In this document: positions 1 to 56,186 of the stretch, piece after piece
Numbering within the stretch: the first letter of the stretch is position 1
How the letters are laid out: every line of letters begins with the position of its first letter
IMG/VR virus record: IMGVR_UViG_3300030012_002778
Span: 1 to 56,186 of that record
Origin: a virus
Length of the DNA stretch: 56,186 bases
Direction: 5' to 3' (one strand)
Made by a program: the position numbers and the translations under genes
The notes under the pieces: model-generated
Database searches by the model: none
Told to the model about the DNA's origin: nothing
What the model saw: the letters and a program-made list of their open reading frames with translations, nothing else

Positions 1-665
1 CGAATTAGGAAACTATTGTTATCTCCCGAATCGGGTAATGTTTGTCTATGTGCATCAGTGGATAAAGCAGTAGACAAAGCATCTGTGCTACAAGTCAAGG
101 TTGTGCATTTACCTAAAAAGTAATACAGCCATGCTCCATGATTAGCAACAAAATTAAGGCTACCTCCACTAAAAGAGGTAATTCCTTTATATTGATAGGT
201 TTTATTTCTACTTCCACCTAGAGATAAATTAATCTGCTTTGTTTCAACTTCGGTTGTTGGAAAAGTAGCACTCTCAAGAATACCTAACCATTGGTCGGAA
301 AGTAGTCTTTTTGCTGTATCAGCAGGAGCAGGAACAGGTGCGCCATATGACTTGATTACAAAATAGTCAGTAGAAGCGGCTGGTGCAGAAGGAGTTATTG
401 TTACGGAATTAGCATCATTAGAGGATATTCTGTGAGTGGATTGTAAAGCATCATTTGTATCGTATCTTTCTAAAAGACATCCTTTATACAAATTAGTAAC
501 TAATTCAAAGTCAGTATCAAAGGTTGCATTTACTTGTATGACGCTTTGTTCTGAACCGTCTAATGCTCCTCCACCATCTTTCAATCCTACACCTAAAAAT
601 AAATCATTTTCTGGTATGAATGTTATGCTTGCCCCGCTTCCTAAAAATATATCTGTATTTGCCAT
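1..665 (-). CDS. Tail-tube-like structural protein (partial, C-terminus off the left edge)
   Basis: The reading frame starts with ATG at 665 and runs off the window with no stop, giving about 221 residues. The protein begins MANTDIFLGSGAS and is rich in Ser, Thr, Gly and Asn, with alternating beta-strand-like stretches and no catalytic motif. It lies last in the visible late operon, after the connector genes, where tailed viruses usually place the major tail (tube) protein. The tail-tube call is inference from position and composition, not from a recognised domain. Confidence 0.6.
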   Translation of the reverse strand, partial: MANTDIFLGSGASITFIPENDLFLGVGLKDGGGALDGSEQSVIQVNATFDTDFELVTNLYKGCLLERYDTNDALQSTHRISSNDANSVTITPSAPAASTDYFVIKSYGAPVPAPADTAKRLLSDQWLGILESATFPTTEVETKQINLSLGGSRNKTYQYKGITSFSGGSLNFVANHGAWLYYFLGKCTTLTCSTDALSTALSTDAHRQTLPDSGDNNSFLI

Positions 666-694
666 AATTAAACTCCCCCTTCCTAACTAACTTA

Positions 695-1228
695 CTAGGG
701 AACACTAACTGCGTATCTTTTTGCTTCTAAACTTATTTTATATCCAAAGAGTCTTTTTGCCCGGTCATTACTTTCGCTTCTTGCACCTAAAAAGAATTGT
801 GTAAACTTACTACCATCTGATGCAGTATAACCTCGCCTATTACTCTCAACCAATCTAGTTAATATCAAGTATATAGCCCTTAGCCTATCTTTGCCATAAG
901 AAGCGTCTAATCCGGAACGCTCATCATGAAGAACTCTAATGTGTAAAGTAAACGAATAGACTTCATTTTTGATGTCATAATGAATAGTAGGATAAGTTAT
1001 ATTCTGCGAATCCTCGAATACAACTATTGTAGCAGGAGAACGGCTCAAATCAACTCTAACTCCTTTATTGGCTGTAGTGGTTCTAATATCAATTATGTCA
1101 GGAGTTATTGCATGAGTAGCATTTATTTTTCCTTCATTAACTAAATCTTGTGTGGCTTGACTCCAAGTTTTACCTAGAGCCGCATTTGTATTTGTTAGCA
1201 TATCTATGAGAAGGCCGACTTCATCCAT
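695..1228 (-). CDS. Possible tail-completion/terminator protein, 177 aa
   Basis: ATG at 1228 is preceded by a good GGAGGTTG ribosome binding site. The mixed alpha/beta sequence (TIHYDIKNEVYSFTLHIRV, then helical DRLRAIYLILTRLVESNRR) resembles the general pattern of small tail terminators that cap the tube. It sits between the connector and the tail-tube-like gene, the usual place for such a protein. No specific family motif is recognised. Its first 25 nt overlap the preceding gene. Confidence 0.6.
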   Translation of the reverse strand: MDEVGLLIDMLTNTNAALGKTWSQATQDLVNEGKINATHAITPDIIDIRTTTANKGVRVDLSRSPATIVVFEDSQNITYPTIHYDIKNEVYSFTLHIRVLHDERSGLDASYGKDRLRAIYLILTRLVESNRRGYTASDGSKFTQFFLGARSESNDRAKRLFGYKISLEAKRYAVSVP

Positions 1229-1404
1229 TTTTCAACCTCCTTTTCAATTTTTAATTCTATTGCCTTAGCAATATCTTCTTCGATATATTGTTGTAATTCC
1301 TCGTCACTAAATGATATGTCTATTCCTAATTGTTCTGATAATTCTTGCATAGCCAGTTGTCTTTCTTTATGTATAGCAACTATTTCTAAGGCTTCTTTAT
1401 TCAT
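1204..1404 (-). CDS. Small charged helical protein, 66 aa
   Basis: I start this at ATG 1404 because the GTGAT just upstream reads as a ribosome binding site; a GTG start at 1413 is the alternative. The protein is entirely helical and rich in Glu and Lys (EELQQYIEEDIAKAIELKIEKEVEKW). It lies between the connector and tail-completion genes and overlaps the latter. It is probably a small morphogenesis protein; function unknown. Confidence 0.65.
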   Translation of the reverse strand: MNKEALEIVAIHKERQLAMQELSEQLGIDISFSDEELQQYIEEDIAKAIELKIEKEVEKWMKSAFS

Positions 1405-1409
1405 ATCAA

Positions 1410-2702
1410 TCACAACAAATAAACAAGGTCTGCTTTACCCTTAAGAATAGCCATAGCCTCATTTCTAAGAATATCATATTTTTCTTTAGTAGAGATGTTT
1501 GCTCCTGTTTCAGCAATAAGAATACTTTGGTCATCGTGTCTTATTATTTCAGCCGCTACCATTTTAGTGGTTGCTTCGTGTATTGCTGAAGGAACTCTAC
1601 CCGAACCTGCTAGATAAGAGACAATAATTGAGTTGTTTGGATGATAAGGATATTCTTGTAAAAAGAATATTCTGCCTTCTTCATTAAGTAGCCAATAATC
1701 TTTAAGACGACCATGTGTTTCTTTATCTGTAAATGGGCTAACAGAACAAACTGTAGGTATTCCTGTTCCGGAAGTAAATGTTAGAGTGTTAGTTCCTGCG
1801 CTCGCACTAGCACTTAGAACAATAGTGTTTGAATCAGTAATAGACGAGATAGTAGTTCCGGAAGAAATACCCGTCCCGCTAACTTCCATACCAACTGCTA
1901 ATTTACTAGAATCAACTACTGTTAGATTGGAACTTCCATTAGCAGTGCATGATTGTTCTGTTGTTACTTTGATTACACAATCTGTTCCATCGTCTCCCGA
2001 TAATAATGAAGAAAAGAAAACAGTAGTTCCATCCTGTGTATCTTTTTGAGCAAAAAAGAAATCAGATATAGATAAATTAGAGGAGGTTAATTCTTTAGCC
2101 GCAGAAGCATTAGTAAATTGAGAAGTTTTAGGATATTCTTCATTAACTAATGCTTCTATTTCTGAATTTGTTGTTTTGATTCCAAAGGTGTTACAGAACT
2201 CATCATTACCTAAATTAGTAATATCATTTTCAGCATTCATAGTAAAAGATACACCGCTATTAGGAAGTTGAAGAATAATTGATTTTAAGTCTCTAAAGTT
2301 ATCTTGTAGAGTTATTCCTGCTTGTGCTGACGCTATCTCTAAATAATTACTACCGTTCCACACTTGTAAGGAAACAACCTTTCTGACTTTCATCTTAGTA
2401 AGTTGAACAAAACCTACATATCCACCATATAGTGTATAGCCCGGAGAGTTTCTATATTCAAAACTGTGAAACTCTTGTTTAGTAAGTATTGGTCTAAAGG
2501 AACGCTTTACCTTATCATCTACTATGCCCTCTACCCTCTTTATTATATTGCCAACTTGTGCTAGTGTTGGATAAGTAGAAACAGAAAAGGCGGGTATTTG
2601 TAACATATTAGCAACTTCTGTTGCGTTAGTGTAAAATCCTCTCCCTTGTGTATAATTAGGATTTATTTCCGTATAGTCGCTTGGCGAGGTAGTTATTCCC
2701 AT
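1410..2702 (-). CDS. Head-tail connector/adaptor-like protein with inserted Ig-like module, 430 aa
   Basis: The N-terminal part (residues ~30-70, ending VDDKVKRSFRP) and the C-terminal helical part (~365-430) look like the helical core of head-tail adaptor proteins, and the gene sits between head and tail genes. Residues ~245-312 form a separate repeat-like beta module with the pattern VGMEVSGTGISSGTTI...NTIVLSASA. Such modules recur in many virus surface proteins and probably project from the particle. The adaptor call is position plus fold-like inference; the inserted module is clear by eye. ATG start at 2702. Confidence 0.65.
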   Translation of the reverse strand: MGITTSPSDYTEINPNYTQGRGFYTNATEVANMLQIPAFSVSTYPTLAQVGNIIKRVEGIVDDKVKRSFRPILTKQEFHSFEYRNSPGYTLYGGYVGFVQLTKMKVRKVVSLQVWNGSNYLEIASAQAGITLQDNFRDLKSIILQLPNSGVSFTMNAENDITNLGNDEFCNTFGIKTTNSEIEALVNEEYPKTSQFTNASAAKELTSSNLSISDFFFAQKDTQDGTTVFFSSLLSGDDGTDCVIKVTTEQSCTANGSSNLTVVDSSKLAVGMEVSGTGISSGTTISSITDSNTIVLSASASAGTNTLTFTSGTGIPTVCSVSPFTDKETHGRLKDYWLLNEEGRIFFLQEYPYHPNNSIIVSYLAGSGRVPSAIHEATTKMVAAEIIRHDDQSILIAETGANISTKEKYDILRNEAMAILKGKADLVYLL

Positions 2703-2706
2703 TTAC

Positions 2707-3846
2707 TTACACTCCCGTAGTTACTCCTTGCCTTCTTAACATTTTAAGTCTCTTTTCTAATCCATTAATGTGCTTTTGCATTATCACATTTACTCCGCTA
2801 GATTCTACCCCTACATTATATGGGCTAAAATCAAAATATCCATGCCCTATTATGTAATATACACAATTGAGTGAAGCGTTTTTGAATTTTTCATTAAGTT
2901 CTCCAAGAGAATGAGAAGCGGCTTGTTTTTTACCCTTTCTTTCGGTAGTCACTAGTTTACACTCAATCTCTAGGCTCTTAACGGTTTGTAGAGATTTTAA
3001 ATCTCCATCTAATGGCTTTAGAAGTTTTTTCATATTTGTCTTCATCCATTCCTCTACTTTCTTTTCAAATTCTTCTGAAGTCTTTAATCGTGCTACTGAT
3101 TCTGGATTCACGGTTGTTTCAAGTATTAGTTCTGCAAAACTATCTAATTCAAATGGAAAAGAAAACACCGCTTCTGCTGCTTTAAATTTAGAATGTCCTT
3201 TTGTAATATATCTAGCAGATTTAACTCCTTTTGCTTTAATTATATTGGCTTTAGTTTCTGCCTGTCTTTCAGGAGATACAGAAGGATAATAGATTATAGT
3301 GTTTGCATTTTTCAGTTGAGTATTTTTTCCAGAAGAATAAGAATACTTACCAGTAGGTTCTCCGGTCTTAGAATTAAAAGATGGTCTTAAGACAAATTCT
3401 GTTTCTATACCATAATCCTTGAAGGTTTTAAGATAATCAAAATCTGGAATTTCTTCTAAGTCTCTTCCAAACTTCATAAAGGTAAAACCAATTATTTTAT
3501 TTTTTACATCTGTATCGGTTACTAAACTCTTTAGAGAAGTTCTTTTTATCATTTTTTTATTTTTTTCTTTGTCTTTATCCGTTTTTCCTAGACTTCTAGC
3601 AAATCCTTCTGATTCAGACAAAAAATCATATGAGTTTGAACTTAAAACTGAATCTAATATAGACTGTATCTCGCCTATGAATTCACCTTCTTGATTATTT
3701 TTTCTAGTTTGTTTTTTCGCTGATTTTAATTTACTGACAAAAGAGCCTTCATTTCTAAAAAGATACTGTTCTAGTTCTTGTTTTATATCTTCTTTATCAT
3801 CGGGAAAAGCCTTCGGTAAGGTTCCCCAGTTGAATGCAATTGACAA
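2707..3846 (-). CDS. Structural protein of unknown function, 379 aa
   Basis: The frame starts at TTG (3846) behind GTGATTTAA, as do several neighbours. The protein is very Lys/Glu/Ser rich, with a helical N-terminal 100 residues and a mixed C-terminal half ending KHINGLEKRLKMLRRQG. No catalytic motif is seen. It lies between a Gly/Gln-rich protein and the connector, so a neck or tail-assembly role is plausible but unproven. Confidence 0.7.
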   Translation of the reverse strand: MSIAFNWGTLPKAFPDDKEDIKQELEQYLFRNEGSFVSKLKSAKKQTRKNNQEGEFIGEIQSILDSVLSSNSYDFLSESEGFARSLGKTDKDKEKNKKMIKRTSLKSLVTDTDVKNKIIGFTFMKFGRDLEEIPDFDYLKTFKDYGIETEFVLRPSFNSKTGEPTGKYSYSSGKNTQLKNANTIIYYPSVSPERQAETKANIIKAKGVKSARYITKGHSKFKAAEAVFSFPFELDSFAELILETTVNPESVARLKTSEEFEKKVEEWMKTNMKKLLKPLDGDLKSLQTVKSLEIECKLVTTERKGKKQAASHSLGELNEKFKNASLNCVYYIIGHGYFDFSPYNVGVESSGVNVIMQKHINGLEKRLKMLRRQGVTTGV

Positions 3847-3858
3847 ATTAAATCACAC

Positions 3859-4515
3859 TCACATTAACCATTTAGCCCAAGCCGCACCTTTCTGTATAGC
3901 ACTACCTAAACCTAATCCGCTTTGTGGAGGTTCGTAACTCATTTGCCCTTGAGCATCTATCCAATATGGTCTACCATATCCATCTGTTCCGCTAGGAGGA
4001 ACTGGATATCCACTACCATTATTCATAGCACCCTGCATTTGGTTATATTGTTGCATATTACCTGTTAATCCTGCAATTGCTACTCCTGCTGTTGGTTGTG
4101 TTGGCATTTGTCCTCCTCCACCAAACCCTTGAGATTCTAAATATTGCTGTTTAGCCATTTTTCTTTGCATGACAACTTCAGTATTGATAGCCGCACCTAG
4201 AATCTTTTGAATATCTAGGTCAATATTCTCTTGGGTTATCCTTTCAAATTCCCTCATAGCATCGGGGTTAATTGTGATGTTTCCCCCTGATGTCGTAAAA
4301 GAAAGTTTACCTAACATTTGCGAAACCACTCTTTCGATGACATCTTCCATTAACTGTTCTAAAGCAGTTAAGAATTGTTCACCATGGTATTGAAAAAATT
4401 CTTCAACATGATTTTCTTGTAGTGAAAGTAAGTTATTTACATTCTTGAAATTTTGGTCGCCCTGTGCTTGAACTGCACCCAATACTGTTCCGTTACTTGT
4501 TCCTAGTATTCCCAT
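3859..4515 (-). CDS. Structural protein with Gly/Gln-rich C-terminus, 218 aa
   Basis: The N-terminal ~130 residues are predicted helical and amphipathic. The C-terminal part (~130-200) is low-complexity, rich in Gly, Gln, Pro and Tyr (GFGGGGQMPTQPTAG), and ends in a short hydrophobic segment. ATG at 4515 is 3 nt from the preceding gene. Probably virion associated; function unknown. Confidence 0.7.
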   Translation of the reverse strand: MGILGTSNGTVLGAVQAQGDQNFKNVNNLLSLQENHVEEFFQYHGEQFLTALEQLMEDVIERVVSQMLGKLSFTTSGGNITINPDAMREFERITQENIDLDIQKILGAAINTEVVMQRKMAKQQYLESQGFGGGGQMPTQPTAGVAIAGLTGNMQQYNQMQGAMNNGSGYPVPPSGTDGYGRPYWIDAQGQMSYEPPQSGLGLGSAIQKGAAWAKWLM

Positions 4516-4517
4516 AT

Positions 4518-5198
4518 CTATTCCTCTTTTGGCTCCTCTTTGGTTTCTTTTTCTATCTTAGGGGCTTTAACACCTTGATTTATCATTAGATAATTTAATC
4601 TATCTGTTAATATATTTATTTCTCCAACGATTTCAATTGCTTCGTTAGTGGCAGACCTATTATCGCCTAATGTGGGTGGCTTAATAAAATAACCTGCGGC
4701 AGTTAAAGAAACAATATCTTCTTTAGATAAATTCTTTATTGGGCCGCTTTTTAAAATCTTAGGTGTTTTCGGAATAAATCGCTTAAACTCTAAGCCGTGT
4801 TTATCTGCAAGTATCTGTTGTTGTAACATTTCTAATTGCATAAAATGAGCCGCATGTTTAGGACAGTATGTTCCCATTAATGGCCTACCTTTTATTACCC
4901 CATCTAAAGGAATAGGTGGCCTCATATAATCTCCCGGTTCCCAAACATGATGCATTCCACAAACAACACACCTATCTTTTAGATTGAATTTTTTCCCATA
5001 CTTGATAAAAAGCAATTTTTTAGGTTCTGCTTTCAAAACTCTAATTAATTCTTTTTGTTGTTTTTTAGGCTTAATTGCCATAAACTTGTATTCTTGAACT
5101 ATACCACTTGCTCTAGCCATTTGTAGTGGGGTCATTCCATATGCAACCCCTTGTGATTGCATATTATTTTGTCCTATCATATTTGGTTGTTGATACAT
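4518..5198 (-). CDS. Zinc-binding structural or assembly protein, 226 aa
   Basis: ATG at 5198 follows a GAGGTAAAAG ribosome binding site. Residues ~77-114 contain CVVCGMHHVW and YCPKHAAHF, a CxxC...CxxH arrangement that should bind one zinc ion. The N-terminus is Gln/Asn/Met rich and the C-terminus is Glu/Lys rich. The gene directly follows the GTPase gene in transcription order. No family is recognised. Confidence 0.7.
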   Translation of the reverse strand: MYQQPNMIGQNNMQSQGVAYGMTPLQMARASGIVQEYKFMAIKPKKQQKELIRVLKAEPKKLLFIKYGKKFNLKDRCVVCGMHHVWEPGDYMRPPIPLDGVIKGRPLMGTYCPKHAAHFMQLEMLQQQILADKHGLEFKRFIPKTPKILKSGPIKNLSKEDIVSLTAAGYFIKPPTLGDNRSATNEAIEIVGEINILTDRLNYLMINQGVKAPKIEKETKEEPKEE

Positions 5199-5207
5199 AC
5201 TTTTACC

Positions 5208-5876
5208 TCAATAATCTTTTATCATCGTCATTACTCCTCTATATACCATTTCGGGGTCTGACTTTGCTGATACTATATACTTGAAACAAGGAATGCCTTT
5301 GTCATTCAGTTGTCTCATACCATACTTAAAAGGTTCAAATATTTTATGTTTGTCAATTGGTTGGTCTTGTTCCAAAGGATATTTTTCTCCCCATATATCG
5401 TATTTATTAGCCCATATTGCTACAGCCATAGGATAATCTGAATCTTTTTTCTTTCTACCAGTAGGCCATCTGCTAGAAACAATAGTATCTACTAAAAATT
5501 TCCAAGCCACTTGATGGTCTAGGTTTGCCTTATTATCCAAATGCCTATGGTCAATCATAAAAATAACATATTTAACTCTACGACCCTGCATATCCTTTAC
5601 CCATTCTTTCCAATAAACTGCTTCTCCTCCGATATCGGCACTCTTTATTGTATGGGAATCTCCATCTATTTTTACATTCTTTCTTGATGCTCTATGCAAA
5701 CCAACAGTTCTTTCATTAATTTGGGGAACTTCCCCTCTTGTTCTTAGTTGGTGACTTAAGGTTGTTTTACCAACCATAGTCGCTCCATATACTCCAAAAT
5801 TAATTGCGTGGACTTTTTTCCAAAAACCGATAATTGCTTCACCTACTAATATGGCAAAGCCAGTCATCAATGACAT
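5208..5876 (-). CDS. Ras/Arf-like small GTPase, 222 aa
   Basis: All G-box motifs are visible in order: G1 GATMVGKT (~31-38), a G2 Thr in NERTVGL, G3 DIGG (~81-84), G4 NKYD (~157-160) and G5 SAK (~203-205). The DIGG G3 is like that of Arf, Sar or SRbeta-type GTPases (DxxG). A hydrophobic segment (~1-20) precedes the G domain and could anchor it to membrane. I start at ATG 5876, right after the stop of the upstream membrane-protein gene. It lies among membrane and capsid genes, which suggests a role at the host membrane or in particle assembly or exit. GTPases of this kind are rarely reported in tailed viruses. Function is inference; the GTP-binding fold is well supported. Confidence 0.88.
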   Translation of the reverse strand: MSLMTGFAILVGEAIIGFWKKVHAINFGVYGATMVGKTTLSHQLRTRGEVPQINERTVGLHRASRKNVKIDGDSHTIKSADIGGEAVYWKEWVKDMQGRRVKYVIFMIDHRHLDNKANLDHQVAWKFLVDTIVSSRWPTGRKKKDSDYPMAVAIWANKYDIWGEKYPLEQDQPIDKHKIFEPFKYGMRQLNDKGIPCFKYIVSAKSDPEMVYRGVMTMIKDY

Positions 5877-5877
5877 A

Positions 5878-6096
5878 TCAATGACTCCATAAATCACTCA
5901 ATCTATCTATAATCCATCCCATTATATTGATGTCAAAAACACCCATAATGTTTCCAATTAGAAACATAGCGAGGGTAGAGCAACTACCCCAAAACCATGC
6001 TCTCATTTTCAAAAAGAAAATATCAGCAGAATGCGCCCTAGACTGATTATAGGCATAATCAGAATCAGAAAACCCTAGCAAATCGCTAACGACCAA
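5878..6096 (-). CDS. Small membrane protein, 72 aa
   Basis: TTG start at 6096 behind GAGGGGTTGGTTAA. One strong hydrophobic segment (AWFWGSCSTLAMFLIGNIMGVF, split here as ~33-54) is flanked by charged residues. It sits between a two-segment membrane protein and the GTPase, spaced by a few bases. It could be a holin-like or membrane-docking partner of the GTPase; that is inference. Confidence 0.7.
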   Translation of the reverse strand: MVVSDLLGFSDSDYAYNQSRAHSADIFFLKMRAWFWGSCSTLAMFLIGNIMGVFDINIMGWIIDRLSDLWSH

Positions 6097-6108
6097 TTAA
6101 CCAACCCC

Positions 6109-6495
6109 TCACTGTAGGGCGGCTAAAAACTCATTACCAACGGTATTCTCGTCTTCTTGTGTTGGTGGGGTATAGAAACTAGTATTGTATTGTCTAGCAC
6201 TTTCACGCATTTTTTGTCGTTGTTGTTCGTCCCTAGCCTTTCTTTCCCAAAATGCTCCTATCTTTCTATCAAGTAGCCACATTTCTATTTTATCATTGAG
6301 TGCTAAATCAAATAGAGCCTTCATAACCATAATTGCTCCAATTGTTCCTAATCCAAATAGAACAGAATGTGCTATTGGCCCATAAGGAAAACCTGTCCCA
6401 AATGTCGCATAAGCAAACACATTCGCTCCACTCAATGCGCCAACAAAGAGTATAGTCATCACTAATCTAGTATCTTGGTTCAAAACTGCCATCAT
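6109..6495 (-). CDS. Two-transmembrane protein with charged tail, 128 aa
   Basis: ATG at 6495 or 6492 behind GAGGTTTT. Two hydrophobic segments (~12-34 and ~42-65) are followed by a charged helical tail (WERKARDEQQRQKMRESARQ) and a Pro/Thr-rich end. This topology fits holin-like or membrane-remodelling proteins. Grouping with the next membrane protein and the small GTPase suggests a membrane-acting trio. Confidence 0.7.
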   Translation of the reverse strand: MMAVLNQDTRLVMTILFVGALSGANVFAYATFGTGFPYGPIAHSVLFGLGTIGAIMVMKALFDLALNDKIEMWLLDRKIGAFWERKARDEQQRQKMRESARQYNTSFYTPPTQEDENTVGNEFLAALQ

Positions 6496-6501
6496 AAAAC
6501 C

Positions 6502-6792
6502 TCAAGCAAATTCAACGGAGACAGCCGCACCAATACCAGTCCCAGTCGCTATGTCAAGATATAGACCGTTACTAGCAATAACGCCATGCATGTCAAACTC
6601 TAAGGCGGACATTTGGGGTTTTAGATTTATTCTCGCTAATTCTTTACCACTTGCGGCAGAAGAATTATCAAAAACTCTAACTAATGTAGGGTTTGTTCCT
6701 GTTAATTGTGCGTGAATAGAAACTAATTTGCATCTTTCAGCACTAACGACTGCGCTTGCAGTTAAAACCCCACTACTTCTACAACTAGCCAT
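6502..6792 (-). CDS. Small beta-rich virion protein, 96 aa
   Basis: ATG at 6792 follows GGAGGACTACCT. The sequence is Ser/Ala/Val rich with beta-strand alternation (ARINLKPQMSALEFDMHGVIAS) and no catalytic motif. Its size and position a few genes after the major capsid protein fit a decoration or minor capsid protein. Function is inferred from context. Confidence 0.65.
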   Translation of the reverse strand: MASCRSSGVLTASAVVSAERCKLVSIHAQLTGTNPTLVRVFDNSSAASGKELARINLKPQMSALEFDMHGVIASNGLYLDIATGTGIGAAVSVEFA

Positions 6793-6838
6793 AGGTAGTC
6801 CTCCGTCAAACTTTCAACCTTACAACTACTTCTTAACC

Positions 6839-7183
6839 TTATTCCTCTTTTTGAGGAGTTTTGGCCTTAGACTTTGTAGTTTTAGGTTTCGGTTTAGAGA
6901 CTTTAGGCTTCTTTTTAACGGGCAGAAGAAGTGCCTCTAACTCTTTATGAGTAGAGACATCCTCTCCTGTTGTTTTAGCCGCCAATAGCAATTGCTTAGG
7001 AGATAAAGATAGAAGTGTTTCTCTATCTTTTTCTTCAAAGGTAAATACTAAATCTCTAGAGTTTAGTCTTCCTAAAGCCCAACGAACAGAAACACTAGCG
7101 GATTTCTTCTTTGTGATTCTTCCCGCAGGAGTGTCTGTTGCATTGAACCTAGAACAACCTTCAGCAACTATAACTGTTACCAA
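6839..7183 (-). CDS. Small protein with Lys/Pro-rich tail, 114 aa
   Basis: TTG start at 7183 behind GAGGTGACTTAA. The first ~75 residues look folded; the last 35 are a repetitive Lys/Pro tail (KKKPKVSKPKPKTTKSKAK) that could bind DNA or other acidic surfaces. It is adjacent to capsid genes, so it is probably virion associated. Confidence 0.65.
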   Translation of the reverse strand: MVTVIVAEGCSRFNATDTPAGRITKKKSASVSVRWALGRLNSRDLVFTFEEKDRETLLSLSPKQLLLAAKTTGEDVSTHKELEALLLPVKKKPKVSKPKPKTTKSKAKTPQKEE

Positions 7184-7193
7184 TTAAGTCACC

Positions 7194-7541
7194 TCAAAGG
7201 TTTCCCCAAACTCTAACCCTAACAGTAGTATCTGTAATGTCTCCGTTTGCAGCAGCATTTGTTCCATCATTCGCTGTAAACAATAAAGCGAAACTAGAAC
7301 TGCTTTCATAAGCACCTGCGGCTGAAATTTCTACATCTACTTGATGAGTAGCGGGGATAGAATTACCTGTTATGGTTACACAAGAAATACTTGATAGTCC
7401 CAACGATGCAGCAGTTACAACTTCTCCTCCGTTAGTAGCAGTAGTTACTAAAAGAGAAGCATCAACCACATATTCATCACCAACAACTCTAGGGTTAGTG
7501 TAGCCTTTATGGTCGGCTAACAATGTTACTGTATGTGCCAA
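7194..7541 (-). CDS. Probable capsid decoration protein, 115 aa
   Basis: TTG start at 7541 behind GAGGTGGTTTAA. It lies directly downstream of the major capsid gene, 10 bases away. The sequence is beta-rich and small-residue rich (ISAAGAYESSSSFALLFTANDGTN). Small proteins in this position in HK97-fold viruses often stabilise the capsid; this call is positional. Confidence 0.65.
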   Translation of the reverse strand: MAHTVTLLADHKGYTNPRVVGDEYVVDASLLVTTATNGGEVVTAASLGLSSISCVTITGNSIPATHQVDVEISAAGAYESSSSFALLFTANDGTNAAANGDITDTTVRVRVWGNL

Positions 7542-7551
7542 TTAAACCACC

Positions 7552-8946
7552 TCACAGTAGGTTGGTAATCTTGCCTTGACCCTTAAAGTATGAACAACCA
7601 ACTTCTGCAATTGTTCGGTAAAGAGCCTTGTTACCTAGAGTTCCAACACCGAATGGGTTTCCACTAGCAATACCATCCTCAAAGTATTGAGTTGGTTTCA
7701 TAACAGATAGCCATAGGTGGTCAGTATCTAGGAACAACATATCACTTATTGGATTAGCAGTTGCAGATGTTTTAGACATAGCCGCTACGGGAATCAATGG
7801 GATATCATAGTATGTAGAAACTCTAAATCCTACTTCAGCACCCTTTGTTCCTCTAACACCGTTTACAGTTGGAACAATTTCTTTTCTATCCATGAATCTC
7901 TCTTGTGCTTGTAATAAGTCAGCAAGAGTTTGAATGGTATCATATCCAGTTAGAATAACCTTTGGTGAACCACCGGCTTCACGAAGTAGTCTTAGAGTAT
8001 TGTTGATTACAGTCAAAGTTAATTGACGACCACCAGTAGCGGAATAATCATCATTATCATCTACTTGAGCATCTAGGAATCCTGAACCTGATGCACCACG
8101 AACAGTTCCGTAAAGTCTCTTCATTGGTTCATTGTCAGCATCATCTGTTCCCGCATTGTTATCATACTTTAGAGAGTAGAAATCATCGGAATCCATTTGT
8201 GTGATTTCAGCCGCAGAAGATACAACCTTCAATAGAGAAGTATAATTTCTATCTAACAAATCAAGAGATTCGCTGCTTCCGGAACCAAGATAGAATTCAA
8301 GTGGCATAACTAGCATTTTGTTTTGAGTTTCAGCATGGTGCTTACCCATATCCTCTCTCATTTGCGCTCTAATGTCACCAATTCCATCATCAATTGCTGC
8401 CATTTCCATAGCCAATTCGCTAAAGTCGAATTGATGTGCAATTGTTTTAGGACTTGTAAATAGTGTAGTGTAAGTTGGGGCAATAGCCGCTAATCCGTCA
8501 AGTGCCTCGTCTAATCGTGCATTTTCCGGAACACCACCAATAGTATCTGCTCTTGGAGTTGTTGAACCAATGTTTGCAGCAGTTGGGGTTCCTACGCCAT
8601 CGTCACTGTTTGCCGCTACTGCTAGAGAGTTTCCACTTCCACCGGCAGGTCTTTCTGTCATTATTCTCCATCCACTAGATGTATATGGCCTCTTTGAAAT
8701 AACTGAAAGAGCATTACATTCCCTGTTTAGCATTGACCAAACTTTTTGTCCGAAAATCTTGTTGTAAAGACCACCGACATCAGAAATACCAACATTACCA
8801 GCGACATTTGCCGCATTGGTATCATGACCAACATGAATACCTGCAACAGTTCCCGCTTGCTTCAACAATTGGTTGTTAAAGCCGGTTGCTCCGGTTAGTC
8901 CATATGTTCTTGCTTCTAAATCTGCCATTGTATTAATGTAACTCAT
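7552..8946 (-). CDS. Major capsid protein, HK97-like, 464 aa
   Basis: ATG at 8946 has a strong ribosome binding site (GGAGGCATTT). The length and order (protease, then capsid protein, then decoration) are standard for HK97-fold viruses. The sequence carries a helical N-arm region, a central domain with long helices (TVINNTLRLLREAGGSPKVI) and a C-terminal region with LYRTIAEVGCSYFKGQGK. It is likely cut from its N-terminal part by the adjacent protease during maturation; no cut site can be assigned by eye. The fold call is based on context and general pattern. Confidence 0.85.
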   Translation of the reverse strand: MSYINTMADLEARTYGLTGATGFNNQLLKQAGTVAGIHVGHDTNAANVAGNVGISDVGGLYNKIFGQKVWSMLNRECNALSVISKRPYTSSGWRIMTERPAGGSGNSLAVAANSDDGVGTPTAANIGSTTPRADTIGGVPENARLDEALDGLAAIAPTYTTLFTSPKTIAHQFDFSELAMEMAAIDDGIGDIRAQMREDMGKHHAETQNKMLVMPLEFYLGSGSSESLDLLDRNYTSLLKVVSSAAEITQMDSDDFYSLKYDNNAGTDDADNEPMKRLYGTVRGASGSGFLDAQVDDNDDYSATGGRQLTLTVINNTLRLLREAGGSPKVILTGYDTIQTLADLLQAQERFMDRKEIVPTVNGVRGTKGAEVGFRVSTYYDIPLIPVAAMSKTSATANPISDMLFLDTDHLWLSVMKPTQYFEDGIASGNPFGVGTLGNKALYRTIAEVGCSYFKGQGKITNLL

Positions 8947-8947
8947 C

Positions 8948-10183
8948 TTAAATGCCTCCTACCATCTTGTGGATATCATTCCAGTCCATTTCGGCTAGTT
9001 CTTCCATAGTTGGGAGTGTTATTGTTGCCTCTTCTTGTGCTTTTAGAATTGTTTCCTTTTCAGCAGTTAGAGACTTTCTTAGTGCAGTAAATTCTTCTTT
9101 TAGAGAAGCAATTTCGTTTTGTGCATCATATTCAGACTTTGCTAGAACATTTTCTTTATGTGCTACTTCAGCCGCAAATCGAGCCTCAAATGATTTCTGC
9201 AAGTTATCGTATGCCAACTTTTCTAGTTGTTCTTGTCGGAAAGCCTCATATGCTTTCTCGATGTTAGCGTTAGACAAATCAAGAGTTTGTAGTTCTTCAT
9301 TGTCAAATGCTTTTACAACTGGTAGGTCAGAAGGTTTTGGTCTTCCTCCCTCAATGATGATTCTATCGGCTGGTTCACCGATTTCGACACCTGCTCCGTC
9401 AAGAGTTGAAACGACTGCTTTTGCTTCTTTGTCATGATACATGCCTTTTTCTTCATCCATCTTTTCATCGTCGTCAGCCATCTTTTCGTCAGCCATCTTT
9501 TCTTCCATCATTTTTTCGTCCATCATTTTTTCGTTCATCATCTTTTCATCTTCCGACATATCCATACTCTCCATGTCTTCTTCTTTACGAAGAGTATTGA
9601 CTTCTGCCATTAGCGCATCTAACTCTTCTAGTGCTTTTTCAATTTTGCTCATATTTTTCACTTCCTTTTCTTGTTTAAGAATATCAAACTTTGCTTCCGG
9701 GTTTATTCCTTTTTCACAGATTGTAACCTCATGTAGTTCTAGTTTGCTTATTTCATTGTATTGTCCTAGTTCGGGGTGGCTTTTCTTTACTTTCTGTATT
9801 GCCTGTCCTCCAATGCTAAAACTCCTCAATGAACCTTTTCTAACGCCTCTTCCTATTTCTTTGGCTTTTTCTATATCGTCTCTTAATTTAATTACTACAA
9901 AAAATCCTACATCATCTACTTCTGTTTTCCATAGTTTTCCATTTGAATCTCTATATGATTTTACTACTTCCCCTACTTGAACATTAGAATGATTTGTCAT
10001 TACATTTCTAAATTTTGGATTCTCCATATATTTCTCTACTGCTTCTTCCAGTGCTTTGAGTGTGATTAAATCATTTTGCTTATCAACGATTTCGATGCTT
10101 GCATATCCTCCAATCATCAAATCTTCTTGATTTTTAAGAATTCTGAAATCTGTAGTCTTGTTTCTAACTACCGCAGAAATCAT
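8948..10183 (-). CDS. Prohead protease fused to scaffold domain, 411 aa
   Basis: Residues 1-175 are an HK97-type prohead protease of the XkdF/S78 kind: IGGYASIEIVDKQND, His65 in TNHSNVQVGE, Ser123 in SFSIGG, and an acidic residue in ELHEVTICEKGINP. Residues ~175-411 form a helical, acidic scaffold with an imperfect DEKMMxEKMM repeat (~210-247) and a long coiled coil. The last 12 residues contain MDWNDIHKMV, which resembles the W-motif on many late proteins and probably contacts capsid subunits. I use ATG 10183; the frame extends to a TTG at 10192. Confidence 0.9.
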   Translation of the reverse strand: MISAVVRNKTTDFRILKNQEDLMIGGYASIEIVDKQNDLITLKALEEAVEKYMENPKFRNVMTNHSNVQVGEVVKSYRDSNGKLWKTEVDDVGFFVVIKLRDDIEKAKEIGRGVRKGSLRSFSIGGQAIQKVKKSHPELGQYNEISKLELHEVTICEKGINPEAKFDILKQEKEVKNMSKIEKALEELDALMAEVNTLRKEEDMESMDMSEDEKMMNEKMMDEKMMEEKMADEKMADDDEKMDEEKGMYHDKEAKAVVSTLDGAGVEIGEPADRIIIEGGRPKPSDLPVVKAFDNEELQTLDLSNANIEKAYEAFRQEQLEKLAYDNLQKSFEARFAAEVAHKENVLAKSEYDAQNEIASLKEEFTALRKSLTAEKETILKAQEEATITLPTMEELAEMDWNDIHKMVGGI

Positions 10184-10227
10184 CCTCCTCAACTCCTTGT
10201 TACATTAACCACTATATAAAGAACACA

Positions 10228-12735
10228 CTATTTAGACGGTATTCTAGTTCCTTTGAACTTATCTTCATATATGTTCCATATACCTTTATCTGAATCTTTA
10301 TCGGCTGGTTCTTGCTTAAACCCAGTCCAAGCCAACCACATTCTTTGTCCTTTAACTGGTATTACTCGGATATGAAGTTTAGTTTCAAACTTATTTCCCT
10401 TTAGGAAATATTCGTGATAGCCGTGTGTTTGGACTCCTAACTCTACTTCTCCTGAATCAATGATTTTTTCTCTTTCAAAAGACCTAGCGACCTCGGCAGG
10501 ATATTTACCCGCTTTACCAAACAAATCAAACAGTTCCTCTTCATCCTGAATATTTACTAACCAATTTATTGTCTCATCACCTAGTTTCATTACGATATTT
10601 ATTTGATTATCCTGTCTAGTGTATATTTTGAATTCTCCTTCTCTATACTCATTAGGAGTTTTATATTCTTTCTTAATATCGTCTTCTAACATTATTTTAC
10701 TAGGATTAGCAAAAAATTTGTTGTCATCAAATTCTATGCCATCTCTTTTTTCAGCCCACTCTCTAAGTTTAGATATGTCACCTTGAATGACATCTTCGTA
10801 TAGAGAGCCGTGGTCATTTAATAAATACTCATGAACTTGCTTTACTGATTTTTTTCCGTTTTCTTTTAGGTGTTGAAATATCGCTCCGGTTAATTTAGAT
10901 TGCTTAGTTTTCATTATTTCTTCTGCTTTAGATTTCCACATATCTAAATCCGCTAAGGCGTTTTTAGACATGAGGTTGTCTTCTTCAAACCCATAAATAG
11001 TAAAACCATCTAAGTCTCCTTTAATGATAACATTGGTTTCTCCATGAATATAATCAGTAACTAGAAGCCCTTTTTCTAAAGCACTAACATCATAATTTAA
11101 AGACCTCTTAGTGTCTTGGGAAAGAAATTCTAATGTTACCACTTTATCCGGCATAGTTACTTCGGGTATTTCTATGACCTTTGCCGAGAAAAGAGTATAT
11201 CTATCTCCGGTTCTCTTGACTTCATCTACCATAACTCTAACAATATCTCCAATATCTACTGCTATTTTCGTATTGAGTGCTTTACCAACTTCCATGTATT
11301 TTTTACCATCAATTTCTTTGATGTATTTTCCTTCTTCATCAGTCGGGCCAATATCAATACCAAGAGTATAGGAAAATAAATTACTTTTTGTTTTTTTCTT
11401 ATCTAAAACAACTACATCTAAATCCACAAACTTTTTCCATTTAATCCATTTTGGATTCTTTCTAGTCCCTACATAATATGTAGATGTGATGTCTTTTATG
11501 ACTACTCCTTCTGAAGTAGGTATATCCATAATTTTCTTAGAATATTCATCTACATCTTTTAGATTATCTGCTTCTCTAGTATCTTTTTTAGATGGAAAAT
11601 TGATAGCATCTGATGAATGAGAAGAATAGTTATTGAACAAAGTAGTTATTCTTCTTTCCAGTGGTTCATCTAATAAGTTCTCATCGTTATGTCGCATAAT
11701 ATCAAATACATGGCATCTTAATTCTGCGTTAGGGTATTTACCTTTGAATATATGAGCAATAGTATCTGCCCGATGTAAAGGCTCTCCTTCATCAAATAAA
11801 ATTAATTCTGCATCTAGGATACAATCTCCGTATTTTTTTTCTTTTAATTCTTTTACTTGGTCTTCACATTTATCTGTGATATCTTTTTCGTTATAAGAAA
11901 ATATTTTGATATTGTTATCTATCTTGTGTAACTGTATTCTCATACCATCATATTTTTCTTGTATGAGCCAACTTCCGCTAAATCCTTTTAATTCTTTAAT
12001 ATCATCAATTTCAAAAATTCTATACATTGGTTTGTTAGGTATGATAAAATCTGATAGGGACTTCTCTTCTTCCGACTTTTCTATATCCTTTAAGTCCTCA
12101 ACATATTCTTCACTATGTCTAGACAAAAGCAATAGGTCAAGCATTTCCATAGCGGCCTTGACTTTCTTTTCTACTTTCTTAGAGTCTTTTCCATCTCCAT
12201 AATGCTCGATAATATATAGGGATATGTCGTCCGATTCTAGGTCAAGTCCGTCAAGACCCTCCGTAATATCGTCTTTTTCTATGTCCTTGATTGCTAATAG
12301 TTCAGGAGAAAGTGCTTTATTATCGTTTCTTAAAGCATAATGAACGAATTTCATCATCGTTTCTGGATTAGACATTAATTCTTCTAAGACATCGCCTTTA
12401 AATCTTTTAGCGAATGGGTCATCAACTAAATCAGAAGTATATCTTAGTTGTTTTATTCCTTGAAATATTTTTTGCGCTTGGGAACTTAGAGGGTTTTTTG
12501 CTTCTTTATCATTTATTATTACATCAGGAATATGATTTTTTAATTCTTTACCTGCCGCATCAAGTTCTTCATATGATTCTCTAATCATTTCTATGGCATT
12601 ACGCCAACGACTCCCATATTCATTTGGGTCTTCTTTTGCTGAAAGATAGGCTACTCTAGTTTTTTCAAACAACCTCAGAATTTCTTCTGATGGCATTTTG
12701 TCTTTCTCTATATTAGCCAATTTCACCAATACCAC
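10228..12735 (-). CDS. ATP-dependent DNA ligase with long N- and C-terminal extensions, 835 aa
   Basis: The nucleotidyltransferase core is complete: motif I EKYDGMR with adenylated Lys261, motif III ILDAELILFD (~306-315), motif IV EGVVIKD (~409-415) and motif V IKWKK (~431-435), followed by an OB-fold-like region to ~525. Residues 1-235 are a helical extension. Residues ~540-835 add about 290 residues not found in standard archaeal ligases; a beta-rich stretch (KFETKLHIRVIP, WLAWTGF) loosely recalls LigD phosphoesterase domains. The start appears to be GTG. Its place inside the head module, beside the scaffold, is unusual for a ligase and hints at packaging or virion association. Confidence 0.92.
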   Translation of the reverse strand: MVLVKLANIEKDKMPSEEILRLFEKTRVAYLSAKEDPNEYGSRWRNAIEMIRESYEELDAAGKELKNHIPDVIINDKEAKNPLSSQAQKIFQGIKQLRYTSDLVDDPFAKRFKGDVLEELMSNPETMMKFVHYALRNDNKALSPELLAIKDIEKDDITEGLDGLDLESDDISLYIIEHYGDGKDSKKVEKKVKAAMEMLDLLLLSRHSEEYVEDLKDIEKSEEEKSLSDFIIPNKPMYRIFEIDDIKELKGFSGSWLIQEKYDGMRIQLHKIDNNIKIFSYNEKDITDKCEDQVKELKEKKYGDCILDAELILFDEGEPLHRADTIAHIFKGKYPNAELRCHVFDIMRHNDENLLDEPLERRITTLFNNYSSHSSDAINFPSKKDTREADNLKDVDEYSKKIMDIPTSEGVVIKDITSTYYVGTRKNPKWIKWKKFVDLDVVVLDKKKTKSNLFSYTLGIDIGPTDEEGKYIKEIDGKKYMEVGKALNTKIAVDIGDIVRVMVDEVKRTGDRYTLFSAKVIEIPEVTMPDKVVTLEFLSQDTKRSLNYDVSALEKGLLVTDYIHGETNVIIKGDLDGFTIYGFEEDNLMSKNALADLDMWKSKAEEIMKTKQSKLTGAIFQHLKENGKKSVKQVHEYLLNDHGSLYEDVIQGDISKLREWAEKRDGIEFDDNKFFANPSKIMLEDDIKKEYKTPNEYREGEFKIYTRQDNQINIVMKLGDETINWLVNIQDEEELFDLFGKAGKYPAEVARSFEREKIIDSGEVELGVQTHGYHEYFLKGNKFETKLHIRVIPVKGQRMWLAWTGFKQEPADKDSDKGIWNIYEDKFKGTRIPSK

Positions 12736-12739
12736 CTAC

Positions 12740-13243
12740 TTAGCGGTATTGTTGAGTTCTTGGAAGAAGGGGAACAGAAGGTGTTTTCTTTTCTGTTGTT
12801 TGCATGGCTCTAGCAAGTCCTCTTATCGTTGCCTGTGCTGACTCATTAAATGATTTATCATTACCGTCTTGTTTGTATTTATCAAGAAGCATTCCCAATT
12901 CTTTTGTTGCTGCTTCTATTTCTTTCTGTGCCTTTTCATATCTTTCTTTATTTAATACCGGATTATCGTCATAGTCGGATTCTAAAATTTGTTTTAGTAT
13001 ATCTATAGCCTTCTTGAATTCTGTGATTTCTCCTGCTAAACCATAACCATCTTTCTTTCTAGTTTGGTTTTTTATTTTATCAGCCTTTTCTGCTTTTGGT
13101 CTTTTTACCTTTACAGTTTCATAATCATCTTTTTCTGGTAGGCGATTGCCTTGCATTGACTGATAGAGTATTTCTTTCGCTTCTCTAGCCTTTTCAATAA
13201 CTAGGCTTACCATTCTTTCTTCTTTTGTTACTCTTTCCGGCAT
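12740..13243 (-). CDS. Helical Lys/Glu-rich protein, 167 aa
   Basis: ATG at 13243 overlaps the stop of the upstream gene. Nearly the whole protein is charged helix (EKYEKAQKEIEAATKELGMLLDKYKQ) with a Pro-rich end. It lies between the 80-aa scaffold-like gene and the ligase. Probably an assembly or internal protein; no family recognised. Confidence 0.7.
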   Translation of the reverse strand: MPERVTKEERMVSLVIEKAREAKEILYQSMQGNRLPEKDDYETVKVKRPKAEKADKIKNQTRKKDGYGLAGEITEFKKAIDILKQILESDYDDNPVLNKERYEKAQKEIEAATKELGMLLDKYKQDGNDKSFNESAQATIRGLARAMQTTEKKTPSVPLLPRTQQYR

Positions 13244-13485
13244 TATTGACCACCTGCTCTTTCTACCATTTTATGAATATCAGACCAGTCCATATTTGAA
13301 ATATCTGCAACCTCTCCACCTATTTTATTATCCATAGATGGGACAGGACTCTCACTCACGACAAAACCTGCTTTCATCAATAGGCTGTCTTTCGCATATA
13401 TGGTTCTTTCTAACGCCTCTACTTTGTTTGATAAGGCTTTTATTATCTCTAGCATTTCTTCATTAATTGTTTTTTCTTCACTCAT
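13243..13485 (-). CDS. Small scaffold-like protein sharing the protease-scaffold C-terminus, 80 aa
   Basis: ATG at 13485 follows AAGTGATAAT. The first ~40 residues form a coiled coil (EEMLEIIKALSNKVEALERT) and the C-terminus contains MDWSDIHKMVERAGGQ. This closely matches MDWNDIHKMVGGI at the end of the protease-scaffold protein. The shared tail suggests both bind the same partner, most simply the capsid protein. It may be an accessory scaffold. Confidence 0.75.
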   Translation of the reverse strand: MSEEKTINEEMLEIIKALSNKVEALERTIYAKDSLLMKAGFVVSESPVPSMDNKIGGEVADISNMDWSDIHKMVERAGGQ

Positions 13486-13489
13486 ATTA

Positions 13490-13843
13490 TCACTTCTTTT
13501 TTTGTGGATGAACTAAATCATATAATTGTCTATACAATAATTCATATTCTTTTCTTAATTTAGTGGCTGTGGCTACAATATCAATATTGCGCTCACCCAT
13601 AGATTTCATTTTCTTATTTAGTTTCTTATCTGATTTGGTTAGTTCTAATTGTTGCATAATTGAAATTAAGTCTCCTAGTTTAGTAAAGTCCTGACCGAAA
13701 AATTCAGTTGGTTCTGCGGCTTGTAATGTCTTTTTTAGTTTCTTTCTACCTTTAGCATCTAAAGAATCCAATATTTTCTTTGGAGACTTATCTTCTTTTT
13801 TGAAAGTTATTTCTCTTCCATCTTCATAATAATCCCAAGTCAT
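13490..13843 (-). CDS. Helical Lys-rich protein, 117 aa
   Basis: ATG at 13843 follows GGAGGGAAGA. A short N-terminal part (MTWDYYEDGREITF) precedes charged helices. It begins MTW but lacks the following DILK-like residues, so I do not count it in the W-motif family. It overlaps the stop of the 586-aa gene. Function unknown. Confidence 0.7.
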   Translation of the reverse strand: MTWDYYEDGREITFKKEDKSPKKILDSLDAKGRKKLKKTLQAAEPTEFFGQDFTKLGDLISIMQQLELTKSDKKLNKKMKSMGERNIDIVATATKLRKEYELLYRQLYDLVHPQKKK

Positions 13844-15600
13844 GTTCTTCCCTCCATTAATCTGTAGGCTTCCTGTGTATCATCATAGGTTATTTCTCTA
13901 GCCATGTTTCTAACTAAATTATTAGTAAATCTCTCTACTCTTTCAAATAAATTTTCCACTTCCGCACCAAGCCTATCCAATCTATTAATATCTCTATTAT
14001 TGATGGTATCGAATCCTTCTATTAAGTCTAATCCTTCTATTTCTAGTGTTGCTCTCCGTTGTGGTCTTTGTCCTGCTTCGCCAGTAATCCAATCCATAAA
14101 TTCTTCCGCTTCCATTTCATCTAGAGTATCAATAATCCTAGACATCTCTTTTAATTTTTTATCTATGCTTTGTATTGCATTTACGATTCTTCTAAAACTT
14201 GATTGAGATTCGGAGTCTCTTCTTTCAACTAATTCTCTAATCTGTTGTCTTTCTGACAATGACCTGCCTTCAGGTCTAGGAGAAGGACGATTCATTTGAA
14301 CCAATATTCTACTTATCTCTTGCACTTCCGGCAAATATTGATTAATTCTTTCTATCTCTCTATTGACTTTAGTTAATTTAGTTCTTTCTATTTCTATATC
14401 TCTTTGAAGTTCTTCTGTTGCTTCTTCAATATATTCTTCGCTATTTTGCTGTATATCTCTAATGGTATTTTTAAGACCCTTGACTTGAGTTCCTAAAGCA
14501 ACATCTTCCTCTACAGTTGAAGGCTTTTTTCTCTTTCCTGTTTCATCTAACATTCCTTGTTCGAGTAAAATCTTTACTCCATCAGTCATAGATTTTATTT
14601 TTCTAGCAATTATTTTTTCTGCTCCATCGTTTTCAATAAATTCTAATTCCGCAATAACGCTCTCTATATATTCTTGTGAATTATTTAATTTTTCTAAATT
14701 CTTTCTCATGTTATTGACTATTTTTACTGCTTTTTCATAGTCCTCATCTTTTACAGGCATACCTTTAACTCTTGATATTGCCCTTGAAATATCTTTTTTA
14801 TATCTGCCAATATTTCTGTATGCAGTAGGTTGTCTTTTGTAAGTATTAATATGTAATCTAGAAAATGCTTCTCCTAAACTCATATCTCTATTACCAACAT
14901 TAGAATTAAAAACAGACAATAGATTATCTGTAAGAGTAGAGATATTTACATCTTCTTTTCCCTTTAGAGGAAAATCACCTTGAGCATTGAAATGTCTTCT
15001 GTATTTATTTACTAAAAAGTTCTTATCTTTTTCATCTAATATTTTCATCAAATTTAGGTATGAATTTGATTTTTGTTGGGTATTAAATTCACTAGCATAA
15101 GCAGTTTGACCTCTAAAAGAAAAATTGGACGGTTCGCTTTCGTCTCTTGTTATTTCTAAATTTTGAACTAAGTCTCTTGTGGCCTTTAGATATCCCATTA
15201 TCATTTTTACTTCTCTTAAATATCTATCATATTGTTTTTCCATCTCAGTCTTTCCAGTCTTTTTCTTTTTACCTTCAAGTTCAGAAGTTAAGTCTCCTGC
15301 TGTTTCTAATTCACTGTCATCTCTTTGCGCTGTATCGGGGCTTTGAGCAGATTGTTCTTGTTCAGACATTTCCTGCGCTCTTGCTTCAGATACTTCTTGT
15401 TCACTAGCAAACTCTTCTTCCGCCTTGAGAATAAATTTTCTATATTGAACAATATTGTTAGAATTTATGTTATCAATTAAAGATTTTTTAATTTCAATAA
15501 TGCTTGCATCAGATTCAACTAAAGATAGTGTATGCTCATCTATGTCTGCCTTCAAAAGAATATTTTTCAAAGACTTATCTTTAGTTAATTCAATAAACAT
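13840..15600 (-). CDS. Large coiled-coil late protein, 586 aa
   Basis: ATG at 15600 with GAGGCGATTA upstream. After an acidic, Gln/Ser-rich region (~65-110) almost all of the protein is predicted coiled coil (EEATEELQRDIEIERTKLTKVNREIERINQYL). It is located between portal and scaffold genes. It may be an internal core or portal-associated protein; no domain recognised. Confidence 0.75.
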   Translation of the reverse strand: MFIELTKDKSLKNILLKADIDEHTLSLVESDASIIEIKKSLIDNINSNNIVQYRKFILKAEEEFASEQEVSEARAQEMSEQEQSAQSPDTAQRDDSELETAGDLTSELEGKKKKTGKTEMEKQYDRYLREVKMIMGYLKATRDLVQNLEITRDESEPSNFSFRGQTAYASEFNTQQKSNSYLNLMKILDEKDKNFLVNKYRRHFNAQGDFPLKGKEDVNISTLTDNLLSVFNSNVGNRDMSLGEAFSRLHINTYKRQPTAYRNIGRYKKDISRAISRVKGMPVKDEDYEKAVKIVNNMRKNLEKLNNSQEYIESVIAELEFIENDGAEKIIARKIKSMTDGVKILLEQGMLDETGKRKKPSTVEEDVALGTQVKGLKNTIRDIQQNSEEYIEEATEELQRDIEIERTKLTKVNREIERINQYLPEVQEISRILVQMNRPSPRPEGRSLSERQQIRELVERRDSESQSSFRRIVNAIQSIDKKLKEMSRIIDTLDEMEAEEFMDWITGEAGQRPQRRATLEIEGLDLIEGFDTINNRDINRLDRLGAEVENLFERVERFTNNLVRNMAREITYDDTQEAYRLMEGRT

Positions 15601-15609
15601 CTAATCGCC

Positions 15610-15834
15610 TCAAAATGGAATATTTTCTTTTTTCTTTCTTTTCATAGGAGGCAATAGAACTACATCGGGACTTGCCGTTGAAGGTATTGCTTTATGCGAA
15701 GTATCGGGAGGTAAGCCTCCTAACGATAAATCTCTAGTTTTTCTTACTTTAGCATCGGCATTAGCATTGATAGCCTTTACTTTTGCTAATTCTTTTTTCA
15801 ATCTAATTTCTTTTTGTCTTAGGTCTTCAGTCAT
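15610..15834 (-). CDS. Small basic protein, about 74 aa
   Basis: I favour ATG 15834, one base after the portal stop; ATG 15855 overlapping the portal gene is the alternative. The N-terminal half is helical and Lys rich (RLKKELAKVKAINANADAKVRK); the C-terminus ends KRKKKENIPF. Function unknown. Confidence 0.6.
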   Translation of the reverse strand: MTEDLRQKEIRLKKELAKVKAINANADAKVRKTRDLSLGGLPPDTSHKAIPSTASPDVVLLPPMKRKKKENIPF

Positions 15835-15835
15835 T

Positions 15836-17473
15836 TTAACCAACTCTTCTTTCATTTCTAGTGTCTACATTTTGGTTTCCTGCATCTACTGGCAATCCTG
15901 TTAATCTTTTATCGGGGCCAACACTCATTCTTGGTTTATTTCTAGTTGCAGGTGGATTTGCTTGTGGTGTGCTTAGTGCTTGTTCTTGCATTTGTCCTAA
16001 TTGAGAAGCATCTATATTTGTTCCTGCGTATGGGTCTAATTCAACTTTTCCCTCATCTTTGGCTGATTCTCCTTCTTTTGGCTCTTGTGGTTCGGGTTTC
16101 TTAAAGGTAAATTGACCATCTTCATCCATATCTACCTCAAATCCTAAATTCTTAGTAGATGCAGCAATATTAACTTCTATTTCTCTTTTTCTCAGAACTG
16201 CGATTTCATCTTCCTCTTCGCTTGGTGGTAGTTTTAAGTTCCAATCAGTTATTCCAAATTGTTTTACTAAGAATGGAAAAACATAATTGTTGTAAACATT
16301 CTGTGCCATTTGAACGGCTCTATTAGTTACAAGTATTTGCATACCCTCATTATTTAATCCACCACTAGTAGTATTGTCAGCCATGAATACTTTACTTACT
16401 CCGTAAAATGCAGATATTCTATCTCTTAAATCATCTTTAACAGAAACATAATCCATTTCTTTTAGACTATCCATGAACTTAATCCACTCAACTGCGCCTT
16501 TGCCATTTTCGGCTTCAATACCCATAACAGGAATAAAGTGAGGGTCTTGTTCCATTTTCTCTTTGACTGCTCTCCAAAAAGATTTCATAGAATCCATATT
16601 ACGAGTTTGAACGGCTAATAATCCCTTTGGCATTCTACTCTTAGTGTAAGAAGAATTTACATAATTTTCCATGGCGATAAGGGTCATGATATTGTTATAC
16701 AGGGTAATTATCGGTGACATACCATAAAGCCTAGAAGGATTATATTTACTAAAGTGAAGAACCTCGCCTTTTAAGAAATATTGGTCTTTGCCATTTACTC
16801 TATTTACATAATGAACCGGAAATAAATTTGAACCGCATTCCTCGCATTGGTCGTGAGGTTCTGTTGATAACATGCCCCTATGATTTACACAGGTAAACCC
16901 TTTAGTTCCTCTTTGTCCTAATTCATCAGTGTAAATAGCCATAGTTACAGGGTCGCCTCTATATACTTCTTTGATTCTATGCATTCTAATTTTACCATTA
17001 CCATCAATAAAATATTCTTTGACTAAAACAATATAGGCATCGTCCATTATGTTTAAGTCATCTTCCAACTCTCTAAGAACATCAATAAACAATTGTTCAG
17101 ATTTATTGACATAACCCTCTATGAATTTTTCAGCATATTCTAATTGTGCAACATCGGGCTTTTTCAAATCTGTAGAGCCACATCTTAAACACTCTTGAAC
17201 AGGTCTTTGGTGTTCCTTTCCACAATCATTACATCTTGCTTCATAGGCTTTCTCCCAAACATATCCTCTACGAAAAACCTCTTGTTTTAATTGAGTAATA
17301 CAGGTTCTTGCTATAACTGATTGGTTTACGATATGATAGATTATGGGCGCAGTCATTAGATTTGCTTGTTGCCTTTCTTGAATACCAATGTTGTATATTT
17401 TTCTATCAGCCGGTTTAGGGGTCGCTCTCCTAAACAAATTAGTTATGCTAAATCGTCTTCTTTCCTCAACCAT
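15836..17473 (-). CDS. Portal protein with two zinc-ribbon-like motifs, 545 aa
   Basis: Portal identity is supported by position after TerL, length, and the region GVSKVFMADNTTSGGLNNEG followed by long helices and an Asp/Glu-rich, Pro/Gln-rich tail. Two metal-binding motifs are inserted: C81/C84...C95/C98 (CNDCG...CLRCG) and C195/H198...C210/C213 (CVNH...CEECG). These are unusual for portals and may add rigidity or bind nucleic acid. ATG 17473 is chosen because the longer frame begins at TTG with no ribosome site. Confidence 0.88.
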   Translation of the reverse strand: MVEERRRFSITNLFRRATPKPADRKIYNIGIQERQQANLMTAPIIYHIVNQSVIARTCITQLKQEVFRRGYVWEKAYEARCNDCGKEHQRPVQECLRCGSTDLKKPDVAQLEYAEKFIEGYVNKSEQLFIDVLRELEDDLNIMDDAYIVLVKEYFIDGNGKIRMHRIKEVYRGDPVTMAIYTDELGQRGTKGFTCVNHRGMLSTEPHDQCEECGSNLFPVHYVNRVNGKDQYFLKGEVLHFSKYNPSRLYGMSPIITLYNNIMTLIAMENYVNSSYTKSRMPKGLLAVQTRNMDSMKSFWRAVKEKMEQDPHFIPVMGIEAENGKGAVEWIKFMDSLKEMDYVSVKDDLRDRISAFYGVSKVFMADNTTSGGLNNEGMQILVTNRAVQMAQNVYNNYVFPFLVKQFGITDWNLKLPPSEEEDEIAVLRKREIEVNIAASTKNLGFEVDMDEDGQFTFKKPEPQEPKEGESAKDEGKVELDPYAGTNIDASQLGQMQEQALSTPQANPPATRNKPRMSVGPDKRLTGLPVDAGNQNVDTRNERRVG

Positions 17474-17483
17474 AGCAATACCC

Positions 17484-18368
17484 CTATTCAGCAACAGGCT
17501 TGGCTTCTGTTATCAATGCTTCGGGAACCGTAGAGCCACGCTCTAGATTCCTAACTAGTTCAGTAGCGTAATATAAATTCTTTATATCTACATTAGTTTC
17601 ATAGCCATTATTATCAGCCCAATGTATTAATTGATTAGTAGAAAGATTACTACCACTATTAGGAATGAAAGGACAACCCCCTAATCCATTTATACTTGAG
17701 TCAAACATACCAACTCCCCATTCAGCCGCAACTTTTACATTATCAAAAATATCTCTCCTAATGTTTGGATTTTTATGGAGATGTAGGGCTATCTTAGCAT
17801 CTATTCCTCTAGTCAATTCTAAAACTTGAACCATTTGTGTAGGGTGCGATACTCCTATAGTATCGCATAGGACAACGGTTTCGGCTAGATAATCAGCCTT
17901 TAGAATAGCATCTCTAAGAGCATGGTCTTTTGGTTTGCCTTCAAACGGACATCCAAAAGCACAAGAAATGTAAGCCCTTACATTCTTTCTGTCTATATCT
18001 ACTAACATCTCATCTAGTTCTTCAAATTTATCTTGTAGGCTCATGTTGAGATTTCTTTTGTTAAATTCCTTAGAAACAGAAAAGAAAATATTCATGTTTT
18101 TTGCTCCGGATTTTACTGCTCTATCAAATCCTTTTTGGTTAGGAACAAGCACTCCGAAATCTCCCAATTCTTTTGTTGATTCAAACACTTCTTCTGCGTC
18201 TGACATATTAGGAACTTTTTTTGGATGAACAAATGAAGCAATCTCCATATTGTGTAATCCTGCATGATACAACTCTCTTATTAAAGTAATTTTATTATTT
18301 GTAGACATAGAGAACCTACTATTTTGTAGGCCGTCTCTTGGCCCTACTTCATAAATCTCTATATCCAT
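17484..18368 (-). CDS. HMG-CoA lyase-like enzyme, 294 aa
   Basis: The protein matches the whole length of 3-hydroxy-3-methylglutaryl-CoA lyases. Numbered from the GTG at 18377: VGPRDGLQN holds catalytic R14/D15, MEIASFV holds E45, ALHLHKN gives metal ligands H199/H201, and GLGGCPF holds catalytic C235 with a following SGSNLST loop. The family cleaves HMG-CoA to acetoacetate and acetyl-CoA. In archaea HMG-CoA feeds the mevalonate route to isoprenoid lipids, so the enzyme could divert that pool during infection; this role is inference. It lies between the Nudix fusion and portal genes, so it is made late. GTGAT upstream of ATG 18368 acts as ribosome site. Confidence 0.9.
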   Translation of the reverse strand: MDIEIYEVGPRDGLQNSRFSMSTNNKITLIRELYHAGLHNMEIASFVHPKKVPNMSDAEEVFESTKELGDFGVLVPNQKGFDRAVKSGAKNMNIFFSVSKEFNKRNLNMSLQDKFEELDEMLVDIDRKNVRAYISCAFGCPFEGKPKDHALRDAILKADYLAETVVLCDTIGVSHPTQMVQVLELTRGIDAKIALHLHKNPNIRRDIFDNVKVAAEWGVGMFDSSINGLGGCPFIPNSGSNLSTNQLIHWADNNGYETNVDIKNLYYATELVRNLERGSTVPEALITEAKPVAE

Positions 18369-18373
18369 TTTAA

Positions 18374-20626
18374 TCACAACTTGCTCGCTAAAAATGCAAC
18401 ATGGTGGCTCATTTGATTTTCAGGATATGCTTTCAGTTCTTCTACTGTTATCCATTTATAGTCGCTATGTTCAAAGGATAGAGTAGGGTTCCAGTCTTCT
18501 TCTACATCTATTCTAAAACAATGGTATTTCTTTGGCGGTGTCATATTTTTATCAAAGTGAACTCCTACTTTTGATGAGGGTTTTTTATTTAATCCAAGTT
18601 CTTCACCCGCCTCAATCATACAGACCTTTTCAGCATTAGGAGTCCCGTCTTCATTAAACTCATCTAGTTCTTCTATCTTGCCACCTGCAAATTCCCAAAG
18701 ACCTATCATTGTATCTTCTTCGGGGGAACGCTCAACAATTAGAATCTTATCTCCTTTGTAGACTGCTACACCTGCCGCATGGCGAACACCGTCTTTATCT
18801 AACAAAAATTTCTTTGGGTTATTTCCTTTAGCATACCAAGAGAGTCCTTTTCTTTGCATTTCTTCAGTATCTTCCTTTACTATTTTTTCCACTATAAAAT
18901 CATCAATAGTATAGTCTTTATCAACAGAACCAGCCGCCCTACCGTATCCTATATTCAACGCTATCTGCATTATTGATTCAGCAGTAGGTTTCTTTCTTTG
19001 TGGTATTCTTACCAACTGATTATAGAAGTGAGAAGGCTTTGCGCCATTCTCATCAAAGTCATCTGACTTATCATCTAAATTTACTTTACCGTCTTTAATT
19101 GGTATCTTCCAATCATAATCTAATGGTTCTTTACCAAATGCCTTTTCTATTTTTGGTATTTGTTCATTCCACCAAGACCTGCCATCAAAATCGCTATCGT
19201 TTGATAATAGTCTTTCTGCTTCGTCTTTAATATAATCGAACATCTCTTCTAAGTTATCTGCCTTAGCAATAATCCCACCGATATTTTCTAGTTCATCCAT
19301 CACAGACATTTTACAGTTATCTTTGAATTTCTGAATATCATCTAGATAAATTCCTTCTTTTAGCCAATCAAAACCCACATGGTCTTTATGATTCTCCCAC
19401 TTCATTAGTTTGAAAATTTCATCACAACGGCTCTTATACCAGTCAGCCTTCTTGTAAGATTTTTTCATGCGTATTAATTCTAATAGTAGTTCAGCATTAC
19501 CTTTCTTTAGCCTAAAATGCGGTAGGCATTTTGTTAGTAATTTTGTCACATCATCTTGTGAATAAAAATTAAGTCTGTTAATTAGTCTAGTATCTTGTGG
19601 TGATTTTTGGTCTAAGTGCATACGACCAAAACCAATTGACTTATGCATTTCTTCCATGAATGCCCGACCTCTAGTTCCTGTAGCAACTAATCCAACTCTA
19701 GGATTCATGTTGCGGTCAAGGGTGATATAACCATCTGAATCAATAAAAGCAGCACAGTAGGCCCAAATATTCTTTTTCATCATAGAAGGCATTTTGTAAT
19801 ATGCTCCATTAGACGAAACAATATCTAATTTTTTTATCATCTTAGAAATCATATTGGGTGAAGATATTTTGAAAAGAGGAGTAGGCATCTTTTCATGTAT
19901 TTCTCTTGCACCTATTCCTTGATTTTCGCAAACCATTTTTATAATAAAATCCTGCTGTCTTTCTTTTTTACTTTTTACTATGGATTGGTCAGTAACTTTA
20001 GCAATAGCATCTCTAAATTCTTTTTTTGCTAAACGCATATTTTTTTGTATTTCGCTATATTCTTTAGAGTAAGCCATATCTCTTTGTTCTAAATCTAATT
20101 CCCAATATTTACACAACGCATCTACAGTTTGTCTTCTAGTTTCAGCATCTTTCATCTTGTGTAATTTATGTAGGTCTTTTTCATTAAATCTCATATTTAG
20201 TAAAGGAACAGAATAAGGAGTTAGCCAATGAATTGACTCAATACATTTTTTCAAGTGGTCACTATATGCATCTATCATTGTGTCAATAGCCTTAGACATC
20301 TTTTCTCTTTGTTCTCCTTTAAGTTCTCTTCTAGCCTTTCTCATTTTTCTAACTAAGTCAGGTATGGTTTGGTCTTGAACCATATATTTAGGAGGGAAAT
20401 TATCTAATTGTTTTCTTGCTTCTGTCGCATTTATGTTTAGTTCGTTAGATAATTTAGAAATTTCTTCATGCTCGGCCATAACATATCCATAGCCTAAGAC
20501 ACCTTTCAACTCAATATCTATTTCTCTCTCTACTGTCTCTTTTACTTCGGCTTCTTCTTCATCAAGTTCAGCAAGCCTTTCCATTTGTTGTGCCGCTTGC
20601 CTGTATTTGTCAGCCTGTTCTGTCAT
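18374..20626 (-). CDS. LAGLIDADG endonuclease-like / Nudix fusion protein, 750 aa
   Basis: Residues ~1-215 are helical, ~220-280 look like a winged helix, and ~288-390 carry a LAGLIDADG-type motif (AAFIDSDGYITL) with the typical following beta-strands. Residues ~616-745 are a Nudix hydrolase domain with GGKIEE and EAGEELGL forming the Nudix box, though the usual Arg of REUXEE is replaced (MIEAGEE). No intein splice motifs are seen at the borders, so it appears to be one polypeptide. It is directly downstream of TerL. The pairing of a homing-endonuclease-like domain with a Nudix domain is unusual; the role is unknown. Confidence 0.85.
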   Translation of the reverse strand: MTEQADKYRQAAQQMERLAELDEEEAEVKETVEREIDIELKGVLGYGYVMAEHEEISKLSNELNINATEARKQLDNFPPKYMVQDQTIPDLVRKMRKARRELKGEQREKMSKAIDTMIDAYSDHLKKCIESIHWLTPYSVPLLNMRFNEKDLHKLHKMKDAETRRQTVDALCKYWELDLEQRDMAYSKEYSEIQKNMRLAKKEFRDAIAKVTDQSIVKSKKERQQDFIIKMVCENQGIGAREIHEKMPTPLFKISSPNMISKMIKKLDIVSSNGAYYKMPSMMKKNIWAYCAAFIDSDGYITLDRNMNPRVGLVATGTRGRAFMEEMHKSIGFGRMHLDQKSPQDTRLINRLNFYSQDDVTKLLTKCLPHFRLKKGNAELLLELIRMKKSYKKADWYKSRCDEIFKLMKWENHKDHVGFDWLKEGIYLDDIQKFKDNCKMSVMDELENIGGIIAKADNLEEMFDYIKDEAERLLSNDSDFDGRSWWNEQIPKIEKAFGKEPLDYDWKIPIKDGKVNLDDKSDDFDENGAKPSHFYNQLVRIPQRKKPTAESIMQIALNIGYGRAAGSVDKDYTIDDFIVEKIVKEDTEEMQRKGLSWYAKGNNPKKFLLDKDGVRHAAGVAVYKGDKILIVERSPEEDTMIGLWEFAGGKIEELDEFNEDGTPNAEKVCMIEAGEELGLNKKPSSKVGVHFDKNMTPPKKYHCFRIDVEEDWNPTLSFEHSDYKWITVEELKAYPENQMSHHVAFLASKL

Positions 20627-20635
20627 AGTATCACC

Positions 20636-22054
20636 CTAGAAATTTAAACCGATAGCGTTTCTTCTTTGCGGCTTATCATCACCAAACAAACCTAAGTCAT
20701 CTAGCAATATGAAATTGTCGTTGGCTTGGTAAGTAGCGGCATTTGCTAATGCTAAACTCATAACCATGTCGTCATGTGCGCCAACTCCCTCAAACTTACC
20801 TCTTTCTGTAATAGCAAACATTGACATTTCTTCAATCAAGGCAGAAGTTGTTCTACGGCTTTCTTCATTACCATAAGGAAAATTCAACTTGTTGTTTTCT
20901 AGAGTCATTTGTAGATTCAAAATAATCTCCTGCTTTTTTCTTCTTGTGGTATTGAAGTCATGCACATTTAAATCTGCAACCTGTCTAAGTTCTTGAGTAA
21001 AAGATTTAGCAAATGTGTTAGTTTCAAAGAGTATTACCTCCGGTCTAAACATTTTACCTATGAGTTTTACCTTCTGTATGTTTTCACGGAACTCCACATT
21101 TTTTGCTCGGTCAATATAGACTATTGATTTATTCTCATTTTCATCCATCTCTATAACAGTAATTACATTGTAATCTCCATCGGTAGAAATCGCAGGGTCT
21201 ACTCCAACATAATATTTGTAGCCTTCACGCTTTAAAGGCTTCAATACTAAATCCTTATTTTTCGCTGCATCTAAATGTTCGGGATTAAATAAAGAAGTTC
21301 CAGTAGAAATAGGCACACACATATATTCTCTAGTAAATTTAAGAGAACCAATTTCAGCCTTTCTCGCCATCAGCGAATCATAATCCCAACGACTAGGCCA
21401 TAAAGGTTCATTAAGTGCATTAAGACAAGGATAGGTTCTAAGAGTATATGCTTTATTTTCAGCAAGTTGAGCATAGATATCTGTATAACTAAATGGAGTT
21501 CCAATAACTCTCAATGAAGCAGAATGATGAAGTGTTGGTATCATGTCACCATAAAACCAATCTGTTACTTTTTGTATCCCACTTATACTAAATTCCTTCA
21601 AGGGGTCGTCAATAATAATTTCTTGCGGGTGTAGTCCACGAATCTGTGAACCGACTGAACGCTCTAAGATTTGATTGCCGTTAGTAAGAGTAATGTTTCC
21701 AATAGCCCAACCTCTAGCGGGTTTGAATTTTTTCAACATTGGATTATTAAACATTTTATCTATGTCTCTCATGTGAACCATTGTCTGTTTTTGGTTAGAA
21801 GAAATGTATAGCATTTGATATGGAGGAGGTTGGAAAATTAAATTCCAAACTACCCAACTATGCATGAATACTGATTTACCATGGCCTCTTGAACAAATGA
21901 TAACACTTCTTTGTGTATCCCCCATAAGTTCTAGCCATTCTTCTTGGTGTTTAGCAAATTCCCAACCTAAAACATTTTCAAAAAAATATGGAAAGGAATT
22001 TTTAGATAACTCCATATCCATTTGATGTTCAAAGTTTAGTTCTTCTAAATCCAT
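20636..22054 (-). CDS. terL: Terminase large subunit, 472 aa
   Basis: The packaging ATPase and headful nuclease are both complete. Walker A is CSRGHGKS (~54-61), Walker B EIIIDD (~145-150) and the coupling motif VIGTPF (~183-188). The RNase H-like nuclease has D286 in GVDPAIS, E344 in ILFETN, and GAHDDMVMSLALA (~425-437). The protein pumps DNA into proheads through the portal and cuts it. ATG at 22054 overlaps the stop of the upstream gene. Confidence 0.96.
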   Translation of the reverse strand: MDLEELNFEHQMDMELSKNSFPYFFENVLGWEFAKHQEEWLELMGDTQRSVIICSRGHGKSVFMHSWVVWNLIFQPPPYQMLYISSNQKQTMVHMRDIDKMFNNPMLKKFKPARGWAIGNITLTNGNQILERSVGSQIRGLHPQEIIIDDPLKEFSISGIQKVTDWFYGDMIPTLHHSASLRVIGTPFSYTDIYAQLAENKAYTLRTYPCLNALNEPLWPSRWDYDSLMARKAEIGSLKFTREYMCVPISTGTSLFNPEHLDAAKNKDLVLKPLKREGYKYYVGVDPAISTDGDYNVITVIEMDENENKSIVYIDRAKNVEFRENIQKVKLIGKMFRPEVILFETNTFAKSFTQELRQVADLNVHDFNTTRRKKQEIILNLQMTLENNKLNFPYGNEESRRTTSALIEEMSMFAITERGKFEGVGAHDDMVMSLALANAATYQANDNFILLDDLGLFGDDKPQRRNAIGLNF

Positions 22055-22581
22055 TACCTTCTCCCCATCGTAAAAGGATTGAAGGGTTCTTCCCTTCTTC
22101 CGCCTTTTTGTTTTGGTCTGTGACCTCTTTTGATTCCGGTAAAATATATATCTAACTTCTTGTAATTAGGATTATAATTATGACCATCATTTATGTGAGT
22201 AAGCGCAATCACCTTTTCATATCTTTCTTGGTCTTTATTCATAAGAGAACTAACCTTAGTCGAAGTTCTTGGTAAGTTGCCTTGGGTCATGACTTTAATC
22301 ATCAAATAACTCCTATCGCCCACACTAGAATTAAGATAGTGCCAATAGTCACCTACAGAAAGAGAAGCGTATTTTTGTTCTATTTCCGGACTAATTACTT
22401 TACTCGTTTGAATTTTTCTATCTTTCATACTTTTCATGTAATGAGGCATAAAAATAATAGCAGTATTTCCTGATATAGAATCTTTGGTTTCGGCATACCC
22501 ATCAGCCGCTTTGTCTTTAGGTCTAGGGTCTTGGCCATAATCTTGACTAGGACGAAGTTTGAGAATATCCTTCCATAACAT
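22054..22581 (-). CDS. W-motif late protein with NPF tail, 175 aa
   Basis: ATG 22581 directly follows the upstream stop and gives the N-terminus MLWKDILKL, a copy of the W-motif shared by many late proteins. The middle is a mixed fold (YWHYLNSSVGDRSYLMIKV) of unknown type. The C-terminus is basic and ends REEPFNPFTMGRR; a close match (RRDEPFNPF) occurs in the 32326-32661 protein. It lies immediately before TerL. Likely packaged or procapsid-bound cargo; function unknown. Confidence 0.8.
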   Translation of the reverse strand: MLWKDILKLRPSQDYGQDPRPKDKAADGYAETKDSISGNTAIIFMPHYMKSMKDRKIQTSKVISPEIEQKYASLSVGDYWHYLNSSVGDRSYLMIKVMTQGNLPRTSTKVSSLMNKDQERYEKVIALTHINDGHNYNPNYKKLDIYFTGIKRGHRPKQKGGRREEPFNPFTMGRR

Positions 22582-22582
22582 T

Positions 22583-23422
22583 TCAATTCCCATCCTCAAT
22601 GTCATATCTCTCGTTACTGCTTCTAAGCATTTCTTCTAGTATTCCTCGGTATGCTTCAGCCCTTCTTCTTGGTCTAGAAAATCCTAGTTTTAGATAATAC
22701 AAAACCATTCTTCTATTTATGCCTGACAGATTTGTATATTTGACATACTTGGTTCTATCTACTGGAACCTCATCATTGAGTATTCTTTCTTTTAGTGTAA
22801 GCCATTGACTATCTGAAATTGCTTTCATAGAATTAGGCTTGGCTTTCACTATATTCCACCACTCAGGCATTTCATCATCTATAAATATCCACTTCGCTAA
22901 ACTTTCAGCATCAGTAATAGGTCTTATAGCCCAATTGCCTTTAGGATAGGCCGTATTCCATTCATTAATAACCGCTTCGGGCAATAAATTTTTTACTTGG
23001 TCAAAATTCTCATCTTTAGAGAATATCCAACCCCTGCTTCTTCCTCTTTGAATCCATGCTTCAGGACTTCCCTCTCTTGCACCAAAAGCGGCAACTAGTG
23101 GCTTAGATTGATTCATTTGTGGTTCTCTTGCAGACTGTAATGCTCTTTCATTTTTCCCTAAACCTTCTTCAAATTCAGGTCTTCTTGGGTTAGCACGATG
23201 GGTTGCTAATAATCCTCCGACAACAGTATGTGAAGGGTATTCCTTCCAACCTATTGTTGCTATAGTTCTATCATTATCATCAACACGGATAAGCCATTTA
23301 TCTAAGGCATAAATTCCTTGTTGCAGTTCGTCCCTACGAGAATAAAGATTATTTGGATTATCCTGATTCCATTTACTTTTCATATCTTCATATGAAAATA
23401 TTGCAGGTAAGACTTTAACCAA
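22583..23422 (-). CDS. Unknown late protein, possible GNAT-like fold, 279 aa
   Basis: The frame opens at TTG (23422) behind GTGATATT. A stretch around residues 35-75 (YALDKWLIRVDDNDRTIATIGW...TVVGGLLATHR) resembles the strand-turn-strand of GNAT acyltransferases, but the acetyl-CoA-binding loop is not clear. The C-terminal part is basic and helical (LKLGFSRPRRRAEAYRGILEEML). No W-motif. The acyltransferase suggestion is weak. Confidence 0.65.
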   Translation of the reverse strand: MVKVLPAIFSYEDMKSKWNQDNPNNLYSRRDELQQGIYALDKWLIRVDDNDRTIATIGWKEYPSHTVVGGLLATHRANPRRPEFEEGLGKNERALQSAREPQMNQSKPLVAAFGAREGSPEAWIQRGRSRGWIFSKDENFDQVKNLLPEAVINEWNTAYPKGNWAIRPITDAESLAKWIFIDDEMPEWWNIVKAKPNSMKAISDSQWLTLKERILNDEVPVDRTKYVKYTNLSGINRRMVLYYLKLGFSRPRRRAEAYRGILEEMLRSSNERYDIEDGN

Positions 23423-23426
23423 AATA

Positions 23427-23762
23427 TCACGAACCTTTACGCCAATTTTTGTTTTTCTTTTCTTTGGTTTTCTTAGGACTCCACTTTACTTTGTTAGCCC
23501 AATAAGCCGCAGACATTTTACCTCTTTTGATATTTTTAGCATGCCTACTCTTGAAAGCCCTTCGTTGCCCTGCGGTTTGGTTTGTCTTAACTCCCTTTTG
23601 ACCAAACCTAATAGTCTTAACTTTATCTCCGTCTTTGACCACTACAATATGTGACTTGGTTTTATGTTTTATTCGCTTTGGTTTACTAAAACCGCTTACT
23701 CCTGCTCTTACTAAAGCAGGGTGTTTCTTTTTCTTTTTTAGAATTTCAAACCATTTACTCAT
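23427..23762 (-). CDS. Very basic W-motif protein, 111 aa
   Basis: ATG 23762, behind GGTGATGCTT, gives MSKWFEILKKKKK, a W-motif variant. The rest is extremely Lys/Arg rich, with a conserved-looking core (TIRFGQKGVKTN ... KSRHAKNIKRGKMSAAYWANKVKW) of a type I recall from other viral genomes as a short basic protein. A role in condensing packaged DNA or binding nucleic acid fits the charge. It overlaps the end of the PAP2 gene. Confidence 0.8.
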   Translation of the reverse strand: MSKWFEILKKKKKHPALVRAGVSGFSKPKRIKHKTKSHIVVVKDGDKVKTIRFGQKGVKTNQTAGQRRAFKSRHAKNIKRGKMSAAYWANKVKWSPKKTKEKKNKNWRKGS

Positions 23763-24330
23763 AAGCATCACCAATAATATATCCTAATTTTTTACCTGCT
23801 TCTATATCGCTCGGATAATGACTTCCCATCTGAATTCTAGATAATGATATTCTATCAGCCATTTGTTTTAATTCTTTCTTCTTATTTGGGTATTTCTTTC
23901 CTAATGCTATTTCTAATCCATGAGCCGCCATAGAATGACCACTTGGAAAAGCAGGAGTATCGTCTGTAGTTGTTTTAGTTGATTTAATTTTATTAGTAAT
24001 TTCATGTGGTCTTGGTCTTTGGTATTTCATTTTTAACGACATAGCATAATAATTAATATCTTTAATTAAATCTTCATAATCTTCTCTATCTGCATCAACT
24101 ATCCTAAACATTTCTTTTTCGGGTTTAAGGTCTGCATCTTTCATTTGTTTTGGGCTAAGAGTTTTCTTTTCCATTATTTTTAGAATAGCAGGTATTTCTG
24201 TTTCCTCTTGTGGATAACTTAATTTAGGAATATCTACTTTTGTTTTAGGAGTTCTCTCAAGCATTTTACTTTTTTCTTTAGAAAGTGTTCCTTGCCACTT
24301 TCTTTTCTTGAGAATATCCATCCAACTCAT
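23755..24330 (-). CDS. PAP2-superfamily phosphatase with W-motif N-terminus, 191 aa
   Basis: All three PAP2 signature motifs are present: K100-x6-R107P (KMKYQRPRP), P129SGH (FPSGHS) and S164RxxxGxHYPSD (SRIQMGSHYPSD). This fits a soluble acid phosphatase or phospholipid phosphatase; no transmembrane segments are visible, unlike membrane PAP2 lipid phosphatases. The N-terminus MSWMDILKK is the W-motif, so the enzyme may be loaded into the capsid and delivered into the host. ATG 24330 is preceded by GTGATATA; an upstream in-frame ATG at 24366 would bury the motif. Confidence 0.88.
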   Translation of the reverse strand: MSWMDILKKRKWQGTLSKEKSKMLERTPKTKVDIPKLSYPQEETEIPAILKIMEKKTLSPKQMKDADLKPEKEMFRIVDADREDYEDLIKDINYYAMSLKMKYQRPRPHEITNKIKSTKTTTDDTPAFPSGHSMAAHGLEIALGKKYPNKKKELKQMADRISLSRIQMGSHYPSDIEAGKKLGYIIGDAYE

Positions 24331-24334
24331 TATA

Positions 24335-24604
24335 TCACTTTGGTTCGTGTGTATAGATATCTCCATCTTTATGCATGAATATCTTACCTTCTTTTTCTAA
24401 TTTAGCCAAGGCTCTTTTTATTTCTGATTCTTCACCAAACTGTTTTAGATTTTTCATACCTAATGCTCCGCCTTCTTTTTCTATTTCTCTAAGAATTTGA
24501 CGCTCTATTTTTGCTGTTTTCATTTTAGGACTGATATTCATAAAGTCGGTCATTTCATCCGGGTCTTCTTCTAAGATATTTTTTATTATGTCTTTCCATG
24601 TCAT
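24335..24604 (-). CDS. W-motif protein with winged-helix-like domain, 89 aa
   Basis: ATG 24604 overlaps the upstream stop as ATGA. The N-terminus is MTWKDIIKN. Residues ~33-85 (IERQILREIEKEGGALGMKNLKQF...IKRALAKLEKEGKIFMHKDGDIYTH) have the helix-turn-helix plus beta-wing pattern of winged-helix DNA-binding proteins. If packaged, it could act on DNA at entry or in the particle. Confidence 0.78.
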   Translation of the reverse strand: MTWKDIIKNILEEDPDEMTDFMNISPKMKTAKIERQILREIEKEGGALGMKNLKQFGEESEIKRALAKLEKEGKIFMHKDGDIYTHEPK

Positions 24605-25056
24605 TTTTTCATCCTCGCTGTTTTTCTTTTACTGGACTCTTTTCTTGCCAATGCTACTTTATGTGCAGCATTCAATCTCTTTTTTGCTTTGGGGTCTTTG
24701 GCTCTTTTAGCCGCTACTCTTGCCCTTTGCTCAACTAAGTTAATTATTTGTGACTGTCTTTTATGTGGTTTTGATTTAAATGAGGCACTAGAAAAAGTAT
24801 CTCTTACATCTTTCGCTGTTTTAAATTTAACACTAACAGTATCTTTTGGGTTTTCATCCGTATATAATCTTCTAGCAGAACCCTTTGGTTTCTTGCCAGT
24901 TCCTTTCTTTGGGTCTTTTTTTAGAATATTTTGCCAACTCTTTTTCACATAACCACTAGCATAAGCGGCTTGAGCAACTTGAACCGCTTTTTTTCTAGTT
25001 TTAAATGGCCCTTTGGAACCCCAATAATAGCCATCTTTCTTTTTGGTTATCGGCAT
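24601..25056 (-). CDS. Basic protein with internal W-motif, 151 aa
   Basis: Starts at ATG 25056 behind GTGATTACT. The N-terminal ~35 residues (KKKDGYYWGSKGPFKTRKKA) form a small module I recall from other viral proteins. A W-motif variant KSWQNILKK follows at ~38-46, and then a Lys/Arg-rich tail rich in Ala and Ser. The charge suggests nucleic acid binding in the particle. Confidence 0.75.
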   Translation of the reverse strand: MPITKKKDGYYWGSKGPFKTRKKAVQVAQAAYASGYVKKSWQNILKKDPKKGTGKKPKGSARRLYTDENPKDTVSVKFKTAKDVRDTFSSASFKSKPHKRQSQIINLVEQRARVAAKRAKDPKAKKRLNAAHKVALARKESSKRKTARMKK

Positions 25057-25061
25057 AGTAA

Positions 25062-25343
25062 TCACTTTTGGCTAAACTTCTTTCCTGTTGGAACATGCTG
25101 TTGTCCCTTTTTACGGCCTTTTCTTTTTTTAGCATCTTGATACCTTAAAGTTTTTTTATCAGTTCTTTTGTATGTCGCTCTCGGCATGTATCTTCCTTTA
25201 GTCCTAGATTTAGGTTTTTTACCTTTATCTTTGGCTCTATGCTGTTCAGCACTTCCCCAGTCTTCATCAGTCCAAGTGGATAAATCCTGTTGCCTCTTTG
25301 ATTTGGCTTTGAGAATTTTACGCCAGTTAATTCCGATAGCCAC
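25062..25343 (-). CDS. Very basic W-motif protein with non-ATG start, about 93 aa
   Basis: The coding part reads INWRKILKAK, then a Lys/Arg/Gln-rich sequence. There is no ATG near the motif. GTG 25343 gives MAIGINWRKILK; an ATT at 25328, overlapping the upstream stop codon, would place the motif exactly at the N-terminus as in its neighbours. A longer frame to ATG 25409 overlaps the upstream gene heavily and looks like a shadow. Likely a DNA-binding virion protein. Confidence 0.65.
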   Translation of the reverse strand: MAIGINWRKILKAKSKRQQDLSTWTDEDWGSAEQHRAKDKGKKPKSRTKGRYMPRATYKRTDKKTLRYQDAKKRKGRKKGQQHVPTGKKFSQK

Positions 25344-25728
25344 CACCAGCCCTCTTATACGCTTGAGCCAGCATCTGTGCTTTTCTTGCAGACCATTGAC
25401 CGGGCGCACCGCCCTTGCCGCCTCTTTTTATTCTGTTGAATATTCTCTTTCTCATTCCGGGTTTAGTGTAATTACCGGATTGATTTACTGTAGATTTCTT
25501 TTTCTTTTTTAGAACTTCTTGCCATTGAGATTTAGATAAAACCCTTGGCCTCGATGCAATACTCGCAAACTGGCTAGAATCTATCTTTTTTGCATCTTTT
25601 TCCAACATCGTTATAATTTGTTCATGCGTTAATTGTTTCCAATTAGTTAGCCTACTAGGTCTTTGCATTCTTTGAAACTCTCTTTTTTGAGCAGGGGTTA
25701 ATCTATTATATCTTTCTTGTAGACTCAT
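25327..25728 (-). CDS. Basic protein with internal W-motif, 133 aa
   Basis: ATG 25728 follows TTAGGTGATAAC, a clear ribosome site. The helical N-terminal half ends in SKSQWQEVLKKKKK (~66-79), a W-motif variant, followed by a Gly/Arg/Lys-rich tail with GAPGQWSARKAQMLAQAYK. Here the motif lies in the middle, so two modules may be joined. Function unknown. Confidence 0.72.
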   Translation of the reverse strand: MSLQERYNRLTPAQKREFQRMQRPSRLTNWKQLTHEQIITMLEKDAKKIDSSQFASIASRPRVLSKSQWQEVLKKKKKSTVNQSGNYTKPGMRKRIFNRIKRGGKGGAPGQWSARKAQMLAQAYKRAGGGYRN

Positions 25729-25732
25729 GTTA

Positions 25733-28219
25733 TCACCTAAAGTTAGCCTTAATCAAATAAACTTGGTCAGAATCTATACCGTATTCTTTTGAAATATTAT
25801 TGTGTGAATCTTCGGACTTCACAATATTTTCTATTTCTAAATGACTCAAATCAACAGATTCTTCTACATACATTCTATCTATCATTTTCTCTATAGAATC
25901 ATGTGTCAAATTCATGAAGCCATATTCTACCCTTTTACCGAGTTGTTTTCTTATTATATCATGCGCCTTTAACATCTTAGTAAGAACTATTGGTAAATCA
26001 TCTTCTACCTTTTCAAATAATTTTTTAAGTCTGTTATATTGTTTTTTCATGCCAGTTTCTTTTGTTAGTATTCCTTGGTGTCTGTCTAAGAAATATGGCA
26101 GGGCGAATATGGGAAACGCTTCTCTACTCATATAGCCTCTCTCAAAGTCTTCGGCTCTATCCTGTATTGTTGAGCCATTGAAATCTTCTTCAGCATAAGT
26201 CATATCTTCCATTTCTTCCATAAAGTGCATAAGTAAAGCACTGATATAGTTATCATTTCTTTCTTCGGTGTTTTCTCCAAATATTTCCGAAAGTGCTACC
26301 GAGGCTTTTTCACCGGCATCAACTACTTCTTGAGTTATTTCAAAATTAGGTCTATCTAAGAATTCTAGGAAATCAGCAATCTCTCTTAGATTAGAGGTTT
26401 CTAAACCACCATCACCAACACTAGCAAGTTGTTCATATGCTCCACCCATTACTGTTTCAAGACCTAAATCTTTAGACAAAACATCAAGGACTTTAGCACC
26501 TCTTCCCGAAATAAAACTAGGTGTGTCAATTGGTAATCTACCTGCATACATCGGAGTAATGTAGTATTGATTTGCTGATTCTAAGAATCTAGCAATAATT
26601 CCATTAAACTCTTGTAGACTCTCATCTAGTTTTCCTCTAGTAGCAGGATTCATTGGTCTTGACCGTCCACCCGCTTGTAATCTTCCCATTTGTTCTCTAT
26701 AGGTTCCTCCGGCAGTCGGAGGTGCTTCACTTGTCATTTGTGCTTCTGCTCCAAAAGTGCTTCCTAAAGTTCTTCCTCGCCCTGTGGCTCTTGGGGCTGA
26801 AGCAAATCCAAATTTCTTACTAGTTAATCCGATGTGAATTTTATCCAGTAAATCATCTATTTTATCTTCTACATCTAAACTAATGCTATCTCCTCTATTG
26901 AAACCGGCAGGTAATTTGCTAGGAATTTTAGCAAATGTTCTAAACTTAGAATCATTAAGAACAGAAATAGGTAGATGATATTCTCCTTTTTCACTAGCAA
27001 AACTATCTTCTATCTGTTCTAAAAATTCATCCACATCGGTTTGGAAATCTAAAACTATATCATCTTGCTTAAGTGCTTCAAGCGCATCACCTATTTCAGC
27101 AAACCCATCTTGAGTTAATGCTAATAGTTTTTTATTTCTCATTACTTCAAATGCTAATAGCGGGTCTATGAATAATCTCTCTTCGTCAATCAAGTCTTCT
27201 TGTTCTTCGATAGAATCTGTTGCTAACTGTTCTTCCATATAGCCTTCATCTCTATGTGAGGCTTCTAATCCATCCCATTGAGATAAGTAATCTTGTTCCC
27301 ATTCTTCCATACCGGATTCATCAACATCATCTTCATCTCCCTCTTGGATTTCTATCTTCTTTCTGGATAGCCCCTTAGTTATGAGAAGATTTTCTAATAC
27401 TGCTACTAATCTATCTACTGGTTTTACTTCACGAATTGAAACTAATGGATATCTAGCAATATATTCTAGATTTTCTCCTTCAAATTCTGTTCTTAATTTA
27501 GAAAAATATTGCTTGAATTTTGCATTATCACTTTGTTCTGCGGCTTCAAATAAAGCATCCAAGTCTTCTTTGAACTGTTCATACCTTTCGGAAACCTCTT
27601 CCCAAAATTCGTAGATATCTTCTCTTTGGCCTAATTTAGAAAGAGGAGTAGCACCAAGATATTTTCTAACATTTACTCGAATGGTTTTCATCTTCTGTTG
27701 TGTTTCTGCTTGACTAATTCTTCTCGTTAGTAAGTTTTGTATTCTTGTTATGTTTTCTCTTAGTGTTTGTATTTGACCCTCACCATACTTTTGTTTTATT
27801 TCATTAGTATTTACAAAACCATCTAACTGTTGTTGAAAAGAAGACTCTAAAATTTCTCTTTGACTGGTATCCCCAATAGTAATGTTTTGTAGTCTTTCTG
27901 TCAATAAATCATCAACATCTAAATTTATTCCTGATTCGTCTTTTATTTTTAATTTTTTTACCGCATCAAAAATAAATTGTCTTGGGTCTGTAAACTTAAG
28001 TTGTTTTAATTCCGCCATTAAGCCACTTCTAAATGAACGAAGTTTCTTTGCTAGTTCTTCTCCTTCTACCCCGTCTTGAGTTAATTTTACCCTTTGTGCC
28101 TCGACTAATTGTTTAAGAGCAGTAACTCTTTCGGGGCTTCTATCTTCAGTGGTCTTGCCTATGTTCTGTAGGCTTTGCATTAGTTTGGTATCTTGTCTAA
28201 TGTCATCTCTTACTGTCAT
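25733..28219 (-). CDS. Large late protein of unknown function, 828 aa
   Basis: ATG 28219 follows GGTGATAAAT. It is mostly acidic and helical with many coiled-coil stretches, plus a Gly/Ala/Arg-rich linker (~485-540). No catalytic motif, zinc site or membrane segment is seen and it lacks the W-motif. Its size and place among putative packaged proteins suggest a virion or assembly protein. Confidence 0.75.
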   Translation of the reverse strand: MTVRDDIRQDTKLMQSLQNIGKTTEDRSPERVTALKQLVEAQRVKLTQDGVEGEELAKKLRSFRSGLMAELKQLKFTDPRQFIFDAVKKLKIKDESGINLDVDDLLTERLQNITIGDTSQREILESSFQQQLDGFVNTNEIKQKYGEGQIQTLRENITRIQNLLTRRISQAETQQKMKTIRVNVRKYLGATPLSKLGQREDIYEFWEEVSERYEQFKEDLDALFEAAEQSDNAKFKQYFSKLRTEFEGENLEYIARYPLVSIREVKPVDRLVAVLENLLITKGLSRKKIEIQEGDEDDVDESGMEEWEQDYLSQWDGLEASHRDEGYMEEQLATDSIEEQEDLIDEERLFIDPLLAFEVMRNKKLLALTQDGFAEIGDALEALKQDDIVLDFQTDVDEFLEQIEDSFASEKGEYHLPISVLNDSKFRTFAKIPSKLPAGFNRGDSISLDVEDKIDDLLDKIHIGLTSKKFGFASAPRATGRGRTLGSTFGAEAQMTSEAPPTAGGTYREQMGRLQAGGRSRPMNPATRGKLDESLQEFNGIIARFLESANQYYITPMYAGRLPIDTPSFISGRGAKVLDVLSKDLGLETVMGGAYEQLASVGDGGLETSNLREIADFLEFLDRPNFEITQEVVDAGEKASVALSEIFGENTEERNDNYISALLMHFMEEMEDMTYAEEDFNGSTIQDRAEDFERGYMSREAFPIFALPYFLDRHQGILTKETGMKKQYNRLKKLFEKVEDDLPIVLTKMLKAHDIIRKQLGKRVEYGFMNLTHDSIEKMIDRMYVEESVDLSHLEIENIVKSEDSHNNISKEYGIDSDQVYLIKANFR

Positions 28220-28224
28220 ATTTA

Positions 28225-30162
28225 TCACCGAATCAATTGTTTGTCTTTGAATGCTTTTACTGCTATAGGAACATTACTTTGTTTTCTTGGGAAATACTTT
28301 TCATAATTTTTTCCAAAGTCTTCTAGTCTTAATTGAAATCCACTAATTAATTGTATTTTTGCTTCTTTTAGGAAAGATATCATCTTATCATTTAGTTCGT
28401 TAGCCAGTTCCAACTGTTTACTAGTGTTTCCCCTGTTATTATCTATAGATATGAATGTGTCGGCTATTAATCCATCTGTTCCGGTATCTAATATTCCTTG
28501 TTCCCCTAATCTAGATAGAACAATTAAACTATTTTTAGGTGACAATTTATCAAAGGTCGCAGCCCTCGCAGCAGATTCTTTTGTCAGTGGTTCTAATTTT
28601 GAATCATTAGAATAGTCTACAATAAATTGAGCAAAATCACCTGTATTCAGCATACTTTGTCTTAGTCTGCCTAAAGTAACTTCTACGCCTTTTTCTTTTT
28701 GTTTGCTTTCTATGTCCTCTATTAATTCCGATGGAGACACTTGACTGTCATCTAAAAATATTTTAGCGTAAGAAGCACCGGATTCGTTTTCTATTAGAGT
28801 ATCTGTGTTATCATAATATTCTATATTCAGGTCGCCAAAGACGAAATCTGCATCTTCTGTAGAATCATATATTTCTTGGAAAGCATCGGCCTCTTTCACT
28901 GTAAATTTATCTTGATATTTGTCTTGGAAAATATTACTTTGATAGGCGGTAGCCTCTTGACTAAAAGCAGTATTCAAATTAGTATCGTTCTTGATAAACT
29001 CTCTAAGTTTTTTTCTCTTTGCTTTAATATTTCCTGTTAATTCTAAATCTCTAAAGGGAACTAAACTTGTTCCTAGACTACTTCTAGAAGGATTACTATT
29101 GTCTTCTAGTCCCTCTATGATAGACTCGATTAGTATTCTTTCTGCTATTTTCTCACTCACAAAGGCATTTGTTCTAACTGCGTCAAAAAATTGTTTGAAC
29201 CAGTTATCTCCGCCAAAAGTTCCCATTATCAAAAGCCTCCCATATGGATTCAAAGATAGGCTTTTGGTGGTTTTTGACTGTTTTTCTAAGAATATTGCAT
29301 CAGCAGGAAAGTCAAAACCGTTTTTCATTTCTGTTGGAATGAATTTACCTACACTCCCCGGAATATCCTCTAATGCAATCAAATAATTCTCAACATCTAC
29401 TGAAGTTAGCGTTTCTTTTGCATCAAATTTGACTCCCGAAGCAACCATTGTATCGGTTTCCGATACAGCCGCTAATCTTCTACCACTACTTTCTAAATCC
29501 GGCTCATATTCTGCCATCTCTCTTCTTATTTTAGCAGTATCTTGTCCTAAACTGTTTAAAAATGCGTTAGCGTTAGGAAAATTAGTCTGTATTGTGTCGC
29601 CAACTACTCTTGAGCCAGTTATTTTAGCAAAATCGGCAAGAATTTTTTGAAATTTTTGTTTTTTTGTCCCGCTAGTTGGAACAGCATTGAATTTTAGAGT
29701 GAATCCTTCACCAAAAGAGTCAAAAACTCTTAATTTTGCTCTTAATTTTGTATTTGCCTCGTAACTTCTAGTGGATTTGCTTCTAACTTCGTTGATTTTT
29801 TGAGAAAGTTCAGAAAATTTAGTCTCGTCTCCCTCTTTTTTTGCTGAAATCGCTTCATCTACTAGTGTTTCAAGTTGTTTTGTCTCTCTCATTTGCTCCG
29901 GCTTGATAGAATTTAGCAATTTTTTTAGATTTTCTTCTATTTTTTCTTTGGAGACATTAGGAAGTGGTAATTTTTTTAGCATCGAATCAACAGTTATGTT
30001 GTTCGCCTTGATATTATTTATGATTCCTTTGAAACTAGCAGTCAATTGTTCGGATTCTTGGATTTCTTCTATCAATGAATCTGTTTTAGAATCATCGGCA
30101 AGCGCAATTAACAAAGTAATGTTAGAAGCAGGTTGCGCTTTTAGAAGAATTTGCCAACTCAT
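28225..30162 (-). CDS. Large W-motif late protein, 645 aa
   Basis: ATG 30162 overlaps the upstream stop as ATGA and gives MSWQILLKAQPAS, a W-motif. A longer frame begins 13 codons upstream but lies in the previous gene. The protein is mixed helical/beta and Ser/Lys/Asp rich, with no recognised domain. The N-terminal motif makes it the largest candidate cargo in the family. Confidence 0.78.
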   Translation of the reverse strand: MSWQILLKAQPASNITLLIALADDSKTDSLIEEIQESEQLTASFKGIINNIKANNITVDSMLKKLPLPNVSKEKIEENLKKLLNSIKPEQMRETKQLETLVDEAISAKKEGDETKFSELSQKINEVRSKSTRSYEANTKLRAKLRVFDSFGEGFTLKFNAVPTSGTKKQKFQKILADFAKITGSRVVGDTIQTNFPNANAFLNSLGQDTAKIRREMAEYEPDLESSGRRLAAVSETDTMVASGVKFDAKETLTSVDVENYLIALEDIPGSVGKFIPTEMKNGFDFPADAIFLEKQSKTTKSLSLNPYGRLLIMGTFGGDNWFKQFFDAVRTNAFVSEKIAERILIESIIEGLEDNSNPSRSSLGTSLVPFRDLELTGNIKAKRKKLREFIKNDTNLNTAFSQEATAYQSNIFQDKYQDKFTVKEADAFQEIYDSTEDADFVFGDLNIEYYDNTDTLIENESGASYAKIFLDDSQVSPSELIEDIESKQKEKGVEVTLGRLRQSMLNTGDFAQFIVDYSNDSKLEPLTKESAARAATFDKLSPKNSLIVLSRLGEQGILDTGTDGLIADTFISIDNNRGNTSKQLELANELNDKMISFLKEAKIQLISGFQLRLEDFGKNYEKYFPRKQSNVPIAVKAFKDKQLIR

Positions 30163-30821
30163 TGTAACTTCTCCTGCATTCTTTGTTTGATGTCTAACCA
30201 AATCTCCGGATTATTCTGTGCTAACACTTCTTGAACAATCTGCATTTGATGAACTATAACTGTATCTTGTCTCTTATGGATAAGTTTTCCTTTGAACTCC
30301 ATAAGATATTTCAAAGACTCTCTAATTTCTCTAGCAAGTTTAGTTAGAGCATCAATCATCTTAGGGTCTAAATCATTTCCTAGTTCGTTGAAAACTTGCT
30401 CTAATCGAGTATCTAATTTTTGAACATTGTTAGAAAGCAAATCTACTTCATTCAATTCTTTTGTTGCTATCATCATAGCCGCACTTTCTTGAACTATAGG
30501 AGTAAGGTGATTTTTCACATGGCGTTGAATTTGTGCCTTTGTTGTATCTAAAGCAGAAGCCAAATCTTCACTTGTTATTTCCCCGTTCTGCAAAGCCATT
30601 TCGTAATGCTTTCTCATAGGGTCTACACACAATTTACATTGTGGGTTTGAACTCATTTTATATTCGCCCATATGATTTCTTTGGTGTTGAGCCGCAGTTC
30701 CACTTCTCCAATTATATTCAGCATCTAGTTCATCACAAGTTATTTCACCTGCTTCCAACATTCTTTCAAGTTCTTCTCTATCGTCATGTTGGCAAAAACC
30801 ACAACGCTTTCTTGTGACCAT
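30159..30821 (-). CDS. Tandem zinc/HTH DNA-binding protein, candidate small terminase subunit, 220 aa
   Basis: ATG 30821 is preceded by GGAGAAGATAATC and gives MVTRKRCGFCQHD. Two similar units follow: C7/C10 with H46/H50, and C62/C65 with H101/H105. Each is a CxxC, a helical segment (EEAGEIT-like EAGEITCDELDAEYNW; QNGEITSEDLASALD), an HTH-like helix and an HxxxH. A coiled coil occupies ~120-215. Sequence-specific DNA binding plus oligomerising helices, a few genes before TerL, fits a small terminase subunit; that role is inference. Confidence 0.7.
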   Translation of the reverse strand: MVTRKRCGFCQHDDREELERMLEAGEITCDELDAEYNWRSGTAAQHQRNHMGEYKMSSNPQCKLCVDPMRKHYEMALQNGEITSEDLASALDTTKAQIQRHVKNHLTPIVQESAAMMIATKELNEVDLLSNNVQKLDTRLEQVFNELGNDLDPKMIDALTKLAREIRESLKYLMEFKGKLIHKRQDTVIVHQMQIVQEVLAQNNPEIWLDIKQRMQEKLQ

Positions 30822-30823
30822 GA

Positions 30824-31981
30824 TTATCTTCTCCATAATCTTGCTTGCCACATTTTAGAAATAACTTTCATGTCCGGGCTTTTTGCACCATCTCCGAACT
30901 TTTCTCTTGCAGTTTTTCTATAATCAAAGCCTCGCTTTCTAGCATTTTGCCACGCTCTATAACCGTTAGGGGCTTTGTTAGTTCCTGCTCTCTTTAACGC
31001 TCTATCAACCAATTCAATGATTGGAGTAGCAGTAGAAGTCAATTTAAAATCAACAATTTTACCCGCAGGAGTTTTCTTATCTCCTTCGGCATTAAATCTA
31101 GCAAGACTCGCTACAAGTTCTTGGTCTTTATTCATTAACTTAAAAGTTCTAGATTGTAAGTCCTGCCTTACTTTATTGACTAAGAGTTTTCCACCTGCAC
31201 TCCAAAAAGCAGTATTTTTTATTACCTTGTCAAAATAATCTTCAATAGCACTAATTTCTTCATAGTCTCTAGGGGGTGCGCCACCCCTTACTTCTTCTAT
31301 CTCTAATTCATCTATTATAATATCCTTAAGAGCATCTTTAGCATCTCTCATAATATGTAGTAGTCCTTTTGGTTTAGCAAATTGTGTTTCTGTTTCAGAA
31401 AATAATGCTTGATGTGGAGGATTATTACCTGCTCTCCATTCGGGAGGAGTTGCCTTTTTTCCGGTTTTTTTCTCATAATTTTCAGTTCGATAGTGGCCTC
31501 TAACTTTTACCTTTCTTCGTCTTCTTCCACCCCTTGTCGTGGTAAACTCGGTAAAGAGAATATCTTTAGGGTCTAGTGAAGTATCTTGTAATGCTTCTAA
31601 TACATCAGCCATAGCATCAACAACAAAAATTTCTTGGTCTCTAATTAGTCCACCATCTAATATTCCTTCAATGACCTGTAGTGCTTCTCTTGCTCCTTGG
31701 CCTTCTTTATCTGAATTTACCGAATTTGGTCTTATGTTTCCAAATACATGAGTAAAAAGAAAATCATATAATGATGGGACATTTTCTACCATCAGCGTTT
31801 CGCCACTAATTCCTTGACAATTATCTTTCCAAGTTTGATAGTCCTTAGCGAACTTGATAGAATCTAAGTTTTGGTTGAAGGTATTTCCTTGAAATTCGGC
31901 CTGTCTCTTTTTCTTAGTTTCCTTCACCATTTTCTTCATCCTCTTTCTTTTTCTTTTTTCTATGATATCCATATGTGACAT
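30824..31981 (-). CDS. Unknown late protein, 385 aa
   Basis: ATG 31981 or 31972 gives a Lys/Arg-rich N-terminus (IEKRKRKRMKKMVKETKKKR). The body is mixed and contains GGRRRRKVKVRGHYRTENY, a basic patch, and a C-terminal basic helical region. No domain is recognised. It overlaps the 51-aa W-motif gene by about 60 bases and precedes the probable small terminase gene. Confidence 0.7.
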   Translation of the reverse strand: MSHMDIIEKRKRKRMKKMVKETKKKRQAEFQGNTFNQNLDSIKFAKDYQTWKDNCQGISGETLMVENVPSLYDFLFTHVFGNIRPNSVNSDKEGQGAREALQVIEGILDGGLIRDQEIFVVDAMADVLEALQDTSLDPKDILFTEFTTTRGGRRRRKVKVRGHYRTENYEKKTGKKATPPEWRAGNNPPHQALFSETETQFAKPKGLLHIMRDAKDALKDIIIDELEIEEVRGGAPPRDYEEISAIEDYFDKVIKNTAFWSAGGKLLVNKVRQDLQSRTFKLMNKDQELVASLARFNAEGDKKTPAGKIVDFKLTSTATPIIELVDRALKRAGTNKAPNGYRAWQNARKRGFDYRKTAREKFGDGAKSPDMKVISKMWQARLWRR

Positions 31982-32069
31982 TGAACAAAGCCGGGGAAGA
32001 AGTTGTTGTTACTGCCCCTGCCATTTTCTTCTCGTCATCTTCGACTTTAAGAATATCCCTCCAAGTCAT
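31914..32069 (-). CDS. W-motif micro-protein, 51 aa
   Basis: ATG 32069 lies directly after the upstream stop and gives MTWRDILKVEDDEKK, then a Thr/Ser/Ala stretch, VTYGYHRKKKKK and an acidic end. The motif at the exact N-terminus and tight spacing support it as a real gene despite its length and its overlap with the next gene. Confidence 0.7.
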   Translation of the reverse strand: MTWRDILKVEDDEKKMAGAVTTTSSPALFNVTYGYHRKKKKKEDEENGEGN

Positions 32070-32324
32070 TTATTCTAAACCGCCTTCATTATCCTTTGCG
32101 TAATAATTTTTTAGCCATTCTATTCTGTAATTTAATCTATCAGCAATTTTTTGTAAATCATCCAAAGTAAATCTGTTATTATAACTACTACCTTCTTCGC
32201 TTTTTTGACCTTCCAGTTTTCTATCAAAGGCTCTACCATTTAAAATATCTTCAACGAATTCATTGATTTCTGATTCATCAGCGTCTTTAGTTAATTTAAA
32301 CTTCAATATTTTTTCCCAAGACAT
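32070..32324 (-). CDS. W-motif protein, 84 aa
   Basis: ATG 32324, behind GGAGGGATGAT, gives MSWEKILKFKLTKDADESE. The frame extends further upstream but only as a shadow of the previous gene. The rest is helical and charged (LDDLQKIADRLNYRIEWLKNYYAK). Function unknown; part of the W-motif set. Confidence 0.78.
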   Translation of the reverse strand: MSWEKILKFKLTKDADESEINEFVEDILNGRAFDRKLEGQKSEEGSSYNNRFTLDDLQKIADRLNYRIEWLKNYYAKDNEGGLE

Positions 32325-32325
32325 A

Positions 32326-32661
32326 TCATCCCTCCTGTTCTTTACGCCTTCTTTCTTTTTCTTCTTCTGCTTTTCTACGATTTTCTTCTGCTTTAGGAAA
32401 GTTTTTAAATGGATTAAATGGCTCATCTCTTCTTCTTCTTGTTCTTCCAATTCCAGCAAGATAAGTGTTCTTTTTACCTTCTTCAATTATTCTAGCCATC
32501 TCTTCTTTTGTAGGTAGTGGTTTTGGCTCTTCGACCTTTTTTGGTTTAGGCTCTTTAGGAATAAACTCCCTCTCGCTTTCACGGTCTATTTTTCGTTGTT
32601 GTGCTTCTCTAACTTTTTTAGAATCTCTAGGATTCCTTTTCAATACATCTTCCCAATTCAT
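32326..32661 (-). CDS. W-motif protein with NPF motif, 111 aa
   Basis: ATG 32661 overlaps the upstream stop as ATGA and gives MNWEDVLKRNPRDSKK. The protein is highly charged with a Pro-rich centre and a C-terminal Arg/Glu helix. It includes RRRRDEPFNPFKNF, matching the REEPFNPF tail of the 22054-22581 protein. Two different proteins thus share both short motifs. Confidence 0.78.
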   Translation of the reverse strand: MNWEDVLKRNPRDSKKVREAQQRKIDRESEREFIPKEPKPKKVEEPKPLPTKEEMARIIEEGKKNTYLAGIGRTRRRRDEPFNPFKNFPKAEENRRKAEEEKERRRKEQEG

Positions 32662-32765
32662 TTCTTATCACCTGTTACAAAACACTTTTTTGTTTTAGAT
32701 TCTTTTTCATCAACTTCTTTTGATTTTGCATCAAACCAAGCATCTAAGTAATTACACCTTGTCAT
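32658..32765 (-). CDS. Micro-protein, 35 aa
   Basis: ATG 32765 to a TGA that overlaps the next ATG (ATGA junction). The sequence is MTRCNYLDAWFDAK followed by a charged segment and CFVTGDKK. GGTGAATAAT lies upstream as ribosome site. The precise overlap with the next gene is the main support. Function unknown. Confidence 0.6.
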   Translation of the reverse strand: MTRCNYLDAWFDAKSKEVDEKESKTKKCFVTGDKK

Positions 32766-32770
32766 ATTAT

Positions 32771-33181
32771 TCACCTAATAGATTGCATTAAATCATCTGC
32801 TAAATCCGTAAATTCTTTGGCTCGGCCTTCAAGATACTTTCTGCTCTTCGCATTTCTTCTCGCAAATTCGCCATATCCCTGCATGTCTCCGGCTCGTTGG
32901 CCGTCTGTTGGCGATACATTATCTGTTGAATCGCCAACACCATATAAGAGATAATTGGAGTAAATTCTCAAAGCAGCAACTATTCCCTCTACTACCTCTT
33001 GGGCTTCCTCTTGACCTACTAATTGTTTTAGATATTTAGCATTCTTATTGAAAGTGTCAGCCATCTGCATGAGGCCAATTCTCATATTCTTAAATTGCTT
33101 TTGATTTAATCCCTCTAACATTTCTTCGCTCATTCTTGGCCCTTGTTTTGGTTCTTCTTTTATTATATCTTTCCATGTCAT
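32771..33181 (-). CDS. W-motif protein, 136 aa
   Basis: ATG 33181, right after the upstream stop, gives MTWKDIIKEEPKQGPRMSEE. The remainder is mostly helical with QLVGQEEAQEVVEGIVAALRIY in the middle. An in-frame ATG at 33190 would overlap the upstream gene. Function unknown. Confidence 0.78.
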   Translation of the reverse strand: MTWKDIIKEEPKQGPRMSEEMLEGLNQKQFKNMRIGLMQMADTFNKNAKYLKQLVGQEEAQEVVEGIVAALRIYSNYLLYGVGDSTDNVSPTDGQRAGDMQGYGEFARRNAKSRKYLEGRAKEFTDLADDLMQSIR

Positions 33182-33182
33182 A

Positions 33183-33338
33183 TTAATCATCTCTCTTCAT
33201 TCTCTTTTCGTCATCAAATTGAGGAATAAGCGGTTGTTCTATAGAAGGCAATCCTTGTTTTACTCTCTCTCTTGCTCTCTTTACATGCTCCGGAAGTTCT
33301 TCTTCCTCTTCATTCTTTAGAATTTTTTTCCAAGACAT
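33183..33338 (-). CDS. W-motif micro-protein, 51 aa
   Basis: ATG 33338, two bases after the upstream stop, gives MSWKKILKNEEEEELPEHVK and a charged tail ending EKRMKRDD. It fills an otherwise empty gap of the operon exactly, which supports it as a gene. Function unknown. Confidence 0.72.
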   Translation of the reverse strand: MSWKKILKNEEEEELPEHVKRARERVKQGLPSIEQPLIPQFDDEKRMKRDD

Positions 33339-33340
33339 AA

Positions 33341-34348
33341 TTAATCCTTCCTAGTAAATGGATTTTTAGATTTAGGCTTTTTCTTAGCATCTTTAGCCGC
33401 TTGTTTCATAGATTCTTTCTTATTACCATCTTTATCTAAATCTATAAAATCAGGTTTTGGTTCAGTCTTTTCAAATTCCTCGGCTTCTTCTTCTAATTTT
33501 TCTGTGGTCTTCAGCACTTCTTTCCAATTCATATCAATCTCCTCCACATAGTTTTTACTTAACTCCATAGGTTCATCCTTTAGATGCTTTTCTTCAAATC
33601 TTTTGATAGCCTCAATTACCCTGCTTTTTCTTAGCGAGTCTTGCCATGAAGCATTTTTACTATCATCAAATCTATATTTACTTCTCATCCTTTCAAGGAC
33701 ATCTCTTAATGATGCTTGATGTATTCCGGAAAAGAACGGTTTTCCTTGCAGTTTCGACAAAAATTGACTAAATGAATTAATATCTTCTTGGCTATATGAC
33801 TCATCACTTTCGATTGCCTGTATTAGTTCTTGAATGTCCCTATCTATTATTTTTCTTCTTTCGGAATTTAATTTATCATCGGAAAGCCTTTCACTAAAAG
33901 TAAGAACCATTCTATCCAATGCTTGTTTCAAATTAGAATCTTTTACTTCTTCAGCCAACTCGGTTATGTCTTCTTCAGCAATTTTTGGTGTAATTTCTGC
34001 TAATCCTTCCTTAACAGTTTTACTATATTTTCTTGCTCTTGCCGCACTATCCTCTTGTGTTTTATTTCTGTTTTCTGCACTTGCCACATCTTCATAACCT
34101 ATATGTTTTGAAGGGTTTAATAATAACTTTTCTTCTCCTGTTTTTGGGTTAATCTCCCCTTTAGTATTAGTGTTTCTAACATAATACCTAGTCTGCATTC
34201 CTGCATAAATTAGACTAATTAACTCATCTCTCTTTTTTGCAGGAACATTAAGTTTATCAACATAATTTTCTGCATACACCATAAGTTCATCTTTAGCATC
34301 TTTGTCTAAATCAGACCCTAGCATAACTTCGCCCATTTTTCTTATCAT
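33341..34348 (-). CDS. Protein with two internal W-motifs and EF-hand-like loop, 335 aa
   Basis: ATG 34348 overlaps the upstream stop. The body is helical. W-motif variants occur internally at ~234-241 (SWQDSLRK) and ~273-280 (MNWKEVLK). The C-terminus holds FIDLDKDGNKKESM (~301-314), an EF-hand-like calcium loop, and ends KSKNPFTRKD, again an NPF motif. An internal start at Met273 would yield a 63-aa W-motif protein; this cannot be settled from sequence. Confidence 0.72.
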   Translation of the reverse strand: MIRKMGEVMLGSDLDKDAKDELMVYAENYVDKLNVPAKKRDELISLIYAGMQTRYYVRNTNTKGEINPKTGEEKLLLNPSKHIGYEDVASAENRNKTQEDSAARARKYSKTVKEGLAEITPKIAEEDITELAEEVKDSNLKQALDRMVLTFSERLSDDKLNSERRKIIDRDIQELIQAIESDESYSQEDINSFSQFLSKLQGKPFFSGIHQASLRDVLERMRSKYRFDDSKNASWQDSLRKSRVIEAIKRFEEKHLKDEPMELSKNYVEEIDMNWKEVLKTTEKLEEEAEEFEKTEPKPDFIDLDKDGNKKESMKQAAKDAKKKPKSKNPFTRKD

Positions 34349-34761
34349 TTTCTTCCACTCCCCATTCTTGGGTGTTTTCTATTCATCTCTCTAGCCCTGT
34401 CAATAAGACTAGTAGTTTTTCTTGGGGATTTATCTTCTTGATATAGGTCTTCTAACTTAGCAAGATAAGTTTCGACCATTTCCTTATTCTTATTTCTCGC
34501 TTCTTTACTGTTGTCCCTAGACATTCTAGGAGCCATAGGTAAATTTCTCATCATAGAAACCAATGACATTCTTAGCCTATCTGCATCTTCTTCAGCAATA
34601 TCATCAACATATATCTCTAAAGTTTTTTCAATGGCTGGCCTCACTTTAGTTAGAACCGTTTTCAACTTATCTTGTCTAGCCTGTTCCATATCTTCGGGAG
34701 CATACCTTTCACCCAGTTTACGGGCTTCATCCATGTCTAGTTTGAGTATGTCCTTCCACAT
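34345..34761 (-). CDS. W-motif protein, 138 aa
   Basis: ATG 34761 immediately follows the upstream stop and gives MWKDILKLDMDEARK, with Trp at position 2. The rest is charged and helical, ending in RKHPRMGSGRK. Function unknown. Confidence 0.78.
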   Translation of the reverse strand: MWKDILKLDMDEARKLGERYAPEDMEQARQDKLKTVLTKVRPAIEKTLEIYVDDIAEEDADRLRMSLVSMMRNLPMAPRMSRDNSKEARNKNKEMVETYLAKLEDLYQEDKSPRKTTSLIDRAREMNRKHPRMGSGRK

Positions 34762-35013
34762 TTATTTTTCACCCAATAAATATTTTAGGCTATCATCATA
34801 GAAGTTCTCAAAATCATCTACATTTCTAACCTTATCTAATTGTTCTAATTTTACGGTGGCTAAATCTTCAGTTTTTCCCCTTTCTGTGGTTTTAGCCCTA
34901 CCACGCATACCTTCTAGTTTAGCCCTTATTTCCGGGATTTTTTTATCCATATTGGCTTGCCTACCAAACTGTAAAAGAGTAGTTTGGGCTTTTAGTATGT
35001 CTTTCCATGTCAT
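34762..35013 (-). CDS. W-motif protein, 83 aa
   Basis: ATG 35013 follows TAGGTGATAAT, a strong archaeal-type ribosome site, and gives MTWKDILKAQTT. The remainder is a basic then acidic helical protein (EDLATVKLEQLDKVRNVDDFENF). Function unknown. Confidence 0.8.
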   Translation of the reverse strand: MTWKDILKAQTTLLQFGRQANMDKKIPEIRAKLEGMRGRAKTTERGKTEDLATVKLEQLDKVRNVDDFENFYDDSLKYLLGEK

Positions 35014-35057
35014 ATTATCACCTAAAATTTATCAAAAAAAATTGTGGGGAATTTTTT

Positions 35058-35462
35058 TCACAGGCTTTTCAAATACTTGTGAAATTCATCAATGATAGAA
35101 GAATCCATTTGTATTGTTCTTACTACCTGATTTGGAATTTTAGCCAGTGCTGCTATTTCATTTGAATAGTTATATTTTCTCGGATTATACACTACATTTC
35201 TAACAAAGCCTTTAACTCTATTAGCAAACTCTTCCAAAGAGTAAGTTTTCCTTAAATCAGGAACACTAACAGTATTTCCTTCAAAACGCAAATATCCGGA
35301 ATCAGGTCTGCTTACTAATAGTTCTTTTGATTGTCTTATTACATCATTTTCATAGGCTTTAGCCCAATTATCCATTTGCTGCCTATATTCATTAGTTATA
35401 GGTTGTCCTTCACCCATTCTTGGTGGTAATTCTGCTTTTCTTATCATATCTTTCCAATTCAT
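35058..35462 (-). CDS. First gene of the late operon, W-motif protein, 134 aa
   Basis: ATG 35462 gives MNWKDMIRKAELPP. The upstream sequence contains AAAAAAGGACATGATAAG. The body is mixed, with YLRFEGNTVSVPDLRKTYSLEE and helical ends. It lies about 75 bases downstream of a TATA-like palindrome and is the first gene of the 35-kb minus-strand transcription unit. Confidence 0.78.
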   Translation of the reverse strand: MNWKDMIRKAELPPRMGEGQPITNEYRQQMDNWAKAYENDVIRQSKELLVSRPDSGYLRFEGNTVSVPDLRKTYSLEEFANRVKGFVRNVVYNPRKYNYSNEIAALAKIPNQVVRTIQMDSSIIDEFHKYLKSL

Positions 35463-35535
35463 CTTATCATGTCCTTTTTTCTCAAAAAATGTGGCGGAAT
35501 TTATTTGGGACTTGCGTTTTTAAAAAAATTATATG

Positions 35536-35547
35536 GTTTATATAAAC
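35536..35547 (-). promoter_or_regulatory. Candidate late-operon promoter (TATA box)
   Basis: The 12-bp palindrome GTTTATATAAAC lies 75-85 bases upstream of the first late gene. It is the best TATA-like element in the gap, with AT-rich flanks. If used at typical archaeal spacing, transcription would begin near 35510. Inference from sequence only. Confidence 0.5.
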
Positions 35548-35873
35548 AGGATAAAAAGTTGTTTCTTTAATTATTCTCCTTTAAAGTTTATAGTTGCGGC
35601 CCGTTATAGCATTGTTCGTTTAAATCGTTTTATTATATTAGCAGTATTGATTGTTTATTTGTTTAGACTGTTTAATTATTGTTTCTTATTCTAGTATAGT
35701 GGGCTAAATAGCATAAGTTGTTATTGTCACGAACATATTAGTTGCTTAGTAAAAGGCAGAACAGTCAATGATATAATAGTATGGGCAAAGTAGGCTAATA
35801 TATTAAGCAAAACTGCCTTTTTTGTTGATTTAAAACCACTCATTTAAACGAACAGTAAAATAAAAATTTTGAA

Positions 35874-35930
35874 ACAAAGCCATATGGTTGTGTAATCTTT
35901 TAGGCTATACAACCATATGGTATTGCTTTG
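35874..35930. repeat. Double copy of the CCATATGG regulatory palindrome, head to head
   Basis: A left partial copy begins ACAAAGC at 35874 with CCATATGG at 35880-35887. A right copy has ACAACCATATGGT with GCTTTG ending at 35930. The two copies are inverted with respect to each other (TGGTTGTGTA and TACAACCA). This is the only place where two copies sit together. Confidence 0.8.
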
Positions 35931-35966
35931 CTATACCCTGCCTAATTAGGACTTACGGATTATGGC

Positions 35967-36677
35967 TTAAGAATGAGCCTTCTTAGCCTCCTTAACACGG
36001 TTAATGATGTCAGGAGCGCATTCGCTACGACTTGCTGTTTTAGCATCGAAATGACAACCAATAGTAGCGTTGTTGATATCATAGCCAAACTTCTTGAGTT
36101 TCAAACGACCCTCAATAGTGCTTTGAATCTTAGCCATATCGTTTAGTGTTTCATTAACCATAACTTCTTCAATAGTGTTTTTGCGCTGAATGCCTTCAGG
36201 CTCCCATGTAGTTGTAAACCTAAGAATAACACCATCAGTAGAATTTGATAGCGTAACAGCCATAGTTTGTCCACTATCATATTCTATTTTACGGTCATAC
36301 CAGTCATTTTGTTCTCCATCCAATTCAAAATCAACACGGACAATACTGCCTTGCACCATTACCCACTTCTTAGATGTCTTGTCTACTTTAGCATCAACAC
36401 AATCTATAGCCAAAAATGGGCTAAATGCATCAAAGGCTTGATTTCTATCAGTATAGTATTTAGTTTCAAATATGACCTCATTATCCATAACGATTTGATA
36501 GGTCTTTTTGGTTTCTGTTATTTCATTAAATCCATATTTAGGCTTGTTACCAAAATGAGTGCGTATGGTAATACCTTTCTTTTGCAGTTCATGTGCTAAT
36601 TTAGCAAATTGAAGGTCGTCCATCTTCTCTCCGTAATCAATCTCCATAGTTCTTACATAGGTTATATTGCTTGACAT
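35967..36677 (-). CDS. Unknown early-region protein, 236 aa
   Basis: ATG 36677 lies about 55 bases from the centre of the palindrome at 36714-36751 and lacks an obvious ribosome site, suggesting a leaderless transcript. The protein is beta-rich in the middle (WVMVQGSIVRVDFELDGEQNDW, quoted in part) with a C-terminal Cys/His pair in IGCHFDAK. No family recognised. Confidence 0.75.
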   Translation of the reverse strand: MSSNITYVRTMEIDYGEKMDDLQFAKLAHELQKKGITIRTHFGNKPKYGFNEITETKKTYQIVMDNEVIFETKYYTDRNQAFDAFSPFLAIDCVDAKVDKTSKKWVMVQGSIVRVDFELDGEQNDWYDRKIEYDSGQTMAVTLSNSTDGVILRFTTTWEPEGIQRKNTIEEVMVNETLNDMAKIQSTIEGRLKLKKFGYDINNATIGCHFDAKTASRSECAPDIINRVKEAKKAHS

Positions 36678-36713
36678 ATCTATTTCTCAATTGATAGTAT
36701 TAGGGTTTTAGTT

Positions 36714-36751
36714 CCAAAGTAACTACAACCATATGGTTTGCTTTGCATAAC
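36714..36751. repeat. CCATATGG regulatory palindrome
   Basis: CCAAAGT, then ACAACCATATGGTTTGCTTTG. The dyad centre is about 55 bases upstream of ATG 36677. A TATA-like TAATACTAT lies between it and the start. Confidence 0.8.
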
Positions 36752-36789
36752 CGTAACCACAAGGGCTACAGGGGGAATAAGCGTTAAAC

Positions 36790-37287
36790 CTATTCATTAG
36801 CCTCCTTATTTTTTACGGGAGGCGGAGACATTAGAGGGACATTACCCTCCATTGAACCATCCCAACGGTTTTCCTTATATCCCTTAACAAGAGCATCAAA
36901 GGCTTTTTGTCCGTATGATTCCGCTAAGTCATCAATTGTTTCATATGAGCCACCGGAGCGACCGTGAGGTAGTATGACCTTCAGAATAATATCTGCATCA
37001 GTAATACCCGCAAAGGCAGTTATAACCGCATTCTTTACAGAAGTCGCAGATAGTAGTATATCTTCTGGTAATGACGATTCTCGGCCTTTTCGAGCCATCG
37101 GGAAATCTGCAAATGTGCTACCGATACTTCTAATTGCAGTCCAATAAGTAGACCTTAAATCATCGTTATCACAAGCATTTCCTAATGCCATGGATAGAGT
37201 AATGGCTTGACCATTTTCTCCCCTGTCTTCTTTATCCAACCATAGTTGAACCTTTGCTGTGTTTATGTTCCAATTTTCTATTTTCAT
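36790..37287 (-). CDS. Paralogous small protein family member A, 165 aa
   Basis: ATG 37287 follows a strong AGGAGGTAACAAA. It shares a block with the 38946-39473 protein: NWNxNTxKVxxW near the start, DELRSTYWTAIRSIGST and ARKGRES in the middle, and VPHGRxGG(S/V)Y later. A third, divergent member is at 41456-41917. No known domain is recognised; conserved Arg, Ser and Gly clusters could be an active or binding site. C-terminus is Pro-rich. Confidence 0.82.
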   Translation of the reverse strand: MKIENWNINTAKVQLWLDKEDRGENGQAITLSMALGNACDNDDLRSTYWTAIRSIGSTFADFPMARKGRESSLPEDILLSATSVKNAVITAFAGITDADIILKVILPHGRSGGSYETIDDLAESYGQKAFDALVKGYKENRWDGSMEGNVPLMSPPPVKNKEANE

Positions 37288-37370
37288 TTTTGTTACCTCC
37301 TAAACTAAAGTTTAACACTCAATCCCCCTGAGCAATAGATACGATACCTAATCGTATAAGGTTGGTATGT

Positions 37371-37406
37371 GCAAAGCAATCCCAACCATATGGTGTTACT
37401 TTGGTT
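37371..37406. repeat. CCATATGG regulatory palindrome
   Basis: GCAAAGC, CCAACCATATGGTG and ACTTTGG. The centre is about 102 bases upstream of ATG 37287, farther than for most copies; that gene has its own ribosome site and a longer leader. Confidence 0.75.
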
Positions 37407-37421
37407 AAACGCCCGAAGGCT

Positions 37422-37772
37422 TTAGCCCCCTACAAGAGTATGGGCGTTGTAGGTTTCTGTTTCTCTATCCCAATGATAGACTTGAACTAGAATATCATAT
37501 TCTGTTAGTTCGTATAAACCAAAAACTTCTGATGCCACAATGGTCATCGCTTGACTTAATCCAGTGACAAAGATATTGATACAATTTCCATCATTCCACA
37601 TTTGTTCTAGTTTTTCGTTTGCGATTAGTCGTAGTGTCTGAAAATCATTAGGATTCTCAATAGGTTCAGTAAAAATGTAATCGGTAATACCCTCAATATC
37701 ATGGCGACCCGCACACAATCCTACATTAACTACTACTCCGCCTTCATCATCTCCAATACTTCTTGTAAACAT
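37422..37772 (-). CDS. Small protein with conserved VTGL motif, 116 aa
   Basis: I choose ATG 37772 (MFTRSIGDDEGG) because the longer frame to 37883 would contain the regulatory palindrome, and the distance from the palindrome centre to 37772 is 54 bases as for other genes. The C-terminal half (INIFVTGLSQAMTIVASEV ... VYHWDRETETYNAHTL) resembles a small protein type found in many viruses and plasmids, of unknown function. Confidence 0.75.
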   Translation of the reverse strand: MFTRSIGDDEGGVVVNVGLCAGRHDIEGITDYIFTEPIENPNDFQTLRLIANEKLEQMWNDGNCINIFVTGLSQAMTIVASEVFGLYELTEYDILVQVYHWDRETETYNAHTLVGG

Positions 37773-37809
37773 GGTAAATGAATCAAATTCATTATGTAAG
37801 GTATGTTTA

Positions 37810-37840
37810 ACAAAGCACCATACCATATGGTTGTTCTTTG
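37810..37840. repeat. CCATATGG regulatory palindrome
   Basis: ACAAAGC at 37810-37816, ACCATATGGT in the middle, TTCTTTG at the right. The centre is 54 bases upstream of ATG 37772; TACATAATG lies at the TATA position. Confidence 0.8.
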
Positions 37841-38309
37841 AAGAACCCCATGAAAGGGCTACACAGTAGCAGGGAACAATCATTATTGTAATTTTAATTT
37901 TTATTGATATACCTGTATAGCGTTTTTCATGGTGAACTATTATCGCTTTATCTATCGCTTAAGCACCAAATGAGTATGATAGAAACTTCGCCTACTCCAT
38001 ACATATCCGATTAACTGCACTTCTTCTTGATTTCCCTACAGTTTGCCATGGCTTACTGTATTGTTTACCCGTCTGTCTTACTACGCTGTGTTTCGGCTCG
38101 TTTCTATATGGTTTATGGCCAATCCGCCATATGGAATAAAAGGTGGGATAGTGGAGTGACTACCACTAATGATGATACGATTGGGTCGCATTCACTTTAG
38201 ACGCTCTTATATCTTAAGAGCCATCAAGCCAAGTATATCCAAGTTGTTAGTTAGGCAACTCCCCTTTTGAGGTTCAAGGATTTTTCATAGAGCCAATGAC
38301 CTCACGCTT

Positions 38310-38414
38310 TTACGCATCACCCATTGGATATGTCGCACTACACGAATACCTGCACATTACCCCCCGCCTAAAGGGGTATTCTGTCAATCCCTGTCGGTTC
38401 ATGACTCCCGACAT
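38310..38414 (-). CDS. Possible micro-protein, 34 aa
   Basis: ATG 38414 lies about 54 bases from the palindrome centre at 38468, the same distance as for the other leaderless genes, with CATATACA at the TATA position. It reads MSGVMNRQGLTEYPFRR and ends MGDA. Only spacing supports it; no ribosome site or family. Confidence 0.4.
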   Translation of the reverse strand: MSGVMNRQGLTEYPFRRGVMCRYSCSATYPMGDA

Positions 38415-38449
38415 AAAATATCATGAGATTCTGTATATGGTTTTAGATA

Positions 38450-38483
38450 CCAAAGATATCACAACCATATGGTATTGCTTTGT
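38450..38483. repeat. CCATATGG regulatory palindrome
   Basis: CCAAAGA, then ACAACCATATGGT and GCTTTGT. It lies between the 38525-38812 gene and the non-coding stretch. Confidence 0.8.
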
Positions 38484-38524
38484 AATAATGCCCGAAGGCT
38501 TTCATGGTGTCTTTTCCTCCATAT

Positions 38525-38812
38525 TTATTCCTCCTCCTCGTATTCGTTAAATTCTGCCATGAACTTAATCATGTATTCCTCGAATATGTGCCAATTCATT
38601 ATTTTGTCTATGGTTTGGCCGACATGCTTTTGCTCAATTTCAATATTTAGAGGTGTTCCGATGACTTGATGATATGTGGTGTATATATCGCCATAATAGA
38701 TAGGAAGCATACTCTCAACATATTCGACGATATAATCATCATCATCATACTGTGCCTTGTATTCGATTACTTCATGTTCCCAATTAATATTATAATAGTT
38801 ATAATTTGACAT
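38525..38812 (-). CDS. Small acidic Tyr-rich protein, 95 aa
   Basis: ATG 38812 lies 53 bases from a perfect palindrome centre. The protein is strongly acidic and rich in Tyr, Asn and Glu (MSNYNYYNINWEHEV; ends EFNEYEEEE). Small acidic early proteins of viruses often bind and block host proteins, but there is no direct evidence here. Confidence 0.72.
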   Translation of the reverse strand: MSNYNYYNINWEHEVIEYKAQYDDDDYIVEYVESMLPIYYGDIYTTYHQVIGTPLNIEIEQKHVGQTIDKIMNWHIFEEYMIKFMAEFNEYEEEE

Positions 38813-38850
38813 GGTAAGCCCTTTTTGACCCTGTATTAACTAGGGTCGAA

Positions 38851-38880
38851 ACAAAGCACAACCATATGGTATTGCTTTGT
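38851..38880. repeat. CCATATGG regulatory palindrome, best copy
   Basis: Exactly 30 bp: ACAAAGC, three bases, ACCATATGGT, three bases, GCTTTGT. Apart from the spacers it is a perfect dyad. Centre 53 bases upstream of ATG 38812; TTAATACA is at the TATA position. Confidence 0.9.
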
Positions 38881-38945
38881 TATACCCCAATTAAACCCCG
38901 AAGGGAGTAATATGGGGCTACAACGGGAATAGTTGCAGTTTAGGC

Positions 38946-39473
38946 TCAAACCTCTTCCGAGTCCTCCATTTGAGCATCTTTCTCGGCCTTTGTAGGGCGA
39001 GGGGTGATTTGAGGGACACCCGCCTTATTCAACTTACCATCGAATCGGCCTTCTTTGATAGAAGCGACCATGTAGTTATGTGCTTGATTAACATAGTAAG
39101 CAGTCATTTCGTCCATTGATGAATAAACTCCGCCAGTTCGCCCGTGAGGAACTATTACGGCCAGTAGTGTTGCGTGGTATTCAGTAGGGATTGAAGCAAA
39201 GGCAGTTTCTACCACACTCTCCACATTGGCCAATGCAATCTGTTGTTCCTCGGTTAGAGTTGATTCTCGGCCTTTGCGGGCTGATGGAAAACCATCCATA
39301 GTAGAACCAATTGAACGAATTGCTGTCCAATATGTGCTTCTTAATTCGTCAGTAGCGGCATTGTCACCTAACGATAGGGACAGTAAAACCGCACTCAGGT
39401 TATCAGACTTAGGTTGCTTTTCAGCCCAAGCCCTCACTTTACTTGTATTTACATTCCAATTTGCTTGTTTCAT
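38946..39473 (-). CDS. Paralogous small protein family member B, 175 aa
   Basis: ATG 39473 follows AAGGAGGTAAAAA; a longer frame to 39560 crosses the palindrome region and is rejected. It is homologous along its length to the 36790-37287 protein: NWNVNTSKVRAW, DELRSTYWTAIRSIGST, ARKGREST, VPHGRTGGVY. The C-terminus is Pro/Glu-rich and acidic. Function unknown. Confidence 0.82.
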   Translation of the reverse strand: MKQANWNVNTSKVRAWAEKQPKSDNLSAVLLSLSLGDNAATDELRSTYWTAIRSIGSTMDGFPSARKGRESTLTEEQQIALANVESVVETAFASIPTEYHATLLAVIVPHGRTGGVYSSMDEMTAYYVNQAHNYMVASIKEGRFDGKLNKAGVPQITPRPTKAEKDAQMEDSEEV

Positions 39474-39549
39474 ATTTTTTACCTCCTTGTTTGCTCCTAT
39501 TCCCGTTGAAGCACTAGATGGAATCTGATGTCGTATTAGTATGGTTTTT

Positions 39550-39579
39550 ACAAAGTGCAACCATATGGTAACGCTTTGT
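39550..39579. repeat. CCATATGG regulatory palindrome
   Basis: 30 bp: ACAAAGT, three bases, ACCATATGGT, three bases, GCTTTGT. Centre about 91 bases upstream of ATG 39473, which has a long leader with its own ribosome site. Confidence 0.85.
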
Positions 39580-39684
39580 TATAACCCAATGCGGGGATTG
39601 TTTTTTATTTCGGCTATTTGCATATTTACCCTATGCGTGGCTCCTTTACCTAAGCGAAAACAATCAAAAACGCTTTCCACAGTA

Positions 39685-39984
39685 TCAACAATCTAACAGA
39701 ATGGGTAAACCATCCCAGTAGACACCGTTCAAATACCATGCAAAATTTCTTTGCACTATATTGACACCATCCAAACCGTTAAGGCGTTCTTTTGTGGTGT
39801 TGGTATCCCATCCCATGGTCATAATTGTAACATTACCGTTTGAATCCTTCTCAGCAATCAAATTGTTATGCAGATACATAGAAGTCGAACCGTCACAGGT
39901 AAAATGACGGACTACAGTATTACCTCTACTAAAATTTCTGTTATTATTGAATGCGTGAACTGCGTCTTGGGTTATTTTTCTCAT
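39685..39984 (-). CDS. Small conserved phage-type protein, 99 aa
   Basis: ATG 39984 (MRKITQDAVHAFNNNRNFSR) is 56 bases from the palindrome centre. The pattern NTVVRHF...YLHNNLIAEKD...WDTNTTKERLNGLDGVNI matches a small protein type I know from many bacterial viruses, of unknown function. This suggests exchange between viruses of different hosts. Confidence 0.78.
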   Translation of the reverse strand: MRKITQDAVHAFNNNRNFSRGNTVVRHFTCDGSTSMYLHNNLIAEKDSNGNVTIMTMGWDTNTTKERLNGLDGVNIVQRNFAWYLNGVYWDGLPILLDC

Positions 39985-40022
39985 GTTATAGATTAAATGA
40001 CCCATTACTTAGGGTTGTTTCA

Positions 40023-40055
40023 ACAAAGCATCACAACCATATGGTGTTGCTTTGT
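40023..40055. repeat. CCATATGG regulatory palindrome between divergent genes
   Basis: ACAAAGC at 40023-40029, CCATATGG at 40037-40044, GCTTTGT at 40049-40055. It is centred 56 bases from the leftward start (39984) and 53 bases from the rightward start (40093), so one dyad may serve both directions. Confidence 0.85.
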
Positions 40056-40092
40056 TTGCACCTTATCTAATAAGATAATAAATAGGTTTAGC

Positions 40093-40335
40093 ATGTCAAA
40101 AGCAGCAGTTAAGAGAGTATCAAGCATTAGCCCATCAATGAAAAAAGAAGTCCAAACATCTATAGATTCGGCCATATTTACAGATATCAGTATTTTTACT
40201 GATGAACCCGATGCTATGATTGGCCTTATCACCATGGAGGCTATTTATGCAGGTATTGATAACGCTGTCAAATTTACACTTATGCATGATATGTTAAGTG
40301 ATGTCATGGAGGAGTTATTTAACGCTCTTGATTAA
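40093..40335 (+). CDS. Small plus-strand protein, 80 aa
   Basis: ATG 40093 gives MSKAAVKRVSSISPSMKKE; an upstream in-frame ATG would include the palindrome and is rejected. Helical, with an acidic C-terminus (MLSDVMEELFNALD). It is the only plus-strand gene left of the 40.7-kb strand switch. Function unknown. Confidence 0.72.
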   Translation: MSKAAVKRVSSISPSMKKEVQTSIDSAIFTDISIFTDEPDAMIGLITMEAIYAGIDNAVKFTLMHDMLSDVMEELFNALD

Positions 40336-40459
40336 ATCACCTCGTCGGGTCTGGTGTTCTTATTGGTATAATCTTCTATCATTAAGGCCACTTAAGTTTG
40401 AGGTAGTGCGACGGCACTTTTATGGGGCAGAAATCCCCAACTACCGACACATGGTTAAA

Positions 40460-40479
40460 ACAAAGCGCAACCATATGGT
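40460..40479. repeat. CCATATGG element, half-site
   Basis: ACAAAGC and ACCATATGGT are intact but the right GCTTTGT arm is missing. No gene start is found 54 bases to the left; a 13-codon frame starts at 40528, 54 bases to the right. Confidence 0.65.
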
Positions 40480-40659
40480 AAGATAGGTCATAAGAGAGCA
40501 AGCATTTGTTATTTACATTATAAACATATGACAACTTTTAGTCTAAGATTTTCTACCCTCCCTGTCTAAACATTACCTTGGGTGCTTCTCAATTGAACTT
40601 ATATCTATATTAATAGAATATCTATATGTTATATGATATATAATATAGTATAATGTCCG

Positions 40660-40993
40660 ATAGTTCTCATCGGGTTTCGCAAGTGAGAAGAGAAATATCT
40701 CTAAAAAAATGACCTAGTTATAGGTATAAGTAAGATATTTTTACAATACTTCTCATTATTCTCATTTCTCTTTCTCTTCTTCTTCTTTCTCTCTCTCTTG
40801 TATTACATAAATATAAGTCATACAAAATTACCCTACTTATCTATGTGAGGAGAATAATATATATTGATAAGAGTCATGAGAAATGAGAATAATGAGAAGA
40901 GTTAGCATAACTAGGTCATTTTAGATAGGGTTGTCGGTATAACTAGGTCATAATTATTTCTCATCAGAAAACGAGAACTATTATGAGAACTAT
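40660..40993. repeat. 334-bp nested inverted repeat, candidate origin or control region
   Basis: Three pairs of arms are nested around about 40820: ATAGTTCTCAT at 40660-40670 with its complement at 40983-40993; a 16-bp arm (AAAATGACCTAGTTAT) at 40706-40721 with 40907-40922; and a perfect 22-bp arm at 40749-40770 with 40878-40899. An extra direct copy of ATAACTAGGTCAT is at 40939-40951. TC-rich tracts fill the left of the loop. Confidence 0.85.
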
Positions 40994-41089
40994 TAATGCA
41001 CATTCCTGTAACCATCCACGATAATGTCAATGACTAAACTAATAGATTAATAAAAGTTATGAGTGAAAATGGGGCTTAGTGCTTCTATG

Positions 41090-41107
41090 TGAACCCTTTT
41101 ATATAGT
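41090..41107 (+). promoter_or_regulatory. Promoter with TATA box for a leaderless transcript
   Basis: GAACCCTTTTATATAG lies 21 to 36 bases upstream of ATG 41127, the right distance for transcription to start at or near the ATG. A similar GAACCCCTTTAAATATAAG is at 49398-49415 before the ubiquitin-like gene. Confidence 0.6.
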
Positions 41108-41126
41108 CCTAAGAATCTTGAAAATT

Positions 41127-41453
41127 ATGGCAAAAGAGGAACCTACCTATCCTATAAATAGCGAACTCGCTGAACTTAGGAGACTGATTGAAATATCTAT
41201 AACTGAAAGTAAAAAATTGACGAATGAACTGGAAGACTACAGAAATTTTATGGAACCCATTCATTGGGAAACTCGAAATAAAGTTTTTATTAATTATGCA
41301 CTAAACGGTATGAATTTACAAGAAGCATATGACTTGGCTATGTGCAGAATGTTTAGATTAGCAAACAAAAGTTTGGGATGGGAAAAACCACCTGTATTTT
41401 TAATAGAAAAAATCAACGATTATGCAGAAAAAAAAGAACAAACTGAGGAATAA
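41127..41453 (+). CDS. First gene of the plus-strand operon, helical protein, 108 aa
   Basis: ATG 41127 (MAKEEPTYPINSELAELRRL) is chosen because it lies about 21 bases from a TATA box and has no ribosome site, fitting a leaderless start. Mostly helical (MNLQEAYDLAMCRMFRLANKS). Function unknown. Confidence 0.72.
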   Translation: MAKEEPTYPINSELAELRRLIEISITESKKLTNELEDYRNFMEPIHWETRNKVFINYALNGMNLQEAYDLAMCRMFRLANKSLGWEKPPVFLIEKINDYAEKKEQTEE

Positions 41454-41455
41454 AT

Positions 41456-41917
41456 ATGGATGACACAACATGGAATAGTTTGAAGATAGAAATTGAAGAA
41501 TATCTAAGTGCTGATGAAGGCTTAGACGAAGGACTAAAGCAAGTCTGTTTGCTTAATTTAAGTATTGGTGACACAAATCCCAATGAAAGAGAAGCCTGTC
41601 GGGGCGCACTTAAAGCACTACTAAGAGGTCGTGATGGAACTCCTTTCAAGAAAGGCCAAAAGTCATCAATACCTGCTTCAGTTAGAGTAGTTATTGACAA
41701 GATAGTTTCTACGGTTGAAGAAGCATCAACAACTTATTTTAATCAAGACCCAATAATTGGTGCTATTACCAAAAAGCAGAACAGAAGCGGTGGGGGGCTT
41801 TATGCCAACGCAGAAGAATATGCGAAGGCTGAAGGTGTCCGAGCAAGAAACCGTTTGGCTAAATGGTATAAGAACCAAGAATGGGACGGAAATTACGATT
41901 CACTTCTTTCTGTTTAA
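41456..41917 (+). CDS. Paralogous small protein family member C, 153 aa
   Basis: Two bases after the previous stop. It keeps the layout of the 36790 and 38946 proteins: an N-terminal W, NLSIGDTNPNEREACRGALKAL where they have the LGN/D...DELRSTYWTAI block, a GRDG...KKGQKSS basic loop, and NRSGGGLYANAEEYAKAEG where they have GRxGGxY. Similarity is low but colinear, so homology is probable, not certain. Confidence 0.72.
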   Translation: MDDTTWNSLKIEIEEYLSADEGLDEGLKQVCLLNLSIGDTNPNEREACRGALKALLRGRDGTPFKKGQKSSIPASVRVVIDKIVSTVEEASTTYFNQDPIIGAITKKQNRSGGGLYANAEEYAKAEGVRARNRLAKWYKNQEWDGNYDSLLSV

Positions 41918-42043
41918 TTCAGAAAGAAATGAAAGAGGTTTGCCAAGTAATAAGAACTATCTCGCATAATCGCATCTCGATATGGTAAGGGAGTTTTTTG
42001 TTTCTCTTCTCCTGTTCTTCCCTCTTTCTATTAAGGTGATATT

Positions 42044-42466
42044 ATGTATATTGAAATATACATTCAAGAAAGCGAACCCCGTGACTCTTATGAAGTCTGT
42101 AGGCTTTTGGAAATGTATGATGAATGGAAGAAAGACTTTCACTCCTCTATGAATGACCCCATTACTCATTATTTTTCACATGGAGGTTTTTATTGGATAA
42201 AAAAAGAAATGTGGGATAGTTATGAAGAGTCATTAGAATATGATTCAGATGATTTTGAAACCATCGGTTTTTTATGTGTAGATAATTGGCAAAAAAATAA
42301 AAAATTAGATTTCCTATTCATAGTTGAAAAAGAAAGAAGAAAAGGCTACGCTACGAAAGCAGTCACTCATGCTGACTTAGACGGAACCATTAATGCAGTA
42401 GACACTATACAGACACCTGATGGAAAAGCCTTTCTAGAAGCATACAGAAAAAGAGGGATATCATGA
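42044..42466 (+). CDS. GNAT-like acetyltransferase, divergent, 140 aa
   Basis: ATG 42044 behind AAGGTGATATT. Residues ~77-120 (TIGFLCVDNW ... KLDFLFIVEKERRKGYATKAV) match GNAT motif A, where RRKGYA corresponds to the acetyl-CoA-binding Q/RxxGxG/A. The C-terminal AFLEAYRKRGIS resembles the usual end helix and strand. The N-terminal 70 residues are acidic and unusual. Substrate unknown. Confidence 0.65.
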   Translation: MYIEIYIQESEPRDSYEVCRLLEMYDEWKKDFHSSMNDPITHYFSHGGFYWIKKEMWDSYEESLEYDSDDFETIGFLCVDNWQKNKKLDFLFIVEKERRKGYATKAVTHADLDGTINAVDTIQTPDGKAFLEAYRKRGIS

Positions 42467-42711
42467 GAATGCTAGATGAAGTCTATAGAAAGGCAGACAA
42501 GAACGAAGTTTGTCAAAAATGCGGTTGCGATATTCCTCAAGGAAGCAACTGCTTAGTAGAAACTTACACTAGCAAGGGAAGCATCATCACTAACATATAT
42601 TGTATCAAACCTCGGTGTAACCCAATAAATAATCTAGGTCTTAGGTTGTTTTGGGGTGCGGTTTCGGCCACACTGCTCTTTTGGATAGCATGGGGCATAT
42701 GGGTTAGATGA
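42463..42711 (+). CDS. Zinc-binding membrane-anchored protein, 82 aa
   Basis: Starts with ATGA overlap on the previous gene. Cys residues in CQKCGCDIPQG and YCIKPRC should form one zinc site; residues ~62-79 (LFWGAVSATLLFWIAWGIW, shown in part) are one transmembrane segment. So a small zinc domain is held at the membrane. Function unknown. Confidence 0.7.
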   Translation: MRMLDEVYRKADKNEVCQKCGCDIPQGSNCLVETYTSKGSIITNIYCIKPRCNPINNLGLRLFWGAVSATLLFWIAWGIWVR

Positions 42712-42723
42712 GGAGGTTATGCT

Positions 42724-42774
42724 TCTATAGAAACGAAGATTGACCCCCCATGGGCGACCTATATAGGGTAGGCG
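42724..42774 (+). repeat. Dispersed promoter-like repeat, copy 1
   Basis: Shared parts with copy 2: CTATAGAAA, TTGACCCCC, ATGGG and CTATATAGGGTAGG in the same order. The last part contains a TATA-like CTATATAG. A transcript starting about 25 bases later would have a leader of about 270 bases before the helicase gene. Confidence 0.65.
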
Positions 42775-42856
42775 ACCCTCCCTATTGTCTTGACAGTGAT
42801 ACACGCCTCGCCTCCTTCAATTAAATGAGGCAGTATTATTTTGTTGAGACAAATAT

Positions 42857-42919
42857 GGGGGAGTCGAGTCAAGGGGCTACACAAATGAGATGCGACTAAC
42901 AATCGCTGACTCCTCCCCC
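42857..42919 (+). ncRNA. Structured leader or small RNA upstream of the helicase gene
   Basis: GGGGGAGTC (42857-42865) pairs with GACTCCTCCCCC (42908-42919), with one bulge, around an inner GCGA...TCGC stem. A further GCCTC...GAGGC hairpin lies just upstream. The whole 42712-43063 gap is non-coding, follows a promoter-like repeat and could be a leader or an independent small RNA. It does not fold as a tRNA by eye. Confidence 0.5.
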
Positions 42920-43063
42920 ACCTTTCATATTCACAATTCGGAAAATTTTCTAAAAAAGCACGAAAATTTTCCTGACTATTTAGTATTTCACACGCATTAC
43001 CGTTGCTTTAATTAGCAATCTAAGCGTTTTCTTAGTCCATTAAAAGACAAAAGAGGTTTAAAC

Positions 43064-44503
43064 ATGATAAAAGGAACACAAGAACAAGAAGATATTTGGA
43101 ACGCAATAGAAAACTCAGACGCTCACATTTTTGTAAATGCTAGTGCTGGAACTGGGAAGACATTTACCATTGTAGAAGGTGCTAAAAGAATCGGTAATCA
43201 AAAAGCCGCCTTTCTAGCATTTAACAAATCTATTGCCACTGAATTACAAGAAAGACTACCCGAAGATGTAGAAGCAAAAACATTTCACGCATTTGGTTTT
43301 GCTGCTATTAGGAATGCAGGTGTTAAAACAAAAGTAAACAACTACAAACTAAATAACATTATCAAAGATTTGTTGGGTGAAGATTATCATATCGCACCAT
43401 TAAAAAAACTAGTTAGCCTAGTCAAAGGTTCTATGTTAGAAGGTAATAATAAAAAAGAAATTAACAAATTAATTGATGAATATAATATTCAATTTGAGTC
43501 TATTAGAGAAGAAGAGATAGCGGTTCAATCAATTCCTGCTATTCTAACTCTATGTAAAACACAAACTCACCACATTGATTTTGATGATATGATTTGGCTA
43601 CCCTTAGTAAGTGATTACCCACTTCCACATTATGATATAATGTTTGTAGATGAAGCACAAGATTTCAATGAAATGCAAAGAGAGTTAATTTCTCGCTGTA
43701 TTAATGGCGGTAGATGTATTATTGTCGGAGACAAGTATCAAGCAATTTATGGATTTAGAGGAGCAGATAGCAATTCTATTTCTATGTTTAGAGATAAGTT
43801 AAGTAATAGTTCAAGAGATATAGAATATTATTCTCTAACTATTACATGGAGATGTCCTAAATCAGTTGTTGAAGAAGCGAATAGATATCTTGAAAGTAAC
43901 AGGTTCGTATGTTCTCATGATGCGATAGACGGAACTGTAATAGTTGATGCCCCATTTAATCCACAAAGAAACGATATGGTTCTTTGCAGGTATAATGCGC
44001 CATTAGTTGGTGCTTTCTATGATTTAATTAGTCAAGGTAAATCAGCCTATATTCTAGGTCGTGATATGACTAAGGGATTAATTACTTCAGTTGAAAAAAT
44101 CACTAAGAATAAACACATGGGAACTCAGGAGTTTTGGGCTTTATTCATGAAGGACTTTGAGTTTAAACATGCTAAGTTACTAGAACAGAATAAGGTAAAT
44201 CAAGCACTAACTCTTGAAGACAAAAGAGACTGTATCAGTATTTTTGTTGAGAAAACAACAACAGTTGGCGGTATCATTGAAGAAATCAAAAGAGTATTCG
44301 ATGGTAATGATAAGGGAGAAATAATGCTTTCAACTGTTCATAAGGCTAAAGGTCTTGAAGCAGATAATGTGTATATTCTAGCAACTGATAGAATGCCACA
44401 TCCAAAGGGAGGGCATGAAGAAAACAATATTTGCTATGTAGCAATTACAAGAGCGAAGAAAACCCTACTATATGTTGGGCCAAGACCGGGAATAAATTAT
44501 TAG
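43064..44503 (+). CDS. SF1 (UvrD/Rep-type) DNA helicase, 479 aa
   Basis: All main motifs are present: Q-like TQEQEDIW, Walker A ASAGTGKT (~26-33), Ia AFNKSIATEL, TFHAFGF, Walker B VDEAQDF, motif III GDKYQAIYGFRGA, motif IV TWRCPKSV, motif V STVHKAKGLEADNV and motif VI YVAITRAKKTL. It is compact compared with UvrD (~700 aa), lacking most of the 1B/2B insertions. It probably unwinds DNA in replication or repair. ATG 43064 follows AAAAGAGGTTTAAAC. Confidence 0.93.
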   Translation: MIKGTQEQEDIWNAIENSDAHIFVNASAGTGKTFTIVEGAKRIGNQKAAFLAFNKSIATELQERLPEDVEAKTFHAFGFAAIRNAGVKTKVNNYKLNNIIKDLLGEDYHIAPLKKLVSLVKGSMLEGNNKKEINKLIDEYNIQFESIREEEIAVQSIPAILTLCKTQTHHIDFDDMIWLPLVSDYPLPHYDIMFVDEAQDFNEMQRELISRCINGGRCIIVGDKYQAIYGFRGADSNSISMFRDKLSNSSRDIEYYSLTITWRCPKSVVEEANRYLESNRFVCSHDAIDGTVIVDAPFNPQRNDMVLCRYNAPLVGAFYDLISQGKSAYILGRDMTKGLITSVEKITKNKHMGTQEFWALFMKDFEFKHAKLLEQNKVNQALTLEDKRDCISIFVEKTTTVGGIIEEIKRVFDGNDKGEIMLSTVHKAKGLEADNVYILATDRMPHPKGGHEENNICYVAITRAKKTLLYVGPRPGINY

Positions 44504-44514
44504 GAGGAATAATA

Positions 44515-44751
44515 ATGGAAGAAATGTTAGAGTTTTGTGGCTTTGAGTCACTATTTGATATGATTAAGTTTCACCTTTCGCAAGAAGAATTGATTGATTT
44601 ACTATGCGAATTATTAGGAGAACATGACCTATTAGCGCAAGAAATTTGTGAAGAAATAGCCTATGATAAGTATGGTTGGAAAGACTTAGAGGCCATAAAA
44701 GAAGATGCTGAAGATATAGCCTATCAAGCATTTAAGGATGAAAGAATTTAA
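44515..44751 (+). CDS. Small acidic helical protein, 78 aa
   Basis: ATG 44515 follows TAGGAGGAATAAT right after the helicase stop. It is strongly acidic (EEMLEFCGFESLFDMIKFHLSQEE) and helical. It may bind the helicase or host proteins; no direct evidence. Confidence 0.7.
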   Translation: MEEMLEFCGFESLFDMIKFHLSQEELIDLLCELLGEHDLLAQEICEEIAYDKYGWKDLEAIKEDAEDIAYQAFKDERI

Positions 44752-44880
44752 TATTAGATTCCTTACGGAAATACGGGTTTAGCAGTAATAACGGAAAATA
44801 CCTCTTGGGGCTTGGTGTTCTTAGGCTAGGGAGTTTATCATGCGCTTCCTTCCGTTTCCCGCTATTTAAGAGGTGATAAA

Positions 44881-45132
44881 ATGATAAATTGGATTAAAAG
44901 ATTCTTCGTTAGAGAAGAAAAGGCACAGACTCCTAAGTGTGAATTATGTGGCTTAGGAGCCAAGTTTCATATGCTCATTGAGTTTAAAACTATGAAACTA
45001 GAAGAAGTAGATAATAAAATATTAATTAGAATATGTGATGGTTGTTATGAAGAAATTAATGAGAGATATAATCCCGAAGGAAAACCACCGACAATACAAG
45101 CCGGAGTTTTTGAATCGAAGTTACGAACATGA
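44881..45132 (+). CDS. Zinc-binding protein, 83 aa
   Basis: ATG 44881 behind AAGAGGTGATAAA. CELCG (~20-24) and CDGC (~52-55) form a four-Cys zinc ribbon on a mixed fold. It starts a cluster of small zinc proteins. Function unknown. The 129-base gap before it contains only short dyads. Confidence 0.72.
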   Translation: MINWIKRFFVREEKAQTPKCELCGLGAKFHMLIEFKTMKLEEVDNKILIRICDGCYEEINERYNPEGKPPTIQAGVFESKLRT

Positions 45133-45212
45133 AAAAAGAAGAGAAGAATATTGCAGAAAACAAACTGCAAGTGGCCGCAAAGACCACTATAAAATATATC
45201 AAGAATCAATAA
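45129..45212 (+). CDS. Possible micro-protein, 27 aa
   Basis: Starts with ATGA overlap on the previous stop and reads MKKEEKNIAENKLQVAAK to a stop just before the next ribosome site (AAGGAGG). The two junctions are the only support. Confidence 0.5.
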   Translation: MKKEEKNIAENKLQVAAKTTIKYIKNQ

Positions 45213-45225
45213 GGAGGATGAAAAT

Positions 45226-45354
45226 ATGAATGAAGAAATAAACGAATGCTATAATTGTGGTAGCAAATACAGGGGTCTTGACCTTTGCCCTACTTGTGAT
45301 ATGTGTTACAAATGTGGCGACCATAATTACTGTAATGATGAGGTGACAGAATGA
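45226..45354 (+). CDS. Zinc-ribbon micro-protein, 42 aa
   Basis: ATG 45226 follows AAGGAGGATGAAA. It has eight or so Cys residues: CYNCG, CPTCDMCYKCG and a final C, enough for two zinc sites in 42 residues. It overlaps the next gene as ATGA. Probably a nucleic acid or protein adaptor. Confidence 0.75.
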   Translation: MNEEINECYNCGSKYRGLDLCPTCDMCYKCGDHNYCNDEVTE

Positions 45355-45599
45355 AAATAAAAAATGAATTTGGAAATATAATATATAATGATGGAACAAT
45401 TGCTATGAAGACTAAATATATCTTTGAGGACACAGTATCTATGATGTTGTTCTTCAAGGATGAGATTTGGGATGGTAGAGAACCACACGACAATAATAAT
45501 TGGGAAGTTAATAGAAGTGAACTAACTATAACTTGCACAAATTTTGTCAAGGCTTTGGACTACTACGATTTAATATTAGAAGAAGGTGAAGAAGAATGA
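45351..45599 (+). CDS. Small protein, 82 aa
   Basis: ATGA overlap at both ends. A beta-rich protein (NEFGNIIYNDGTIAMKTKYIF) with an acidic end. No domain recognised. Confidence 0.7.
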   Translation: MKIKNEFGNIIYNDGTIAMKTKYIFEDTVSMMLFFKDEIWDGREPHDNNNWEVNRSELTITCTNFVKALDYYDLILEEGEEE

Positions 45600-45856
45600 A
45601 GAAAGAAATAGAAATAAATGTGCCAATGGAAGCACTTCTACAAGACCCTGAACTATATTGGGAAAGCATGTGCGAAGAATACGATGGTATTTCATGTTGT
45701 CAAGAAATGAAAGATGACATGTCAAATAAAATTGCACCTGATATGTTTGCGGCATTGGCTGAGTTCATGATTGAACCTACAATTGAAAGAAAAAATGCTG
45801 TAATAATTATAATGGATATGTTGAGATATTGGCATGAAAAGGAAGTGAATATATGA
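45596..45856 (+). CDS. Small acidic protein, 86 aa
   Basis: ATGA overlap with its neighbours. Acidic with several Met and Cys residues (YDGISCCQEMKDDMSN) and a C-terminal helix. Function unknown. Confidence 0.7.
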   Translation: MKKEIEINVPMEALLQDPELYWESMCEEYDGISCCQEMKDDMSNKIAPDMFAALAEFMIEPTIERKNAVIIIMDMLRYWHEKEVNI

Positions 45857-46497
45857 ATATATTTGCACTAACAAGATGCCCGATAGAATCGGCAAAACAA
45901 ATGATAGATAAGCATGTGATTAAAATGCCAACCGAGAGTTGTCAAATGCTACACACAAATGCCTTGTTTATGGATTTTGTAGATAGATATGGCTACGAGC
46001 CTTCTCTTAGAAGACTAAAGGAATATCATGAGGAAGAACAGTCTATTTTGATGAAACCTGCTATGCTTAATCATCCTAGCACTATTTGGGCTAGACAAAC
46101 TGATAATAATACTATGTGGTTGTTTCAACACGCTTTGGCTCTATGTGAAGAATATACTGTTAGATACGGTAAAGTTCATGGGACTTATGAGAGAATACTA
46201 CATACACCAATAGAGTATGATGCTGACTATCAGTTAGCAACTCCGCCTCTTGTCGCTATGGCTGATGAATATAGAATACCTAATACATATGGAGAACATT
46301 GTTGGGAGTTTGTTATAGACTCTTACCGCCATTATTACTTAGAAGGCAAATGGCGTTTCGCTGAATGGAAAACAGAAAGACCTATTTGGTGGCCAGTTAA
46401 TCATATCAATATGAGATGGAATGCTATGTTTGATAGAATTAACAAACAAAACAATCTATCTCTACCCTTGAAGATGTTACCGTTGGTGGTGGAATAA
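45853..46497 (+). CDS. Conserved viral protein with DKHVIKM/NHPS motifs, 214 aa
   Basis: I recognise the pattern of a protein widespread in tailed viruses of bacteria: an N-terminal CPIESAKQMIDKHVIKMPTE, then NHPSTIWARQTDNNTMWL and EYTVRYGKVHGTYERI, later PLVAMADEYRI, and a Trp-rich end. Conserved His, Lys and Arg suggest an enzyme, possibly acting on nucleic acid; function is not established as far as I know. ATGA overlap on both sides. Confidence 0.8.
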   Translation: MNIFALTRCPIESAKQMIDKHVIKMPTESCQMLHTNALFMDFVDRYGYEPSLRRLKEYHEEEQSILMKPAMLNHPSTIWARQTDNNTMWLFQHALALCEEYTVRYGKVHGTYERILHTPIEYDADYQLATPPLVAMADEYRIPNTYGEHCWEFVIDSYRHYYLEGKWRFAEWKTERPIWWPVNHINMRWNAMFDRINKQNNLSLPLKMLPLVVE

Positions 46498-46715
46498 TGG
46501 ATGAAGAAATATATAAAATAATAACAGACGGATATGGCACTGTCTTTGAACCTGCTCCTAGAGAGAAAATAGAATTGCATAAGAAACATGCAAATGAAGG
46601 GATGGATATGGCTCTTCGTCTTTTCAAAAGAAACCCAAGCGCAGAACATTTCAACTTGCTAAAAGTTGCTATGCTAACTTATCAGTATTGGGTGCAAAAG
46701 AAGGTGATAGAATGA
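46497..46715 (+). CDS. Small helical protein, 72 aa
   Basis: ATG overlaps the previous stop (AATAATGG). Charged helices (REKIELHKKHANEGMDMALRLF). No domain recognised. Confidence 0.7.
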   Translation: MDEEIYKIITDGYGTVFEPAPREKIELHKKHANEGMDMALRLFKRNPSAEHFNLLKVAMLTYQYWVQKKVIE

Positions 46716-46810
46716 TATTACAAACAAGACACGGTAGAGCAATACCTCTTGTAAAAATAGAGTTTTCTAACGGGCAAATGGAAATCGTATTAGAGTTGAT
46801 TGACGAATGA
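46712..46810 (+). CDS. Micro-protein, 32 aa
   Basis: ATGA overlap at both ends; reads MILQTRHGRAIPLVKIEFSN and ends LELIDE. A beta-hairpin-like peptide. Supported by junctions only. Confidence 0.6.
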   Translation: MILQTRHGRAIPLVKIEFSNGQMEIVLELIDE

Positions 46811-46929
46811 TATGTCAAATATGCTTTAACAAAGGATGGCACTTAGTTCCTAACTATGAATTAGAAACTATGGAACTAGAACAGTGTTTGGACTGTTTAG
46901 CCAAAGAACGAGATAAAAATACCAATTAA
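46807..46929 (+). CDS. Zinc-binding micro-protein, 40 aa
   Basis: ATGA overlap on the previous gene. CQIC near the start and CLDC near the end give one zinc ribbon. Ends just before a promoter-like repeat. Confidence 0.68.
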   Translation: MICQICFNKGWHLVPNYELETMELEQCLDCLAKERDKNTN

Positions 46930-46930
46930 C

Positions 46931-46984
46931 TCTATAGAAAAACACCTTGACCCCCGATGGGGATACTATATAGGGTAGGGCGAG
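46931..46984 (+). repeat. Dispersed promoter-like repeat, copy 2
   Basis: CTATAGAAA, TTGACCCCC, ATGGG and CTATATAGGGTAGGG, in the same order and nearly the same spacing as at 42724-42774. The TATA-like part is about 45-50 bases upstream of ATG 47020. Confidence 0.65.
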
Positions 46985-47019
46985 GATACTACTACCCAAG
47001 AATAAAGAGAATGATAATT

Positions 47020-47355
47020 ATGTTAAGTAAAGAAGAATTAAAAGAACAATTAATACTTAATCATTTGATTAGGCATGATGGTCTTAATGAAAATGAAGCA
47101 ATTAAACTACTAATACAATGCGGTTTAGCCAAAGAACCAGTATTTAGTAATGTTATTACGACTTCCATACTAAATTTAATGTTAAAATTCAAAGAAAAGG
47201 GTGTGCGTTTGTTTGATGAAGTGAACCCCTTTATATTGTCTCAAGACGCTATCAATTTTAGTAGAGGTTTAGAGAGCGATATAGTCAATGAATTTGGCGA
47301 AACAGAAGGAAGAATTTTCCTTCATCCTAGATATTATAGGAGTGAATTAATATGA
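47020..47355 (+). CDS. Unknown protein, 111 aa
   Basis: I choose ATG 47020 (MLSKEELKEQLILNH); upstream in-frame ATGs lie within the promoter-like repeat. Helical N-terminal half, mixed C-terminal half. No domain recognised. Confidence 0.68.
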   Translation: MLSKEELKEQLILNHLIRHDGLNENEAIKLLIQCGLAKEPVFSNVITTSILNLMLKFKEKGVRLFDEVNPFILSQDAINFSRGLESDIVNEFGETEGRIFLHPRYYRSELI

Positions 47356-47615
47356 AAACAGAAGTAGAATTTAGAATAGTAGATGATAGCACAATGCCCC
47401 CAATCATTATTTCTTACAATGATGATGACCAACCAAAAGTAGTTTTGAATACTTATCACAAGATTTGGATAAGTCTAAACAGAAGGTTGATTGCGGGAAT
47501 CATAGAAAATCTACAAGAAAAGATGGATGTAATCTTAACAGGTTTTTTGAGTGAACAACGAGTTTATGAAAAGCAAGACCAACAAGATATGATGTATCTA
47601 GGTGATGAACAGTGA
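47352..47615 (+). CDS. Unknown protein, 87 aa
   Basis: ATGA overlap. A beta-rich first half (VEFRIVDDSTMPPIIISYND) and a helical second half. Function unknown. Confidence 0.7.
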   Translation: MKTEVEFRIVDDSTMPPIIISYNDDDQPKVVLNTYHKIWISLNRRLIAGIIENLQEKMDVILTGFLSEQRVYEKQDQQDMMYLGDEQ

Positions 47616-48019
47616 GTGGTATTGTAAAGAATTGTATTCAGTGCAAGAAACCATTTCACACCATGTCTACTTCTACTACTGAAAATATTTGTAGGACTTG
47701 TTGGATGGATAAAAAACAAGATATCGCTATTAGAAGAAGTGAGAACAAACAGAACAATGTTATTCTTTCTATAGAAAGAAGACTAGATACTTTAGAAAGT
47801 TATGATGTAGCATATCAGGTCGAAATGAAAGTGAACACCATGCTACAACACATGATGCCTACAGATTTAGAAAAGATGTTTAATGCTAAATTAGATAAAT
47901 ATCTAAAAGAACACGAAAAGAAACTTAGGCAACTAAGAGAAAAACAACAAAAACAGATTAGTATATTACATACGAGAATCCAAGAATTAGAAAAGGAGTT
48001 GGAAAGTCTTTATGGTTAG
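47612..48019 (+). CDS. Zinc finger plus coiled-coil protein, 135 aa
   Basis: GTG start at 47612 overlapping the previous stop (GTGA). CIQCKKPF...CRTCW (~8-30) is a four-Cys zinc finger; residues ~45-135 are a long coiled coil ending in KRLRQLREKQQKQ-like charged helix. Likely a dimeric nucleic-acid-binding protein. Confidence 0.75.
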   Translation: MSGIVKNCIQCKKPFHTMSTSTTENICRTCWMDKKQDIAIRRSENKQNNVILSIERRLDTLESYDVAYQVEMKVNTMLQHMMPTDLEKMFNAKLDKYLKEHEKKLRQLREKQQKQISILHTRIQELEKELESLYG

Positions 48020-49280
48020 AAGAGAATTAGGCGAAGGCCGTTGGGATAAAGTATTGATGAGAAGAATGGTAAATTTATCCGTTGCTGATAATTACGATGA
48101 GGCTAAAGAAGAATGGTTAGCGACAGGTAATGTTTGGTGGCGTGGTAATGGAGAAATGCCTGATTGGGTTTCTAATTCACAATTAGGACAGGGCAAGTGT
48201 CTTTGTGGTCATACTGTAGTATATCATTTTGAGATTCTTAATACTGAAAATGGTATTAGAGAATGTGTTGGTAGTGACCATATCAATTCCTATCTAATTA
48301 TGCGACAGATTTCTCAAGAGAAAGGACAATCTATAGAAACAATTACTGAAGAACAAATCCAAGAATGGATTAATGTCCGTGTAGGTTCTATGAAAGCAGA
48401 AGCATGGTGGAAGGAAAACGGTGAATCATTTGAAATGATGTTCAACAAAATCAAAGAAATAGATGTTAGATATAACACTAGAAATCAATACAAAGAATAT
48501 CATTATGATAAAGATATTAGAGAATATGTCTACCCTAAGAAACTTAGAAAAAAGTCTGAAGGAGAGTTCGGGACACCTTATTACAAAATGGCTTCTATTG
48601 TTTGGAGATGGAATCACCCTGATAATCCTAAAAACCAACAGACAACTAGAGGCTATCCTAATGATAGGCTTATGCAAGATTTAGCCATATACTTTATTAA
48701 ATCAGAACCTCTTTTGGAGAAGATGAATAAAGAAAAGGAAAGAAGAAAGGCTAAGGTTCTAAAGGTTAAACAACTCATTGAAGAGGAAAAGATGAGAGAA
48801 CAAGAAAAGGCAAACGAAAGAAGAAAAAATGGCGCAATTTACAATTTACGAACTCTAATGCATAGTGCGAGCGATGATGTTTGGAATAATGAGAGCAAGT
48901 TAAAGCAACAACACCAACGAAAAATACTAGAAAAAAGACGGCTTAAAATGCAAGAAGAAAAGAAAATCGCTGATAATGAAATGCTTAGTTCTATGAATAA
49001 AACATTTGAAGATATGTGTGAATATTATGGTATGCCAGCATTTGATGAAACCTTCGCAGGTAATGAATGGGAAAGAGACTTTTTGGTATCAATTAAATAT
49101 TTATTAAATGACCAAAAAGAATTATCTCCTAGACAACTTCAAACTGCAAGGAGAATATTTGAGAATGACCCGCCTTCGGATGCTCAAGTAAAATACCTAA
49201 GAGATTTAGGCTATGAAGGCAAAATACCTAGCAAAAGATTTGCTAGTAAAAAAATAAAAGAAATAAAAGGAGAGAGATAA
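48012..49280 (+). CDS. Zinc-containing coiled-coil protein, 422 aa
   Basis: Overlaps the previous gene. Residues ~64-93 contain CLCGHTVVYHFEILN and ECVGSDHI, a Cys/His zinc-like module of a type seen in other virus proteins. Residues ~230-330 are a highly charged coiled coil. The C-terminus has a helical repeat (SPRQLQTARRIFEN, SDAQVKYLRDLGYEG) reminiscent of small DNA-binding modules. Function unknown. Confidence 0.75.
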   Translation: MVRRELGEGRWDKVLMRRMVNLSVADNYDEAKEEWLATGNVWWRGNGEMPDWVSNSQLGQGKCLCGHTVVYHFEILNTENGIRECVGSDHINSYLIMRQISQEKGQSIETITEEQIQEWINVRVGSMKAEAWWKENGESFEMMFNKIKEIDVRYNTRNQYKEYHYDKDIREYVYPKKLRKKSEGEFGTPYYKMASIVWRWNHPDNPKNQQTTRGYPNDRLMQDLAIYFIKSEPLLEKMNKEKERRKAKVLKVKQLIEEEKMREQEKANERRKNGAIYNLRTLMHSASDDVWNNESKLKQQHQRKILEKRRLKMQEEKKIADNEMLSSMNKTFEDMCEYYGMPAFDETFAGNEWERDFLVSIKYLLNDQKELSPRQLQTARRIFENDPPSDAQVKYLRDLGYEGKIPSKRFASKKIKEIKGER

Positions 49281-49281
49281 T

Positions 49282-49398
49282 ATGTTGAAAGCAATAAGTA
49301 AGTTTATTTTTTGGGCTGTGTTATTCGCAGTCTTTGGGAGTTTGTTAATTTTCTTTTTAGGAAATGACGAATACCTAACGAATGGGGGATTGGAATGA
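49282..49398 (+). CDS. Single-pass membrane micro-protein, 38 aa
   Basis: ATG 49282 behind GGAGAGAGATAAT. Residues ~6-27 (SKFIFWAVLFAVFGSLLIFF) are one hydrophobic helix, followed by a short acidic tail. It ends at the promoter of the next gene. Confidence 0.68.
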   Translation: MLKAISKFIFWAVLFAVFGSLLIFFLGNDEYLTNGGLE

Positions 49399-49415
49399 AC
49401 CCCTTTAAATATAAG
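49398..49415 (+). promoter_or_regulatory. Promoter before the ubiquitin-like gene
   Basis: GAACCCC followed by TTTAAATATAAG, ending about 33 bases before ATG 49448, which has GTGATAAT as ribosome site. Resembles the promoter at 41090-41107. It would allow the ubiquitin-like gene to be made separately. Confidence 0.55.
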
Positions 49416-49447
49416 AGGATAATAGGAAAAAATAGGAAAGTGATAAT

Positions 49448-49654
49448 ATGATTAAGTTAAGAATTTTGAATGAAACAGGACACACAGAAGTAGTGATGGA
49501 AAGCAGTGAAGTCATTGAGCAAATCAATACTCACCCAACACACTGGGTTTTTATTGACAGCGAAATGGTAGCAAGAGAAGAGATAGCAAATATAAACTGG
49601 GACGATGTTACATCTGTAGATTTGACTCCGGCTATTGTTGGAGGAAGTCTTTGA
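49448..49654 (+). CDS. Candidate ubiquitin-like (ThiS/MoaD/beta-grasp) protein, 68 aa
   Basis: The predicted order is strand (KLRILN), turn, strand (EVVMES), helix (EVIEQINTH), strand (HWVFIDSEMV), then WDDVTSVDLTPAIVGG and the final SL. This matches the beta-grasp layout, and the end resembles the D-x-V...P-x-V-x-GG tail of ThiS and MoaD. Gly65-Gly66 is followed by Ser-Leu, so a protease would be needed to expose the Gly-Gly. Genes for an E1-like protein and a JAMM protease lie 2.3 and 4.4 kb downstream. I see the pattern; the fold and function are inference. Short length makes chance similarity possible. Confidence 0.6.
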   Translation: MIKLRILNETGHTEVVMESSEVIEQINTHPTHWVFIDSEMVAREEIANINWDDVTSVDLTPAIVGGSL

Positions 49655-49675
49655 TTAGATAGTCCTAAAAATCCT

Positions 49676-49716
49676 CACGGGGGGAAAAGCCGTGGGTCAC
49701 AATTGCTTTTCCCCCC
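49676..49716 (+). promoter_or_regulatory. Strong hairpin with an alternative pairing, after the ubiquitin-like gene
   Basis: GGGGGGAAAAGC (49679-49690) pairs perfectly with GCTTTTCCCCCC (49705-49716). The alternative stem CACGG (49676-49680) with CCGTG (49690-49694) uses overlapping bases, so the two cannot form together. It may be a terminator, RNA-stability element or switch. No U-tract follows directly. Confidence 0.6.
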
Positions 49717-49743
49717 TCCCTCATTCCTTAGTATGGTGTTTCT

Positions 49744-49905
49744 ATGAAAGAAAAGAATCCCCAATACGAAATCAATACAAGAAAAAACATGCGTATAGCG
49801 ACCCGATGTAGGGTCTGCGGTGGTCAGTTATTGACTGCTGAAGAAATTAAAAATGAAATACACGATAGATGTAATGTTGATAATACCAATATGTATATGA
49901 TGTGA
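49744..49905 (+). CDS. Zinc-binding micro-protein, 53 aa
   Basis: ATG 49744 to TGA 49905, just before the 388-aa gene. It contains CRVCGG and one more Cys (DRCN), a partial zinc site. Position between the ubiquitin-like and 388-aa genes makes it a possible part of the same unit. Confidence 0.62.
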   Translation: MKEKNPQYEINTRKNMRIATRCRVCGGQLLTAEEIKNEIHDRCNVDNTNMYMM

Positions 49906-49909
49906 GATA

Positions 49910-51076
49910 ATGAAATTAAAAATAAGAAAACCAGATGACAGTAGCGAATACTATTCTACAGAAATAACCTGCACACAAGCATACACTTATGGAGACGAAA
50001 CAGTTGTTGGACTAGATAGAAGTGCCAAAGACCCTATTCATAGTGGGTTAGTTAGTTTTTGGAGAGGATGCCTTTCCTCTAAAAATCGTAATAGAGGATA
50101 TTTCTATATGCCGACTTCTTCTGATTATAATACAGTAATTATGGTGGGTAGTTGTCCCGTTGCTTTAGAAAAAAGAAATAATAGATTTTATGTTAATGGT
50201 AAAGCAGAAAGCCTATCTACTATTTGCCATGCCTTAGCGAGAGTAACATACAAGTCTTGTTTTGAAAAAGATGCCTCTAAGTTATTATTGGGGCTTTACA
50301 ATACCTTGGCCATTCCTGAAAATGTAAAGTATGTTCTAGAAAATAGACTACCATTTTCTTTTCATGAATATGAAACTAAATACGAAGTAAGACTACCCGT
50401 TCAAATGATAGGAACCGATGAAGTCGCTATAGAAATAGCAGATGGTGTTTGGGGAACTATGTCTGTAAAAACACTAGACAAACTATGTGTGTTTCTTGTA
50501 GAAGGCAAGAAAAGAAGTAAGTTAAAATTTATTTCTCCTAGAAAACTATATTCTATGACGATGGGTAGAGAACCATTAGATTCTGAACTCAAAGTTATGA
50601 TAGAGTTTCTTAAACAAAATAGAATGCAAGATTTAGTTGAAAGACGAGCAATACAATTAGTTAATGATTTATTAGCACAACACCCTGACAGGCTTAAAGC
50701 AGAATACGATGAAGATACCCTACATCGTTTATATGTTCGTGGTAAAGAACATGATTGGATGTTAGAAAATAATAGATATAAATCAGATATTCAAATGGTT
50801 TCTACTTATATTTGGCAACCAGTTGTTTCCTTTGAAAAGATTCTCAACGATGAAGGAGAACCAACGGGCGAAGAAATCAAGATAGTAGATAATCCTAAAT
50901 GGCAAGGGCCAATATGTATAGATAACATGGCTAAAGGTTCTCCATTAGGCGACCAATTTGCCGCTAGAGCATTGGCTCTACTAAATGATACTTTTACAAT
51001 AACAATAGTGAATACAATAAAGCGGTATATTACCGCTAATGCCAATGAATATAGAGTTGATTTTAATGAAATGTAA
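49910..51076 (+). CDS. Unknown protein with E2-like Cys motif, 388 aa
   Basis: ATG 49910 follows GAGATA. Residues ~50-330 are mixed alpha/beta with no known domain. Near the end, NPKWQGPICID (~328-338, Cys336) resembles the HPN...G.ICLD active site of E2 ubiquitin-conjugating enzymes, followed by a helical region (FAARALALLND). The ubiquitin-like gene is upstream and the E1-like gene downstream. An alternative is a PRTRC-type protein B or an unrelated protein; the resemblance is short and unproven. Overlaps the TFB gene by 11 bases. Confidence 0.7.
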   Translation: MKLKIRKPDDSSEYYSTEITCTQAYTYGDETVVGLDRSAKDPIHSGLVSFWRGCLSSKNRNRGYFYMPTSSDYNTVIMVGSCPVALEKRNNRFYVNGKAESLSTICHALARVTYKSCFEKDASKLLLGLYNTLAIPENVKYVLENRLPFSFHEYETKYEVRLPVQMIGTDEVAIEIADGVWGTMSVKTLDKLCVFLVEGKKRSKLKFISPRKLYSMTMGREPLDSELKVMIEFLKQNRMQDLVERRAIQLVNDLLAQHPDRLKAEYDEDTLHRLYVRGKEHDWMLENNRYKSDIQMVSTYIWQPVVSFEKILNDEGEPTGEEIKIVDNPKWQGPICIDNMAKGSPLGDQFAARALALLNDTFTITIVNTIKRYITANANEYRVDFNEM

Positions 51077-51920
51077 AGAATGCGGTTCAACAGAAATAAC
51101 CTTTGACGAGAGGTTAGGAGAGAAGTGTTGTGCAGAATGCGGCTTAGTTATTATAACGGGTATGTTTGAAGAAACAGTTAATCCTATAGAAAGAGGAGAT
51201 AACTATTCTCTAAAGCATAGTGCTGACAAAGGAAGATTAGGTTCTCTAGTAGTGGGTAAAGGTGCATCTAAATATAATAGGCATAATCCAGTATTGCCTA
51301 GAAATGTTATCAACGGTATTACTCATTGTAACATGGTTATGGCTAATCTAAGACTACCAATTAATCTTGCAGAAAGAATACAGAAAGCATACTTAGAATT
51401 ATACAATAGCCATACTCTTAGGAACTTTACTTTAGAAGAAAGAGCGACTGCTATAGTTTACTATCTTCTAAAAGAAAACAGAACCCCTCATCCTCTCAAA
51501 GATGTTGCGAAAGAATTTGATGTTAAACTAAATAGAACTAAAAAACTAATTAGAAAAATAAATCAGTTTTATCGTAACTCTATACATTATTCTATAGATG
51601 ATAGTTCCTATCTTATTGAGCAAACGGCTAGAAAAATAACCGATGAACCGCAATTTGTTTATCAGTGTAATAAAGTAATGCAGAAGTTTGAGACGCTAAT
51701 AGTAAATAGTAACTTCAATAAGTCTAGATGTTATTATGCGGCCATATGTGTATTAGCCTCTACCATATTTGTTAGAGGATATTCTTGTAAGTTCATATCT
51801 GAACAAACAGGATTTCATAGAACTAAGATAGGTAAAGAATGTAAGAACTTACTTACATTATTAGGTGTAGAATCTTTAAAAGATATTAAAGGAAAAGAAT
51901 TGAATAAATTAGGTGAATAA
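51066..51920 (+). CDS. tfb: Archaeal transcription factor B (TFB/TFIIB)
   Basis: The N-terminal zinc ribbon has CKEC (C3, C6) and CAEC (C22, C25). A linker (GRLGSLVVGKGASKYNR) in the place of the B-reader follows, then two cyclin-like repeats (~83-170 and ~178-270). At 284 residues it is close to the normal archaeal length. TFB recruits RNA polymerase to TATA-bound TBP, so a virus copy would direct transcription to virus promoters. ATG 51066 is used; the longer frame lies in the previous gene. Confidence 0.93.
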   Translation: MKCKECGSTEITFDERLGEKCCAECGLVIITGMFEETVNPIERGDNYSLKHSADKGRLGSLVVGKGASKYNRHNPVLPRNVINGITHCNMVMANLRLPINLAERIQKAYLELYNSHTLRNFTLEERATAIVYYLLKENRTPHPLKDVAKEFDVKLNRTKKLIRKINQFYRNSIHYSIDDSSYLIEQTARKITDEPQFVYQCNKVMQKFETLIVNSNFNKSRCYYAAICVLASTIFVRGYSCKFISEQTGFHRTKIGKECKNLLTLLGVESLKDIKGKELNKLGE

Positions 51921-51921
51921 A

Positions 51922-52485
51922 ATGAAAAGAAAAATATTAGTAATTGGAGCAGGTGGAATAGGGAGTTTTCTTATTCCTGTATTAGATAGAGTAGGTTTGT
52001 ATGATATTACAGTAGCCGACCCTGATAAGGTAGAAACAAAGAATCTACCATATCAAAACTTTAGCAAAGAGGCAGTCAGTGTAAATAAGGCTAAATGGCA
52101 AGAAGTTTCTTATGATTCTGTTAAAAATTATAGTGCATATCCTATTCTTAGTGAAAAACAAATGCAAGGATATGACTTGGTTATTTGTTGTGTAGATAAT
52201 ATCGGACTAAGAAGAACTATGTATAACTGTAAAGATTTGAAATGGTTAGATTTGAGAGCGCAAGGCCGTAATGCGGCTATGGTATCTTATACTGCTGACC
52301 CTAAAATGTATGATACATTGTTAGCAGGTGAAGAAAGGTCATTTAGTTGTCAGGGCGATTCATGGGATGGCTCAAATAAAGGAGTTCATTTCATGCAAGT
52401 TGCTATTGCAGGAATGGGCGCACAATGGATTCAGCGTTGGTTTAACGATGAAGAAGTTTGTGATTTTAAGGTGGTGAATGTATGA
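51922..52485 (+). CDS. ThiF/E1-like activating enzyme, 187 aa
   Basis: The nucleotide-binding GAGGIGS (~9-15), acidic D33 ending the second strand, NLPYQNF (~41-47; like NLxRQ of E1/ThiF but with Tyr for Arg) and VICCVDN (~87-93) are E1/ThiF hallmarks. Cys143 in FSCQGDSW could be the catalytic Cys. The zinc CxxC pair is absent and at 187 residues it is a minimal version. It would adenylate the Gly-Gly end of a ubiquitin-like protein. It begins one base after the TFB stop. Adenylation function is inferred from family. Confidence 0.85.
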   Translation: MKRKILVIGAGGIGSFLIPVLDRVGLYDITVADPDKVETKNLPYQNFSKEAVSVNKAKWQEVSYDSVKNYSAYPILSEKQMQGYDLVICCVDNIGLRRTMYNCKDLKWLDLRAQGRNAAMVSYTADPKMYDTLLAGEERSFSCQGDSWDGSNKGVHFMQVAIAGMGAQWIQRWFNDEEVCDFKVVNV

Positions 52486-52772
52486 GCGTGAGAGAATTAG
52501 AGCGCAGGACTCACCAAAGGAGGATGAGTAAGCGTATGAAAAAACACATAGAAATCATGATGAATGACGGTAAGCCTCGTAATATATCACAAATACTTGA
52601 TGCACTGTATGAGAGCAGAAAAAGAAATACACACATGCCGACTAGACAAGAATTGATTAATTTCTTGACCAAGAACTATTCAAAAGAGATGCGTTATGAA
52701 AGGCATCCGTTGTCGTTATCAATTTCAGACGAAAACATACGCACACCGTATTTTAGGAAAGTGATAGAATGA
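52482..52772 (+). CDS. Small winged-helix-like protein, 96 aa
   Basis: ATGA overlap. A basic N-terminus and helical core (HIEIMMNDGKPRNISQILDAL ... TRQELINFLTKNY) resemble HTH DNA-binding modules. It lies between the E1-like gene and another small gene. Function unknown. Confidence 0.7.
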   Translation: MSVRELERRTHQRRMSKRMKKHIEIMMNDGKPRNISQILDALYESRKRNTHMPTRQELINFLTKNYSKEMRYERHPLSLSISDENIRTPYFRKVIE

Positions 52773-53053
52773 TACCAAAATGGGATGATTTAGTTTATAC
52801 AAATAAAGATGATGCTCTCTATATTTTTGTGGCTAAATTAAGACAAACACTACCTGATGTCTTAGAGTCGTTAAGAATAGTAGTCTTGTTAGATAATCTA
52901 ACAGATGATGAGCGTTCTGTTATGGCTACTGTTCTTAACTCACTTGAAGAGTTAGGAACAGACTTTAGAGATAGCGAGTTAGTTACAGCATGGGAAGGTG
53001 CTAAAGATGAATTAGATAAACTTCCAAAATGGAAAAACAATGGTTATTGGTGA
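52769..53053 (+). CDS. Small acidic protein, 94 aa
   Basis: ATGA overlap. Helical and acidic (LTDDERSVMATVLNSLEELG). Ends in KLPKWKNNGYW. Function unknown. Confidence 0.7.
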   Translation: MIPKWDDLVYTNKDDALYIFVAKLRQTLPDVLESLRIVVLLDNLTDDERSVMATVLNSLEELGTDFRDSELVTAWEGAKDELDKLPKWKNNGYW

Positions 53054-53058
53054 TTAAA

Positions 53059-54060
53059 ATGGTAAAATGGACGAGAGAACAGGAAATATATGCATTAAGA
53101 AGTAAAAGAAAGGGATATTCAATCAACAAAATATCAAAGTTGATGAAAAAAAGATATGGTGTAAATAGAAAGTATCATTCTATTTACACTAAGATAAACA
53201 AACTTGAGAAAAAGAATACTATCATTCCCAAAGTAAAAAGTTATATGAAACATGCTAAATACACACAGGAACAAATAGATTTTGTTCATCTTTGTAAGTT
53301 TAATGGTATGCCTCTTGCTAGAATTAGTTTAGCCTTTTACGAACAATTTGGTATTGAAGTTAATCTAAGGCAGATTAATTATTTATTTTATCGTAAGGTT
53401 CCCGCAGATGAAAGGCTGTTTTCTAATGCTCCTGCTATTCAAAAAGAATTAGCACAAGGAAAACTACTACAGGAATTAGAAAAGCCAACAAAGAAACCAA
53501 AAACAAAAGCACCAAAGAGATACACTAAGAAGGAAATAGCCTTGATTAGTAGTTGTAAGAGTGCTAAAGATGCGGAAAAACTTTCTAGTATACTTAAAAG
53601 AAGCAAGGATGCTTTAAATCGTCAGTGGTATTATATCAAGGAGAAAGAAACTATGAGCCAAGACTGGGAAACAAAATCTAAGAAAAAGGCGAAGCCAACG
53701 GTAAAGAAAAACATTCAATCTGTGCAAGAAGAATGGAATAAATTTAAAGACTTAGATTTGTTAATTAATTTCTATGACCTTTCCATAGATGAGGCTAAAG
53801 CACGATATGGATTTTCATATGAAATAATAGCGGGGAGGTTAGAACATTTAATAAACTCAAATAACCCCGACAATATTGCCCTAGTTATAGAAGCCACTAG
53901 AGCCGTCAATGAGCGTAAGTCACAACAGCCTACTGAAACAAAACCAAGCCGCAGACAACTAAGGAAAGAGCGAAAGATGGCAAAGAAAGAAGCAAGGCAG
54001 AAGAAAAGAATCGAAAGAATGGAAAAGAGACTAAAGAAATTAAGAGGTGAAAAGAAATGA
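53059..54060 (+). CDS. Protein with three Myb/SANT-like repeats, 333 aa
   Basis: ATG 53059 follows GGTGATTAAA. Three repeats start KWTREQEIYAL, KYTQEQIDFVH and RYTKKEIALIS; each continues through two or three helices like Myb/SANT DNA-binding repeats, with some Trp replaced. The C-terminal third is Lys/Arg rich coiled coil ending RKRIERMEKRLKKLRGEKK. Probably a DNA-binding virus regulator or architectural protein. Confidence 0.72.
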   Translation: MVKWTREQEIYALRSKRKGYSINKISKLMKKRYGVNRKYHSIYTKINKLEKKNTIIPKVKSYMKHAKYTQEQIDFVHLCKFNGMPLARISLAFYEQFGIEVNLRQINYLFYRKVPADERLFSNAPAIQKELAQGKLLQELEKPTKKPKTKAPKRYTKKEIALISSCKSAKDAEKLSSILKRSKDALNRQWYYIKEKETMSQDWETKSKKKAKPTVKKNIQSVQEEWNKFKDLDLLINFYDLSIDEAKARYGFSYEIIAGRLEHLINSNNPDNIALVIEATRAVNERKSQQPTETKPSRRQLRKERKMAKKEARQKKRIERMEKRLKKLRGEKK

Positions 54061-54689
54061 GTAGAACAGGAGATTGGTTTATGAGAGTTCATGGCGACCA
54101 TGACGATGATGATGGCTATAATGAATTTGAGGAACAATCCGAATTAGATTATTGGAGAGAAAGGGCTGAACAGCATATTTTGGAGAAATGGTTTCATAAT
54201 GCTAATTTAGAGTTAGAATCAGTTAATCATCATAATGATTGGGAAATGACTTGGGAAGACCGAGATAAATTTGATTTTGCATATGCTAGAAGTGAAGATT
54301 TCTTTAGTGCTATTTGGCATGCTTCTACAGAAATATTGCCGGGTCTTGAGGTTCAAGTGGTAATTGACGGTAAGAATAACTGTTATGTTACAACTGGTTC
54401 TCCGGGCTATGTAGAGTTTGGAATGCAACCTCCTATTGGTATGAGTTTACCGATTAAGTGTTGGATTCATACTCATCCATTTGGTAGTGCTTATTTTAGT
54501 GGTGTAGATATTAAAACAGTAAGTCAGTGGCAACCTCTAATGAAAGAGGCTTTTGTTTTAGGTGGTTGGGAATATCAACACTACGGTTGGTGGCAACAAG
54601 CCAAACCAAAACAATTAGCAATCTACCGTAATGGTCAATTAGAAAGAATGCAATATTGGGGTCAAGAGTCGGAGAGTGAAGAAGAGTGA
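54057..54689 (+). CDS. JAMM/MPN-domain metalloprotease, 210 aa
   Basis: The motif H138-x-H140-P-x6-S148-x2-D151 (HTHPFGSAYFSGVD) is a perfect JAMM zinc site, and an upstream Glu (E98 or E120) could complete it. JAMM proteases remove or process ubiquitin-like tails. This fits trimming of Ser-Leu after Gly-Gly in the 68-aa protein. The first ~75 residues are acidic and Trp-rich, the end acidic. It overlaps the Myb-like gene (ATGA). Alternative: a JAB protein of other use, such as in tail assembly. Confidence 0.88.
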   Translation: MSRTGDWFMRVHGDHDDDDGYNEFEEQSELDYWRERAEQHILEKWFHNANLELESVNHHNDWEMTWEDRDKFDFAYARSEDFFSAIWHASTEILPGLEVQVVIDGKNNCYVTTGSPGYVEFGMQPPIGMSLPIKCWIHTHPFGSAYFSGVDIKTVSQWQPLMKEAFVLGGWEYQHYGWWQQAKPKQLAIYRNGQLERMQYWGQESESEEE

Positions 54690-55003
54690 CTTATCCAAAA
54701 GAAACTGTATTCAAAATGGACTACTTAATAGCAATTAAACGAATCAAAAAGAAAATAGACGAAGGTAATGGAACTCCCTTTGATGATGCGGCTCTAGAAA
54801 TGCTTGAGAATGCGTTAAAGGAAAAACAGGAGTCTGATTCTGTTTGGATGGGTGATGAACAATTAAAAGACAAAACAAAAATCATGATTTGTGTTTTTTG
54901 TGATGTAGAAGCGAATGATGATTTAGGTTATTGGTCTTGTAGTAAGTGTGAAGACTATGATGGAATAGAAGAAGTAGATGCAAAAGAATATTATGGGGAA
55001 TAA
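54686..55003 (+). CDS. Zinc-ribbon protein, 105 aa
   Basis: GTG start 54686 overlapping the previous stop (GTGA). CVFC...CSKC (~71-93) is a zinc ribbon with an acidic tail. The first half is helical and charged. Function unknown. Confidence 0.7.
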   Translation: MTYPKETVFKMDYLIAIKRIKKKIDEGNGTPFDDAALEMLENALKEKQESDSVWMGDEQLKDKTKIMICVFCDVEANDDLGYWSCSKCEDYDGIEEVDAKEYYGE

Positions 55004-55005
55004 AT

Positions 55006-55263
55006 ATGTATAATAAGAGAAAAGAAAAGAAATACGCAGAAGTAGTTGAGGTTGTTGAGGCCAAGACATTAACAGATAAAATTAGAGAACATAGAGAAAG
55101 ACATCCGAATGACAATAATACTAAAAAAATCAACAAAGGGATAGTTTGGAAAAAACCAACTCAAAAAGATAAGCAGTTGAAAGAATTTTACAAAGCAAAT
55201 GTTTGGACTTCTTTTGGTTCTAACGGTTGGGTTGCTTTACCTATAGAGGATGAAGAACAATGA
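55006..55263 (+). CDS. Small charged protein, 85 aa
   Basis: ATG 55006 behind GGGGAATAA. Basic N-terminal half, Trp-containing C-terminus (FYKANVWTSFGSNGWVALP). No domain recognised. Confidence 0.68.
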   Translation: MYNKRKEKKYAEVVEVVEAKTLTDKIREHRERHPNDNNTKKINKGIVWKKPTQKDKQLKEFYKANVWTSFGSNGWVALPIEDEEQ

Positions 55264-55640
55264 CTTGGTGTAGAAATATGACTTACGATGGCATAAAAAA
55301 GAGAAGAATATTAGTTCCTAAGATGAAACTTAGAGAGCGAATTGATGAACCAGTTGTTGAACCAAAGAAATATAATTTCACAGATGAATACAGGAAATTG
55401 ATGAAGTCTTTGAAAGCACAAGATGAAAAGCAAAAAGCAAAACAAGACGAAGTTGATTACAAAAAATTGTATGAAGAACTTAAAGAAGAGCATGAAAATC
55501 TTAAGCAACAGTTAGAAAATAACAATCAAACCCTTAGCGGAAATAGCAACATACAGATTTCAGCAGGTAAAGATGTAAATATAACAATAAGCGAAGGAGA
55601 TAAATTTAGCGATTCAGTAAATATGGAGGAAAGAAAATGA
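55260..55640 (+). CDS. Coiled-coil protein with beta tail, 126 aa
   Basis: ATGA overlap. A coiled coil (~40-95: KLYEELKEEHENLKQQLENN) is followed by QISAGKDVNITISEGD, a beta-hairpin-like tail. Function unknown. Confidence 0.68.
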   Translation: MTWCRNMTYDGIKKRRILVPKMKLRERIDEPVVEPKKYNFTDEYRKLMKSLKAQDEKQKAKQDEVDYKKLYEELKEEHENLKQQLENNNQTLSGNSNIQISAGKDVNITISEGDKFSDSVNMEERK

Positions 55641-55852
55641 AAGCAGTAGGAGAATATGTAATAGTAGAGCAAGAAGTATCGTCGGCAAGCAGAATTATGA
55701 TTAAAGAGAATAATGTTGGGAAAGTGATTGATTGTCAAATAGACAAATCACTCATTGGTAAAACTGTTATCTTTAGTGAAGCGAAGACGATACAAGAATA
55801 TGATGGATATAAGTTTGTGCCAATAGCACAAGTAATGGCGGTGATTGAATGA
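55637..55852 (+). CDS. GroES-like co-chaperonin, 71 aa
   Basis: ATGA overlap. Shorter than GroES (~97 aa) but with the same run of beta elements: KAVGEYVIVEQEV at the start, GKVIDCQI, IGKTVIFSEAKTIQEYDGYKFVPI and a final VMAVIE. The mobile loop region is shortened. Such proteins, like T4 gp31, help chaperonins fold capsid proteins. Role inferred. Confidence 0.7.
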   Translation: MKAVGEYVIVEQEVSSASRIMIKENNVGKVIDCQIDKSLIGKTVIFSEAKTIQEYDGYKFVPIAQVMAVIE

Positions 55853-56121
55853 TTGATACAGACAAATACGAAGGATACTCACAAACAACAAAGACGGGGC
55901 GTTGGAAGCGTAGTGCTACAACCGGCTTCAAAAGCGAATCAGTTTTTGATAAAAATGGAAAACAAATTGCTTCTGTGAAATTAGCGGGCTATGATACAAA
56001 GAGAGTTAAAGAAACATACGCCAATTTACTACTCATAACAGACGCACCAAAACTTCTATCCGAAGTTAAGCGATTGCGTGGCCTACTTGATGAGATAAAG
56101 GAGAGTGGATTGAATGAATGA
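55849..56121 (+). CDS. Small protein, 90 aa
   Basis: ATGA overlap. A beta-rich first half with KTGRWKRSATTGFKSESVFDK and helical second half (LLSEVKRLRGLLDEIKESG). No domain recognised. Confidence 0.68.
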   Translation: MIDTDKYEGYSQTTKTGRWKRSATTGFKSESVFDKNGKQIASVKLAGYDTKRVKETYANLLLITDAPKLLSEVKRLRGLLDEIKESGLNE

Positions 56122-56186
56122 TATAGAATTATACGAAGATATTTTGATAAGAATGATTGATGTAACAGAAGATGGAGATTTATTTA
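56114..56186 (+). CDS. Partial gene at the right edge
   Basis: ATG 56114 overlaps the previous stop and runs off the window as MNDIELYEDILIRMIDV. Continuation of the plus-strand operon. Confidence 0.6.
   Translation, partial: MNDIELYEDILIRMIDVTEDGDLF

Follow-up and report, generated by a model that had tools for sequence, protein, structure and literature searches.

Viruses hijack the ubiquitin-type systems of their hosts, and phages carry scattered ubiquitin-related genes. In bacteria, the BilABCD (Bil) defence couples ubiquitin-like transfer by E1 and E2 activities with removal by a JAMM protease, and it modifies phage tail tips. CBASS employs the same activities in bacterial defence through Cap2, an E1-E2 fusion, and Cap3 (PMC10097602, PMC11153139). 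Separate genes for Ub-like, E1-like, E2-like and JAB/JAMM proteins occur in PRTRC cassettes and in bacterial Ubl/E1/E2/JAB operons (Iyer et al. 2006, class 6d, PMC1779556). Among archaea, the ubiquitin operon of Caldiarchaeum subterraneum brings together tag, E1, E2, JAMM and a small zinc-binding protein (PMC5654768), while the Haloferax SAMP/UbaA/HvJAMM1 system comprises a beta-grasp Gly-Gly tag, an E1-like enzyme and a JAMM protease, and has TBP2 as a known target of SAMP (PMC4895103, PMC4443979). Viral E1 and JAMM proteins are present in crAss-like phages, Acinetobacter phage ME3 and phages L061-L064/L258; in the L061/L258-type phages four adjacent genes encode an E2-like protein, a Ubl ending in Gly-Gly, a JAMM protein and an E1, and from their sigma-70 type factor and PolA we infer bacterial hosts. 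In the available portion of the RaFAH paper (PMC8276007), ThiF/MoeB is listed as a common auxiliary gene of archaeal viruses with ubiquitination suggested as its role, whereas no tag, E2, JAMM or conserved cassette is named there; that ThiF/MoeB set probably includes the E1 described below.

Here we analysed a window of 56,186 nucleotides from a viral record, in which a six-gene cassette encodes a ubiquitin-like tag together with putative activating, conjugating and removing enzymes. The initial annotation had proposed a ubiquitin-like conjugation module, with open reading frames for a 68-aa protein, a 388-aa protein, an E1/ThiF protein and a JAMM protease, all four of which are present. The features of the locus are as follows.

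49404-49411, + strand: TATA-box-like element TTTAAATA, 37-44 bases upstream of the tag ATG
49448-49654, + strand: ubiquitin-like tag, 68 aa, predicted beta-grasp; Gly65-Gly66 at 49640-49645, then a Ser-Leu tail
49679-49716, + strand: hairpin GGGGGGAAAAGC...GCTTTTCCCCCC, directly 3' of the tag gene
49744-49905, + strand: linked 53-aa zinc-finger-like protein (C-x2-C ... H-x2-C), putative adaptor
49910-51076, + strand: 388-aa protein (p388), C-terminal domain predicted to be E2-like from its fold
50621-51064, + strand: predicted E2-like domain, aa 238-385, candidate active-site Cys336 at 50915-50917 in GPICIDN
51039-51920, + strand: TFIIB-like transcription factor, Pfam Zn_Ribbon_TF 32.4 bits (cut-off 29), linked in 72/72 relatives
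51922-52485, + strand: minimal E1/ThiF-like activating enzyme, 187 aa, conserved Cys in SCQ at 52348-52350
54057-54689, + strand: JAMM metalloprotease, 210 aa, Glu98 at 54348-54350 and HTHP-x6-S-x2-D at 54468-54509

The cassette differs from each of the described systems. Unlike in PRTRC cassettes and the bacterial operons, a larger protein carries the E2-like domain at its C-terminal end, the gene of a TFIIB-like factor lies within the set and the carrier is an archaeal virus; among the PRTRC models only PRTRC_ThiF matches, the window E1 reaching 34.6 bits against a cut-off of 144.75. Bil and CBASS are bacterial anti-phage defences, whereas the present module belongs to the core of a virus, and its E1 and E2-like proteins are separate, unlike in Cap2. 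The archaeal setting is shared with the Caldiarchaeum operon, but that operon is cellular, the viral E1 and E2-like proteins diverge much further, and with four candidate zinc ligands (C-x2-C, H-x2-C) the 53-aa protein falls short of the eight of a RING. To our knowledge, SAMP functions without an E2, and against the UbaA model NF047750 (NCBIfam, cut-off 450) the window E1 reaches 27.9 bits. The E1 proteins of crAss-like, ME3 and L061-type phages are 27-34% identical to the window E1; crAss-like phages have longer JAMM and E1 proteins, with additional sequence fused to the E1 domain, while the E2-like protein of L061-type phages measures about 700 aa. The latter resembles p388 weakly around the Cys (hhalign E 0.0067), and this weakness means that shared ancestry is suggested rather than shown. 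A ubiquitin-like conjugation cassette is apparently undescribed in archaeal viruses: none of the papers searched joins magroviruses with ubiquitin, and annotation within magrovirus genome papers is possible.

Properties of the encoded proteins

The tag is recognised by no family model at the sequence level, and a PDB sequence search with it gave chance matches only. Its AF2 model (pLDDT 88.6) is a beta-grasp of order bb-a-bb-a-b, in agreement with the layout previously read from the sequence, and ubiquitin, MoaD, ThiS and SUMO make up nearly all of the best Foldseek/VIA rows (best Z 5.8), MoaD being the highest VIA row. The Gly-Gly pair noted near the C-terminus is invariant in 37/37 distinct relatives. 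It is followed by zero to two variable residues, with nine variants terminating exactly at Gly-Gly, and the mean pairwise identity of the tag (72%) is the highest among the linked genes. Its modelled fold and Gly-Gly end mark the 68-aa protein as a predicted ubiquitin-like modifier, which may become covalently attached to proteins. Conservation in relatives also extends to the TATA box that had been assigned to the tag gene as its own: the pattern [CT]TTA[AT]ATA lies upstream of the tag in 35 of 61 distinct relatives, compared with 0.8% of shuffles, and in one of 316 upstream regions of the other five cassette genes. On the 3' side, the hairpin region has a median folding z of -4.5 in 60 relatives (90% below -2) and CCCTTTTT occurs within 120 nt downstream in 37/63; the element is terminator-like in relatives, often with CCCTTTTT after it.

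The E1 open reading frame (51913-52485) gives 190 aa from a GTG and 187 aa from the ATG at 51922, which is the likelier start. Its identification as ThiF/E1-like holds, with 53.5 bits against Pfam ThiF (cut-off 28.1), and the nucleotide-site residues (GxGGxGS, Asp, Lys, Asp) are present and invariant in the alignment of relatives. The protein has no N-terminal extension and opens with the Rossmann fold. The N-x-x-R-Q motif reads KNLPYQN or a close variant in all 31 aligned sequences, with Tyr in place of the Arg, and because this Arg is absent we classify the protein as E1-like and not as a canonical E1.

The E2-like assignment of p388 comes from its predicted structure. For aa 238-385, the best 50 VIA rows are all E2/UEV/RWD-type folds (Z 4.3-5.8), and the Cys motif singled out in the initial annotation is conserved, Cys336 being present in 82/82 relatives. 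In the secondary structure of the model this residue is located past the meander and ahead of the next helix, as in E2s. The predicted structure of the last 150 residues appears to resemble that of E2 conjugating enzymes. Proof of E2 identity at the sequence level was sought and not obtained: Pfam E2 families gave no match up to E 10, hhalign of the p388 profile against E2s was not significant and a PDB hmmsearch was negative for E2. Foldseek with the p388 model gave no significant PDB match, and the Cys is preceded by no classical HPN motif; a classical His is likewise missing from the E2-like protein of the class 6d operons. Since profile matches and HPN are lacking, p388 is taken to work like an E2 but is not assigned to the UBC superfamily.

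As previously noted for the window, the JAMM active site is intact, and E98 and H138-T-H140-P-x6-S148-x2-D151, including all zinc ligands, are invariant in 34/34 sequences. The motif is found in 75 of 76 linked JAMM proteins, the single exception being truncated by a contig end. The closest solved relative is an AMSH-like protease (E 3e-4) and the score against Pfam Prok-JAB/JAB (16.2 bits) is under the cut-off of 25; judged by its intact motif, the protein is classed as a divergent JAMM/MPN+ member. The protease had been proposed as the enzyme trimming the Ser-Leu tail. However, it is intact in 8/8 loci that have a tail-less tag and extend to the JAMM gene (of the nine variants), and therefore it is not solely a tail processor. 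Its conserved role is likelier to be the removal of the tag from targets, with trimming as an additional one.

Linkage of the cassette and its carrier genomes

Gene order and strand of all six genes are identical in 72 of the 72 relatives with enough flanking sequence, and the linkage of the cassette genes is well beyond chance. The 53-aa zinc-finger gene, always immediately 5' of the E2-like gene, encodes a possible adaptor, and the TFIIB-like reading frame overlaps both of its neighbours. Most relatives have a gap of about 2.7 kb between the tag and zinc-finger genes; considered as the site of an E3 or extra component, it was found to hold ribonucleotide reductase and small ORFs, an insert that the window lacks. 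Tag and E1 are both present in 27/27 near-complete magrovirus genomes, which were recruited via unrelated genes and not via the cassette. Searches of phage and defence libraries matched the tag, the E2-like protein and the JAMM protein to neither a PHROG nor a PADLOC family, and none of the named phage records has the 388-aa or the JAMM protein.

The carrier of the window is a magrovirus-like genome. Magroviruses are tailed viruses whose presumed hosts are marine archaea, and the carrier group fits the defining traits of the Magrovirales, namely a tailed virus of 90-100 kb, a split family B polymerase, TFB and two opposed gene blocks. PolB is present in 10/10 relatives, with both halves in nine, and PolB-NTD/CTD and TFB are shown on a published magrovirus map. 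The 56-kb record of the window includes portal, terminase, capsid and ligase genes, and the cassette is situated in the replication/transcription half of the genome.

Proposed tagging pathway and alternative explanations

The predicted beta-grasp, the invariant Gly-Gly and the constant linkage support the conjugation module originally proposed, and we consider it likely that the cassette is a virus-encoded, reversible system of ubiquitin-like conjugation and deconjugation. Unrelated phages of inferred bacterial hosts, in which the four activities are likewise neighbours and the tag stops at Gly-Gly, also speak for this. The tag would be produced in excess from its own promoter, and the JAMM protease would trim the tail of one or two residues, where present, to Gly-Gly. 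The E1-like enzyme would adenylate this end with ATP and pass the tag to Cys336 of the E2-like domain, probably via a thioester. The E2-like protein would then couple it to a viral or host protein at an amino group, its N-terminal domain and the zinc-finger protein perhaps selecting the targets, and the JAMM protease would take the tag off again. Because the genes lie in the replication/transcription half with an embedded TFIIB-like factor, we favour a role in the early takeover of the cell over one in virion assembly. No viral proteasome was found in the 11 records examined.

A beta-grasp fold, Gly-Gly and a ThiF-type E1 are also common to sulfur carriers, MoaD heads the VIA rows of the tag, and sulfur-carrier pathways with JAMM trimming of tails of one or two residues are known. 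The tag might thus be a sulfur carrier like ThiS/ThiF, MoaD/MoeB or the QbsE/PdtH type, on which the E1 makes a thiocarboxylate whose sulfur passes to a cofactor or tRNA. We regard this as unlikely, given that tail-less tags still come with an intact JAMM and that such a relay would leave no place for an E2-like protein that is strictly linked and whose Cys is invariant. Moreover, no rhodanese, TtuA-type ATP_bind_3 or cysteine-desulfurase member was found in 11 related records, while control genomes were positive for all three families, although host-encoded sulfur enzymes could serve instead.

The combination of these activities for defence in Bil and CBASS Cap2/Cap3, together with the match of the E1 to PADLOC E1-E2 models (35 bits), could point to a system directed against rivals or host immunity, either modifying virion proteins of competitors or with JAMM and E1 acting mainly on a host Ubl system such as SAMP. 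The virus carries a strongly conserved tag of its own, and the machinery therefore has a matching viral substrate; besides, no defence-type partner genes were found next to the cassette, and its placement is silent on targets, so that we judge this explanation improbable. Finally, Pfam Inhibitor_I24 weakly matches 27 of 37 tag members (best E 1.4e-4), as would be expected if the 68-aa protein were a relative of PinA, the protease inhibitor of phage T4, with an incidental E1/JAMM neighbourhood. The window tag itself scores 17 bits, under the cut-off of 27, and such an inhibitor would leave both the terminal invariant Gly-Gly and the 72/72 linkage to E1, E2-like and JAMM genes unexplained, making this the least credible of the explanations.

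Possible viral tagging systems and their occurrence

The fixed gene set suggests that these viruses carry into the cell a protein-tagging system of their own. If this is true, then in contrast to the hijacking of host systems the whole pathway, from the tag to the activating, conjugating and removing enzymes, is supplied by the virus and universally kept in a viral order. Magroviruses are ranked among the most abundant marine viruses in PMC10160649 (citing Philosof et al. 2017), and the tagging system would therefore be widespread in the ocean. A broader proposal, which we put forward tentatively and with chances a little short of even, is that a complete viral cascade of tag, E1, E2 and protease is a core system of this archaeal-virus order and that it also emerged or spread independently among tailed phages of unrelated kinds. 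Such a cascade could be a general viral strategy; host TBP or TFB, for example, could be marked for destruction, leaving transcription to the co-encoded viral TFIIB-like factor. The versions in bacterial phages point to seeking a host in which the system is testable, and the very small E1 and E2-like proteins would be useful for studying the origin of ubiquitin transfer.

We also considered and rejected a cellular genome as the recent source of the tag. A scan of 84,980 species genomes found the tag in a single Altibacter MAG and nowhere else, on three of its contigs. Of these, at least two (NZTP01000030 and NZTP01000016) carry further module genes and look like virus sequence binned into the MAG.

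Gene composition and distribution of the cassette

The four ORFs from which the initial annotation had proposed a virus-encoded ubiquitin-like conjugation module were confirmed at the following positions:

49448-49654, plus strand, 68-aa ubiquitin-like protein (tag) with Gly65-Gly66 followed by Ser-Leu
49910-51076, plus strand, 388-aa E2-like protein (p388)
51922-52485, plus strand, E1/ThiF protein, 187 aa from the likelier ATG
54057-54689, plus strand, JAMM protease, 210 aa

These genes also remain together in relatives: wherever the sequence extends 9.9 kb or more past the tag gene (72/72 loci), all lie on one strand as tag, zinc finger, E2-like, TFIIB-like, E1 and JAMM, in that order. Recruitment bias was avoided by picking large contigs via helicase or portal genes and not via the module itself. 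Tag and E1 were present in all 27 magrovirus-like large contigs recruited in this way and in none of the six large contigs that had only a distant helicase. In most relatives (e.g., L044 5524-7392, L015 4836-6710), a ribonucleotide reductase gene and small ORFs lie between the tag and zinc-finger genes; the window has no ribonucleotide reductase gene there. One record, IMGVR_UViG_3300021958_000021 (184,733 bases; L024, L059), holds two diverged module copies approximately 90 kb apart and probably represents two magrovirus genomes joined in assembly.

A scan of 84,980 species genomes of cellular organisms detected the tag only in three contigs (L252-L254) of the bacterial MAG Altibacter sp. EAC109. 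At least two of the three resemble binned virus, and binning contamination is the probable source. Each carries the tag gene, at least two carry further module genes, and L254 is a distant branch (52% tag identity).

The window, a 56,186-base IMG/VR virus record, has genes for a portal, large terminase, SU10-type capsid and ATP-dependent DNA ligase on its minus strand; its plus strand carries those for a helicase and the TFIIB-like factor, along with small genes. Its closest relatives include contigs of 90-97 kb, and a family B DNA polymerase was present in 10/10 relatives checked, split into two parts in nine, likewise as in the published aoguangvirid map. Based on these features, we consider the window a magrovirus-like genome, for which the literature assignment predicts Poseidoniales (marine group II archaea) as host. 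The structural gene block also encodes a 750-aa protein with a C-terminal NUDIX domain (18374-20626; 40.8 bits).

The tag protein and its expression

The beta-grasp layout suggested for the tag is borne out by a confident AlphaFold2 model (37 aligned relatives; pLDDT 88.6) and by its structural neighbours (Foldseek, VIA), almost all of which are ubiquitin, SUMO, MoaD, ThiS or similar folds (Z ≤5.8). Gly65-Gly66 is kept without exception among relatives and is followed by zero, one or two residues of nearly any type, a sequence pattern that marks a carrier or modifier. Of the linked genes, the tag is the best conserved by mean identity (72%; JAMM 52%, p388 46%). Since 53/57 tag variants have one lysine or none, long lysine-linked chains look unlikely. 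Besides, 27/37 members show weak, sub-threshold similarity to the T4 Lon inhibitor PinA family.

An archaeal TATA box of its own precedes the tag gene, at a conserved position in 35/61 distinct upstream regions, compared with 0.8% in shuffles and 1/316 upstream of the five other module genes. A strong hairpin lies 3' of the gene (median z -4.5 in relatives), and CCCTTTTT occurs within 120 nt downstream in 37/63 relatives. Considering the TATA box and the hairpin, we infer that the tag would be expressed by itself and in surplus, the enzymes being encoded on a separate or read-through transcript.

Enzymes of the cassette

The E1 scores above the Pfam ThiF cut-off. In every aligned relative, KNLPYQN or a close variant replaces the usual N-x-x-R-Q, and ATP handling may thus differ. 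The JAMM scores under the Pfam cut-off and resembles AMSH-like proteases around its H-T-H-P-x6-S-x2-D motif, which, together with Glu98, is invariant in 34/34 aligned relatives, in agreement with the intact site first noticed. A JAMM protease had been proposed as suitable for removing Ser-Leu; tail trimming cannot be all that it does, because an intact JAMM also accompanies eight tag variants that end at Gly-Gly, within their own loci. The JAMM (54057-54689; alignment A3) has a conserved short glutamate run (EE or EEE) at or near its C-terminus in nearly all relatives; the preceding residues are not conserved.

In the model of p388 (pLDDT 85), the E2-like Cys motif ascribed to this protein lies within a predicted E2-like domain, residues 238-385 being arranged as helix, beta-meander, Cys336 and helices. 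All best 50 VIA matches listed were E2, UEV or RWD-type folds and none was another fold, with modest Z-scores (4.3-5.8). Cys336 is present in 82/82 relatives, mostly within G-[PS]-I-C-[IV]-[DN] (Asp becoming Asn in a diverged branch), a setting resembling the G-S-I-C-L-D motif of UbcH5. However, profile-profile sequence comparison of p388 with E2s was not significant and the HPN motif is absent, and thus p388 is not filed as a UBC member; the modelled C-terminal domain is a candidate for an E2-like role.

Proposed conjugation and related systems

The simplest account of the cassette is that E1 would activate the tag, which would pass to Cys336 of p388 and be joined to an amino group of a target, from which the JAMM would remove it again. 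The proposal of a conjugation module is thus supported in kind, its E2 step and target being putative. We consider a purely sulfur-carrying function less likely, as no rhodanese, TtuA-type or cysteine-desulfurase member was found in 11 records (control genomes were positive) and as it leaves the E2-like protein without a role. For conjugation, host transcription factors would speculatively be the first candidate targets, considering that the E2-like and E1 genes of the window each overlap the TFIIB-like gene between them, which 72/72 loci retain, and by analogy with Haloferax, where TBP2, a transcription factor, is tagged and broken down by proteasomes (PMC4895103).

Cassettes of this type recur in viruses, the magrovirus one being the most uniform seen here. 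Bil uses similar parts in defence. Similar parts also serve defence in CBASS (PMC10097602, PMC11153139), and bacterial Ubl/E1/E2/JAB operons and Ub-like proteins of phage tails have been described (Iyer et al., PMC1779556). The RaFAH paper (PMC8276007) lists ThiF/MoeB among the common genes of archaeal viruses and guesses at ubiquitination; in the literature covered, we found no description of the magrovirus tag, E2-like protein, JAMM or cassette. Related contigs of apparent bacterial phages (L061, L062, L063, L258) encode a protein of approximately 700 aa whose C-terminal part holds an I/L-C-I/M-V-D motif, a tag whose very last residues are ..LGG or ..VGG, and a similar E1; in those of the L061/L258 type, a JAMM also belongs to the gene row. 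In the annotations of crAss-like phages and Acinetobacter phage ME3, E1 and JAMM genes appear as ThiF, metalloprotease or PRTRC protein A; ME3 (L259) and crAss001 (L261) are isolated phages. In the crAss-like contig L091, a small Ub-like-looking ORF (3695-3973; METRKITVINSK...) lies near the E1/JAMM genes.
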